From contig JAADJD010000059.1 in the NCBI GenBank assembly GCA_013150955.1, forward strand, positions 1 to 46,855: a stretch of DNA of 46,855 nucleotides, in the 5' to 3' direction. The notes under the pieces are model-generated. The model ran no database searches, was not told the DNA's origin, and worked only from the letters and a program-made list of their open reading frames with translations. Below are positions 1-46,855 of the stretch, one piece after another (positions within the stretch are counted from its first letter, which is position 1; each line of letters starts with the position of its first letter). Made by a program: the position numbers and the translations under genes. Origin of the DNA: Calditrichota bacterium. Its GTDB lineage: Bacteria > Calditrichota > Calditrichia > RBG-13-44-9 > J042.

Positions 1-338
1 TTACTTCTGGCCAGCGCTTTGCCATCCTGCAGCAGGCGGGCCTGGTAGGTGTAGTTTTGGTTGGGTAGCAAACCGCTGTCGTAGGCAACGGTATCGCTAT
101 CGGCCACCGCCGCCTGCCACACTAAGCTATCCCCCCGCCATAGTTGCCACACCCCATCCTCCGGCACCGGCGCCACCTGCAGCCGCAGCCACACCTCGGT
201 CACCAGCACCGCCTCCGCCTTTATCTTAATCGTCAAGCCGCTGCCCACAACCGGCAGACTCAGCCGCTCACAACCCCACACCAGCCAGATGAGCGGCAGG
301 AGCCACAACACCCGAATGATTCGACTTCTGCTCTGCAA
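1..338 (-). CDS. Lipoprotein with fibronectin III-like domain, 3' end outside window
   Basis: This minus-strand frame is open from a TTG at 338 to the window edge (112 codons seen, no stop). A GGGGAGG ribosome binding site lies about 5 bases before the TTG. The protein starts with a basic stretch, then a hydrophobic run ending in a lipobox-like LVWGC with Cys at residue 23, so it is probably an exported lipoprotein. Residues about 40-112 alternate strands with conserved Trp and Tyr and the phrase LLPNQNYTYQARL, which is typical of a fibronectin type III domain. Function is unknown; a cell-surface or periplasmic binding role is inference. The C-terminal part is missing because the window begins inside the gene. 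Confidence 0.6.
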   Translation of the reverse strand, partial: MQSRSRIIRVLWLLPLIWLVWGCERLSLPVVGSGLTIKIKAEAVLVTEVWLRLQVAPVPEDGVWQLWRGDSLVWQAAVADSDTVAYDSGLLPNQNYTYQARLLQDGKALARS

Positions 339-410
339 TTTTACCTCCCCGGCTTTCTTTTAACCGCTATCCTCACCGGTGACCCCTAACAGGGCTGTTT
401 CGGCGATATT

Positions 411-597
411 TTAATCCAGATTAAGCAATAGCCTACGAATGACACGAATTAACACAAATAAAACCAATAAAATACATTGGATTGTATCTGGATGAAAATG
501 TGTTCCAGGGTTTATTCGCGATTTTGTAGATACGATTTTGTAGATATTTTTTGGTTTCATTCGTGTGATTCGTGGTTTAGTGCATAATTTGGGTTTA
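411..597. repeat. MITE-like intergenic repeat, copy 1
   Basis: Begins ATCCAGATTAAGCAATAG and ends with GCATAATTTGGGTTTA, so its ends are inverted repeats. It lies in the orientation that reads GGATGAAAATG in its middle. A short internal direct duplication (CGATTTTGTAGATA, twice) is unique to this copy. It sits downstream of no plus-strand gene and upstream of the lipoprotein start. Confidence 0.85.
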
Positions 598-896
598 AAA
601 AGTAATTTTTTCAGAAGGGTTCAATGTCAAAGCTGTTTCCCTTTAGACCGATATTTCGCTTTCAAGAAATATTCAGTCCAGCTCATCCATCCGTTTACAG
701 CGAATCTTAAAGACCCGATGCGACACCATCCGATTGGTGGGTGGGTTTCTCCTGAGCGACAGGAAAAAATTAGCGATTTTCACTAAAAAGGTCAACTAAA
801 ATGGCGGGAAATCAAAAATTATAAGCACTATGCCCTTGGCAGAGAAACCGTAATTTTCCAGTATTAAATAGGAACTGGTCTGAATTCTCCTTTACC

Positions 897-944
897 TTAA
901 TCACCAAACAGGCAGGCAACCATATAAAACTTGCTCGTCTTCAT
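897..944 (-). CDS. Possible 15-residue leader peptide
   Basis: On the minus strand an AAGGAG ribosome binding site is followed after 6 bases by ATG and a 15-codon frame (MKTSKFYMVACLFGD) ending in TAA at 897. The binding site is part of the 3' arm of a long hairpin at 951-991. The arrangement resembles a leader peptide with a sequestered start, or the surviving start of a decayed gene. Nothing recognisable follows it on the minus strand until the lipoprotein at 338. Coding status is speculative. Confidence 0.2.
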   Translation of the reverse strand: MKTSKFYMVACLFGD

Positions 945-950
945 GGTTTA

Positions 951-998
951 CTCCTTAGGTTTTGGTTTCCTCTGGAAATCAACCTAAGGAGGTTTTTT
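951..998 (+). terminator. Long hairpin with T tract
   Basis: CTCCTTAGG (951-959) pairs perfectly with CCTAAGGAG (983-991), and the inner TTGGTTTCC pairs with GGAAATCAA with one wobble, closing on a 3-base loop. A run of T (993-998) follows on the plus strand, which makes a rho-independent terminator shape, although no plus-strand gene ends here. Read on the minus strand, the same hairpin buries the ribosome binding site of the small frame at 897-944. Confidence 0.5.
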
Positions 999-1108
999 AT
1001 TGCAGCAAATTTTTTACAAAACCATCGGGAATTTCTGGCCATTATAATCTCGAACTAAACTAACAGGTTCCCATTACGTTGTGCATTCGTGGTGTTCGGG
1101 TATGAAGC

Positions 1109-3901
1109 CTATTTATATCCAAACAATGCCGAGTAAATGATCAGCACAATCAGCGTAATCCCGATGGCCAGGAAAATGCCACCGAATATCCGCACCATGC
1201 GTTCCCACTGCGGGGTAATGTCCTTTTTCACCAGGCGCTTTTTTAACTCACCGCTGGCCTTCATTTCCTCATATTCCCGTGGACGAACGATCTTAAATTC
1301 CTCCAGGGGAACCAGCCCGGTAAAGATGACCGTGTCCAGTGGAAAGGCCTCCGGTCGCAAATGGGTATTGAAGAAATGAACGGTAAAAATGAATCCCACC
1401 GCCAGCAGGGCTTCATCGCTGTGAACAATGTGGGCCACGTTGATCAGCCAGCCGGGAAGAAAGCGGGTGAAGAATTCCGGGAACCACAGCATCAGTCCCG
1501 ATAAGCCAATCACCGCCACTCCCCAGAACACCGCAAAGTAGTCGAATTTTTCCCAATATGTCCAGCGGCCGTAAGCCGGTCGCGGCCCCAGTCCAAAAAA
1601 CCATTTGATGGTGGCCCAGAAATCTTTGACATCCTGTTTGTTGAACATGATGGAATTGGGCCCGAAGATGAACTTCATCCAGCTAACTCGTTTCTTTCGC
1701 TTCAACCGGATGAGCGTGGTCAGGTGGTAACCGAAATAACCAAACGTAATCACCGCACCGATCCGGTGAATCACACTGGCAACTTTCACTCCACCAATCA
1801 TGTCGGCCAGAAACTTGGCCCAGGGCATGCCGGCAAATTTCAGCATCATGCCGGTCAGCGCCAGACTCATGAAGCTAATAATCACAAACAGATGGGTAAT
1901 GCGCTGCTCTTTGGTGAATCGCTGGATGTAGTATTTGCTCATGGAGGCACTGGTTTGATGCTTTTTACGCTCTCTCAATCCCTGAATGGAGCGCGGTAAC
2001 CAGAGCAGGGTATGAATGCCAAAAAAGCCAAACACCCCGATCAGCAGGGAGGTCATAAACCAGTAAGTGTAAAATAGAATGGGGTATTTCACCTTGTCGT
2101 GGTGGGTGGCATGGGTCAGGTATCCGGTGAACCGCTCGTTGGCGTCTTCGTGGCATTTCTGGCAGGTCTTCACGATGTTTTTCACCCCCACTGCGGAATT
2201 GGGGTTGTTCACGGCCAGGATTTTGTGGTCGCCGTGGCAATCACTGCATTTGGCGGCTTTCAGGTAGCCCAGCTGGTAGGCCTTCCCGTGGATGGTCTGG
2301 AAGTACGTTTCGGCCAGGTCGCGGTGGCAGGAACCGCAGGTTCGGGTAACTTCGGTCAGGAATTTGTCCTGCTCTGTTTCCACAATTCCGTGCGCCGTAT
2401 GGCAATCGGCGCAGGTGGGGAGCTTCTCATCACCGCGGGCACGATTGATGGCATGCACGCTCTGCACGTACTCCTTGTAAATCCCCCGATGGCAGGTGGC
2501 ACAGGTTGCCGGGATGTTGCGGGGATAGATGGTGGATCGGGGATCGTCCATGCGCAACACGTAATGGGAGGTGTGGCAATCCGAGCAAACGGCGCTGGGC
2601 AACAATCCTTTTTCCACCAGCCCCTTTCCGTGCACGCTTTTGGAATAGTCATAGAAAACGTTGATTTCGTGCAGGCCCACCACCTTTGCGGCCTTCCCGT
2701 CCTTTTTGTGGCATTCCCCGCACAATTTGGGAATATTGGCCCGATAGGTTGTGGAGGTTTCGTCGTATTTGGATTTAACCCGATGATCTCCGTGACAGTC
2801 GGTGCAATAGGGGGCGTCGGGACTTTTCTTAAAGTACGCCTGTCCGTGTCCACTCTGGAAGTACTGATTGGAGAGTTCCGCGTGGCAGTTGGAGCAGTCC
2901 ACCTTTCCGGCCGTCTGGCAGGGGCGCCGCAACTGCGGGGACACGTCCGAATGGCATTTGACGCAGGGGATGTCCCGATGCACGCTGTTGGCCAGATCTT
3001 CTTTATGAACCGTTAGCGAGATGCGCTGGCCATCCACGGTTTTGGCGATGTCTTCTTTTGCATGGCAGCGCAGGCAGGAGCGATCGGCCACTTTAATGAC
3101 GATGTTCTGGCGCCGCACTTTGTGCGGTGGGTGGCAGTCGGTGCAGGCGGGAATGGCGCCGGGGCGCTTTTCCCACAGTTCCCCTTTGATGACTTTCTTG
3201 TGCACTTCTTCAATCCGGGCATGGCATTTCATGCAGGTGCGGGCAATGTTATTCAGGGAGATGGAGGATTTGGGATCCGTGTGGGGCAGAATCAGGTGGT
3301 TGCTGTGGCAATCGTTGCAGGTTGCGGTCACGATCAGCCCTTTCTTGAAAAGGCCTTCGCCGTGGATGCTCTGGCTGTAGTTTTCCAGAATGTTGTGTTC
3401 GGAAATGTTGTACACCCGCGCCACCGGTGCCCCTTCCCGATGGCAACGTCCGCACAGGTAGGGAATTTTTAGCTTGTTGGTGCGGGAATTGGGATCGCTG
3501 CCCGGACGGATATCGTGGCTGCCATGGCATTCAGCGCAGGTGGGGGCGTAAATATCACCGCGGTGCAGCGCCTGCCCGTGAATGCCGATCTCAAATTTCT
3601 CCTGAACATCATCGTGGCAATTGCCGCAATTGACCCGCTCCAGCCGTTCGGGGTGAGGAAATTCTTCCACCGCCGCATCCTCGTGGCAGTCGATGCAGTC
3701 GAAACCGCTGTGCACGGAGTTGTTCAGCACATCGATGTTCACGTAAAGGGAAATTTCCCGGCCGGAGCGTTCGGTGGTGAGTTCGGGGTCGTCGTGACAA
3801 TCCAGACAATCTTCGTTGGTCTGTGGGAAAAGGGGGATGACAAGCCAAAATGTGAAAAAAATAACAAATAGGTGCAAATTTTTGGGCCCATTCATGTTCA
3901 A
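1109..3901 (-). CDS. 19-heme cytochrome c fused to a b-type cytochrome membrane domain
   Basis: The 930-residue product has a signal peptide (residues 1-27), 19 CXXCH heme-attachment motifs between residues 32 and 583, then a membrane part from about residue 606 to the end. That part has about six helices, with His residues in helices (THLF near 670, IHR near 711, GYH near 725, HIVHS near 824, VHFF near 841) as in b561/FdnI/PhsC-type diheme cytochromes b. Hemes 1-9 and 9-17 form two repeats with a period of about 244 residues. AAGGA 7 bases before the ATG supports the start. It is transcribed away from the related 17-heme gene at 4064. A role passing electrons between the quinone pool and a periplasmic or surface heme chain is inferred from the domains; the direction and the final acceptor cannot be read. 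Unlike its partner it has an extra helix at the C-terminus. Confidence 0.9.
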   Translation of the reverse strand: MNMNGPKNLHLFVIFFTFWLVIPLFPQTNEDCLDCHDDPELTTERSGREISLYVNIDVLNNSVHSGFDCIDCHEDAAVEEFPHPERLERVNCGNCHDDVQEKFEIGIHGQALHRGDIYAPTCAECHGSHDIRPGSDPNSRTNKLKIPYLCGRCHREGAPVARVYNISEHNILENYSQSIHGEGLFKKGLIVTATCNDCHSNHLILPHTDPKSSISLNNIARTCMKCHARIEEVHKKVIKGELWEKRPGAIPACTDCHPPHKVRRQNIVIKVADRSCLRCHAKEDIAKTVDGQRISLTVHKEDLANSVHRDIPCVKCHSDVSPQLRRPCQTAGKVDCSNCHAELSNQYFQSGHGQAYFKKSPDAPYCTDCHGDHRVKSKYDETSTTYRANIPKLCGECHKKDGKAAKVVGLHEINVFYDYSKSVHGKGLVEKGLLPSAVCSDCHTSHYVLRMDDPRSTIYPRNIPATCATCHRGIYKEYVQSVHAINRARGDEKLPTCADCHTAHGIVETEQDKFLTEVTRTCGSCHRDLAETYFQTIHGKAYQLGYLKAAKCSDCHGDHKILAVNNPNSAVGVKNIVKTCQKCHEDANERFTGYLTHATHHDKVKYPILFYTYWFMTSLLIGVFGFFGIHTLLWLPRSIQGLRERKKHQTSASMSKYYIQRFTKEQRITHLFVIISFMSLALTGMMLKFAGMPWAKFLADMIGGVKVASVIHRIGAVITFGYFGYHLTTLIRLKRKKRVSWMKFIFGPNSIMFNKQDVKDFWATIKWFFGLGPRPAYGRWTYWEKFDYFAVFWGVAVIGLSGLMLWFPEFFTRFLPGWLINVAHIVHSDEALLAVGFIFTVHFFNTHLRPEAFPLDTVIFTGLVPLEEFKIVRPREYEEMKASGELKKRLVKKDITPQWERMVRIFGGIFLAIGITLIVLIIYSALFGYK

Positions 3902-3955
3902 TCCTTACATTGCTTTGGATTCCAATCATAATCTAAAAAAGTAAATTTTCGGAAC

Positions 3956-3993
3956 CATGATAAGGATCAGCTTTTTGTTTGAGAATTATCATG
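3956..3993. promoter_or_regulatory. Spaced inverted repeat, candidate operator
   Basis: CATGATAA at 3956-3963 is matched by TTATCATG at 3986-3993, a perfect 8-base inverted repeat with its half-sites 30 bases apart. The right half lies inside the promoter spacer of the 17-heme gene, in the only region shared by the two divergent cytochrome genes. Binding by one of the nearby NtrC-type regulators is a guess. Confidence 0.35.
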
Positions 3994-4006
3994 TGAAAAA
4001 TATAAT
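3979..4006 (+). promoter_or_regulatory. Sigma-70-like promoter for the cytochrome operon
   Basis: TTGAGA (3979-3984), a 16-base spacer and a perfect TATAAT (4001-4006) lie 57 bases before the ATG of the 17-heme gene, within AT-rich DNA. This is the best promoter match in the divergent 162-bp region. Confidence 0.45.
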
Positions 4007-4063
4007 TTGTGTATTAAATTTAAACGCTTTAAAGGGTAAATTACAAATAAAAAGCCGTAGAAC

Positions 4064-6460
4064 ATGAAGATTTTCCCCAAACAACTGACCTTTTTACCCT
4101 TTCTGCTCATCTTCCCGCTGCTGGCCCAGATCAACCAGGATTGTTTCGATTGCCACGATGATGCCGAATTGACCATGGAACGGAAGGGGAAGGAAATTTC
4201 CCTCTATATCAACCCGGATCGGTACCAGGCCGCTGCCCACGGCGAACAGCGGTGTGTAGACTGCCATCAGCAGTTCGATCCCGAAGAGTTGCCCCATGCC
4301 CCCCGCATAACCCCGGTGAACTGTCGCCGCTGCCATCAGGAGATCAGCGCCGAATTTGCCCGCAGTCCCCATGCCCGGGAGTTGCGTTGCACGTCCTGCC
4401 ATCAGGATCTCCATGCGCCGGAAGAACGCCGGGTACTGGTGCAGGAATGTGGCGATTGCCACGAAGAAGAGGCCGACGTGGTGGCTGCCAGCATTCACGG
4501 TCAGGTGGAAAAGGGAGCTTCCTGTGCGGATTGCCATTCGCCCCACGCGGTAAAGGCCGTGGATTCCCCCCGTTGCCTGGCCTGCCACGGGAAAAAGGAG
4601 TTTGTGCATACCAGCGTTTACCACAAAAGTCTGGAATTCATTCTGAGTTATCAGGAAAGCATTCATGCGGAGGTTATTGAGTGTGCCGACTGCCACGGGG
4701 GGCACGACATTTTCCCCGCCGATTCCCTGCAGTCCCGGGTACACCACCAGAATATTGTGAGCACCTGCGCCAGTTGCCACGAAGATGAGGCCGAAGAGTT
4801 CGTGCATTCCGAGCACGGAAACGCCCTGGCCGAGGGGTTTCAGGGGGCGCCCACCTGCACGGATTGTCACGGGGAACACGATATTCATCAGATCACCGAT
4901 TCCCGCTCTCCGGTGTCTCGCGAACACGAGATTGAAGTGTGCCTGGATTGCCACCTGGATTCCCCGGAAGTGACCCGGCGAATGACCCACAGCAAGGCGT
5001 TTATTGCGGACTACAAAAAGAGCATTCATGGCCGGTTATTCGAACAGGGGCAAACGGATGTGGCCATTTGCAGCGATTGTCACACGGCACACGGGGAGCG
5101 CAAGGCCTCCGATCCCGCATCGACGGTGAACAAATTTAACATTCCGAAGACCTGTGGCACCTGCCATCAGGAGGTGGTGACCCAATACGGGGCCAGCATT
5201 CACGGGGAGGCGTTGCAGAAGGGGGTGGAGGATGCCCCTGGCTGCACCGATTGTCACGGAGAGCATAAGATCATCGAACCGGAGCGGCCGGAATCGCCGG
5301 TGTCGCCTCAGCACGTCTCCGAGGCCGTATGCGCCCCCTGCCATCGTTCCGTGCGGCTGGCAGAGAAGTTCGGGATTCCGTCGGATCGCTACACCTCGTA
5401 CATCGATAGCTATCATGGACTGGCGGTGCGTGCCGGTCAGGTGCAGGCGGCCAATTGCGCCAGCTGCCATGGGGTGCACGATATCCTCCCATCCACTGAT
5501 CCCCGATCCCGGGTCAATAAAGCCAATCTGGCCCGCACCTGCGGGGAATGTCATCCCGGCGCCTCCGAAAATTTCGCCAAAGGAAAAGTCCACATTGTGC
5601 GCAGTCCCGAAGGCGACAAATGGATCTACTGGATCAGCAGCCTGTACATGATACTGATTGTGGTGACCATCGGGTTCATGGCCGTTCACAATGGGTTGGA
5701 CTGGCTGCGCAAAACCATAGAACGTTACCGCGAACGCTACCGGGAGGCACCTGCCGGGGAGAAACCGAAGAAGCGTCGGCTGTACCTGCGGATGACGGTT
5801 AACGAGCGCATTCAGCACGGATTGCTGGCCATCAGCTTTTTGACCCTGGTGTTTACGGGATTCATGCTCAAATTCCCCGACGCCTGGTGGGTGGTGTGGT
5901 TGCGGAAACTGGGGGGCGTCACCATTTTTGAATTGCGGGGCATCGTGCATCGGGTGGCGGCAGTGGTCATGGTGGCCGATGCACTGTACCATCTGTACTA
6001 CATTGGTTTCACCCGACGGGGGCGTCAGTTTATTCGGGATATGATGTTTCGGTTGCAGGATGTGCGGGATATGATTCAGGTTTTAAAATATAATTTGGGA
6101 AAAGCGAAAACTCGACCCAAATTTGGACGTTTCAATTATATAGAGAAAATTGAATATTGGGCCCTGATCTGGGGGACAATCGTGATGACCGTAACCGGTC
6201 TGGCCTTGTGGTTCGAGGCGGAATTTATTGGCCTCTTTTCGTTGTTGTTTGTGGAAGTGTGTGAAACAATTCACTATTTCGAGGCCTGGCTGGCATTTCT
6301 GGCCATTGTGGTCTGGCATTTCTATTACGTCATCTTTAATCCCGATGTGTATCCCATGAATTTTTCCTGGTTGACCGGTACCATTACCGAGGAAGAAATG
6401 GAAAAGGAACATCCACTGGAGCTGGAAAAGGAAAGGCCCATTACCGATTATTCCGTTTAA
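4064..6460 (+). CDS. 17-heme cytochrome c fused to a b-type cytochrome membrane domain
   Basis: The 798-residue product starts with a signal peptide (about residues 1-21) followed by 17 CXXCH motifs between residues 27 and 497. Membrane helices begin near residue 521. His residues in the helices (RIQHG, IVHR, LYHLYY, TIHYF, VVWHFYY) suit a diheme cytochrome b like PhsC or the formate dehydrogenase gamma subunit. The N-terminal module (DCFDCHDDAELT, then an EISLYIN stretch) is clearly homologous to that of the 930-residue protein encoded divergently, so the two genes are paralogues. It lacks the last helix of that partner. No strong ribosome binding site is seen before the ATG. It is the first gene of a likely operon with the cytochromes at 6553 and 8671. 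It probably exchanges electrons between quinol and a periplasmic heme chain; the substrate is unknown. Confidence 0.9.
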   Translation: MKIFPKQLTFLPFLLIFPLLAQINQDCFDCHDDAELTMERKGKEISLYINPDRYQAAAHGEQRCVDCHQQFDPEELPHAPRITPVNCRRCHQEISAEFARSPHARELRCTSCHQDLHAPEERRVLVQECGDCHEEEADVVAASIHGQVEKGASCADCHSPHAVKAVDSPRCLACHGKKEFVHTSVYHKSLEFILSYQESIHAEVIECADCHGGHDIFPADSLQSRVHHQNIVSTCASCHEDEAEEFVHSEHGNALAEGFQGAPTCTDCHGEHDIHQITDSRSPVSREHEIEVCLDCHLDSPEVTRRMTHSKAFIADYKKSIHGRLFEQGQTDVAICSDCHTAHGERKASDPASTVNKFNIPKTCGTCHQEVVTQYGASIHGEALQKGVEDAPGCTDCHGEHKIIEPERPESPVSPQHVSEAVCAPCHRSVRLAEKFGIPSDRYTSYIDSYHGLAVRAGQVQAANCASCHGVHDILPSTDPRSRVNKANLARTCGECHPGASENFAKGKVHIVRSPEGDKWIYWISSLYMILIVVTIGFMAVHNGLDWLRKTIERYRERYREAPAGEKPKKRRLYLRMTVNERIQHGLLAISFLTLVFTGFMLKFPDAWWVVWLRKLGGVTIFELRGIVHRVAAVVMVADALYHLYYIGFTRRGRQFIRDMMFRLQDVRDMIQVLKYNLGKAKTRPKFGRFNYIEKIEYWALIWGTIVMTVTGLALWFEAEFIGLFSLLFVEVCETIHYFEAWLAFLAIVVWHFYYVIFNPDVYPMNFSWLTGTITEEEMEKEHPLELEKERPITDYSV

Positions 6461-6552
6461 GCGGTTGATGGGAAAGGAGACGGCTTTTAGGAGACGGAAT
6501 GTGAGTTTTACAACAGAAGCTGAAGTTCAAACCTAAACGTGAGGAGTGCGAA

Positions 6553-8562
6553 GTGAAACGTGTAAAAGATTTACTCCGGATTTCGCTGAAAAGCTGGAAG
6601 GCGAAACTGCTGGTTGGTTTTCTGGGCTTGCTGGTGATCACGGTTTTGTCTGCGGAGTTTACTTCCCGGCCATCGTTTTGTCCCACCTGCCATTATATGG
6701 AGCCTTTTTACGAAAGCTGGAAAGCCTCATCCCATAATGATGTGAGTTGTGTGACCTGCCATTTTCCACCGGGACTGGCAGGCACCATTCGGGGTAAGGT
6801 GGAGGGACTGGTGCAGGTGGTCAACTACCTGGCCCGTTCGTATACCCGGCGTCGCCCCTGGGCCGAAATCACCGACGCATCCTGCTTACAAAGTGGATGC
6901 CACGAGGCGCGACTGCTGAAAGGCAAGGTGATTTTCAAGGGGGTGGTGTTCGATCATCAGGATCACCTGACCGAAATGCGCCGGGGAAAAAAATTGCGCT
7001 GCACCAGCTGTCATTCCCAGATTGTGCAGGGCGATCATATGGTGGTGACCGAAACCACCTGCTTCCTGTGTCATTTTAAGCGCACTGGTGACGTGGAGCC
7101 CCAGCTGGTGGCCAAGCTATCGGACTGCCAGAAGTGCCATCACTGGGAATCCATTCCCAAAGAGGAAATGGTTGAATTCCGCTTTGACCACACCAACGTG
7201 GTGAAGCGCAATATCGATTGTACCCGGTGCCATTCGGAAACGGTGATTGGCGATGGGTTTGTTCCCAAGGAAAATTGCTACGCCTGCCACTTCGACTACG
7301 AACGGTTGAGCAAGTACGACAATACCACCCTGCTGCACGAAGTCCACGTTTCTGAACACAAGATCGAATGTATTCAGTGCCATTTGCAAATTCAGCATAA
7401 GATCCAGAAGCTGTCTGCAGAAAAGGGGCTGGATTGCGCCACCTGCCACATGAACACCCACGTGGAGCAGCTGACCCTGTTTATTGGAAAGGATGTGGAC
7501 GGCATCAAGGGAATTCCCAATCCCATGTATAAGGCGGGATTAAACTGCGCCAGTTGCCACATTTTCCATGAAGATCTGATTGGACAGGCGGAAGTGCACG
7601 TGGCCAAGCCCAAGTCCTGCGAAACCTGTCACGGTAAAGGGTATGCGCGATTGTTGCAGATGTGGGAAAAGAGTGCCGATCAGAAGCTGCAGCTGGTGCG
7701 CCGGGTGCTCAGGCAATTCGAAACCCGCATGACTGACAATCCCGGTGTCAACAACAAGAAGCGGGTGCAGCAGTACATCGATCTGGCCAAAGAAGGCATT
7801 CACCTGGTGGAGGTAGGCAAGGCCATTCACAATGTCACCTATTCCAACAAAATCTTGAAAGAAACCTATCGGTTGCTGGAACGGGCCAATCAGGTTGGAG
7901 GTTTGCAGGTGCCCATCCCGCAGGTGGTGTTCGATGTGTCCCAGCCCAGCGAATGTTTTAGTTGCCACGTGGGGGTGGAGGATCTCAGCATCAATTACAA
8001 AGGGCGTGTTTTCAATCATTCCACCCACTTACTGAAGGAAAAGCTCCAGTGCAACAAGTGTCACTCCAATCTGCGCCGGCACGGGGAAATGATCGTTTCG
8101 GATCGGGACTGCAATTCCTGCCATCACAAACAGGCGACAGAAGATAACTGTGCTGAGTGTCATTCCACCGAGGAGAAAATCTATCTGGGTACCTTTGCGG
8201 AGCAGATGGAGCCGGACGTGATGGCGGAAGGCGAGGTAACCTGCGCCGAGTGTCACATTCCGGAAAACGAGATCATTCGTCCCGACATTTCCATGTGCGA
8301 AAGCTGCCACGATCCGGAATACGTGGATACGGGAAAAGAGTGGGTGGACGATGTGGATCGGCTGTCGGCAGAGGTGTTTGAGCTGATCCAGATCCTGGAA
8401 ACCGATCCCCGGGTGGCAGAGAAGGAGCAATTTCAAAAGCTGCGCCGGCTGTATCACGAAGTGCGTCAGGCGTCTGCACGGGGCATTCACAACTACGAAG
8501 GCACCATGGCCTTCCTGAACTGGCTAAAGGAACAGTTGCAGCAAATGAGTCCGGGAATTTAA
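6553..8562 (+). CDS. 18-heme NapC/NirT-like membrane-anchored cytochrome c
   Basis: The frame starts at GTG 6553, with GAGGAG 6 bases upstream. One membrane helix (residues about 18-36) is followed by FCPTCHYM, the CXXCHXM pattern of NapC/NrfH quinol dehydrogenases. Seventeen CXXCH motifs are visible, plus one CX4CH (CLQSGCH, residues 111-117), a variant known from cytochromes c3, giving 18 heme sites. Between residues about 365 and 455 there is a heme-free helical stretch that splits the protein into a 12-heme and a 6-heme part; the last 85 residues are also helical and heme-free. It follows the 17-heme gene by 92 bases on the same strand. A role as quinol-linked electron donor to the soluble cytochromes is inferred from the NapC-like start. 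Confidence 0.85.
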   Translation: MKRVKDLLRISLKSWKAKLLVGFLGLLVITVLSAEFTSRPSFCPTCHYMEPFYESWKASSHNDVSCVTCHFPPGLAGTIRGKVEGLVQVVNYLARSYTRRRPWAEITDASCLQSGCHEARLLKGKVIFKGVVFDHQDHLTEMRRGKKLRCTSCHSQIVQGDHMVVTETTCFLCHFKRTGDVEPQLVAKLSDCQKCHHWESIPKEEMVEFRFDHTNVVKRNIDCTRCHSETVIGDGFVPKENCYACHFDYERLSKYDNTTLLHEVHVSEHKIECIQCHLQIQHKIQKLSAEKGLDCATCHMNTHVEQLTLFIGKDVDGIKGIPNPMYKAGLNCASCHIFHEDLIGQAEVHVAKPKSCETCHGKGYARLLQMWEKSADQKLQLVRRVLRQFETRMTDNPGVNNKKRVQQYIDLAKEGIHLVEVGKAIHNVTYSNKILKETYRLLERANQVGGLQVPIPQVVFDVSQPSECFSCHVGVEDLSINYKGRVFNHSTHLLKEKLQCNKCHSNLRRHGEMIVSDRDCNSCHHKQATEDNCAECHSTEEKIYLGTFAEQMEPDVMAEGEVTCAECHIPENEIIRPDISMCESCHDPEYVDTGKEWVDDVDRLSAEVFELIQILETDPRVAEKEQFQKLRRLYHEVRQASARGIHNYEGTMAFLNWLKEQLQQMSPGI

Positions 8563-8599
8563 TGGTGAGACAGGAAAATGTAAAAAATTTCAACGAGGT

Positions 8600-8626
8600 T
8601 TGTATATTCGGCCCTAAACCTATAAT
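8600..8626 (+). promoter_or_regulatory. Possible internal promoter before the tetraheme cytochrome
   Basis: TTGTAT (8600-8605) and a perfect TATAAT (8621-8626) are separated by 15 bases, slightly short, 45 bases before the next ATG. It would allow the small cytochrome to be made in excess of the large ones. Confidence 0.3.
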
Positions 8627-8670
8627 TTAGAGGCACAACATCAAGACCTAACAAAACAAAGGAGGTCGCT

Positions 8671-9243
8671 ATGAAACGCTACGCAGTGGTTGTTGCTCTG
8701 ATTGCCCTGATTGGGTTATGGCTGGCACCGACTGCCCCCGTGAAGGCGGAAGAGAAGCAGTACAAGTATGTGGGGGTTGGCGGCTGTAAGACCTGCCATA
8801 AGACCAAGAAGTCCGGCAATCAGTACGGGATCTGGCTGGAAACGAAACACGCCAAAGCCTACGAAACCTTAAAGTCCGAAGAAGCTGCCAAAATTGCCAA
8901 GGAGAAGGGACTGGACAAACCGGCGTACGAATCCCCGCAGTGCCTGAAGTGCCATGTGACCGCGTATGATGTGGAGCCGGCGCGATTGGGGAAGAAGTAT
9001 AAGAAGGAAGATGGCGTGCAGTGCGAAAGTTGCCATGGGCCGGGAAGTGCCTATAAGAAGAAAAAAATCATGAAGGATCGGGAATTGGCCATCGCCAATG
9101 GGTTGAATCCCATTCTGGTTGAAGATGGCACCGCCGAAAAATTGTGCAAAACCTGTCACAATGAAGAAAGTCCCACTTTTAAGGGATTCAATTTTAAAGA
9201 GCGCTGGGAAGAGATTAAACATCCGGTACCGCCCAAGCAGTAA
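8671..9243 (+). CDS. Tetraheme cytochrome c554 family protein
   Basis: The 190-residue product has a clear signal peptide (cleavage near VKA, residue 26) and four CXXCH motifs: CKTCH, CLKCH, CESCHGPGS and CKTCH. The order and the CESCHGPG phrase match the cytochrome c554 family, small periplasmic tetraheme carriers first known from ammonia oxidisers and widespread in other phyla. GGAGG precedes the ATG by 6 bases. It is the last gene before a strong terminator and is 108 bases after the 18-heme gene. It most likely shuttles electrons in the periplasm between the large cytochromes and a partner not in this window. There is no hydroxylamine oxidoreductase here, so a nitrification role is not supported. 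Confidence 0.9.
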   Translation: MKRYAVVVALIALIGLWLAPTAPVKAEEKQYKYVGVGGCKTCHKTKKSGNQYGIWLETKHAKAYETLKSEEAAKIAKEKGLDKPAYESPQCLKCHVTAYDVEPARLGKKYKKEDGVQCESCHGPGSAYKKKKIMKDRELAIANGLNPILVEDGTAEKLCKTCHNEESPTFKGFNFKERWEEIKHPVPPKQ

Positions 9244-9305
9244 GGAGAGGCTTGCCTGATGTTGGTATTGAGACGTTTCAGCCGTATCGCGCGTTAAGCT
9301 GGTTG

Positions 9306-9335
9306 ATCCCCCCTTTTGGCCGAGGGGGGATTTTA
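9306..9335 (+). terminator. Rho-independent terminator of the cytochrome operon
   Basis: ATCCCCCC (9306-9313) pairs perfectly with GGGGGGAT (9324-9331), followed by TTTT. It lies 63 bases after the tetraheme cytochrome stop codon. The following 300 bases up to the repeat at 9650 hold only a small hairpin (9372-9399) and no convincing gene. Confidence 0.85.
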
Positions 9336-9649
9336 AAGCCTTATTATGTGAATTAATTCACGATATTAAATATTCTGCCGGGACGGAGGAAGGCAGAATG
9401 GAATCGCCGCTTTGCATCGCTAATCTGCAACTGCCCGGAAAACACCACTGCGTGGCGTGTCCAGAGGCACGATGGTTTACCGCTGACAAATCGCATGAAT
9501 CCAGAGGATGGATTCCATCGATTTCATGAGTAAAGGGATTGTCCCATGAGACAGCCGCCAGCGCCAGAAATTCGCCTTTATCGGAAAAAGTGGCGATGAG
9601 CAATGGTTGATGTGTGGGGGCATTTTTCAGGCAAGTGAAGGTTGGGGAT

Positions 9650-9820
9650 AAACCAAAATCATGCATGAAACCACGAATCGGACGAATGAAACCCAAAAAT
9701 ATCAGCAAAATCGTAAATAATCCCCGGAACCCATTTTCATCCAGATATCATCAAATGGATTTCATTCTTTTTGTTCGTTCTAATTCGCGTGATTCGTAGG
9801 CAAATGCATAATCCGGGATA
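9650..9820. repeat. MITE-like intergenic repeat, copy 2
   Basis: Left end AAATCATGCATGAAACCACG and right end GCATAATCCGGGAT are diverged terminal inverted repeats. The middle reads CATTTTCATCCAGATA, the opposite orientation to copy 1. It lies just upstream of the heme-sensor kinase gene. Confidence 0.8.
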
Positions 9821-9852
9821 AAAATTTCGACAACAAAATTATACGTCATCTC

Positions 9853-11514
9853 ATGCAAACCGGTCAATTAAAATGGCTACGTTTTATTCAACATTCCCTG
9901 GGATTGCGCCTGCTGGTGATCTTTTCGGTGGTCATTCTGGGATTGTTGCTTTTTTATGCCCAGCTGTACCTGAGTTTTTCCCGCGATATTCTGGAGGAAA
10001 CGGTTCGGGTGAGTGCGTATCGTGGTGGGGATCTGGTGCAGAAAGCCCTGTACAATTTTATGCTGGAAAACGATCGGGCCAATCTGGCGGAAATCATCAC
10101 CAACATTGGCAACGAACCGGGCGTTCAGCGCATTCGCATTTACAATAAGGATGGCATCATTAAGTTTTCCAACAATTCGGCGGAACTGGGGAATCAGGTG
10201 GACATGCAGGCCGAGGCCTGCTTTGCCTGTCACAGTAAGGAGAACCCCTCGCGGGTGCTTCCGGTGGAAGATCAGAGCCGCATTTTTCGCAGTGCATCCG
10301 GTCAACGGGTGCTGGGGCTGATCATTCCGGTGTACAACGAGGCTTCCTGCTATCGCGCGCCCTGCCATGCTCATCCGGAAACGCAAAGTGTTCTCGGGGT
10401 GCTGGACGTGCAGATGTCCCTTGCCGAGCTGGATGCTGCCATCGCCAATCAGCGGCGCTATGTTTATGGCATTTCTCTGGTGTTTCTGGTGGGTGGTTTT
10501 ATCCTCATCGGGCTGATCATTTATTTTTCGATTGATCGTCCCATTCGCACGCTGATCACCGGCACCGAGCGGCTGGGTGCAGGCGAGTTGAGCCACCGCA
10601 TTCCATTAAGCCGCAGTGATGAGCTGGGGGTGCTGGCCCGGTCGTTCAATTCCATGGCGCAGAATCTGGAAGAGGCGTATCGGGAATTGAAAAACTGGTC
10701 GCAGATGCTGGAACAGCGGGTGCAGGAGAAAACGCAGGAGCTGGAAGCCATTCATCAGGAGATTGTGCGGGTGGAGCGGATGGCATCCCTGGGCAAAATG
10801 GCCGCAACCGTGGCCCACGAGTTGAACAATCCCCTCTCGGGCATTGTGAATTATGCCCGGCTGCTGGAACGCCAGATTCGCCGGGCGTGGCCAGAGGATG
10901 TGCCCCTGGATCCGGCCATTTGGGAGGAGCTGGCGTTCATCCGTAACGAAGCCCTGCGGTGCGGAGAGATTGTGAAGAACCTGCTGGTCTTTGCCCGCGG
11001 ATCCCGCATGAACATCCAGACGTGCCACTTGTCCGAAATCATCGATCGGGCGCTCAAGCTGGTTCGGCATCATCTGGAGCTGGCAAAGGTGCGCACCCGG
11101 GTGCAACTGTCGCTGACATCCGACAAACTGGAGTGCGATCCGGATCAGATCCTGCAGGTGCTGGTCGCCCTGATGGTGAATGCCATTGAGGCCATGCCCC
11201 GGGGTGGGGAATTGACCGTGGAAGCCCATCATCCGGATCGGGTGCCCCAAAAATTGCTGCTGATGGTGCGCGATACCGGCGTGGGCATTCCAGAGTCGAT
11301 TCGCGACAAGATTTTTGAGCCCTTTGTCAGTACCAAGCAGGATGGCCGGGGAGTGGGACTGGGGCTGGCAGTGGTGTATGGCATTGTTCAGCGGCACCAC
11401 GGCCGGATCTGGGTCACCTCGCGGGAAGGACAGGGAACCACGTTTTTTATTGAATTGCCCCTGTCCCAATCCAACCGTGAATCATCGTTTAAATCGGAAG
11501 GCGATCAGCCATGA
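9853..11514 (+). CDS. Sensor histidine kinase with a periplasmic c-type heme domain
   Basis: The 553-residue protein has a first membrane helix (about 19-41), an outside domain (about 42-202), a second helix (about 203-227), a HAMP domain (about 228-280), a coiled coil and a kinase core. The H-box AHELNNP has the phospho-acceptor His at 322, followed by an N-box (NAIEAM) and the G1 (DTGVGIP) and G2 (GVGLGLAV) boxes. The outside domain contains CFACH (123-127) and CYRAPCH, a CX4CH (166-172), so it probably binds one or two c-type hemes. That makes it a candidate redox, oxygen or NO sensor. It overlaps its regulator gene by 4 bases (ATGA). It sits next to the cytochrome operon, which is a natural target, though this is inference. 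Confidence 0.88.
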   Translation: MQTGQLKWLRFIQHSLGLRLLVIFSVVILGLLLFYAQLYLSFSRDILEETVRVSAYRGGDLVQKALYNFMLENDRANLAEIITNIGNEPGVQRIRIYNKDGIIKFSNNSAELGNQVDMQAEACFACHSKENPSRVLPVEDQSRIFRSASGQRVLGLIIPVYNEASCYRAPCHAHPETQSVLGVLDVQMSLAELDAAIANQRRYVYGISLVFLVGGFILIGLIIYFSIDRPIRTLITGTERLGAGELSHRIPLSRSDELGVLARSFNSMAQNLEEAYRELKNWSQMLEQRVQEKTQELEAIHQEIVRVERMASLGKMAATVAHELNNPLSGIVNYARLLERQIRRAWPEDVPLDPAIWEELAFIRNEALRCGEIVKNLLVFARGSRMNIQTCHLSEIIDRALKLVRHHLELAKVRTRVQLSLTSDKLECDPDQILQVLVALMVNAIEAMPRGGELTVEAHHPDRVPQKLLLMVRDTGVGIPESIRDKIFEPFVSTKQDGRGVGLGLAVVYGIVQRHHGRIWVTSREGQGTTFFIELPLSQSNRESSFKSEGDQP

Positions 11515-12857
11515 ACCGCCAACCTTTCACGATTTTAGTGGTGGATGATGAACCATCGGTGTGCGATTCGCTGCGGCGCTGGTTTCAGGAAGAGGGTTAC
11601 ACGGTGACCACTGCACGGAGTGCCGAAGAGGCGTTGCAGAAAATGCACGCCGGCCCCTATGACGTGATTTTACTGGACATTAAAATGCCCGGCATGGATG
11701 GGCTGGCCCTGCAACGGCGTATCCGGGAGCTGGATCCCAAAGCGGTGGTGATCATCATGACCGCCTATGCCTCTGTGGAAACCGCCGTGGAGGCCCTCAA
11801 GCAGGGGGCATACGATTATGTCACCAAACCGTTCGATCCAGATGATCTGTCCCGTTTAGTCCGTAACGCCCTGAAGCAGAAGCGCCTGGCCGATGAAAAC
11901 CTCCAGTTAAAGGAGAAAATCTCCGAGCTGATGGGGGTGGATCAAATTGTGGCCGAGAGTCCTGGAATGAAGCAGGTGCTGGAATTGGTGGATACCGTGG
12001 CGGGTACCGATTCCACCGTGTTAATCCGGGGCGAAAGCGGTACCGGAAAGGAGCTGATTGCCCGGGCCATTCATGCCCGCAGCAAACGGCGGTTTTATCC
12101 GCTGGTGGCGGTGAACTGTGGCGCCATTCCCGAAACCCTGCTGGAGAGTGAACTGTTTGGGCACGAAAAAGGGGCGTTTACCGGGGCTCAATTTCAGCGA
12201 AAGGGCAAGATTGAACAGGCCAGTGGCGGGACGCTGTTTCTGGATGAGGTGGGGGATATCCCTCCCAAAATGCAGGTGGATTTGCTGCGGGTGCTGGAAA
12301 CCCGGCGGTTAACCCGGTTGGGCGGAAGCGAGGAAATTCAGGTGGATTTCCGATTGATTTGTGCCACCCATCAGCCTCTGGAGCAGCTGGTGGCGGAAGG
12401 AAAATTCCGCGCCGATCTGTATTACCGGATCAACGTGTTTACCATCGTGATTCCGCCCCTGCGGGAGCGGAAAGAGGATATTTTGCCACTGGCGCGCTTT
12501 TTCATCGAAAAGTACGCCCGTTCCATGGGAAAGCCGGTCAAGCAGCTATCGCCAGAGGCGGAGCGTACGTTGCTGGCCTACCACTGGCCGGGCAACGTAC
12601 GTGAGCTGGAAAATGCCATCGAACGGGCCATGGTCATTGGAAAGACCTCTGAAATTCAGCCCCGGGATCTTCCGTTGTTTGCGGAAGCGCCGTTACCGGA
12701 GGGGGCGGAACTTGTCTCCCTGGCCGAGGTGGAACGGCAGCATATTCAAAAAGTGCTGGATCGGGTTGGAGGAAATGTTACCCGTGCCGCCCGGATTCTG
12801 GGCATCGATCGGGTGACCCTGTACAACAAAATCAAAAAATACGGTTTGCGGCGATAA
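11511..12857 (+). CDS. NtrC-family sigma-54-dependent response regulator
   Basis: The 448-residue protein has a receiver domain with DD at 12-13 and phospho-acceptor Asp56, an AAA+ domain with Walker A GESGTGKE and the sigma-54 contact loop GAFTGA near residue 220, the Walker B-like LFLDEVGD, and a C-terminal Fis-type helix-turn-helix (AARILGIDRVTLYNKIKKYG). The length is usual for ZraR/AtoC-type proteins. Its start overlaps the heme-sensor kinase by ATGA, so translational coupling and a kinase/regulator pair are likely. It should activate sigma-54 promoters; I could not find a convincing -24/-12 site in the window. Confidence 0.93.
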   Translation: MNRQPFTILVVDDEPSVCDSLRRWFQEEGYTVTTARSAEEALQKMHAGPYDVILLDIKMPGMDGLALQRRIRELDPKAVVIIMTAYASVETAVEALKQGAYDYVTKPFDPDDLSRLVRNALKQKRLADENLQLKEKISELMGVDQIVAESPGMKQVLELVDTVAGTDSTVLIRGESGTGKELIARAIHARSKRRFYPLVAVNCGAIPETLLESELFGHEKGAFTGAQFQRKGKIEQASGGTLFLDEVGDIPPKMQVDLLRVLETRRLTRLGGSEEIQVDFRLICATHQPLEQLVAEGKFRADLYYRINVFTIVIPPLRERKEDILPLARFFIEKYARSMGKPVKQLSPEAERTLLAYHWPGNVRELENAIERAMVIGKTSEIQPRDLPLFAEAPLPEGAELVSLAEVERQHIQKVLDRVGGNVTRAARILGIDRVTLYNKIKKYGLRR

Positions 12858-12867
12858 GCGACGTCTA

Positions 12868-13216
12868 TTTAACCCAGATTACGCATTCGCCTGCGAATGA
12901 CACGAATGAACACCAGGAAAAATAATAAACCCAGATTATGCATTCGACCACGAATGACACGAATTAACTCGAATAAAATTAACAAAATACACTGGATTAT
13001 TTCTGGATGAAAATGTATTTCGAAGTTTATTCGCGATTTCATTGATATTTATCCCAGATTCTGCATTAGAACCACGAATTACACGAATTAACACAAATAA
13101 AAATAATAAAGTACATTGGATTGTATCCAGGTGAGGTTTTGTTTTTGGGTTATTTGTGATTTTGTGGATATTTTTAGTTTTATTCGTGTGATTCGCGGTT
13201 TCATACATCATTTCGG
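12868..13216. repeat. Three nested or tandem MITE-like copies (copies 3a-3c)
   Basis: Three left ends occur in a row: AACCCAGATTACGCATTC at 12871, AACCCAGATTATGCATTC at 12928 and ATCCCAGATTCTGCATTAG at 13051, all in the same orientation. Only the last has a recognisable right end, and it is weak (TCATACATCATTTCGG). The first stops after 57 bases and the second after 123, as if each had been interrupted by the next. The array begins 10 bases after the regulator stop codon. Confidence 0.8.
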
Positions 13217-13370
13217 TTGATCGGGCATTCATTGCCTGTCCCGGTGGCCATTTATAACCTCGCCTTTGATCCGTCCCACAATGTCGAATTTCCCCTTTGT
13301 TGTGTCGCTGATTTTGGCTTCCCGGGCTGTCCTGTCTACCTGTGCGAATCCACCGCTCAACATCGCTTTC

Positions 13371-13430
13371 ATTCCCATCCCATCCCATCCCATCCCTTCC
13401 ATTCCATTCCATTCCATTCCAATTCCTTCT
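13371..13430. repeat. Pentanucleotide microsatellite
   Basis: Four CATCC-type units run into about five CATTC/ATTCC units, ending near AATTCC. It lies 107 bases upstream of the second kinase. The kinase reading frame stays open through it to an ATG at 13342, but the ribosome binding site supports the start at 13537, so the repeat is probably in the leader or promoter rather than in the protein. Confidence 0.8.
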
Positions 13431-13536
13431 ATTCATTTTCTTGCCAGATGCCATTGTCCCTCATGGGATGATTATTGGTTTTCAATCCCACCCGGTGCGC
13501 CTTATATTTTATTGTTCCAGGGGGAGGAAGTTAAAA

Positions 13537-15381
13537 ATGATCAGGAAAATCGATCGCTTTATTTTGTATCGCCTGAAGAGCATTCGTAGCAAATTTTTAC
13601 TGGGATTTTTCGTCCTGTCCATTCTACCCATCATTTTGATCTCCATTTCGGGTTACCAGATGACCAAAAACATCATTGTGGAGGACAATTTCCGTTATCT
13701 GGCCCTGCGTAATGAAATGGCCTGCAATGCGGTGCTGCAATTTTTGCAGGAAAGCCGCCAGATGATTTCCCCGTTTGCCCTGTCCACCTGGAAGGTTTAC
13801 CAGCGCATGGTGGATTACTTCCGGAGCAGCACGGTGGGCGAACGTCCTGCAGATCCGCAATTGCGGCAGTGGCTGGATGTGTTGCAGCGCTCCGGGAATT
13901 TTCGCAACATCTGGCTCATCGATGCTCAGCTGCGAACCCGCTGGGCCATGCGGCCCGATTCGTTACCTTTCCCCAAACGCCTGATGGCCACCCTGCCGCT
14001 GGATACAATGATGACCCTTCCGCATAAACAGCGCCATCCGGGACACGATTTTTTCTGCATTCACTCGGTTCGGGATCTGACAGGTCGCACGTATGGTTAC
14101 GTGGTGGGGCAGTTAAACCAGGATGCCCTTTTAAAATATTTCCCCCGGAAGGGTGATGCCCGTCGGGATCCGCGGGTGTACATCGTACGCGGTGAGGGGG
14201 AGATCCTGCTCTGTTCCCGCCAGGGGGATATTGGCGTACCCACATTGATGGAAGCCCGGGCCATGGGCAGCGAAGAAGCCCGCATCGTGACCCTGGAAAA
14301 CGGCGAAAAGGTCATCCGGCATGTGCGTCCCCTGGGTTTTCTGGACTGGCAGGTCATGTCGGAAATTCCGTATCGAGTGGCGCTGGCTAACGTGATTCGG
14401 TTCCGGAATCAGGCCATGGTGGGAGTGGGATTGTTACTGGTGTTGATTTCCTTATTGGCGTTTTATCTGAGCCGCCTGCTCACTGTGCCCATCAAGGAGC
14501 TGGCCCGGACGGCGCGCAAGATCGGGGAGGGCAATCTGGCCGTGGAAGTGCCGGTTTTAACCCGGGATGAAATTGGCCATCTGGCCCGGGCATTTGATGA
14601 AATGCGCCTGCAATTGAAGGATTTGTATGAGAATCTGGAAAAGAAGGTGAATGAACGCACCGAGGAGTTGAAACGGGCGCAATTTCAGATTCTGCATCAG
14701 GAAAAGATGGCCTCGCTGGGACTGATGGCGGCCGGCATTGCCCACGAAATCGGTAATCCGCTAACCTCCATTTCTTCGGTCATTCAATTGATGAAACGGC
14801 GGCTGAAGGATCCGCGCAATCAGCAGGAGATGGAGGCCATCCTGGAGAATATCAATCGTATTTCCCGGATCGTGCGGGAGCTGGTGGATTTTTCGCGACC
14901 CACCAGCGAGGAACTGCAGCCCACAGACGTCAACCGGGTCATTCAGTCGGCGGTGGGCATCATGCGCTACGATCAACGGGCCAAACACATCACCTTTCAT
15001 GTGGATCTGGATCCATCCCTGCCGCCATTGACCCTGGTCGCCGATCAGTTACAGCAGGTGCTGATCAACATTCTGGTCAATGCGCTGGATGCCATGGAAA
15101 CCCGGGGGCAGGATCTGTATGTCCGCAGTCGCCGTCAGGATCGCCAGGTGATCATCGAAGTGGAGGATACGGGAATTGGCATTCCCGAAGACGCCCTTTC
15201 CAAGATTTTTGAACCTTTTTACACAACCAAGGAAGTGGGGCGTGGCACCGGACTGGGCTTGACGGTGAGTTATGGGATCATTCGAAAGTTTAAAGGCGAT
15301 ATTCAGGTGGAAAGCAAAGTAGGGAAAGGCACCACTTTTCGGATCATTTTACCCATTGAACCGGAGGAGGTTGCTGCATGA
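13537..15381 (+). CDS. Sensor histidine kinase with extracytoplasmic Cache-like domain
   Basis: The start is placed at ATG 13537 because GGGGGAGGAAG lies just upstream; the open frame upstream is a simple repeat. The 614-residue protein has a helix at about 19-40, an extracytoplasmic domain at about 41-292, a second helix at about 293-312, a HAMP domain at about 313-366, a coiled coil and a kinase core. The H-box AHEIGNP has His403, followed by N-box NALDAM, G1 DTGIGIP and G2 GTGLGLTV. The sensor domain has the length and layout of a Cache-type small-molecule domain, but no ligand can be named and there are no heme motifs. It overlaps its regulator gene by ATGA. Confidence 0.88.
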   Translation: MIRKIDRFILYRLKSIRSKFLLGFFVLSILPIILISISGYQMTKNIIVEDNFRYLALRNEMACNAVLQFLQESRQMISPFALSTWKVYQRMVDYFRSSTVGERPADPQLRQWLDVLQRSGNFRNIWLIDAQLRTRWAMRPDSLPFPKRLMATLPLDTMMTLPHKQRHPGHDFFCIHSVRDLTGRTYGYVVGQLNQDALLKYFPRKGDARRDPRVYIVRGEGEILLCSRQGDIGVPTLMEARAMGSEEARIVTLENGEKVIRHVRPLGFLDWQVMSEIPYRVALANVIRFRNQAMVGVGLLLVLISLLAFYLSRLLTVPIKELARTARKIGEGNLAVEVPVLTRDEIGHLARAFDEMRLQLKDLYENLEKKVNERTEELKRAQFQILHQEKMASLGLMAAGIAHEIGNPLTSISSVIQLMKRRLKDPRNQQEMEAILENINRISRIVRELVDFSRPTSEELQPTDVNRVIQSAVGIMRYDQRAKHITFHVDLDPSLPPLTLVADQLQQVLINILVNALDAMETRGQDLYVRSRRQDRQVIIEVEDTGIGIPEDALSKIFEPFYTTKEVGRGTGLGLTVSYGIIRKFKGDIQVESKVGKGTTFRIILPIEPEEVAA

Positions 15382-16730
15382 GTGCGCGCATCCTGATCGT
15401 GGATGATGAGAAAACCATTCGGGATACCCTCTCGACTGTTCTTGAGGAAGAAGGGTTCCAGACCGACGTGGCCGAAAGCGGGGAGGTGGCGCTACAGAAG
15501 ATTCAGGAACGCGATTTTGATCTGGTCATAACCGATCTGCGCATGCCGGGCATGGGCGGACTGGAGCTGCTGGAGAAGATCAAGTTGATGGCCCCGCAAA
15601 CGTCCGTGATGATTATTACCGCTTACGGATCGCTGGAAAGTGCCATTCAGGCCCTGCGTCTGGGCGCCTACGACTACATCGTCAAACCCCTGGATTTCGA
15701 CGATGTGCTCCTGCGTATCAAACGATTGATGGAGCATCGGGAGCTGGTGCAGGAGAATAAAATCCTTCGCGAAGCCGTGGAGGAAAAATACAGCTTTTCC
15801 AACATTATCGGGGAAAGCCCGGCGATGAAGCGGGTGTACCGGATGATTCAGAAAGTGTCCCGAACCAAGGGGAATGTGCTGATCACCGGAAAGAGTGGGA
15901 CGGGAAAGGAGCTGGTCGCCCGGGCCATTCATTTTAATTCCCCGCGGAAGAACAAACCCTTTGTGGCCATCAATTGCGGTGCCATTGTGGATACCCTGAT
16001 GGAAAGTGAACTATTCGGCCATAAAAAAGGGGCGTTTACGGGGGCCACTCAGGATAAGGATGGCTATTTTAAAGTGGCCGACGGGGGAACGCTATTTCTG
16101 GATGAAGTTGGGGAAATTCCCCTTCACCTGCAGGTCAAGTTGTTGCGGGCCATTGAGACCGGAGAAATTACGCCGGTGGGTGCCACCGAGCCCATTCATG
16201 TGGATGTGCGCATCATTGCGGCTACCAATCGCGATCTGGCCCGGGAAGTGGAAAAAGGCACTTTCCGGGAAGATCTGTATTACCGGCTGAATGTCATCGA
16301 AATTAAGTTGCCCTCGCTGTCCGAACGAAAGGAAGATATTCCCCTGCTGGTGCATCATTTTATTGAAAAATACAACCGGGAATTGAATCGGCATATTCGC
16401 GGCGTGGACAATGAGACCATGAAAATTTTGATGAATTACGAATGGAAGGGGGAGATTCGGGAACTGGAAAACGTCATCGAGCGGGCATTGATTCTGGCCG
16501 AAGGGGATATCATTACCCCGCAGGATTTGCCTGCCAATCTGGTAAGGGATGCGCAGTACCTGGAGGATACCCCGACCACCCTGAAACAGGCGATGGCGCA
16601 GTTCGAGAAGGAGCACATCCGGAAAATCCTGCGGGAAACCGGTGGGGATAAAGAAAAAGCGGCTCAGCTGCTGGGGATCGGGCTGTCGTCTTTGTATCGA
16701 AAGATTGATGAGTATGGTTTAAAAGAATAG
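15378..16730 (+). CDS. NtrC-family sigma-54-dependent response regulator
   Basis: The 450-residue protein has a receiver domain (Asp53 in [11 protein letters not shown]), an AAA+ domain with GKSGTGKE and GAFTGA near residue 218, and a C-terminal Fis-type helix-turn-helix ([20 protein letters not shown]). It is coupled by ATGA to the Cache-type kinase and is a paralogue of the regulator at 11511. The R-finger region and Walker B (LFLDEVGE) look intact. The genes for two small membrane proteins follow within 15 bases, so they may be co-transcribed. Confidence 0.93.
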
Positions 16731-16744
16731 TGCGGGAGAACATC

Positions 16745-17164
16745 ATGCCCCGGGTGACCCGATGGTTTCTGAAAAGCGGTTTGCTCTTTCTGCTGCTGGC
16801 GCTGGCAGTTGAGGTGGCTGCAGCCATTTTCCAAAGCGGTACAGTTGCCGCCATCACTCTGGCTCTGCGGCCCACGGCGTTTCACTTCTTCTTTGTGGGC
16901 TGGATTGCCCAGCTGATCATGGGCGTCTCTCACTGGTTTTTCCCCCGCTACACCCGGGAAAAACCCCGGGGCAACCTTTCCCTGATCTGGAGTGCGTTTT
17001 TTGGGGTCAATCTGGGTTTGTTCCTGCGGCTGATTTCGGAACCCGTTTTCTGGAATGCGGTGTATCCCTGGCGCACCCCCCTGGCCATATTGGCCGCGGT
17101 TTTTCAGTGGGTGGGATTTTTTTGCTATGTTTTGCACATCTGGCCACGCGTAAAGGGGAAATGA
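16745..17164 (+). CDS. Small four-helix membrane protein A
   Basis: The start is taken at ATG 16745 (GGGAG 7 bases upstream), 15 bases after the regulator; an in-frame GTG at 16730 is the alternative. The 139-residue protein has four predicted helices. Helix 2 carries FHFFFVGWIAQLIMG and ends in VSHWFFPRY, so two His residues lie in or beside a membrane helix. It resembles a half of larger heme- or copper-binding membrane proteins such as NnrS or oxidase subunit I, but only at pattern level. It is paralogous to the next gene, which has the same length and the same helix 2 pattern. Function unknown. Confidence 0.7.
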   Translation: MPRVTRWFLKSGLLFLLLALAVEVAAAIFQSGTVAAITLALRPTAFHFFFVGWIAQLIMGVSHWFFPRYTREKPRGNLSLIWSAFFGVNLGLFLRLISEPVFWNAVYPWRTPLAILAAVFQWVGFFCYVLHIWPRVKGK

Positions 17165-17166
17165 TC

Positions 17167-17586
17167 ATGCCCGCAAGGAGCCAGTGGACACTGCGGTTGG
17201 CCTTGATCTACATGGTAGGGGGTGCCACCCTGGGCGCCATGATGTTGATTGGTAAGGTGCATCCTCCGCTGGCACACTGGATGAACGGATTGCCGCTTCA
17301 TATTGCCTGGATGGTGGGCGGCGGATTCTTACAATTTGTGATGGGAACGGCCTTCTGGATTCTACCCAAGTTTGCCGATCGTCCTTCGTTTTATGGCAAT
17401 GTTTTCTTCTTTGATACGGCCGTCGTGGCCCTGAATGTCGGGCTGATCGTCTACAGTCTGGCGCATGGGGTGGCCGCGTTCACTTTTCTGAAATCCTGGA
17501 GCTGGCCGCTGTTTGCGATTGCCCTGCTGGCCTGGATGGCGCACGTATTTCCCCGAATTAAACCCTTTCAGGGGGTGGAAGAGTGA
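17167..17586 (+). CDS. Small four-helix membrane protein B
   Basis: ATG 17167 is preferred because AAGGGG lies 8 bases upstream; ATG 17161, which overlaps the previous stop as ATGA, is possible. The 139-residue protein has four helices. Helix 2 reads LHIAWMVGGGFLQFVMG and ends in FWILPKF, parallel to GWIAQLIMG..HWFFPRY of the preceding protein, so A and B look like a tandem duplication that could form an eight-helix unit. One conserved His in helix 2 could bind heme. The position after two signalling pairs and before mobA gives no firm clue. Function unknown. Confidence 0.7.
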   Translation: MPARSQWTLRLALIYMVGGATLGAMMLIGKVHPPLAHWMNGLPLHIAWMVGGGFLQFVMGTAFWILPKFADRPSFYGNVFFFDTAVVALNVGLIVYSLAHGVAAFTFLKSWSWPLFAIALLAWMAHVFPRIKPFQGVEE

Positions 17587-17664
17587 ATCGCTATGGTTTG
17601 GGTTGTGTTGGGAAGGAGTGTAGTTCAGTCAAAGTGGCGTGGAATCCGAATGAATGAGGAAGTG

Positions 17665-18288
17665 ATGGCATCGGAGCATGCAACCGGTGGGAAAACGGAC
17701 GTTTCCGTGGCAATCATTGCGGGGGGATTGAGCGAACGGTTTGGGCGCCCCAAAGCGCGTGCCCGGTTGCGGGGTCGGGAGCTTATTGACTGGGCACTGG
17801 AGCTGGCACGTCAGTTGAGTTCCCGGCCATTCATTGTTCATACCGAAGTGGATGATTTCTCCGACAAGCCCGTGCACCGGGTCGCCGATGTGGTACCCCG
17901 GTGTGGCCCTATTGGTGGGGTGTATACGGCGCTGGTACATTCGGAAAGGGATTGGGTTGCGCTGGTGCCCTGTGACGTGCCTCTGTTGCCTGTTTCGGTG
18001 TACCATTGCCTTCTGGAACAGTGTCCGGGAGATCGACCGACCGTGGCACAGTCGCACAAGGGACTGGAACCGCTGGTCAGCGTCTGGCCGGTTACCCTGA
18101 GGGAAGCGTTAAAAACCTGGATCGATCAGGGGCGCTACAGCCTGTGGCGATTTCTGCAACAGGTGGATGCCGTATCCGTTGCCGTACCGGAAGTGTTCGA
18201 CAATTACAATCCTTACTGGTTCTGGAATATCAATTTCCCGGAGGAATTGCGGGAGCTGGAGACCTATTTAACCCAAATAATGCACTGA
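17665..18288 (+). CDS. mobA: Molybdenum cofactor guanylyltransferase
   Basis: MobA attaches GMP to molybdopterin, giving the guanine dinucleotide form used by DMSO-reductase-family enzymes. The N-terminal nucleotide-binding motif IIAGGLSERFGRPKA, the later CGPIGGVY and the LVPCDVPLL motif are all present. ATG 17665 is chosen for its GAGG site 5 bases upstream; ATGs at 17650 and 17593 are in frame and possible. The last residues (TYLTQIMH) and the TGA stop are encoded inside a MITE-like repeat that begins at 18268, so the native C-terminus has been replaced or extended. It is the first gene of the cofactor locus, upstream of the riboswitch-controlled moaA. Confidence 0.85.
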   Translation: MASEHATGGKTDVSVAIIAGGLSERFGRPKARARLRGRELIDWALELARQLSSRPFIVHTEVDDFSDKPVHRVADVVPRCGPIGGVYTALVHSERDWVALVPCDVPLLPVSVYHCLLEQCPGDRPTVAQSHKGLEPLVSVWPVTLREALKTWIDQGRYSLWRFLQQVDAVSVAVPEVFDNYNPYWFWNINFPEELRELETYLTQIMH

Positions 18289-18441
18289 ACCACGAATCAC
18301 GCGAATTAATTCGAATAAAATCAACAAAATAGCGAATATATCCGGGAAAACATTTTCATCCAGATAGAATCAAGTGCATTTTATTGTTTTTATTGGTGTT
18401 CATTCGTGAAATTCGCGGTTCTAATGCATAATCTGGGTTTA
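18268..18441. repeat. MITE-like intergenic repeat, copy 4, overlapping mobA
   Basis: A near-complete copy from TTTAACCCAAATAATGCACT to GCATAATCTGGGTTTA, with good terminal inverted repeats. Its first 20 bases encode the end of mobA. The outward-facing right end lies about 60 bases before the moaA promoter. Confidence 0.88.
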
Positions 18442-18499
18442 AAGCACCGTCCGGGTTACAGGCAAGTGAAAAAGTGGCCTCTAAAAAATCAAAAAAATG

Positions 18500-18529
18500 T
18501 TGAAAAATTCCCTTTACCACCTGTATAAT
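18500..18529 (+). promoter_or_regulatory. Promoter of the riboswitch-moaA transcript
   Basis: TTGAAA (18500-18505), an 18-base spacer and a perfect TATAAT (18524-18529) lie about 25 bases before the first paired element of the Moco RNA. Confidence 0.6.
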
Positions 18530-18552
18530 AAAGAGCGATTAATGAACGGAAA

Positions 18553-18660
18553 CCGTAAACTCCGAGCCTGTTGGCCTAAGTCCCTGTGTAGGGATATGGC
18601 GGCAGGCCGATAGGGTAAAGCTGGAAACGGCTTTGCCTCCCGTGTTTGGAAAGGAGTTTC
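18553..18660 (+). promoter_or_regulatory. Moco riboswitch upstream of moaA
   Basis: This matches the molybdenum-cofactor RNA motif, including the conserved 3' block TTTGCCTCCCGTGTTTGGAAAGG that is also found (as CGCCTCCCGTATCTGGAAAGG) before E. coli moaA. Visible pairings are AAACTCC (18557-18563) with GGAGTTT (18653-18659), GCCTG with CAGGC, TCCC with GGGA around TGTGTA, and AAAGCTG with CGGCTTT closed by a GAAA tetraloop. The outer pairing covers GGAG, the ribosome binding site of moaA, so the folded form should block translation when cofactor is plentiful. The presence of the GAAA-capped stem favours molybdenum over the tungsten variant, by family knowledge. Confidence 0.88.
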
Positions 18661-18663
18661 GTT

Positions 18664-19683
18664 ATGCGTCCACAGCATGAGAAACCCACCTCTGAGCAGC
18701 CCCCAAAATTGATCGATAATTTTGGCCGGGTAATGAATTATTTGCGCCTGGCAGTAACCGATCGCTGCAATCTACGCTGCGTCTATTGCATGCCGGAGAA
18801 GGGCATCGACTGGATCCCCCGTGAGGAAATCCTCACCTACGAGGAAATGTACCGGGTGGTGCGATTGTTTGTGGAGATGGGCGTAACCAAGGTGCGCTTA
18901 ACCGGGGGCGAACCATTTTTACGCAAAGGTTTGATGGACTTCATTGCCTGGATCGGGGAATTGCCTCACCTGAAACGCATTCATGTGACCACCAACGGCG
19001 TGTTGACCGCACCCTTTGTCCCCCGATTGAAGGAAATTGGCATTGGCAGCATTAACCTGAGTCTGGATACGCTGCGCCCGGATAGATTCTTCCAGATCGC
19101 CCGCCGCAATGCCTTCCACGCGGTGATGGAGACCTTCCATCGCATTCTGGAATATGAGATCCCGTTGAAAGTGAACATGGTGGTGTACGAAGGCCTGAAT
19201 GAAGACGAAATCGTGCCGATCGCGCAACTGGCAGAAAATCATCCCATCGAAGTCCGCTTTATTGAACAGATGCCGTTTAACGGAAACGGGGGATTCCGTC
19301 ACATCCGTTTTTCCTGGAAGAAAATTCTGGAAACGCTGGAATCGGCCTTTCCGGGGATGGAACGGGTGGGAGATCATGCATCCACGGCCACGTTGTTTCG
19401 GGTACCGGGATTTCGCGGGCGGCTGGGCATTATTGGGGGGTATTCGCGGGTCTTTTGCGATTCCTGTAGTCGCATTCGGGTCACACCGCGGGGCATGATG
19501 AAAACCTGCCTGTACGATAACGGTGTACTGGATTTAAAGCGATTGATGCGTTCCGGGGCATCGGATGAGCAGATTAAACAGGCCATCCGGGAAAAGATCC
19601 TGGATCGCGCGGAAAACGGATTCGAAGCTGAGAAACGGGTCCGCCGTGTGAATGCCGATTCCATGGCCACCATCGGAGGGTGA
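18664..19683 (+). CDS. moaA: GTP 3',8-cyclase (radical SAM)
   Basis: MoaA makes 3',8-cyclo-GTP, the first committed intermediate of the cofactor. The radical SAM cluster CNLRCVYC (Cys35, Cys39, Cys42), the GGEPF motif, the C-terminal cluster FCDSCSRIRVTPRG with a later Cys in KTCLYD, and the final Gly-Gly needed for MoaC handover are all present. The start is ATG 18664 with AAGGAG 7 bases upstream, which is also the riboswitch 3' strand; a TTG frame extension upstream is not needed. The 339-residue length is normal. Genes for a molybdate transporter and moaCB follow with little or no gap, so the riboswitch probably affects the whole operon. Confidence 0.97.
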   Translation: MRPQHEKPTSEQPPKLIDNFGRVMNYLRLAVTDRCNLRCVYCMPEKGIDWIPREEILTYEEMYRVVRLFVEMGVTKVRLTGGEPFLRKGLMDFIAWIGELPHLKRIHVTTNGVLTAPFVPRLKEIGIGSINLSLDTLRPDRFFQIARRNAFHAVMETFHRILEYEIPLKVNMVVYEGLNEDEIVPIAQLAENHPIEVRFIEQMPFNGNGGFRHIRFSWKKILETLESAFPGMERVGDHASTATLFRVPGFRGRLGIIGGYSRVFCDSCSRIRVTPRGMMKTCLYDNGVLDLKRLMRSGASDEQIKQAIREKILDRAENGFEAEKRVRRVNADSMATIGG

Positions 19684-19697
19684 CAGGAGCATTGTCC

Positions 19698-20915
19698 ATG
19701 GCGCAGAAAAAACCGTTATATCTGGAAATTGAAACCTCACGATTGCGCAATACCTTCGGCTGGAGCGAATGGTCGGGCGCCGTTGGCGATCTGGGTACCC
19801 TGTTGCCGCTGGGATTTGCGCTGGTGGTGTTTAATGGGTTCCCACCGGAACGGTTGTTTTTCCTCTGGGGCGTGGTGTACATCCTCAGCGGCTGGTATTA
19901 CAAGGTGCCCGTTTCTGTGCAGCCACTGAAGGCCATGGCCGTTATCGCCATTAGCATGGGCTTTTCCACCGAATTGCTGGCCAGCACATCCTTTTTCTAC
20001 GGATTGCTGATGATTTTACTGGCATTGACCGGAATCATCCGCTGGCTGCAGAAGTGGTTTTCCCCGGCACTGGTGCGGGGCGTGCAGCTGGGCATCGGGT
20101 TGATTCTGGCTCAGAAAGCCGTTCAACTGGTGCTGGAAAAAGGATTGTTGTTACAACTCCCCCGTGCCCATCTGTTCCTGAGTGTGGGATTGCTGGTGGC
20201 CGTCTTGATGGTGCTCTGGGTGTTTCAATTCCGCAAGAAAATTCCGGTGGTGTTGATATTGATTGTCATTAGCGTTGCGGTGGTGGCCCTGTCGGGAGTA
20301 CGCCCCCATCCCGATCATCCGGGACATTCACCCGTGCAGCTAACCCTCCCTGAACTTTCCTTTCTCTGGATGGCCTTGATTTATCTGATGTTGCCGCAAC
20401 TGCCTTTGACGCTGGGGAATGCGGTATTTGCCGCTTCGGACGCCTGCCATGCCTTCTGGAAACAGCGTTCCCGCCGGGTGAATCCCACTCGCCTGGCCCT
20501 GTCCATCGGAATCAGTGATGCCGCCATCGGACTATTGGGGGGCTTCCCCATCTGTCACGGTGCTGGCGGCATTGGTGCCCATGCGCAATTCGGCGGAAAA
20601 ACCGGGGGCACCACCATCATCATGGGGGGGCTTCTGGTACTGGTGGCCTTGATTCCGTCCACGGCATCCCTGCTTTTTCTCATTCCGGTGCCCATTTTAA
20701 GCGCCATGCTGATCTTCGACAGCTGGCGGATGATGACCCTGATCCAGAAACTGTCCCATCGCCGGGAGATGGGAGTGGCCCTGGTGGTGGGACTGGTCTC
20801 CTTTTTGACCCGAAATCTATCCATCGCGTTGCTTATTGGATTTGTTCTGGAACGGGCCTGGAATTATTACGCAAAACGTGTATCCATTGTAAGCCAGGAG
20901 AGCCATCATGATTGA
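19698..20915 (+). CDS. MOT1-family molybdate transporter
   Basis: The 405-residue membrane protein has about ten helices and two copies of the MOT1 signature: GAVGDLGTLLPLG near residue 30 and PICHGAGGIGAHAQFG near residue 290. The family is a SulP relative that carries molybdate with high affinity in plants and algae and occurs in many bacteria. ATG 19698 has AGGAG 8 bases upstream, 14 bases after moaA; an in-frame GTG at 19680 is less likely. Its position between moaA and moaCB supports molybdate, rather than sulphate, as substrate. No modABC genes are in the window. Confidence 0.88.
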   Translation: MAQKKPLYLEIETSRLRNTFGWSEWSGAVGDLGTLLPLGFALVVFNGFPPERLFFLWGVVYILSGWYYKVPVSVQPLKAMAVIAISMGFSTELLASTSFFYGLLMILLALTGIIRWLQKWFSPALVRGVQLGIGLILAQKAVQLVLEKGLLLQLPRAHLFLSVGLLVAVLMVLWVFQFRKKIPVVLILIVISVAVVALSGVRPHPDHPGHSPVQLTLPELSFLWMALIYLMLPQLPLTLGNAVFAASDACHAFWKQRSRRVNPTRLALSIGISDAAIGLLGGFPICHGAGGIGAHAQFGGKTGGTTIIMGGLLVLVALIPSTASLLFLIPVPILSAMLIFDSWRMMTLIQKLSHRREMGVALVVGLVSFLTRNLSIALLIGFVLERAWNYYAKRVSIVSQESHHD

Positions 20916-21852
20916 CGTCAGTCCAAAGTTTCATACCTTGCGATATGCTCTGGCAAAGGGCAGTCTGTATGCCCGGCCGGAAACCCTGGAGCGCGTGCGC
21001 CAGAATGATGTTCCCAAAGGAAATGTGCTGGAAGTGGCTCGTGCTGCGGGCATTGCGGCTGCAAAACGGACGTCGGACTGGCTCGTCTTTTGCCACCCCA
21101 TTCCGCTGGATTGGGTGGAAGTGCAGGTGGAGGTACAGGAAGATTGTCTGAAAATTCTTGCCGAAGCCCGCTCGGTGTGGAAGACCGGGGTGGAGATGGA
21201 AGCCTTAACCGCGGTGACCGCAGCGTTGTTAAATGCGTACGATATGCTCAAGCCGCTGGACGATCAGTTGAAAATTGGGGACATTCGTCTGGTGAAAAAA
21301 CGCGGTGGCAAAAGCGATTTTACTGATGCCTTTGCAGAACCGCTCAAAACAGGCGTGCTGGTGATTTCCACCTCCACGTTTGAGGGCAGCCGGGAAGACA
21401 AATCCGGTCGGGTGATCCAGGAATTTCTCAAGCAACAGCCGGTGAAGATGTGTGAATACCGGGTGGTTCCGGATGATGTGGATCAGATCGTGGCCACGTT
21501 AACCGAGTGGGTCGATCAGAAGGGGCTGGATTTAATCTTTACCACGGGAGGAACGGGACTGGGGCCTTATGATTTGACCCCGGAGGCTACCCGCCAGGTA
21601 ATCGAAAAGGAAGTTCCCGGAATTGCAGAGGCCATTCGCCGCCATGGCAAGGATCGGACACCCTATGCCATGCTTTCCCGCGAGGTGGTGGGAGTGCGTA
21701 AAAAAAGTTTGATTGTCAATTTGCCCGGAAGTTCCAAAGGCGCCCGCGAAAGTCTGGAGGCGCTGTTTCCGGGATTGCTGCACGCCTTCCCCATGCTGTG
21801 GGGAGGTGGACATGAGTCTCCGGGTGCGGCCACCCGACCAGAAAAACAATAA
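20908..21852 (+). CDS. moaCB: Bifunctional MoaC-MogA/MoaB fusion
   Basis: The first about 150 residues are MoaC, which rearranges cyclo-GTP to cyclic pyranopterin monophosphate: MIDVSPKF start, AKRT, FCHPIPL with the catalytic His, KTGVEMEALTAV and YDMLK with Asp and Lys. The usual KGDV motif is KGNV here. Residues about 155-300 are a MogA/MoaB-type molybdopterin adenylyltransferase with TTGGTGLGPYDLTPEAT and VNLPGSSKGARE. Such fusions are known. The gene overlaps the transporter by 8 bases and has AGGAG upstream. The fusion joins two non-consecutive steps of the pathway. Confidence 0.93.
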   Translation: MIDVSPKFHTLRYALAKGSLYARPETLERVRQNDVPKGNVLEVARAAGIAAAKRTSDWLVFCHPIPLDWVEVQVEVQEDCLKILAEARSVWKTGVEMEALTAVTAALLNAYDMLKPLDDQLKIGDIRLVKKRGGKSDFTDAFAEPLKTGVLVISTSTFEGSREDKSGRVIQEFLKQQPVKMCEYRVVPDDVDQIVATLTEWVDQKGLDLIFTTGGTGLGPYDLTPEATRQVIEKEVPGIAEAIRRHGKDRTPYAMLSREVVGVRKKSLIVNLPGSSKGARESLEALFPGLLHAFPMLWGGGHESPGAATRPEKQ

Positions 21853-21952
21853 CCGGTCATTGCATGGTGACGGGTAGTATCCGTGCTTCTCGGTCTTTGA
21901 TAGTAGCCCGTGATGACGTTAGTGAACAATGGATAAAGCAGGTTGGTAACCG

Positions 21953-23158
21953 ATGATCACCATTCAGGAAGCCTTGCAGATTATTCAGAAGCACGTTCCA
22001 CCCCGGCGGGTGGCGGAAGTGCCACTGGAGCAGGCGATGGGCCGGGTGCTGGCTGCAGATATTCACGCACCGGAACCCAGTCCCCGCTTTACCAATAGCG
22101 CCATGGACGGATTTGCGGTGCGCTGGGTGGATGTGCAGCAGGCCCGTCCGCAACAGCCAGTCGTACTGAAAATCGTCGGCGAAAGTCAGGCGGGATTCCC
22201 CTTTGCAGGTGTGGTTACCACGGGCACGGCGGTGCGGATTAATACCGGAGCAGTGATGCCGGTAGGGGCAGACACCGTTGTCCCGGTGGAGGATACCCGG
22301 GTAGAGGATGAACAGGTGTGGGTGCTGTCAGTCAACAAAAAAGGGCAGCACGTTCGATATGCCGGAGAAGAATTTAAAGCCGGTGAATTGTTGTTAACGG
22401 CCGGGGTAGAAATCACCCCCCGTCACATGGCATTGTTGGCTGCTCTGGGGGTGGCAACGGTGCCGGTTTACGCATCCCCGGAGGTGGCCATTCTGGTGAC
22501 CGGATCGGAGCTGGTGCCGTTTCAGGAATCGCCCGCACCGGGTCAGGTTCGGGAGTCCAATGGGCTGATGCTGCGGGCGCTGGTGAGTGCTTCCGGTGGC
22601 ACCGTGGTTTACCAGGCCATGGTTCCCGATGTGCTGGAAACCACCCAGCAGGAGATTGCCCGGGCAGCCGAAAAAGCCGATGTGTTGATTTTTTCCGGTG
22701 GCGTTTCTGTGGGGCCACATGATCACGTTAAAGAAGCCGCCCGTGCGGAAGGATTCACCCCCATCTTCTGGCGGGTGAAGCAAAAACCCGGAAAGCCCCT
22801 GTTCTTTGCCGCCCGGAAGGAAACGCTGCTGTTTGGCTTGCCGGGCAATCCGGTGTCTGCATTTATGGGATACAGCTATTACATTCATCCCGTGTTGCAG
22901 CAGATGAGTGGTCGGGAATTCCGCTGGAACCAGCGGCCCGGGCGATTGACTTCCCGGGTGGCCAATACGCTGGATCGAACCATATTCTTGCGGGTTCAAT
23001 TGGTGCACACGGACACCGGCTGGCAGGTGGTACCGTTGAAAAAACAGGGATCCCACATGCTGACCAGCATCGCCCATGCGGATGGATTCGTTGTGCTGGA
23101 ACCGGGCGTGACTCTGGAAGCCGGCGCAGAAGTGACCGTTTATATTTTCCCTCAATAA
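21953..23158 (+). CDS. moeA: Molybdopterin molybdenumtransferase
   Basis: MoeA inserts molybdate into adenylated molybdopterin. The 401-residue protein has the expected N-terminal region (RFTNSAMDGFAVR), the central MoCF-binding fold with ILVTGSELV and FSGGVSVGPHDHVK, and the LFGLPGNPVSAFMGY motif. The length is normal. It is 100 bases after moaCB with nothing notable between, and 42 bases before moaD. Confidence 0.96.
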   Translation: MITIQEALQIIQKHVPPRRVAEVPLEQAMGRVLAADIHAPEPSPRFTNSAMDGFAVRWVDVQQARPQQPVVLKIVGESQAGFPFAGVVTTGTAVRINTGAVMPVGADTVVPVEDTRVEDEQVWVLSVNKKGQHVRYAGEEFKAGELLLTAGVEITPRHMALLAALGVATVPVYASPEVAILVTGSELVPFQESPAPGQVRESNGLMLRALVSASGGTVVYQAMVPDVLETTQQEIARAAEKADVLIFSGGVSVGPHDHVKEAARAEGFTPIFWRVKQKPGKPLFFAARKETLLFGLPGNPVSAFMGYSYYIHPVLQQMSGREFRWNQRPGRLTSRVANTLDRTIFLRVQLVHTDTGWQVVPLKKQGSHMLTSIAHADGFVVLEPGVTLEAGAEVTVYIFPQ

Positions 23159-23200
23159 GTGGGAAGGGTATGGCATGAATAAAAGCGAGGAGATCGGGTT

Positions 23201-23449
23201 ATGATACGGGTGAAGGTGCGCTTTTTTGCCATGTTGCAGGAGGTCACCGGGGTGGAGGCCATCGAACTGGAGCTGCCCGAGGGCGCTACCGGTGCGGTGT
23301 TCTGGAAGCAGATCATTGCCCGTTATCCAGCACTGGAGGCCTACCGGCATCAGAGTCGTCTGGCCGTAAATCAGGAATATGTACCGGCGGAAGTCTCCCT
23401 GAAGGATGGAGATGAGGTGAGCATCATTCCGCCGGTGAGTGGAGGGTGA
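23201..23449 (+). CDS. moaD: Molybdopterin synthase small subunit
   Basis: The 82-residue ubiquitin-like protein starts MIRVKVRFFAMLQEVTG and ends in VSGG; the C-terminal Gly-Gly is adenylated by MoeB and then becomes the thiocarboxylate sulphur donor. GAGGAG lies 8 bases before the ATG. It is separated from moaE by a MITE-like repeat that has split the usual moaD-moaE neighbours. Confidence 0.93.
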   Translation: MIRVKVRFFAMLQEVTGVEAIELELPEGATGAVFWKQIIARYPALEAYRHQSRLAVNQEYVPAEVSLKDGDEVSIIPPVSGG

Positions 23450-23468
23450 TGGCAAAATCGGATCAATG

Positions 23469-23632
23469 ATCTCAGATTATGCATTAGACCACGAATTGCA
23501 CGAATGAAGACTAATTAATAAAACGCATTGGATTATATCTGGATGAAAATTCGTTTCGAGGTTTTTTCGCGATTTTGTTGACATTTTTTGGATTCATTCG
23601 CGTGATTCGCAGTTTAGTGCATGATTTGGGAT
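23469..23632. repeat. MITE-like intergenic repeat, copy 5, between moaD and moaE
   Basis: Runs from TCTCAGATTATGCATTAG to GCATGATTTGGGATGA, in the same orientation as copy 1. It begins about 20 bases after the moaD stop and ends 26 bases before the moaE start. Confidence 0.85.
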
Positions 23633-23658
23633 GATCTGAAAACGGAGACGAGGACGCC

Positions 23659-24090
23659 ATGATTCAAACAGACCATTACTGGGTAGCGGTGGTCAGCGAA
23701 CCTCTGGAACTGCTGCCACTGTATCAGTTTGTACTGGCGGAAAATTGTGGAGCCGTGGATATTTTTGTGGGAACGGTGCGCAACCATGCCGCCGGTCGGG
23801 CGGTGGCCCGCCTGGAATATCACGGGTACCCGGAAATGGGGGAGAAGGTGCTGGAACAGATTGCCCGGCGCACCCGGGAACGCTGGAATGTCCATCGCAT
23901 TGCCGTTTTTCATCGGATTGGATTGCTGGAGCTCACCGAAGCCAGCGTCATCATTGTGGTGTCCAGTCCCCACCGTGCCGAAGCCTTCGAAGCCTGCCGC
24001 TTTATCATCGAAGAGATTAAAAAAGATCTGCCCGTGTGGAAGAAAGAGCATTTCGTGGATGGCCAATCCGAGTGGAAAAGCGGATCGTGA
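23659..24090 (+). CDS. moaE: Molybdopterin synthase large subunit
   Basis: The 143-residue protein has the MoaE hallmarks: GAVDIFVGTVRNHAAGRAV, LEYHGYPEM, HRIGLLELTEASVIIVVSSPHRAEAF, and the C-terminal PVWKKE with the active-site Lys residues. It joins MoaD in converting cyclic pyranopterin monophosphate to molybdopterin. GAGGA lies 4 bases before the ATG. It is the last plus-strand gene of the cofactor locus. Confidence 0.95.
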   Translation: MIQTDHYWVAVVSEPLELLPLYQFVLAENCGAVDIFVGTVRNHAAGRAVARLEYHGYPEMGEKVLEQIARRTRERWNVHRIAVFHRIGLLELTEASVIIVVSSPHRAEAFEACRFIIEEIKKDLPVWKKEHFVDGQSEWKSGS

Positions 24091-24131
24091 CAGCCTCCAA
24101 TGACGCCTTATAACGCGAATGGCACGATAAG

Positions 24132-24327
24132 GATTTAATCCACGAATGACGCGAATAAACCCAAATAATGCGTTAAACGCGAATCACACGAATGAATCCT
24201 GAAAATATCAACAAAATAGCGATTAAATCCCGGAATAAATTTTTAATCTGGATATAATCAAACGGATTTTATTATTTTTGTTCGCGTTAATTCGTGTCAT
24301 TCGTAGGCTAATGCATAAACGGAGTTT
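24132..24327. repeat. MITE-like repeats, copy 6 with an extra partial end
   Basis: A partial end (TTAATCCACGAATGACGCGAA) is followed at about 24158 by a fuller copy starting AACCCAAATAATGCGTTAAA and ending GTAGGCTAATGCATAAACGG. The orientation is that of copy 2. It lies between the convergent moaE and moeB genes. Confidence 0.8.
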
Positions 24328-24359
24328 GTCCGGAAAACGTTGGTCAAAGGAGATGCCGG

Positions 24360-25520
24360 TTAATACACCGGCCAGTCCGGGCGAAAGCGTTGAATGTAGG
24401 CCAGTACGCCACCTTTTAGATTGAACACGTTGCCATATCCCCACTGCTCCCGTAATTGCTTAACCACCCGGGCGCTGCGCACGCCGGATCGACAGTACAA
24501 TACCACCGGAATGTCCCTGCGGATATGCGCCACCCGCTGAGGAATCTCCCCCTCCGGGATCAATTCACCGCCAAGGGAGACGATTTCCTGTTCGAAAGGC
24601 TGGCGCACGTCAATGAGCTGGAACGGTTTCCCCTCCGAGCGCCACTGTTCAAATTTCTCGACGCTGATTTCGGGGATTGGCTCTGGCCGTCCTGCCTGTT
24701 GACAGAACCAATCATAGTCGATCAATGACTGGATCGTTGGGTGGGTGCCCGTGAGCGGATTGGCCGGGTCGGGGCGAAAGCGAATGGTTTGAAACTGCAT
24801 GGTCTTGGCATCCAGCATCAGCAGTTTACCCGATAGCGGTTCCCCGACACCGGTAATGATTTTCAGCACCTCGGTGGCCTGCAGGGCACCAATAATTCCC
24901 GGCAATACGCCAAGGACACCCCCTTCGGCACAGCTGGGTACCAGCTCTGGCGGTGGCGGTTCTGGAAACAGATCGCGGTAGTTGGGCCCAAATTGCCCGT
25001 TCGCCTCTTTCAAGTTAAAAACCGATACCTGCCCTTCAAAACGGTAAATGGCCCCGTAAACGTCCGGTTTCCGGGAGAGGACACAGGCATCGTTTATGAG
25101 ATAGCGGGTGGGAAAATTGTCGGTGGCATCGACAATCACATCGTAATCGGAAAAGAGGGACAGCGCATTTTCGGAGGACAATCGTTGTGGATGCGGTACG
25201 ATGGTCACATGGGTATTCATCGCTGAGAGCTTTCGCGCAGCCACATCCGCTTTGGGTTGCCCCACGTCGTCTTCTGTGTAAAGGATTTGTCGTTGCAGGT
25301 TGGTCATGTCTACCCGATCGTCATCGACCACACCGATGGTTCCCACTCCCGCCGCAGTCAGGTAAAGCAGCACCGGACAACCCAGTCCACCCGCGCCCAC
25401 CACCAGAACCCGGGCCGATCGAATTTTTTGCTGGCCTTCCAGCCCGATCTCCGGCAATACAAAATGGCGGCTATAGCGGGCCAGTTCTCCGGCCGAAAAA
25501 GGGCGTTTCTGCTTTCCCAT
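24360..25520 (-). CDS. moeB: MoeB/ThiF-type adenylyltransferase with C-terminal rhodanese domain
   Basis: The 386-residue protein activates the MoaD C-terminus with ATP; the rhodanese part (about 285-386, with active-site Cys343 in LYCRSGVRSA) can supply sulphur. The same architecture occurs in human MOCS3. The E1-like part has VVGAGGLGCPV, DDDRVDMTNLQRQ, DATDNF and a candidate catalytic Cys197 in VPSCAEGG. The two CXXC pairs that bind zinc in E. coli MoeB are absent: the first site reads GPNYRDLF instead of GPCYRCLF, and the second has no Cys near residue 252. GGGAG 4 bases before the ATG supports the start. It is convergent to moaE. Confidence 0.92.
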   Translation of the reverse strand: MGKQKRPFSAGELARYSRHFVLPEIGLEGQQKIRSARVLVVGAGGLGCPVLLYLTAAGVGTIGVVDDDRVDMTNLQRQILYTEDDVGQPKADVAARKLSAMNTHVTIVPHPQRLSSENALSLFSDYDVIVDATDNFPTRYLINDACVLSRKPDVYGAIYRFEGQVSVFNLKEANGQFGPNYRDLFPEPPPPELVPSCAEGGVLGVLPGIIGALQATEVLKIITGVGEPLSGKLLMLDAKTMQFQTIRFRPDPANPLTGTHPTIQSLIDYDWFCQQAGRPEPIPEISVEKFEQWRSEGKPFQLIDVRQPFEQEIVSLGGELIPEGEIPQRVAHIRRDIPVVLYCRSGVRSARVVKQLREQWGYGNVFNLKGGVLAYIQRFRPDWPVY

Positions 25521-25567
25521 GCGTCTCCCATTTCTTTTTTTAAAATATAGCGATTTTGGTACCCATC

Positions 25568-25608
25568 AGAAATCGAAAATCGAAAACGAAGATCGAAAAT
25601 CGAAGATC
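25568..25608. repeat. Short degenerate AAATCGAA tandem repeat
   Basis: About five imperfect units of AAATCGAA/GAAGATCG lie upstream of the moeB start. The next 140 bases up to the MITE-like copy at 25745 hold nothing I can recognise. Confidence 0.5.
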
Positions 25609-25744
25609 GGTGATTGGGAAACGGGAGAGAGGTGAGTGATGGGATGATTGATCGGCAGATGGATGGATACAGAATTTTATGAAATACCTGTTCATGTGTT
25701 ACGCATCCGGAGATCCCTTGTCCGGGGTATGGCCTCGCATTCGT

Positions 25745-25917
25745 TTATCCCAACTAAAGTATTAAACCCCGAATCATGCGAATGAATTCGAAAAAAATCA
25801 ACAAAATAGCGAATATATCCGGGAAAACATTTTCATCCACATAGAATCCAGTGTATTTTATTATTTTTATTAGTGTTCATTCGTGTCATTCGTGGTCTAA
25901 TGTATAATCTGGGTTTA
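25745..25917. repeat. MITE-like intergenic repeat, copy 7
   Basis: Runs from TTATCCCAACTAAAGTATTA to GTATAATCTGGGTTTA with good right-end and diverged left-end inverted repeats, orientation as copy 2. This uninterrupted copy shows what the locus at 36192 looked like before it was interrupted. Confidence 0.88.
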
Positions 25918-26010
25918 TTCCAACCTCAGTCCGCATCGGGCTTATGAAAATCATTTTTTTAAAGGGGCTTTCCGTGTAAATTGCAGACGTCTGGACGGGA
26001 AGAGCGATCA

Positions 26011-26787
26011 ATGCCTTATCAAATCATCTGGGAAAGTATTGTTGCGGGGCTGATTGCCAGTCTGGCCTGTGGGATGGGTGTTCTGCCCCTGTTGTTCAGG
26101 CGCATCGATCCCCGGGAGCACACCGGGCTGGGACATGGGTTTGCCGGTGGGATGATGTTTTCCGCTTCGGTGTATAATTTGATCCTTCCGGGATTAACCC
26201 TGGGGCAATACGAACTGTCTTTAACCCAGGTGTTGCCGGTGCTGGGTGGCATTCTGCTGGGAGCGCTTTTTTTGTGGTTGACGGATCGTTCCATCGGGGA
26301 AGGGGAAAATTTTACCCATGCTTTCTGGAAGCGGCTGGGGGGTCGGGCACAGATTCTGATTTTTCTGGTGATGAGTATTCACAGCATTCCAGAGGGCATT
26401 GCCGTGGGTGTGGGTTTTGCTTCCGAAGAAGTGTATGCCGGAAATCTGGGATTGTACATCGCGATTGCCATCAGCATCCATAATATTCCGGAGGGTCTGG
26501 CCCTGGGGATTCCCCTGCGGGCGGCCAACGTGTCCATTCATCGGGCATTCTGGATGGCCTTTCTGACCAGCCTGCCTCAGCCCATTGCCGCAGTGCCCGC
26601 CGCCATTTTGAGCTGGGTGTTCAAACCGCTGATGCCCATTTTTATGGGATTTGCTGCCGGCGCCATGATATTTTTGATTTTACTGGAGATGATTCCTGCC
26701 GCCCTGCATACCGAAAAACCTGTGCGAATTGCCTGGGCCTTTATGCTGGGGTTTTGCCTGATGCTCCTGGTTCAGGTGGTTTTGTAA
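26011..26787 (+). CDS. ZIP-family divalent metal transporter
   Basis: The start is ATG 26011, with GGGAAGAG upstream; a TTG at 25981 in the same frame is less likely. The 258-residue protein has about eight helices and the two ZIP metal-site motifs HSIPEGIAVGVGF and HNIPEGLALGIPL in helices 4 and 5. The family imports Zn, Fe, Mn or related ions; GufA/ZupT is the nearest type by length. It stands alone between repeats, so the substrate cannot be inferred from context. Confidence 0.9.
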   Translation: MPYQIIWESIVAGLIASLACGMGVLPLLFRRIDPREHTGLGHGFAGGMMFSASVYNLILPGLTLGQYELSLTQVLPVLGGILLGALFLWLTDRSIGEGENFTHAFWKRLGGRAQILIFLVMSIHSIPEGIAVGVGFASEEVYAGNLGLYIAIAISIHNIPEGLALGIPLRAANVSIHRAFWMAFLTSLPQPIAAVPAAILSWVFKPLMPIFMGFAAGAMIFLILLEMIPAALHTEKPVRIAWAFMLGFCLMLLVQVVL

Positions 26788-26835
26788 CCCGGCGAATGGT
26801 GCACGGGATTCGGGTACCCCCCATTAGGCATTTTG

Positions 26836-27431
26836 TGTAGCCCGACTCTCCAGAGCCGGTCATCCCGCTTTACGGGACGTGTGCTTGCCATCGGATTTGT
26901 TCGGTTGCGCAAATGCGCAGGCATAAAGCCTGCGGCTACTACTGCCCACTGTCTATTGCATTTTGTGTAGCCCGACTCTCCAGAGTCGGTCGTCCCGCTT
27001 TGCGGGACGTGTATTTGCCATTGGATTTGTTCATTTGCGCAAATGCGCAGGCATAAAGCCTGCGCCTACCCTTGCCTACTGTCTACTGCCATTTTTTGTA
27101 GCCCGACTCTCCAGAGTCGGTCGTCCCGCTTTGCGGGACGTGTATTTGCTACCCAATTTTGCTCAGTTGCAAAAATGCGCAGGCATAAAGCCTGCGCCTA
27201 CCATTACCCACTGCCTACTGCCACTTTTTATAGCCCGACTCTCCAGAGTCGGTCGTCCCGCAAAGCGGGACGTTTGCTTGCCATCGGATTTGTTCGGATG
27301 CGCAAATTCGCAGGCGTAAAGCCTGCGCCTACCACTGCCCACTGCCAACTGCCAACTGCTAATTGATATAAGGCCTGCGCCTACCACTGCCCACTGCCTA
27401 CTGCCAACTGCTAACTGATATAAAACCTGCG
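26836..27431. repeat. Array of four ~131-bp hairpin-rich units plus a partial fifth
   Basis: Units begin at TGTAGCCCGACTCTCCAGAG near 26836, 26966, 27097 and 27229, 130-132 bases apart. Each holds four short inverted repeats in order: CCGACTC-TCCA-GAGTCGG, CGTCCCGC-TTT-GCGGGACG, TGCGCAAATGCGCA and GCAGGC-ATAAA-GCCTGC. Units are linked by a C-rich CTACTGCC stretch. In unit 4 the loop of the second hairpin is AAA instead of TTT, as if that hairpin were inverted. A partial fifth unit runs to the end of the next gene and supplies its TAG stop. Confidence 0.9.
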
Positions 27432-27432
27432 G

Positions 27433-30120
27433 CTACCCGGAGAAGGATCGTATCTTCCGAAGCACCCCACGAAAGATGCGATCTACCAGTCGCTCAAATT
27501 CATCAATTGGCCGGCCGGAGCGGCTGAAATTACTCAGCAGAACGACGATAAGCTCGTGTTTTAAATGCACGCGAATGGCGGTACCGGTGTTGCCCGTCAA
27601 TCCGATGCAATTTCGTAAATAGGAGGGGGAATTTCGGGTGGGATTGGCGACCCGTTGCCACCCTGCAGGGGAGGGGGCCAGCCGGGTCACATATTCCATG
27701 CTGGGAGACCGAAACAATCGATTCCCGTTGTAAATGCCTTTTTGAATAAGCAGCTGTCCCACCGCAGCCACATCCCGGGCATGCCCGAATAATCCCGCGT
27801 GTCCCGCGATACCCCCCAGCCAGCGGCACCAGGGATCCCGTGGGATGGAGCGATCGCTGGAATGTGGATCCGATGCCGGAGTCGATGGCGGAACGTCCGT
27901 TTCCCGGGGCGTGAAGGTGAATGAATTCAAACCCATGGGATGAAAAATGCGATCTCTCACAAAACAATCCAGGGAAACGCCCGATACCCGTTCCACGATA
28001 TCACCCAGCAGCATGAATGGCAATCCATCGGGGTGTGGGGTATCATCCGTTGACCGGGGAGACGGTTGCTGAAGCAGATACTGTATTTTTTGAAACCGAT
28101 CCGGCCAATCCCGATCAGGAGGAGCTGGATGACTCATCCCACTACGGTGCGTTAAGAGATCCAGTATGGTGGTGTGTCCCCGGGGGGTGTTTTTCAGCCA
28201 GGGGTAAAATTTTGCCAGGGGATCTCCGGGCAGAATGGCCCCTTCTTCCATTAATTTAAGAATGGCCAGGGTTGTGGCCAGTCCCCCGGTAAGGGTGTCC
28301 AGGTCGTAGTGGGTATCCGGTTGAACCTGACGGGAGTGGGGATCAAAATCGAATCGCCCAACCGCCTGCTGCCAGACAATTTTGCCGTGATGGGCCACCA
28401 GACAAATTGCTCCCGGAAATTGCTGCTCGGCAATGGCCTGCTCCAGCAGCCGGCTTAAAAAATCCCACCGGGAGGCGTTGGGTGTGTCGGTATCCGCAGC
28501 CAGCACGTAGCGCTGTGCCGGTTGAGCAATGGCCTGATGAAAGGGGGGAGGTAGCTGTATCGGGAGCTTTCCGTTGACGTCTGTAAACGAGGCGATGGCG
28601 CGGGCAGCCGCTTCCTGCGAAACGGTGGCATTGGAATAGGCGAGAAAGACGGCATCGATTCCACGAAACGGCTTCAGGTGTTGCACCACGTGGGGATTGC
28701 CAAAAATGACCACCACCACCGGGGAAGCGCCACCTTTGAATTGCCGGAGCAAATGTTGCAGGTGGTGCCAGGGAATTGAAGTGCTGTCGTGGGTACCAGG
28801 CACTTCAATGGAAATGACTTTCAGGATGGTTTCCTCAGAAGGGGCCCGATCCAATCCCTCCGGCGTGGGATGGTAGTAAACTGTCACCGCTTCGAAGATG
28901 CGCTCCAGTGCACGGGAAAACGCCCACAGGGGACGCCAATCTTCTGTTGATGCGCTGAAAACGAAGTGCTGCACCCGGGTGATGTCCGGAACCGCGAGGG
29001 GAAAGCGCTTACCGCGGTACACCAGGGTGAATCCAGCCTCGGCGACCTGTCGGGCCAGACCCACATGGTTCGGATGCGATATCCATTTGAACACCCGGTA
29101 GGGATGCGAGTGAGCTGGCTGACGGGCATGCAGCCATTTTTTTAGTTGAAAGATACGATCCACCGCCCGGGCCGCCTGCTGAAAAAACTGCGGATCCTGT
29201 TGCAGGCGTTCCACCAGCAATCGATGGGCCAACGGGAGTTGCGGTGGGCTGAGTAAAATATCGGCGCCGGCTTCGATGGGGCGAAACAGGCATTCTTCCA
29301 GAGAAAAATAGGTTTGCAATGCCGGAGCGTCCAGAAAATCGGTGAAGATCACGCCCTGAAATTTTAATTCCTTTCGGAGAATGGTTTGGATCCATTCCAG
29401 TTCCAGCGATGCCGGGTGGTTGAACCCATCCACCAGCAAGTGGCCAACCAGGATGCCGCGGATGCCCTCTCGGATAACTGCTTCGAAGGGCAGAAGATCC
29501 TCTTTTTGAATCAGGCCGGGGCTTTTGGTCAGAGTACTCATGTTGTGACGATTGGGGAATTGGGTTGATCCATGGCCGGGAAAATGTTTGGCCACGCAGG
29601 CCAGTCCCCTTTCCTGAACTGTTCGAACAAAGATTTCGCCGAATTGCGCCACCAGTTTGGCTTCCCGGTGCCAGGCACGAATATGGACGTCTGGATTCGC
29701 AGGTAAGTCCGCCAGATCCAGTACCGGCCCCAGAATGATATGCAGTCCCAGCGAACGCGCCTCCCGCGCCAGGGCCTCTGCAGCGGCGGCGATCAGCCGG
29801 GGATCGCCAGCGGCCCCAAACGCCATGGCGTGGGGAAATGAGGTGCCCGCGGAAAACGGTGGGTGCAGGCCCTGTTCCAGGGAGGCCGCAAACAACAGGG
29901 GGTAGCGGCTTTCCCGCTGCAGATAATCCGTCCAGAAGCGGATTTCGGACGGATGCCCGCCCTGAAAAACCAATCCCGTAATGTGGTATCGGTGGATCCA
30001 CTGCCGGAGCCGCCGCGCTGCCGGACTTTCACGATTCCAGAAATCGGGAGTGAGCACTGGCATCAGCAATTGACCGGCCAGTTCTTCTGCTGGAAGATGG
30101 TGACCGCGTGGTAATTTCAT
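27433..30120 (-). CDS. GH3 (NagZ-like) hydrolase fused to a degenerate serine-hydrolase domain
   Basis: The 895-residue protein has an N-terminal GH3 domain with AKHFPGHG (178-184) and IFTDFLD (candidate nucleophile Asp261), a middle GH3 C-terminal-like domain, and a beta-lactamase/transpeptidase-like domain from about residue 555. NagZ enzymes remove N-acetylglucosamine from cell-wall fragments; such fusions are common in Bacteroidetes. Here the NagZ Asp-His site (usually DSH) reads NRHN. The hydrolase Ser-x-x-Lys is replaced by TLTG (in YDLDTLTGGLATTLA), the Tyr motif before MLLGDIVERVSG is lost, and the HTG motif is LTG (GLTGNTGTA). The hydrolase half is therefore probably inactive. No signal peptide is visible. 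AGGA lies before the ATG. The TAG stop falls in the flanking hairpin repeat. Confidence 0.85.
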   Translation of the reverse strand: MKLPRGHHLPAEELAGQLLMPVLTPDFWNRESPAARRLRQWIHRYHITGLVFQGGHPSEIRFWTDYLQRESRYPLLFAASLEQGLHPPFSAGTSFPHAMAFGAAGDPRLIAAAAEALAREARSLGLHIILGPVLDLADLPANPDVHIRAWHREAKLVAQFGEIFVRTVQERGLACVAKHFPGHGSTQFPNRHNMSTLTKSPGLIQKEDLLPFEAVIREGIRGILVGHLLVDGFNHPASLELEWIQTILRKELKFQGVIFTDFLDAPALQTYFSLEECLFRPIEAGADILLSPPQLPLAHRLLVERLQQDPQFFQQAARAVDRIFQLKKWLHARQPAHSHPYRVFKWISHPNHVGLARQVAEAGFTLVYRGKRFPLAVPDITRVQHFVFSASTEDWRPLWAFSRALERIFEAVTVYYHPTPEGLDRAPSEETILKVISIEVPGTHDSTSIPWHHLQHLLRQFKGGASPVVVVIFGNPHVVQHLKPFRGIDAVFLAYSNATVSQEAAARAIASFTDVNGKLPIQLPPPFHQAIAQPAQRYVLAADTDTPNASRWDFLSRLLEQAIAEQQFPGAICLVAHHGKIVWQQAVGRFDFDPHSRQVQPDTHYDLDTLTGGLATTLAILKLMEEGAILPGDPLAKFYPWLKNTPRGHTTILDLLTHRSGMSHPAPPDRDWPDRFQKIQYLLQQPSPRSTDDTPHPDGLPFMLLGDIVERVSGVSLDCFVRDRIFHPMGLNSFTFTPRETDVPPSTPASDPHSSDRSIPRDPWCRWLGGIAGHAGLFGHARDVAAVGQLLIQKGIYNGNRLFRSPSMEYVTRLAPSPAGWQRVANPTRNSPSYLRNCIGLTGNTGTAIRVHLKHELIVVLLSNFSRSGRPIDEFERLVDRIFRGVLRKIRSFSG

Positions 30121-30387
30121 GCCCCGTCCTGTTCCGTTGTTGTTTGTGGCTAAAGATAGAAATTTCCCGGCGTGGAGCGCAAACGATGAAAAAAGAAATG
30201 TCAGTTTCGGCCAACCGCCCTGTTGAACTGGCGGTGGGAAACGGATGCGGGGTTGATTGGCCCGCGAAATGGAGGGTGGAAATCCACTTCCGCTTTTAAC
30301 GACTCATGGTCAAAAACAGATTGCCGGGAGAGCGGTGCCGGGTGAGGGATCCGTGATTGGCGATGACCGGATCGGCAATTTTTCGGA

Positions 30388-30741
30388 TCAGCGGCTGCGG
30401 GCGATGAGTTTCCCCGTGCGAGCGTCCCGAACCTCGAATCGGACAAAATCCTCGGCCACCTGAATGCGCTGTTTGCAATCTTCCTTGTAGATGATGATTT
30501 CGGTGACCTTCCCTTTTTCTTTGATCAGTTCGCAGCAGACGTTCCGGTAGATTTCGGGAGACTCCGGTGCCCAGTTGTAGATGATTTTCACTGTGGCATT
30601 TTCGTAGTAGTTGGGACGTTTTTTCAGGGTATCCTGTTTGGAAGTATCGGCCGGTGGTGTTTCGGAACCAACCTGTCCCCATCCCGGAGAAGTCAGGAGG
30701 AAAATGGCCATGAAAACAGGTAAAGCATTTTGGAGACGCAT
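30388..30741 (-). CDS. Small exported protein of unknown function
   Basis: The start is ATG 30741, with GGAGG 8 bases upstream; longer frames upstream lack a binding site. The 117-residue product has a signal peptide ending near SPGWGQ (residue 23), a short Thr/Pro/Lys-rich linker, then a mixed strand domain with a Cys pair (NVCCELIKEKG) and a further Cys (KEDC) that could form a disulphide. No family recognised. It stands alone; the 267 bases after it up to the GH3 gene hold no clear gene. Confidence 0.7.
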   Translation of the reverse strand: MRLQNALPVFMAIFLLTSPGWGQVGSETPPADTSKQDTLKKRPNYYENATVKIIYNWAPESPEIYRNVCCELIKEKGKVTEIIIYKEDCKQRIQVAEDFVRFEVRDARTGKLIARSR

Positions 30742-30950
30742 TGTATTGTTCCTCCATTTAAAAGGTCTCATCATTTTATACGCTGGCAATTTAAAAAGGG
30801 TATCCGGTGGGTGGGGGGCTGCCGGCGAATTATGTTTTCCCCGGGGAACAAACTGGGTGGCAAAATGAGGATGGGAAGCAAGGCCAATGGTTGTTGTGAT
30901 AGGATCTGCCCGTATTCGCCCGTGGTGTGAGTTGGACGAAATAAACCATT

Positions 30951-31113
30951 AAACCCAGATTAAGCAATAGCCTACGAATGACACGAATGAACACCAATAA
31001 AATAATAAAATGCACTGGATTCTATCTGGAGGAAAATGTTTTCCGGGATTTATTCGCTATTTTGTTTCGAATTCATTTGCGTGATTCGCGGCTTAATGCC
31101 TTATTTGGGTTTA
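30951..31113. repeat. MITE-like intergenic repeat, copy 8
   Basis: Starts AAACCCAGATTAAGCAATAG and ends GCCTTATTTGGGTTTA, orientation as copy 1. The 5' part is almost identical to copies 1 and 36382, including the AAGCAATAGCCTACG variant, so these three form a subfamily. Confidence 0.88.
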
Positions 31114-31168
31114 ATGGGAGTGTTTTTGCTTTGGGCATGAGGAGGGCGGCCTCCGGGTATTTCTACAT

Positions 31169-31903
31169 TCAGGGTTTCGAGGAAAGCCGCCCGTGCTTGG
31201 CCCACTCGATGGTCGGATTCACCCATTCTGGTAGCGGGCGGTACAATACGCCATGGGCCAATCCGGTGTGAAGTTCTATTTCTTGATACGCAGTTAATCC
31301 ATTGCCCCTGGAAGCGGAAAACAATTCCCTGCAGCTGTTACCAATGGGATCACTGGCTTCGTGAATGGACAGCACTCGTCCGCGCAGACGCACGCCCTGC
31401 TGTTTCCAGGCTGCCAGGGTTCGGGGATTACAAATGGCAATCAACACAAACCTGGCCTCTGGTTGGTTGAGGAGGTGGGAGACCCACACGGCAATGGCCG
31501 CCCCTTTTGATGCCCCCACCACCGTGATGTGCGCCGGCGGTACTCCGGCATTTATCAGAGAATCGATTTGCTGCACGATTTTCCGGGCATAAGCGCCAAC
31601 ACGGGTGCCTTTTGGACGCGCCTCGCTGATGACCACAAAACCTGCCTTTGCAAAAGTTTGCAAGATCTGTTCGTATTCATAAATACCAAAACGTTCGCTG
31701 CGGGGACGAATTCCCTGCTCTTCGATGATCCGCCCGTGAAGGTAGAACAGGTAATGGGCAGTGGTGTCCACGTCCAGGGGAAGACCGGAATGAATCGTTT
31801 GCGCTCCGGATGGGGGGATCATCCACAAAAGGCCAATCCCGATAATGGAAAGAAGAAATATTTCTTTAATTCGTCGGGTTAAAGAAGCGGGCTTTTTCAA
31901 CAT
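31169..31903 (-). CDS. Exported alpha/beta hydrolase-like protein
   Basis: The 244-residue protein has an N-terminal hydrophobic signal (about 13-34, ending PSGAQ). It has an alpha/beta hydrolase pattern: LFYLHGR as the oxyanion strand, a nucleophile elbow GASKGA with Ser132, a candidate acid Asp185 in HEASDPIGNS, and His217 in LAHGVLYRP. The substrate is unknown; small esters or peptides are possible. It ends about 55 bases from a MITE-like copy and lies 86 bases upstream of the barrel gene stop on the same strand. Confidence 0.8.
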   Translation of the reverse strand: MLKKPASLTRRIKEIFLLSIIGIGLLWMIPPSGAQTIHSGLPLDVDTTAHYLFYLHGRIIEEQGIRPRSERFGIYEYEQILQTFAKAGFVVISEARPKGTRVGAYARKIVQQIDSLINAGVPPAHITVVGASKGAAIAVWVSHLLNQPEARFVLIAICNPRTLAAWKQQGVRLRGRVLSIHEASDPIGNSCRELFSASRGNGLTAYQEIELHTGLAHGVLYRPLPEWVNPTIEWAKHGRLSSKP

Positions 31904-31989
31904 CCGGGCTTTTCCTTAAATTTATTCAGAGTCGCGACAAACTAAGTAAAAATCTTCCCCGATGAAACTCAATTTTTTTATCCATAAGT

Positions 31990-32742
31990 TTATCGAAGAT
32001 AGATCGAAATCCCGATACGCCCACCCAGACCTCTAAAACTCCCCAGATTTTGTTTCGTTTTATCCCGTCTGGTGGGTCCTGGCTGTTGGCGACTTGGCGT
32101 TTTTACCCATTTCAAAGTCTCCTCGCTTCTAACCCTGGTGAAGAATATGCCAAATCCATATTCGGCAATCAGGCTCACACGGGAGGTAAAAAACCATTCG
32201 CCACCAAACAGGGTCCGAATTTGAAAACTGTAAGCGTTCGAAGTGTTTTCTTTGATTATTTTTCGAGTCAGGGTATCGGCAGCGAAATTTTCCGTTAAAT
32301 CTGTCCGATAAACCCGAGTGAATTTAAAACCCGGACCCATTCCAATGTAGAAATGAAAATTGGGTGTTGTTGGAATGTATCTGAGATAAGTAAGCAGAAT
32401 ATTGTTCGAATATGATTTCCGGGATGTTTCAAGCCTTTCAATGTTGTTTTTGTCCTGGTCTTGAAATCTGTTTCGGATGCGATCATCGATTCGGTTATCC
32501 GCACTGACGCCAATCCTCAGGGCGTGCCTGGCAGAAAAGTGATATTTGACAGAAAGGATGGAGCCTTCGAAATTAATAAAGGAGAGTCCGGAAGTGGCCC
32601 GGAATTGCATAGACCAGGAACCTTTGTGAAGAAGGGAATCCGCCAGGGATTGAGAATGATTCCGGGAAAATCCACTGGGGTTCAAAACCAGCAAAAAAAA
32701 TAAAACAATTTGAACCGCAGAAATGGATGTTAATCTGAACAT
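31990..32742 (-). CDS. Outer-membrane beta-barrel protein
   Basis: The 250-residue protein has a signal peptide (about 1-26) and repeated amphipathic strands such as YLRYIPTTPNFHFYIGMGPGFKF and SLIAEYGFGIFFTR, with a GLGGRIGISIYLR end, typical of an eight- to ten-stranded outer-membrane barrel like OmpW or OmpX-type porin folds. GGGAGG before the ATG supports the start. It may be co-transcribed with the exported hydrolase downstream. Its function cannot be read. The 302 bases upstream to the tricorn gene hold no clear feature. Confidence 0.75.
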   Translation of the reverse strand: MFRLTSISAVQIVLFFLLVLNPSGFSRNHSQSLADSLLHKGSWSMQFRATSGLSFINFEGSILSVKYHFSARHALRIGVSADNRIDDRIRNRFQDQDKNNIERLETSRKSYSNNILLTYLRYIPTTPNFHFYIGMGPGFKFTRVYRTDLTENFAADTLTRKIIKENTSNAYSFQIRTLFGGEWFFTSRVSLIAEYGFGIFFTRVRSEETLKWVKTPSRQQPGPTRRDKTKQNLGSFRGLGGRIGISIYLR

Positions 32743-33044
32743 GATAACCTCCCGGTTGTTTTGTTCTGGTTTTGAGGTTTGTCAGATCGATGACTTCGAA
32801 TGAAAGATAAAAGGGAATCCGTTTTTATTCAATACCTGTCCTGAAAAATTGACGGGCACCTGGTCAATCATGCGGCAATTGGAAGGTTGCCAGTTGGGGC
32901 TGGATGGACGGTTGGTGTCTGGCTTCGGTTCCTGAATCCAGACCCTGGAAAAAGGCATTGTGTGTAAACGGGCTTTTTCCCGGGAAACATTGATCGTATT
33001 TTTCGTATGGATAGTGCATCAATCTTGGCTGAGGAGGAGGATTT

Positions 33045-36000
33045 ATGGTTCGCATGATGTTAGTTGTTTTTGTATGGGTAATTTTGATGCTTTTTCGGGG
33101 TGAGGCCCAGGTGATTTTTCCCCGCACCCCGGCGCCCTCACCGGATGGACAACAGATTGCGTTTTCGTTTCAGGGAGATATCTGGCTGGTACCGGCTACC
33201 GGTGGAGAAGCCCGGCGGCTGACCGGAAATCCCGCCTACGATTACTTACCCCACTGGTCACCCGATGGAAAACGTCTGGCATTTTCATCGAATCGCTATG
33301 GCAACTTTGATGTGTTTGTGCTGGATTTTGAGGAACGGCGGGTTCGCCAGCTGACCTATTTTACCAATTCGGATTACGTTTCCGGATGGACCCCGGATGG
33401 ACGATCCATCCTGTTTGCCTCGCGACGCAATTTCTATTATCACCGTTTACCGGTAACGTATCAGGTGCCCATCGAAGGTGGTACGCCGGTGGAGTTTGTT
33501 CCGGAGTATGCGTCCCAGGGACGTGTGTCTCCCGATGGTCGATATTTCGTGTTTGTTCGGGGATTAACCACCTGGTGGCGGAAGCATTATCGCGGCAGTA
33601 GTAATACGGACATCTGGCTGTACGATCGGAAAAAGAAAACTTACCATCGGTTAACCGACTTCGATGGAAATGACCTGTTCCCCATGTGGGGGCCGGATGG
33701 GCAAACGATCTATTTTGTGAGTGAATCGGATGGTACCTACAATTTGTGGAAAATGCAGCGTGATGGTTCCGGGAAAACACAGTTGACGTTTTTTAAAGGG
33801 GATGGCGTCCGATTTCCGGGGATCGCCGCCAATGGTTCGCTGATTGCCTTCGAAAAGGATTTTGACCTCTGGACGCTGGATCCGAACAGCGGGGCGGTTC
33901 AGAAACTGAATATTCAGTTACCGATTGATTTTGTCACCAATCCCGTGGCGTACCGGGATTACTCCGGCGATGCCACCGAATTTGTGCTCAGTCCCGACGG
34001 AAAACAAATTGCGTTTACCGTACGGGGAGAAGTACTGGTCATGAAAGAAAATGGCCATTTTTTGAATGCACTGACGGAAACGCCCTGGCGGGAAGGGGAT
34101 CTGGTATGGTCCCCTGGAGGCGATAGCCTGGTGTACATTTCGGATGAAGCCGGTCAGCGGGACGTGTATTTAATCACCTCCAACGATCCGCAGGAACCGC
34201 TGCTGGCCAGGGCCACGCGATTTACCCGCATCCGCCTGACGAATACTCCGGATGAAGAGTTCATGCCCCAATTTTCACCGGATGGAAAGTATCTGGCGTT
34301 TTTACGCGGCAAGGGCGATCTGATCTTGCACGACCTGAAGACCGGCCAGGAGCGGGTCCTGGTGCGCAGCTGGAACGAATTGCATTACCAGTGGTCGCCT
34401 GATGGGCGCTGGATTGCCTATTCGCGTTTTGATCGGGAATACAATCGGGATGTGTATATTATTAACGTTCAGACCGGGGAGCAGGTGAACGTATCCATGC
34501 ACCCGGATGATGATGATCATCCCCGCTGGTCACCGGACGGAACCCGCCTGGCGTTTATTTCCCGCCGAACGACGGATAACAATTACGACATCTGGTTTGT
34601 GTATTTAACCCGTGCCGGATTTGAAATGAGCGACGAGGAATGGGACGATTACTTCCAGGCCAGGAAGGAGAAGAAGGGCAAAAAGGCAGGCAAAAAGCCG
34701 GCGGTGAAGGTGCAGATCGATATGGAAGACATTCATAAGCGTATTCGACGGGTGACCCGTCTGCCGGGTGTGGAAGGCGATTTCACCTGGTCGCCGGATG
34801 GGCAATATCTGGTATTTCGCAGCAATACCGCCGGCAAGGCGGATTTGTGGAAGATAAAATGGAATGGAAAGGAGCTGAAACAGCTCACCCGTGGTGGCCA
34901 ATCGCCCTCGCAGATCATCTGGCATGCTGGCCGGAAGCAAATTTATTATCTGCGGAAGGGGGGTAAGATCAGTGTGATCAAACCCAACGGGCAGGACAAC
35001 AAGATCCGGTCGTTTCGGGCGCGCATCAGGATTGATCGGCCGGCCGAACAGCGCCAGAAATTCCTGGAAGCCTGGATGGCGTTAAACGATTATTTTTACG
35101 ATCCTAATTTCCACGGTGTGGATTGGGCCGCCATGAAGGAAAAATATGGTCCCATTGCCGAGCAGGTCTACACCACGGAAGATTTTAATGATGTGGTGCG
35201 CTTGATGCTGGGAGAACTGAACAGCAGTCATCTGGGTATTTCTGGACCGTGGGCAACTCAACAGGTGCAAAGTGGCATGCTGGGCCTGCGGTTTGATCCC
35301 GAATATCGCGGGGAGGGATTGAAAATTGCAGAAGTGTTGCCCAATGGTCCCTGCGATCGCACTGGAAACCGGGCGCAGGTGGGAGAAATTCTGGTGGCGA
35401 TTAATGGTCAGAAAATCGAACCCACCACCAACATTCATCAACTGCTCTGGAATCGGGTGAACCAATTTGTGGAATTAACGCTAAAGCAGGATCGGCCGGG
35501 AGAAGAAATCCTGCGCACCATCCGGGTAAAACCCGTTCCCTTCAACCGGTTCCTGGACCTGGAGTATGATCGCTGGGTGAACGAGAAGCGGAAGAAGGTG
35601 CATCAGTGGTCGCAGGGGCGTTTGGGGTACATTCACATTCGGGCCATGGGGGCCTCCAGCCTGGAACGCTTTGAGGCCGAGCTGTATGCGGAAGCTCACG
35701 ACAAGGAGGCGCTGGTCATCGATGTGCGCAACAACGGGGGCGGCTGGACCACAGACTTCTTGCTGGCCATGCTGATGGTCCGAAATCATGCGATTACCAT
35801 CCCGCGTGATGGGGAAAAAGGGTATCCCCAGTCCCGGCGACCGCTGTATGCCTGGACCAAACCGATCATTGTCTTGTGTAACGAATATTCCTTTTCCAAT
35901 GCGGAGATTTTCAGTCATGCCATTAAAACCCTGGGAAGGGGAAAGCTGGTGGGCAAACCAACGGGAGGTTTTGTGATTAGCACCGGAGGCATCCGGTTGA

Positions 36001-36191
36001 TTGATGGCAGCACGTTTCGGGTGCCCTACCGGGGATGGTACGTGATTGGAAATCGGGTGAACATGGAGAATAATGGGGCGGTTCCCGACATTATTGTGGA
36101 AGATTTACCTGGAGATGTGGTGGCCGGAGTGGATCGCCAGTTGAAACGAGCGGTGGAGGAGTTGTTGAAATCCCTGGATGCCGGAAAATAA
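33045..36191 (+). CDS. Exported tricorn-type protease (beta-propeller, PDZ, S41)
   Basis: The 1048-residue protein has a signal peptide (about 1-22), many WD40-like/TolB repeats with WSPDGK-type phrases (about 35-650) that form the two propellers of tricorn, a C1 domain with the NSSHLGI motif, a PDZ domain (about 755-830) and an S41 catalytic domain with NEYSFSNAEIF (candidate nucleophile Ser951 or Ser949) and VGKPTGG. Tricorn degrades peptides to small pieces in archaea; this version is directed outside the cytoplasm. GAGGAGGAGG before the ATG is a very strong binding site. The TAA stop touches a MITE-like repeat. Confidence 0.93.
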   Translation: MVRMMLVVFVWVILMLFRGEAQVIFPRTPAPSPDGQQIAFSFQGDIWLVPATGGEARRLTGNPAYDYLPHWSPDGKRLAFSSNRYGNFDVFVLDFEERRVRQLTYFTNSDYVSGWTPDGRSILFASRRNFYYHRLPVTYQVPIEGGTPVEFVPEYASQGRVSPDGRYFVFVRGLTTWWRKHYRGSSNTDIWLYDRKKKTYHRLTDFDGNDLFPMWGPDGQTIYFVSESDGTYNLWKMQRDGSGKTQLTFFKGDGVRFPGIAANGSLIAFEKDFDLWTLDPNSGAVQKLNIQLPIDFVTNPVAYRDYSGDATEFVLSPDGKQIAFTVRGEVLVMKENGHFLNALTETPWREGDLVWSPGGDSLVYISDEAGQRDVYLITSNDPQEPLLARATRFTRIRLTNTPDEEFMPQFSPDGKYLAFLRGKGDLILHDLKTGQERVLVRSWNELHYQWSPDGRWIAYSRFDREYNRDVYIINVQTGEQVNVSMHPDDDDHPRWSPDGTRLAFISRRTTDNNYDIWFVYLTRAGFEMSDEEWDDYFQARKEKKGKKAGKKPAVKVQIDMEDIHKRIRRVTRLPGVEGDFTWSPDGQYLVFRSNTAGKADLWKIKWNGKELKQLTRGGQSPSQIIWHAGRKQIYYLRKGGKISVIKPNGQDNKIRSFRARIRIDRPAEQRQKFLEAWMALNDYFYDPNFHGVDWAAMKEKYGPIAEQVYTTEDFNDVVRLMLGELNSSHLGISGPWATQQVQSGMLGLRFDPEYRGEGLKIAEVLPNGPCDRTGNRAQVGEILVAINGQKIEPTTNIHQLLWNRVNQFVELTLKQDRPGEEILRTIRVKPVPFNRFLDLEYDRWVNEKRKKVHQWSQGRLGYIHIRAMGASSLERFEAELYAEAHDKEALVIDVRNNGGGWTTDFLLAMLMVRNHAITIPRDGEKGYPQSRRPLYAWTKPIIVLCNEYSFSNAEIFSHAIKTLGRGKLVGKPTGGFVISTGGIRLIDGSTFRVPYRGWYVIGNRVNMENNGAVPDIIVEDLPGDVVAGVDRQLKRAVEELLKSLDAGK

Positions 36192-36606
36192 AATCAAATA
36201 ATGAATTAAACCGCGAATCACGCGAATAAATTCGAAAAAAATCAACAAAATAGCGAAAATATCCGGGAAAGCATTTTCACCCAGATAGAATCCAATGTAT
36301 TTTATTATCCCAGATTATGCATTCGTAACCGGTTCATTCGCGATTTAATCCAATTATAATCAACCGGTTCACGTAACATTATCCCAGATTAAGCAATAGC
36401 CTACGAATGACACGAATTAACACAAATAAAACCAATAAAATACATTGAATTGTGTCTTAATGAAAATGTGTTTCAGGGTTTATTCGCGATTTTGTATATA
36501 TTTTTTGGTTTCATTCGCGTGATTCGCGGTTTAAAACTTAATTTGGGATTATTTTTATTGGTGTTAATTCGTGTAATTCGTGGTTCTAATGCATAATCTG
36601 GGATAA
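36192..36606. repeat. Nested MITE-like elements (copy 9: outer, short and full inner)
   Basis: The outer copy runs 36192-36307, stops at TGTATTTTATTA and resumes at 36549 with TTATTTTTATTGGTG, ending GCATAATCTGGGATAAA. Between the two halves are a 74-base short element starting TCCCAGATTATGCATTCG (36308-36381) and a full copy in the opposite orientation (36382-36548, TCCCAGATTAAG to TAATTTGGGA). Compared with the intact copy at 25745, the interrupted sequence has TTA on both sides, as expected of a 3-bp target duplication. Confidence 0.88.
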
Positions 36607-36624
36607 AGCCAAAACGATCATTCG

Positions 36625-36650
36625 CGCCGGGTTGTTTTACCCGGTGCGGA
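36625..36650. terminator. Possible terminator between convergent genes
   Basis: CGCCGGGT (36625-36632) pairs with ACCCGGTG (36639-36646), with one wobble, around a TGTTTT loop. The T tract after it is imperfect. The position between the tricorn and acyltransferase genes is suitable. Confidence 0.3.
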
Positions 36651-36686
36651 TGTTTTACTGTTGGAGCGCCATGGCAGGCCGGGGGC

Positions 36687-37814
36687 TTATAAGGGCATGC
36701 CGTAAATCCGATACCGCTTGTAAATGCGTCCCCCCAGCATAACCGCCGCCCGGTTCATTAAATCGTTATCTTCCAGAATCCAGGACATCTCTGCGTGGTC
36801 GTAACCCTTGGCCAGTCCCCGTTTGATGGTTTCCATGTAAAAAACGCTGCCCAATCCGAAAGGCTGATATTTCTGTTTAATACCCAGGGTAATGACCCGA
36901 ACACCTTTGATTTTGCGTTTATTCAGCAGAAAAGTGAGCCAGCCAGTCGGGAACAATCGCCCATTTTTAATTTTTTTGAATACCTCGTTGTAATTGGGGA
37001 GGGTGAGGGCAAAACCCACGGGATTGCCTTTAAATTCGGCGATTAGAACCAGGTCGGGATCGATGATGCGCTTGAAGTCGTTGGCGATAAAATCGAATTC
37101 ATCGGGGGTCAGGGGAACAAATCCCCAGTTGCGGCTCCAGGCGTCATTGTAAATATCGCGAATGACTTCCAGCTCCTGCCGGAAATTCTTCAGGTTGACC
37201 GCGCGAATGGTAACTGGCAGTTTTTTCAGGACCGCCTCGCTCACACGTTTCAATTTATCGCTGACCACCAGATGTTCTTTGTCGATGAAATACGCCCAGA
37301 CGTCTTTGACCTTTTCGTATCCCAGGGACTGCATCAAATCGTTGTAATAAGGCGGATTATGGGTCATCATGAAAAAGGGCGGGGCGTCGTAGCCTTCGTA
37401 CAAAAAGCCAATCTCGTCGTTGGTGCTGGGGTTCATGGGACCCATGATGAAATCCCGCTGGTGCTGGCGGAGCCAGTCCTTTACCGTGTCCAGCAGGGCC
37501 TGAAAGACGTCCCGATCGTTAATCCCTTCCAGAAAACCAAAAAAGCCCACGCGGTCTTGATGAAATTCGTTATGTTGTTTGTTGTAGATGGCGGCAATGC
37601 GACCCACCAGTTCCCCATTTTTGTAGGCCAGAAAAAATTCCGCTGGATTGTGTTTGAAGAAGGGGTTTTTCTTTTTGCTCAGCAGCTTCAGGCGGTCCAT
37701 GATCAGTGGGGGAACCCAGTAAGGATCGTTTTGATAAATTTTCCAGGGCAATTTGATGAAGGCCATCAAATCGCTGCGGGAGGAGACCGGGCGAATCTCG
37801 ATGTGCTTACTCAT
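36687..37814 (-). CDS. GNAT-like acyltransferase, YghO/bacterial ceramide synthase type
   Basis: The 375-residue protein matches the YghO-like group: a start with LPWKIYQNDPYWVPPL, then FLAYKNGELVGRIAAIYN, a GFFGFLEG motif, the FIMGPMNPSTNDEIG phrase and PPFFMMTHNPPYY, with a C-terminal GNAT fold. This group includes bacterial ceramide synthase, which N-acylates the sphingoid base in Caulobacter. It lies 111 bases downstream of the serine palmitoyltransferase gene on the same strand, which supports the sphingolipid role. GGAGG 6 bases before the ATG fixes the start. The acyl donor cannot be read. Confidence 0.78.
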   Translation of the reverse strand: MSKHIEIRPVSSRSDLMAFIKLPWKIYQNDPYWVPPLIMDRLKLLSKKKNPFFKHNPAEFFLAYKNGELVGRIAAIYNKQHNEFHQDRVGFFGFLEGINDRDVFQALLDTVKDWLRQHQRDFIMGPMNPSTNDEIGFLYEGYDAPPFFMMTHNPPYYNDLMQSLGYEKVKDVWAYFIDKEHLVVSDKLKRVSEAVLKKLPVTIRAVNLKNFRQELEVIRDIYNDAWSRNWGFVPLTPDEFDFIANDFKRIIDPDLVLIAEFKGNPVGFALTLPNYNEVFKKIKNGRLFPTGWLTFLLNKRKIKGVRVITLGIKQKYQPFGLGSVFYMETIKRGLAKGYDHAEMSWILEDNDLMNRAAVMLGGRIYKRYRIYGMPL

Positions 37815-37925
37815 GGTTAGCCTCCGTCTTCAGGTTATCTATTCCAAAAACCCAGTATGCGATTTGTCGAGGTCGAATGTTCGGCTCCGCAGTTTACCCG
37901 GCCGATCCCGTCGGGTATGCCCTGC

Positions 37926-39122
37926 TTAAATGATGCCGATCTGCTTCCCGATCTGTTTGAATGTTTCCAGCACTCGATCCAGATCGTCATCCGTGTGTGT
38001 GGCCATGTAGCTGGTTCGCAGCAGGGAGCGATCGGGGGGGACGGCAGGACTGATGACGGCGTTGGTGTAAATGCCAGCGTCGAACAGCGCTTTCCAGAAC
38101 TGGAATGTTTTCATATCGTCCCCGATGATAATCGGGATGATGGGCGTTTCGGATTCGCCGGTGTTGAAGCCCATGGCCTGGAATTCCCGGCGCATGCGGT
38201 TGCTGATGTCGTGCAGACGGCGCACAATTTGCGGTTCGGTTTCGATGATTTCCAGCGCCTTGAGCACGGCAGCAATATTGGCCGGGGGAATGGCGGCACT
38301 AAAAATCAGCGGTCGGGCAAAATGTTTGATGTAATGAATGACCTGCTCGTCGCCGGCCACGAATCCACCCAGAGAAGCAAACGATTTGCTAAAGGTGCAC
38401 ATCACCAGATCCACTTCCTTGAAAATCCCGAAATGCTCCATGGTGCCACGCCCGGTTTCTCCCAGTACGCCAATGCCGTGGGCATCGTCCAGATATAAAC
38501 GGGCGTTGTACTTGCGGGCAATTTCCACCAGCCGGGGCAGCTTAACGATGTCGCCTTCCATGCTGAATACCCCGTCTGTGACGATGAGTTTGGGGGCTTC
38601 GGGATTGAGGTTGGACAGCACGCGTTCCAGGTCTTCCATGTCGTTGTGACGGTAGCGTTTTACCGTCACCCCCAGGCGAATGCCGTAGGCCAGGAAAATG
38701 CCGTCAAAAATCGATGCATGGTTGGTCTTGTCCGTGACCACGATGTCGTTTTTGTCAATTAAGGTCGAAATGCTTCCCAGGTTGGTTTGATATCCGGTGC
38801 TGAAGACCAGGGCGGCCTCTTTGCGGACAAATCGGGCCAATCGGTGTTCCAGCTCCTCATGCAACGCCAGCGTGCCATTTAAAAAGCGGGATCCCGAACA
38901 ACTGGTGCCATATCGCTCAATGGCTTTGATGGCCGCTTCCTGTACCCGCGGGTCCTGCGTCAGTCCCAGGTAGTTGTTGGAGCCAATCATGATCACATCG
39001 CGGCCGTTCATGCGCACGCGGGGACCGTAATTCTCTTCGATGGGCAGGAAGTACGGATAAATGCCGTGTTCGATCGCCTCTTTTGCACGTTTAAAATCCC
39101 AGCACTTTTGGAATACGTCCAA
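37926..39122 (-). CDS. spt: Serine palmitoyltransferase (alpha-oxoamine synthase)
   Basis: This PLP enzyme condenses L-serine with a fatty acyl-CoA or acyl-ACP to 3-ketosphinganine. The 398-residue protein has the oxoamine-synthase motifs SNNYLGLTQDPRVQEAAIKA, GSRFLNGTLALHEELE, a substrate His in NHASI, DDAHGIGVLG, and TFSKSFAS with the PLP Lys. The SRFLNGTLALH phrase and lack of a membrane helix match the soluble bacterial enzymes of Bacteroidetes and Sphingomonas more than KBL or BioF. The start is a TTG at 39122 with GGAGG 6 bases upstream. The next gene downstream is a ceramide synthase-type acyltransferase. Confidence 0.85.
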   Translation of the reverse strand: MDVFQKCWDFKRAKEAIEHGIYPYFLPIEENYGPRVRMNGRDVIMIGSNNYLGLTQDPRVQEAAIKAIERYGTSCSGSRFLNGTLALHEELEHRLARFVRKEAALVFSTGYQTNLGSISTLIDKNDIVVTDKTNHASIFDGIFLAYGIRLGVTVKRYRHNDMEDLERVLSNLNPEAPKLIVTDGVFSMEGDIVKLPRLVEIARKYNARLYLDDAHGIGVLGETGRGTMEHFGIFKEVDLVMCTFSKSFASLGGFVAGDEQVIHYIKHFARPLIFSAAIPPANIAAVLKALEIIETEPQIVRRLHDISNRMRREFQAMGFNTGESETPIIPIIIGDDMKTFQFWKALFDAGIYTNAVISPAVPPDRSLLRTSYMATHTDDDLDRVLETFKQIGKQIGII

Positions 39123-39268
39123 CGTATGCCTCCTCTCGCTATGACCCGTTTGAAAGAGAGTGAAATTAAGAAAAAAATGTGTTTTTTCAAATAAAATGGA
39201 AAAGATTTTATGGGGGGTGAATATGGCAATTTTCCCGGAAGGTTTTTCGGAAGCCGTGCGGGCAGGCG

Positions 39269-40219
39269 TTACCCGAATAGCCCTTTGAGTACCTCGCAGG
39301 TGGCCTGGCCGCGTCCCATGGTGTAAATGTGCAATCCGGGAACGCCGTATTCAATCAGCTGTTCGCACAGTTCGATGGTTTTGCGGATGCCCACCTGACG
39401 GGCCGCTTCCCGGGTCCGCGCTTCTTCCATGGCCTCCACAATATGGTAGGGAATGGACACATGGAAATCCCGGGGAATGGAACTCAACTGCGAAATGCGG
39501 GTCAGCGGTTTGATGCCCGGAAGAATGGGAACCGTAATCCCGATGGAACGGGCCTTTTCCACAAAATTTTTGAACACATCGAAATCAAAGAACATCTGGG
39601 TAATAATGTAATGCGCCCCCTGATCCACTTTGTGCTTCAGGTGGTACAGGTCCTTCTCAAAATTGGGGGCTTCGTAATGTTTTTCGGGATATCCAGCCAC
39701 GCCAATGCAGAAATTGGTGGGCTGGGCATCTTCCAGCTCTTCCAGATAAATCCCTTCATTCATGTTGGCAATCTGCCGTACCAGCTCACTGGCGTAACGA
39801 TGACCGTCCTGGTTGGGAATAAAGGTCTTTTGTCCCGGTGGGGGATCTCCCCGCACAGCAAAGATGTTGGTAATGCCCAGATAATGCAAATCGATCAGTG
39901 CATCTTCGGTTTCGTATTTGGAAAATCCGCCGCAGATAAAGTGGGGCACCGGCTCGATATGATAGCGGTTGGCGATGGCGGCACAAATGCCAACCGTCCC
40001 CGGTTTCTTTCGTTTGGGAATCCGGTAAATGATGCCGTCCTTTTCCTCGTACACCACCTGCGGTTGATGGTAGGTCACGTTGATGAACGCGGGCTCAAAG
40101 GGGACCAGCACATCCAGCGTGGCGTACAATTCCTCGATGCTGCGGCCTTTATCGGGTGGGGTGATTTCCAGAGAAATAATGGGTTTTTTGGACTGCTGTA
40201 TGGCTGTAATGACGTGCAT
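39269..40219 (-). CDS. metF: Methylenetetrahydrofolate reductase
   Basis: The 316-residue protein has the MetF order: SLEITPPDKG with the catalytic Glu, FINVTYHQP, VPHFICGGFS, GITNIFAVRGDPP with the folate-binding Asp, VAGYPEKH, DQGAHYIITQMFFD, and PILPGIKPL. It reduces methylene-THF to methyl-THF with a flavin. It could serve methionine synthesis or a C1 pathway; no partner genes are adjacent. It lies between the sphingolipid pair and the phosphofructokinase, all on the minus strand. Confidence 0.95.
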   Translation of the reverse strand: MHVITAIQQSKKPIISLEITPPDKGRSIEELYATLDVLVPFEPAFINVTYHQPQVVYEEKDGIIYRIPKRKKPGTVGICAAIANRYHIEPVPHFICGGFSKYETEDALIDLHYLGITNIFAVRGDPPPGQKTFIPNQDGHRYASELVRQIANMNEGIYLEELEDAQPTNFCIGVAGYPEKHYEAPNFEKDLYHLKHKVDQGAHYIITQMFFDFDVFKNFVEKARSIGITVPILPGIKPLTRISQLSSIPRDFHVSIPYHIVEAMEEARTREAARQVGIRKTIELCEQLIEYGVPGLHIYTMGRGQATCEVLKGLFG

Positions 40220-40364
40220 GGACAGTGCTTATCTCCCACTGGCTTAACAACAGATATTTACCCAGATTTGGATCGACACATTCGCCGGATACTTAAATTT
40301 TTGTATGCGAATAAACATGATCCGTGACAATGGTTTGGGTTTTTCCCGGATGATTGCCCCGGGA

Positions 40365-41762
40365 TTATTCTTTGGATTTCACCGCTTCCGCTTCGGCCGC
40401 TTCCACTTTTTTGGCGTTTTTCTCCCGCAGTTCGCGCGGTTTATGAGCCAGGTTGCTCTCCTGTCCGGTAACGCGGATCTTTTGCCGATCCAGATACTGG
40501 TACAGTAGATCTCGCTCGATCAGGTATTCGAATTGTTTGCGGAATTCTTCCACCGAGATGCCCGCCGTGGTGGCATATTTGGACAATTCGAATGCGTCTT
40601 CGAAGTCGGCTTTATTCAACCGCAGCATGTAGCGTCGGGCAATGAAATAGTATTCGGAACTGACGTCCACCATGCGTACCCGGGTTTTTTTGGTAACCGG
40701 GTCCAGGATGTCCTTGAAATAAAGCGGCACGAAATGCCCGTTTTGGATGGACACCATCGCTGCGTTGCCGCCGTCTAAAATGAACTGGGCGGCGGTGTAG
40801 CCCAGATCCCGGGTGTACTCCATGTCAAACGGAATGGGATCGGCACAGCGCAGCTCGTAGCCGATGTCCTTGGAGACAATGGTGACCTTAATGCCAAATT
40901 CTTTCAGGCGCTTCTGCACCTGTTTTTTGACCACGTCGCCGAAACTGATTTCTGCCAGCCGGATGTGGCCAAAGTCGTCGCGTTCCGCATGTTTCAGGGC
41001 GTGGAGTTCTTCGGGATTGAGCCGCTCGGCCAGGCCTTCGGCCAGAATGGCCACCCCATCGGAACGGCCGTAACTCAGTCGCTTGATGATGGCGCCCACC
41101 AGAATGTCCACGATCTGTGAGAGCGGGATGTAACCTTCGGGGAATTCTTCCGGGATAATGGTCAGTGTGGCGCCGGCCGCCTTCCCGATGCCCAGTGCCA
41201 GATGCCCGGCCTTGCGCCCCATGGACACCACAAAGTACCAGCGGGATGTGGTCTGAGCGTCGACCATCAGATTCTTGACAATTTCAACCCCCACGTGGCG
41301 CGCCGTCTGGTACCCGAAGGTGGGCGTGCCGTGGGGCAAATCCAGATCGTTATCAATGGTTTTGGGAACGTGCACCACCCGAATCCGTCCGGCTGCCCGT
41401 TCTTCCACCTTCATGGCGCTGTAGGCGGTATCATCGCCGCCGATGGTAATCAACTTGTCCACATTCAACCGAACCAGCGAAGTGACCACGTTGTCCAGCG
41501 TTTCTTTCTTCTTGGTGGGGTTATCTCGTGCGGTTCCCAGATACGAACCACCGGTAAAGTGAATACGGCTAACTTTGTCGATGGTCAATTCCTTGACATG
41601 GGTAATGTCGCCCTGCATGATCCATTTGAATCCATCCATAATGCCCACAACTTCCACACCTTCCAGCGCCGCCCGGATGGTCGCCGCACCGATGACGCTA
41701 TTAATGCCCGGTGCCGGACCGCCACCAACCAGTATCGCCAGACGTTTCGGGGTTACAGACAT
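40365..41762 (-). CDS. pfp: 6-phosphofructokinase, predicted pyrophosphate-dependent
   Basis: The 465-residue protein has GGGPAPGINSVI, the donor-site motif TIGGDDTAYSA, HVPKTIDNDLDLP, the MGRKAGHLAL substrate loop and a C-terminal charged tail (KVEAAEAEAVKSKE). In the family, GGDD with PKTIDND marks PPi-using enzymes, while ATP enzymes have GGDG and GTIDND. So this is probably a reversible PPi-fructose-6-phosphate phosphotransferase. AGGAGG 5 bases before the ATG fits the start. A promoter is seen about 55 bases upstream. Confidence 0.9.
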   Translation of the reverse strand: MSVTPKRLAILVGGGPAPGINSVIGAATIRAALEGVEVVGIMDGFKWIMQGDITHVKELTIDKVSRIHFTGGSYLGTARDNPTKKKETLDNVVTSLVRLNVDKLITIGGDDTAYSAMKVEERAAGRIRVVHVPKTIDNDLDLPHGTPTFGYQTARHVGVEIVKNLMVDAQTTSRWYFVVSMGRKAGHLALGIGKAAGATLTIIPEEFPEGYIPLSQIVDILVGAIIKRLSYGRSDGVAILAEGLAERLNPEELHALKHAERDDFGHIRLAEISFGDVVKKQVQKRLKEFGIKVTIVSKDIGYELRCADPIPFDMEYTRDLGYTAAQFILDGGNAAMVSIQNGHFVPLYFKDILDPVTKKTRVRMVDVSSEYYFIARRYMLRLNKADFEDAFELSKYATTAGISVEEFRKQFEYLIERDLLYQYLDRQKIRVTGQESNLAHKPRELREKNAKKVEAAEAEAVKSKE

Positions 41763-41817
41763 GGTTGCCTCCTTTCACCCAAAGTGGTTTTTGGCCTTCT
41801 CCTTCAAAGCGAAGCTA

Positions 41818-41846
41818 AAAATAGCATGGAATTATTTGGAATTCAA
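41818..41846 (-). promoter_or_regulatory. Promoter of the phosphofructokinase gene
   Basis: On the minus strand TTGAAT (41846-41841), a 17-base spacer and TATTTT (41823-41818) lie about 56 bases before the ATG. This is a fair sigma-70 match. Confidence 0.4.
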
Positions 41847-41934
41847 CCGCTAATTTTGCCAGAAAAGAGTGAATTTCTTAAAATAATGCATGTCCATGAA
41901 GCGGGGCAAGTTGTATGGGCAAAAGAAAAAAAGG

Positions 41935-41954
41935 CGGAAGGGTTTCCGTTTTTT
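41935..41954 (+). terminator. Small hairpin with T tract in the leader of the DUF4185 gene
   Basis: CGGAA (41935-41939) and TTCCG (41944-41948) form a short stem followed by TTTTTT, with an A-rich stretch on the other side. It lies 70 bases before the next ATG; it may be a bidirectional terminator or an attenuator. The stem is short. Confidence 0.25.
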
Positions 41955-42022
41955 CAGGGGGGGCAGGGTTTTTGTATTCCTTTCTGATCAAAAATAGGGT
42001 TGATCTCTGGAGGGAGGCAATC

Positions 42023-43375
42023 ATGATCCGGGCAAAACGCGCGTTACTCGTTCTTTTCTGGGCGCTGCATTCGCTGCTGGCTCAGGAAGTGGTGTCTGTT
42101 CAGCGGGTGGGGCAATTGACCGGTCAGCCGTCCATGAACAATACCGGTGCCGTGAATGTGTACGGAACCGATCTGGGCAGCATGTTTTTACATGGGGATG
42201 GACGAATTTATTTTTTGTTTGGGGACACCTTTGGTCCACCGGGTCCGCCCGGTGTTTCCGGAGATTGGCGCTCCAACACCATGGCATTTACCACCGACTT
42301 TGTGGCCCGGGATGGGATCATTTTTGACGGCTGGATCACCGATTCGCTGGGTCGTGCCCGGGCATTGATCGAAGGAAACCACGATCCCAACGATGGTTCG
42401 GGTGAAGTGACCAAAATTCCCACCGCAGGGTGGAGCAATGGGAAACGCCAGTTTATGTGGTTTATGTCGGTAAAGCGGTGGGGTGCCCCCGGCCACTGGG
42501 AGGCCAATTATTCCGAAATTGCGTATTCCGATGACAATGGCTACACCTGGATGCGTTCCGGGGTCCGCTGGGCGGGGAATAGTAATTTCGTTCAGGTGGC
42601 CGTTGCGCGGGATTCGGCCTATCTGTACCTCTGGGGCATTCCGGCGGGACGATTCGGTGGAGTGAAACTGGCGCGAGTATTGCCAGAGGAGGTGCTGAAC
42701 CCTTCTGCCTACCAGTATTACACCGGAGCGGGGTGGAGCCACCGGGAGGCGGATGCGGCTACCATTGTACCCGCTCCCGTGGGAGAACTTTCGGTGATCT
42801 GGAATGCCTACCTGAACCGCTGGTTGATGATGTATCTGAATGAGAACACCGGGTGCATTCAGGCACGGTTTGCCCGGCAGCCAACCGGTCCCTGGAGTGC
42901 TCCCCGCACCGTAACCTGTTCCGACGCCTATCCGGCACTGTACGGAGCATTCATGCACCCCAAATACACAGAAAATGGTGGCCAGACCGTTTATTTTCTA
43001 ATGTCCCAATACGGGCCCTACAATGTGTTCTTAATGAAAGTGGTATTTCGGCAATCGGCCACCGGCATGGAGGTGCTGCCGGATCGAGGTTCGGAGCGGT
43101 TATTTGTGCTGCATCCCGGTGTTCCCAACCCGTTCAACGGGCAAACAAAAATCCGTTTCGAATTATCTGAACCCCGTCCGGTGCGTCTCCAGATATTTAG
43201 TGTAAATGGGAAACGGATCCGCACGCTGATAGCAGCGCGCTTGCCTGCAGGCACCCACACGGTCTGGTGGAATGGCACTGATGATGTGGGCGATCCCGTC
43301 GCCAGCGGGATTTATTGGTGTCGCCTGTCGGTGGGGGAGCAGGTAATTACCCGGAAGCTGTTGCTGATCCGCTAA
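42023..43375 (+). CDS. Exported DUF4185 protein with C-terminal FlgD-like sorting domain
   Basis: The start is ATG 42023 (GGAGGGAGG upstream); the longer open frame before it lacks a binding site. The 450-residue protein has a signal peptide (about 1-20, SLLAQ), a beta-propeller-like body with FGDTFGPPG, DDNGYTWMRSG, and WNAYLNRWLMMYLNE that fits DUF4185, and a C-terminal domain starting PNPFNGQTKIRFELSE and ending SGIYWCRLSVGEQVITRKLLLIR-type strands. DUF4185 includes endo-D-arabinanases (family GH183), so a glycan target is possible. The C-terminal domain is the type used for secretion and surface anchoring in FCB bacteria. The TAA stop overlaps a MITE-like copy. Confidence 0.82.
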   Translation: MIRAKRALLVLFWALHSLLAQEVVSVQRVGQLTGQPSMNNTGAVNVYGTDLGSMFLHGDGRIYFLFGDTFGPPGPPGVSGDWRSNTMAFTTDFVARDGIIFDGWITDSLGRARALIEGNHDPNDGSGEVTKIPTAGWSNGKRQFMWFMSVKRWGAPGHWEANYSEIAYSDDNGYTWMRSGVRWAGNSNFVQVAVARDSAYLYLWGIPAGRFGGVKLARVLPEEVLNPSAYQYYTGAGWSHREADAATIVPAPVGELSVIWNAYLNRWLMMYLNENTGCIQARFARQPTGPWSAPRTVTCSDAYPALYGAFMHPKYTENGGQTVYFLMSQYGPYNVFLMKVVFRQSATGMEVLPDRGSERLFVLHPGVPNPFNGQTKIRFELSEPRPVRLQIFSVNGKRIRTLIAARLPAGTHTVWWNGTDDVGDPVASGIYWCRLSVGEQVITRKLLLIR

Positions 43376-43545
43376 ATCCGAATGATACTTTAAACCGCGA
43401 ATCACGCGAATGAAACCAAAACATTTCCACAAAATCGCGAATAAACCCTGGAGTACATTTTTATCCCGATATAATCCATTGGATCTTGTTATTTTTGTTC
43501 GTGTTCATTCGTGTGATTCGTAGGCTCATGCATAATCTGGATTTA
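43373..43545. repeat. MITE-like intergenic repeat, copy 10
   Basis: Begins at the TAA stop of the DUF4185 gene (TAAATCCGAATGATAC, a diverged left end) and ends GCATAATCTGGATTTA, orientation as copy 2. It is a third case in which an element starts at or beside a gene's TAA. Confidence 0.85.
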
Positions 43546-43693
43546 AGAGATGATCCTGCCCCATTCTTAAACGATTCCGGACGATTCCGTAAAAACTGGA
43601 ACTGCCGGCAACCATTTGAATGATTTGTCCTTTCAGGGATGATTGGAAATGGCAAACAATCCCATCTTGTTACCGGGAATCTGAATTTTCCTC

Positions 43694-43723
43694 TTGTCTA
43701 TTTAATTTGGTTTCCTTTATTTT
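43694..43723 (+). promoter_or_regulatory. Possible promoter of the OPT transporter gene
   Basis: TTGTCT (43694-43699), an 18-base spacer and TATTTT (43718-43723) lie 34 bases before the ATG in T-rich DNA. The match is moderate. Confidence 0.25.
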
Positions 43724-43757
43724 TTAACTTCGCATAGACCTAACTGGAGGAGGCTTT

Positions 43758-45719
43758 ATGAAGGAATTCAAACCGTTTGTACCCGCCGATACGGATCTCA
43801 AAGAGTTTACGTTTCGGGCGGTACTGCTGGGAGTACTGATGGCGCTGGCCCTGGGAGCGGCCAACGCGTATCTGGGAATGAAAGCCGGTTTGACCGTTGC
43901 GGCCACATTCCCGGCTGCTGTGGTGGCCATGGCGGCCTTGCGCATTTTTAACGGCACCGTGCTGGAAGAAAACATCGCCCGTACCACCGCTTCCGTGGGT
44001 GAAGCCCTCATTGCCGGTGCCATTTTTACCATTCCCGCATTTGTGATTAGCGGTGTGTGGGAACAGCTGCATTACTGGGAAAGCACCCTGATCATGCTGG
44101 TGGGTGGTGTGCTGGGGGTGCTTTTTGTGATCATTTTGCGGCGTTCGCTGGTGGAAGAAGCCGATTTGCCCTTCCCGGAAAGCGTGGCGGCGGCGGAGAT
44201 CGTTAAAGCCGGTCAGGGCGGACAGACGGGAGCCGTTTACGTATTTAGTAGTATGGGACTGGCTGCTCTCTGGGAATTGATTAAAAATTCGAATGGCATT
44301 CAGATTGTCAAGGATTACAGTCGAACCTTTTACACCATGGCCAGCTCGAAGATCGAGATGCTGGGCCAGAAAATTTCATATGGTGGGGGGTTCATCTTCG
44401 AGACCCCGGCGGCCTCTCCGGCACTGGTGGGGGTGGGATTCATCGTGGGCCTGCGGGTTGCGGCGGTCCTGTTTGCCGGCGCCCTGATGGGATGGCTGTT
44501 CCTGGTGCCCGTGGGAATTTTCATGAATCCCGGATTGAATGAGCTGCTGGCCGGTGGACAGCATTCCTGGAAAGACATTGCCATGGAAGTCTGGTTCCGG
44601 CAGATTCGACCGCTGGCGGTGGGTACCATGATTGTTGCGGCGTTCTATACCCTGTATAATCTGCGGGGAGCGCTTTTTTCTGGCATTTCCAAGGCCCTGA
44701 CGGATCTGCGAAAGGCCAAGGTCCACGAAGGCGAAGTGAGCCGCCTGGAAATCGATCTGGATTTTAAGAAGGTCCTGATCGCCATCGGCTTAATGGCCAT
44801 CCCGACCTTCATTTTATATGAATTTTTCAGCGGTTCCGTGGGTGGTGCCCTTTTCCTGACCTTTATTATGATTGTTCTGGGATTTCTGTTTACCGCCGTT
44901 GCCGGTTATCTGGTGGGATTGGTGGGAAGCTCCAATAATCCCATTAGCGGATTGACCCTTTCGGCGTTGTTAATTTCTGCAGTGGTGATGGTTGCCCTGG
45001 GCATTACCGGTCCCAGCGGCGTGATGGGCGTGCTGGGCGTGGCCGGCGTGGTGTGCTGTGCCGCGGGAATTGCTGGCGATATGACCCAGGACCTGAAAGT
45101 GGGGCACATCCTGGGTGGAACCCCCTGGCGCATGGAATTGGGAGAAATTATCGGCGTGATAATCGCGTCTTTGTTTCTGGTGTGGCCCATGTGGGCGATG
45201 GACAGCGTTTACCACATTGGAAGTGAAGAACTCCCCGCCCCTCAGGCCGGTTTAATGGCTCTGATGGCCAAAGGGATCGTTGGCGGCGAAATGGCCTGGC
45301 CGCTGGTGGTGGCGGGTATGTTCCTGGCTGTGGGATTGATTCTGATTAAAGCCCCATCCCCCATGTTGATTGCTGTGGGCATGTACCTGCCGCTGCACTC
45401 GACCTTTGCCATCTTTGTTGGCGGCATCGTCCGCTGGTTGCTGGAACTGGCCATGAAAAAACGTCACTATTCCGATGAAGAGCAAACCCGTGCGGAAAAC
45501 ATCGGAGTGTTGCTGTCTTCGGGATTGATTGCGGGAGAAGCGCTGATGGCCGTGTTTCTGGCCTTTCTGGTGCTGGGCACCGATCTGGCCGGAAGTACTT
45601 TTAAACTTAGCGATTATGGTCTGGAACAGCCCAGCGTGTTGCTGGGATTGCTGGTGTTTGTTGGGCTAATCTATTTGCTGGTGGGCATTCCTTTGAAGAA
45701 AGCCCGTACCTCTTCATAA
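43758..45719 (+). CDS. OPT-family oligopeptide transporter
   Basis: The 653-residue protein has about 15 membrane helices and the OPT features LGAANAYLGMKAGLTVAATF near residue 35, the NNPISGLTLSALL motif near residue 395, and a long helical C-terminal half. The family takes up small peptides or metal chelates with protons; the exact substrate cannot be read. GGAGG 8 bases before the ATG fits. It is a single-gene unit with its own terminator. Confidence 0.92.
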   Translation: MKEFKPFVPADTDLKEFTFRAVLLGVLMALALGAANAYLGMKAGLTVAATFPAAVVAMAALRIFNGTVLEENIARTTASVGEALIAGAIFTIPAFVISGVWEQLHYWESTLIMLVGGVLGVLFVIILRRSLVEEADLPFPESVAAAEIVKAGQGGQTGAVYVFSSMGLAALWELIKNSNGIQIVKDYSRTFYTMASSKIEMLGQKISYGGGFIFETPAASPALVGVGFIVGLRVAAVLFAGALMGWLFLVPVGIFMNPGLNELLAGGQHSWKDIAMEVWFRQIRPLAVGTMIVAAFYTLYNLRGALFSGISKALTDLRKAKVHEGEVSRLEIDLDFKKVLIAIGLMAIPTFILYEFFSGSVGGALFLTFIMIVLGFLFTAVAGYLVGLVGSSNNPISGLTLSALLISAVVMVALGITGPSGVMGVLGVAGVVCCAAGIAGDMTQDLKVGHILGGTPWRMELGEIIGVIIASLFLVWPMWAMDSVYHIGSEELPAPQAGLMALMAKGIVGGEMAWPLVVAGMFLAVGLILIKAPSPMLIAVGMYLPLHSTFAIFVGGIVRWLLELAMKKRHYSDEEQTRAENIGVLLSSGLIAGEALMAVFLAFLVLGTDLAGSTFKLSDYGLEQPSVLLGLLVFVGLIYLLVGIPLKKARTSS

Positions 45720-45734
45720 TTCCATACTGAGAAT

Positions 45735-45768
45735 AAACGGGAGCACCTGCCCATGTGCTCCCGTTTTT
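45735..45768 (+). terminator. Rho-independent terminator after the OPT gene
   Basis: AAACGGGAGCAC (45735-45746) pairs perfectly over 12 bases with GTGCTCCCGTTT (45755-45766), followed by T residues. It lies 16 bases after the transporter stop. The A/T ends make it usable on both strands. Confidence 0.9.
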
Positions 45769-45837
45769 ATCTATTAAGGCGTCCCTGGCGGGATTGCCAA
45801 CCCATCCCCAACATTCCCGCAAGTGATGGAGGAAAGG

Positions 45838-46695
45838 ATGAAGGCAGCTTCTAAGCGGTTGGATCGTTTCTGGCAGGGAAAGCGGGTACTGATTACCGGC
45901 GCCTCTTCCGGGCTGGGCTGGGCGGTGGTTCAGGCGCTGGCACCTTATCGGGTTCACTTTGGACTGCTGGCCCGGCGGGAGGATCGGTTGCGGGAGCTGG
46001 CCGATCAGTTGCGTTCCAGCGGAAGCAAATTCTGGTTCCGTGCCTGCGATGTGCGCCATCGCGCTCAGGTGGAACAGGCTGTCCACGATTTTGCCCAACA
46101 TGCCGGCGGACTGGATGTCGTCTGGGCCAACAGCGGTATCAGTCTGGATACATCGTTTGCGAAATGGAACTGGCAGGCGGTGGAGGATGTCATCCACACC
46201 AATCTGTTGGGTGCCCTGTATACCATCCGGGCGGGACTGGAAATTATGGTACCGCAGGGGCATGGGCACGTGGTGGGAATTGCGTCGGTGGCATCCATGC
46301 GGGGACTTCCGGGAAGGGGCATCTACAGTCTGACGAAAATAGGCCTGGCGTATTATCTGGAGAGTCTGGCCGGGGAGCTTCCGGAAATTCGCTTTCATAT
46401 CATTCATCCGGGCTACGTCCGTACGCCGATCATCGAGGGCAATCCCAATGTCATGTGGGTGGTACCGGCAGATGTTGCCGCCCGGAAGATGATTCGGGCG
46501 GTGGCGAAGGGTAAATCGCGTTTCATTTTTCCCTGGCAGATGAAATGGCTGTATCATCTGGTGCAGTGCCTGCCCGAACCCCTGTACCTCTGGCTGGCCA
46601 AAAAAGCGGCCGGCATGACCCGTCCGGCCGGGGTCCATCAGGATCCGGAACGGGTGTATTCCTCAGCAAACGACCCATCCCCCGGCAACCGATGA
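45838..46695 (+). CDS. Short-chain dehydrogenase/reductase
   Basis: ATG 45838 is chosen because GGAGG is 5 bases upstream; in-frame GTG/ATG codons at 45823-45828 lie before that site. The 285-residue protein has the Rossmann motif TGASSGLG near residue 20, NSGIS, the catalytic Ser in IASVAS and Tyr-x-x-x-Lys in IYSLTK. Residues about 240-262 form a hydrophobic C-terminal segment that may touch the membrane, as in DltE-like and 3-ketosphinganine-reductase-like SDRs. It could serve the sphingolipid genes 7 kb away, but that is weak inference. The substrate is unknown. Confidence 0.88.
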   Translation: MKAASKRLDRFWQGKRVLITGASSGLGWAVVQALAPYRVHFGLLARREDRLRELADQLRSSGSKFWFRACDVRHRAQVEQAVHDFAQHAGGLDVVWANSGISLDTSFAKWNWQAVEDVIHTNLLGALYTIRAGLEIMVPQGHGHVVGIASVASMRGLPGRGIYSLTKIGLAYYLESLAGELPEIRFHIIHPGYVRTPIIEGNPNVMWVVPADVAARKMIRAVAKGKSRFIFPWQMKWLYHLVQCLPEPLYLWLAKKAAGMTRPAGVHQDPERVYSSANDPSPGNR

Positions 46696-46761
46696 AGACT
46701 CGTCTTCGTCTTCCTGATCGCGAATGCTTTGACCGCCATCGAAATCCCGTTGTGGAACGCT

Positions 46762-46855
46762 AATCCCAAATAATGCACTAAAACCACGAATCACGCGAAT
46801 GAATCCAATAAATATCAACAAAATAGCGATTAAATCCCGGAACACAGTTTTTATC
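46762..46855. repeat. MITE-like intergenic repeat, copy 11, cut by window end
   Basis: Left half of a copy beginning TAATCCCAAATAATGCACTA, orientation as copy 2; the right half lies beyond the window. Confidence 0.85.

Follow-up and report, generated by a model that had tools for sequence, protein, structure and literature searches.

The locus lies between the stop codon of an ORF of 1048 amino acids on the plus strand (33045-36191) and an ORF that runs towards it on the minus strand (36687-37814) of the window, i.e., the whole stretch of 46,855 nucleotides that was analysed. Reading of the sequence shows a copy of a short repeat, family A, in minus orientation (A1; 36193-36602), which is broken at 36308/36553 by an inserted block composed of a short piece followed by a full family-A copy in plus orientation (A2; Table 1). 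The joined flanks of A1 (GTATTTTATTAT followed by TTTTATTGGTG) match the intact copy at 25749-25913 save for single substitutions, so that the claim of the earlier note that removal of the block restores the intact sequence is confirmed. The insertion of A1 hit the stop codon of the gene upstream, and because 5 bp were duplicated the TAA is kept. The earlier note had also described a nested insertion with a TTA duplication, caused by a short element plus a full opposite copy. The insertion is real and its empty site can be reconstructed exactly, but the duplication is ATTAT (5 bp), of which TTA is only the core; likewise, the layout of the block is as described, but the short element is incomplete and corresponds to the leftmost 69 bp of another family, B, of ~178 bp.

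Table 1. Family-A and family-B elements and target duplications in the window.
Feature	Position	Strand	Remarks
Family-A MITE, full length	415-593	+	TTTAA duplication
Family-A MITE, full length	9653-9817	-	TTTAT duplication
Three-copy family-A array	12873-13216	+	left parts 12873-12928 and 12930-13050; full copy 13053-13216
Family-A MITE	18272-18437	-	TTAAA duplication
Family-A MITE	23471-23630	+	ATGAT duplication
Family-A MITE, diverged	24160-24324	-	
Family-A MITE, intact	25749-25913	-	ATAAA duplication; uninterrupted reference of the earlier note
Family-A MITE	30954-31109	+	
ATAAA	36188-36192		left 5-bp target duplication of A1; overlaps TAA stop of upstream ORF (36189-36191)
Host copy A1, first part	36193-36308	-	ends in ATTAT (36304-36308), the left target duplication of the block
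Family-B MITE, left 69 bp (the short element)	36309-36377	+	starts CCCAGATTATGCATTCG; without right part
ATTAT	36378-36382		lies within family B; also the left target duplication of A2
A2, full-length family-A MITE, 165 bp	36383-36547	+	CCCAGATTAAGCA...AATTTGGG
ATTAT	36548-36552		right target duplication, for the block as well as for A2
Host copy A1, second part	36553-36602	-	ends AATCTGGG
ATAAA	36603-36607		right 5-bp target duplication of A1
Family-A MITE	43377-43541	-	
Family-A MITE, partial, at window end	46765-46850	-	

The array at 12873-13216 has the same layout of a left part plus a full copy as the nested locus. The window also contains, at 26828-27420, an intergenic array of about five tandem repeats of ~130 bp (TAGCCCGACTCTCCAGAG...TAAAGCCTGCGCCTAC), which is unrelated to the MITE.

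Family A (165 bp) and family B are both much too short for a transposase gene and carry no gene. Their ends, common to both families, read CCCAGATTANGCAWTAG, and the terminal inverted repeats (CCCAGATTA.../...TAATTTGGG) allow the element to fold into a long imperfect hairpin. The short length without a transposase gene, the terminal inverted repeats, the duplication of fixed length, and the occurrence in many copies with empty sites together typify MITEs. Four close relatives of the 69-bp piece, and more diverged ones besides, are present in the genome. These run on past the breakpoint (CACGTAACATTATTTGTTTAAG in L066; CACGTAAAATTA or CATGTAAAATTATTTG in L063-L065) into family B, which ends in TAATTTGGG and has ~50 bp of its right end in common with family A. 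Thus, the block is composed of the left part of a family-B element with A2 at the ATTAT of B itself, the right part of B being missing. The possibility that the short element is an independent, complete element was rejected, as it is the left part of a family that is complete elsewhere in the genome. In L066 (G000:C29, ~36000-36260) families A and B form a chimera joined at the common GGTT[C/T]ATTCGCGATTT, probably by recombination between MITE families, and an extra family-A copy lies inside B with an ATAAT duplication. At the end of some elements the terminus itself is repeated in short tandem copies (GGGAATCTGGGATAAA at the IS described below; CCCAGATTAAGCAATAGCCTACGCCCAGATTAAG... at a family-A copy; L061 ~1385-1410, L004 and L003), which hints at imprecise end use.

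The length of the target duplication was determined from a profile built from 19 full-length copies and run on 443 kb (the window and 20 stretches, several of them picked around known copies), and from a second sample of a further 400 kb of the genome not chosen for known copies. Among the first 72 full-length copies, 33 have an exact 5-bp duplication beside CCC...GGG (shuffled expectation 7.9; maximum 15 in 500 shuffles), while duplications of 4, 6 or 7 bp show no excess over the shuffled expectation. For both samples combined, the exact 5-bp duplication is present in 54 of 128 full-length copies (11.7 expected; maximum 25 in 2000 shuffles), and no fits of 6 or 7 bp were found among these. 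The unselected stretches alone give 19/52, and the best-preserved third of the copies 28/42; exact duplications in under half of all copies are to be expected if many copies are old. All 54 exact duplications read [A/T]TNAN, T being fixed at the second position and A at the fourth, and include TTTAT, TTAAA, TTTAA, ATTAT, TTAAT, ATAAA, and ATGAA. In addition, the joined flanks of 15 nested sites were scored against the family profile for duplication lengths of 0-10, and 5 was the best length at nine sites, which is far beyond chance, with 1, 4, and 6 the best at one site each, and 0 at three. The locus described here is one of the latter three, with mixed B and A hosts and A1 only partly aligned, and its 5-bp assignment comes from the exact sequence and not from this scoring. 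The target duplication is 5 bp, and this corrected length points to the right transposase family.

A search of the genome with Pfam PF13701 gave a single place, C18:15-959, which encodes a transposase of the IS1380 family (NCBIfam NF033539; score of 219 bits against a cut-off of 180). Its reading is split into frames of 76 and 361 amino acids by a frameshift at a CTTTTTA run (L061, G000:C18:1-1401); whether this reflects real decay, an assembly error or recoding is indistinguishable from this sequence. The only long assembled copy is thus frameshifted, and it is also cut by the contig end. Further copies are seen as end junctions only, with no complete IS in one piece in the assembly. Because the assembled transposase is frameshifted, an intact autonomous copy is presumed rather than seen. 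The ends of the IS (CCCAGATTACGCAATAG and CCCAGATTACGCATTAG; general form CCCAGATTACGCA[A/T]TAG) recur at eight other contig ends, one end in C27, C21, and C13, and the other in C14, C12, C19, C44, and C35. A multicopy IS that breaks an assembly typically leaves such a trace, and several copies are thus indicated. The flanks at nine IS junctions are TTAAA (six), TTTAA, ATTAT, and ATAAA; the junction in C21 lies inside a family-A copy, and that in C35 abuts one. The resident IS and the MITEs therefore agree in their ends and in their A+T-rich target of 5 bp. Beyond the ends of ~17 bp the MITEs are unlike the IS, and hence they did not arise from it by simple deletion.

Relatives of the transposase (44-62% identity for those of full length) were found in other phyla, in Candidatus Magnetominusculus, Syntrophaceae, Nitrosomonas, Nitrospira, Betaproteobacteria, and others. 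The ends of their elements, located by looking for paired ends with no end sequence supplied, are of the CCCAGATT type, with 5-bp duplications of the WTNAW type (ATTAT, ATTAA, TTCAA, TTCAT, ATAAA, and TTTAA). The ends and the target are therefore alike those of this IS1380 clade. More distant IS1380 elements (31% identity) are present in one relative, G017.

Taken as a reading of the sequence, it is very probable that the repeat is a MITE family mobilised in trans by the resident IS1380-family transposase at WTNAW targets with a 5-bp duplication. The transposase would recognise the common ends, and the element would have been inserted between genes at A+T-rich sites, leaving the duplication. 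At the present locus, the insertion of A1 into ATAAA over the stop codon would have come first. Later, family-B and family-A elements would have entered ATTAT inside A1, at a recurrent hot spot, and the right part of B may have been lost by deletion between ATTATTT repeats, unless B-left and A2 moved as a unit. The ends, the length of the duplication, the nesting, the ends in common with the IS, and the absence from relatives are direct results; the mobilisation in trans and this order of events are what we infer.

Nesting is common. Of the 128 full-length family-A copies, 26 are flanked on both sides by a broken host element; in 22 it lies only to the left, and in nine only to the right. Nested empty sites restore full-length elements. 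As family A makes up ~19% of the non-coding DNA, nesting at such a frequency can be explained without a particular preference for self. Within family-A hosts, 28 of 50 breakpoints, including that of the present locus, fall at model positions 44-56, which are A+T-rich; this hot spot suggests target choice.

A variant of the proposed explanation, which concerns one step only, is that the block (B-left, ATTAT, and A2) entered A1 as one unit, the transposase having paired the left end of B with the right end of A2. We regard this as possible but doubtful. It would agree with the single pair of ATTAT that brackets the whole block, with the excess of left-only over right-only arrays, and with the use of distant alternative ends known for the IS1380 family (PMC2887853, PMC3281130). 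Against it, ATTATTT is present at the breakpoint in both B and A1, and hence deletion between short repeats explains the block as well; further, no donor copy was found. Composite movement was also tested on 19 one-sided arrays and gave no significant signal, the outer duplication being equal to the far flank in 3 as compared to 1.5 expected (p=0.18). The more general proposal, that MITEs nest at the hot spot and then move as mosaics in which the IS1380 transposase pairs the host's left end with the inserted copy's right end, seems unlikely. If true, new composite miniature elements would arise continually, as a small-scale form of ISEcp1-style capture.

Trans-mobilisation by the IS1380-family transposase has two further rivals. 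According to the first, the duplication is 3 bp (TTA) and the family is one with 3-bp TNA duplications, e.g., the IS1031 group of IS5. At the nested locus TTA and ATTAT fit equally well: an identical empty site results whether TTA is combined with T/A ends or ATTAT with CCC/GGG ends, so that the locus alone is not decisive, and the 3-base core agrees in 42 of 72 copies, as compared to 21.6 expected. The TTA duplication proposed in the earlier note is not borne out. In the 72 copies with matching 3-base cores, the base next to the core on each side matches as well, far more often than after shuffling (63 versus 42.6 expected, and 60 versus 34.6; p=0.0002 each). Since both cores and outer bases agree, the duplication is 5 bp. 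The 5-bp matches also exceed those of every one of the 2000 shuffles, and the IS with the same ends belongs to IS1380. A 3-bp duplication is thus very improbable, and membership in the IS1031 group was rejected, as 5 bp and not 3 bp were found. It is equally improbable that the repeats are REP-like structured regulatory or terminator sequences spread by recombination, with the apparent insertions being rearrangements, in spite of the strong hairpin (z -4.6) and of the finding that none of the 52 full-length copies in the unselected 400 kb (~83% coding by a crude call) lies mostly within predicted ORFs, because transposition leaves just such marks as the precise duplications of 5 bp and the exact empty sites of nested copies, the ends are common to an IS, and no Rfam family matches the repeat. 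The repeats may, however, have a secondary role as terminators. The view of the earlier note that the repeat undergoes transposition-like movement is thus strongly supported by the duplications and nested empty sites, both at the locus and genome-wide.

The abundance of the repeat is high. The unselected 400 kb contain 112 family-A matches (81 strong, 52 full length), or 3.26% of the DNA, and family A occupies 4.57% of the window. By extrapolation, the genome would carry ~1,140 (roughly 1,100) copies and fragments, about 3-5% of its DNA. The pattern WTNAWCCCAGATTANGCANTAG, which combines a duplication-like flank with the conserved end, has 491 matches in this genome with one mismatch allowed, and none in 19 relatives that include the single congener; the reversed pattern used as a control gave none. 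The results from blastn searches of 40 genomes with the family-A consensus indicate one match only outside this genome, of 49 bp, in the same congener. It corresponds to the end of an element of ~330 bp (L130, G001:C15) with the same kind of ends, an ATAAT duplication, and a different interior, and therefore such ends have been mobile in the congener too. The IS1380 transposase was not found in the 15 relatives of the same order, nor in the congener that carries L130. The search for an empty allele, suggested in the earlier note, was answered in part: the congener retains both genes that flank the nested locus (for the first, the proteins are 78% identical), and the interval that separates them holds no repeat, but divergence is too great for an exact empty site to be read from it.

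In the IS1380 family, ISEcp1 duplicates 5 bp on insertion into A+T-rich targets (PMC2887853), and IS1247 carries a direct repeat of 5 bp (PMC3281130). These elements and ISPme1 resemble the resident IS in transposase family and duplication length, and its relatives have CCCAGATT ends. In contrast, the repeats described here are without a transposase, measure 165-178 bp, and have only the terminal ~17 bp in common with the resident IS. ISEcp1 and the IS1380 transposable modules (TMos) of Paracoccus demonstrate that transposases of this family can use far alternative ends and so move neighbouring DNA (PMC2887853, PMC3281130). Such an end would explain the block of B-left and A2, but, in contrast to TMos and ISEcp1 capture units, there is no significant sign of composite movement here. 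In the literature searched, coverage of which was incomplete, no IS1380 MITE of this size was found. The analysis points to IS1380 as the likely driver of a MITE burst that is very large in this genome and absent from the sampled relatives, and the presence of a resident IS together with hundreds of copies makes trans-mobilisation, the choice of WTNAW targets, and self-nesting testable. ERIC, Correia, Chunjie, and MITEPye1 are, like the repeats here, short, palindromic, and intergenic, with terminal repeats and a target duplication but no gene. Whereas MITEPye1 is driven by the IS1182 family (PMC11578231), the likely driver here is IS1380. The burst is unusually large, although of an already known kind of element: compared with the 711 copies of ERIC in Photorhabdus, the top figure in the copy-number section of a review (PMC10969869), and with a MITE share of up to 2% of a bacterial genome (PMC3281130), the load here is larger, at ~1,100 copies and fragments and 3.3-4.6% of the DNA.
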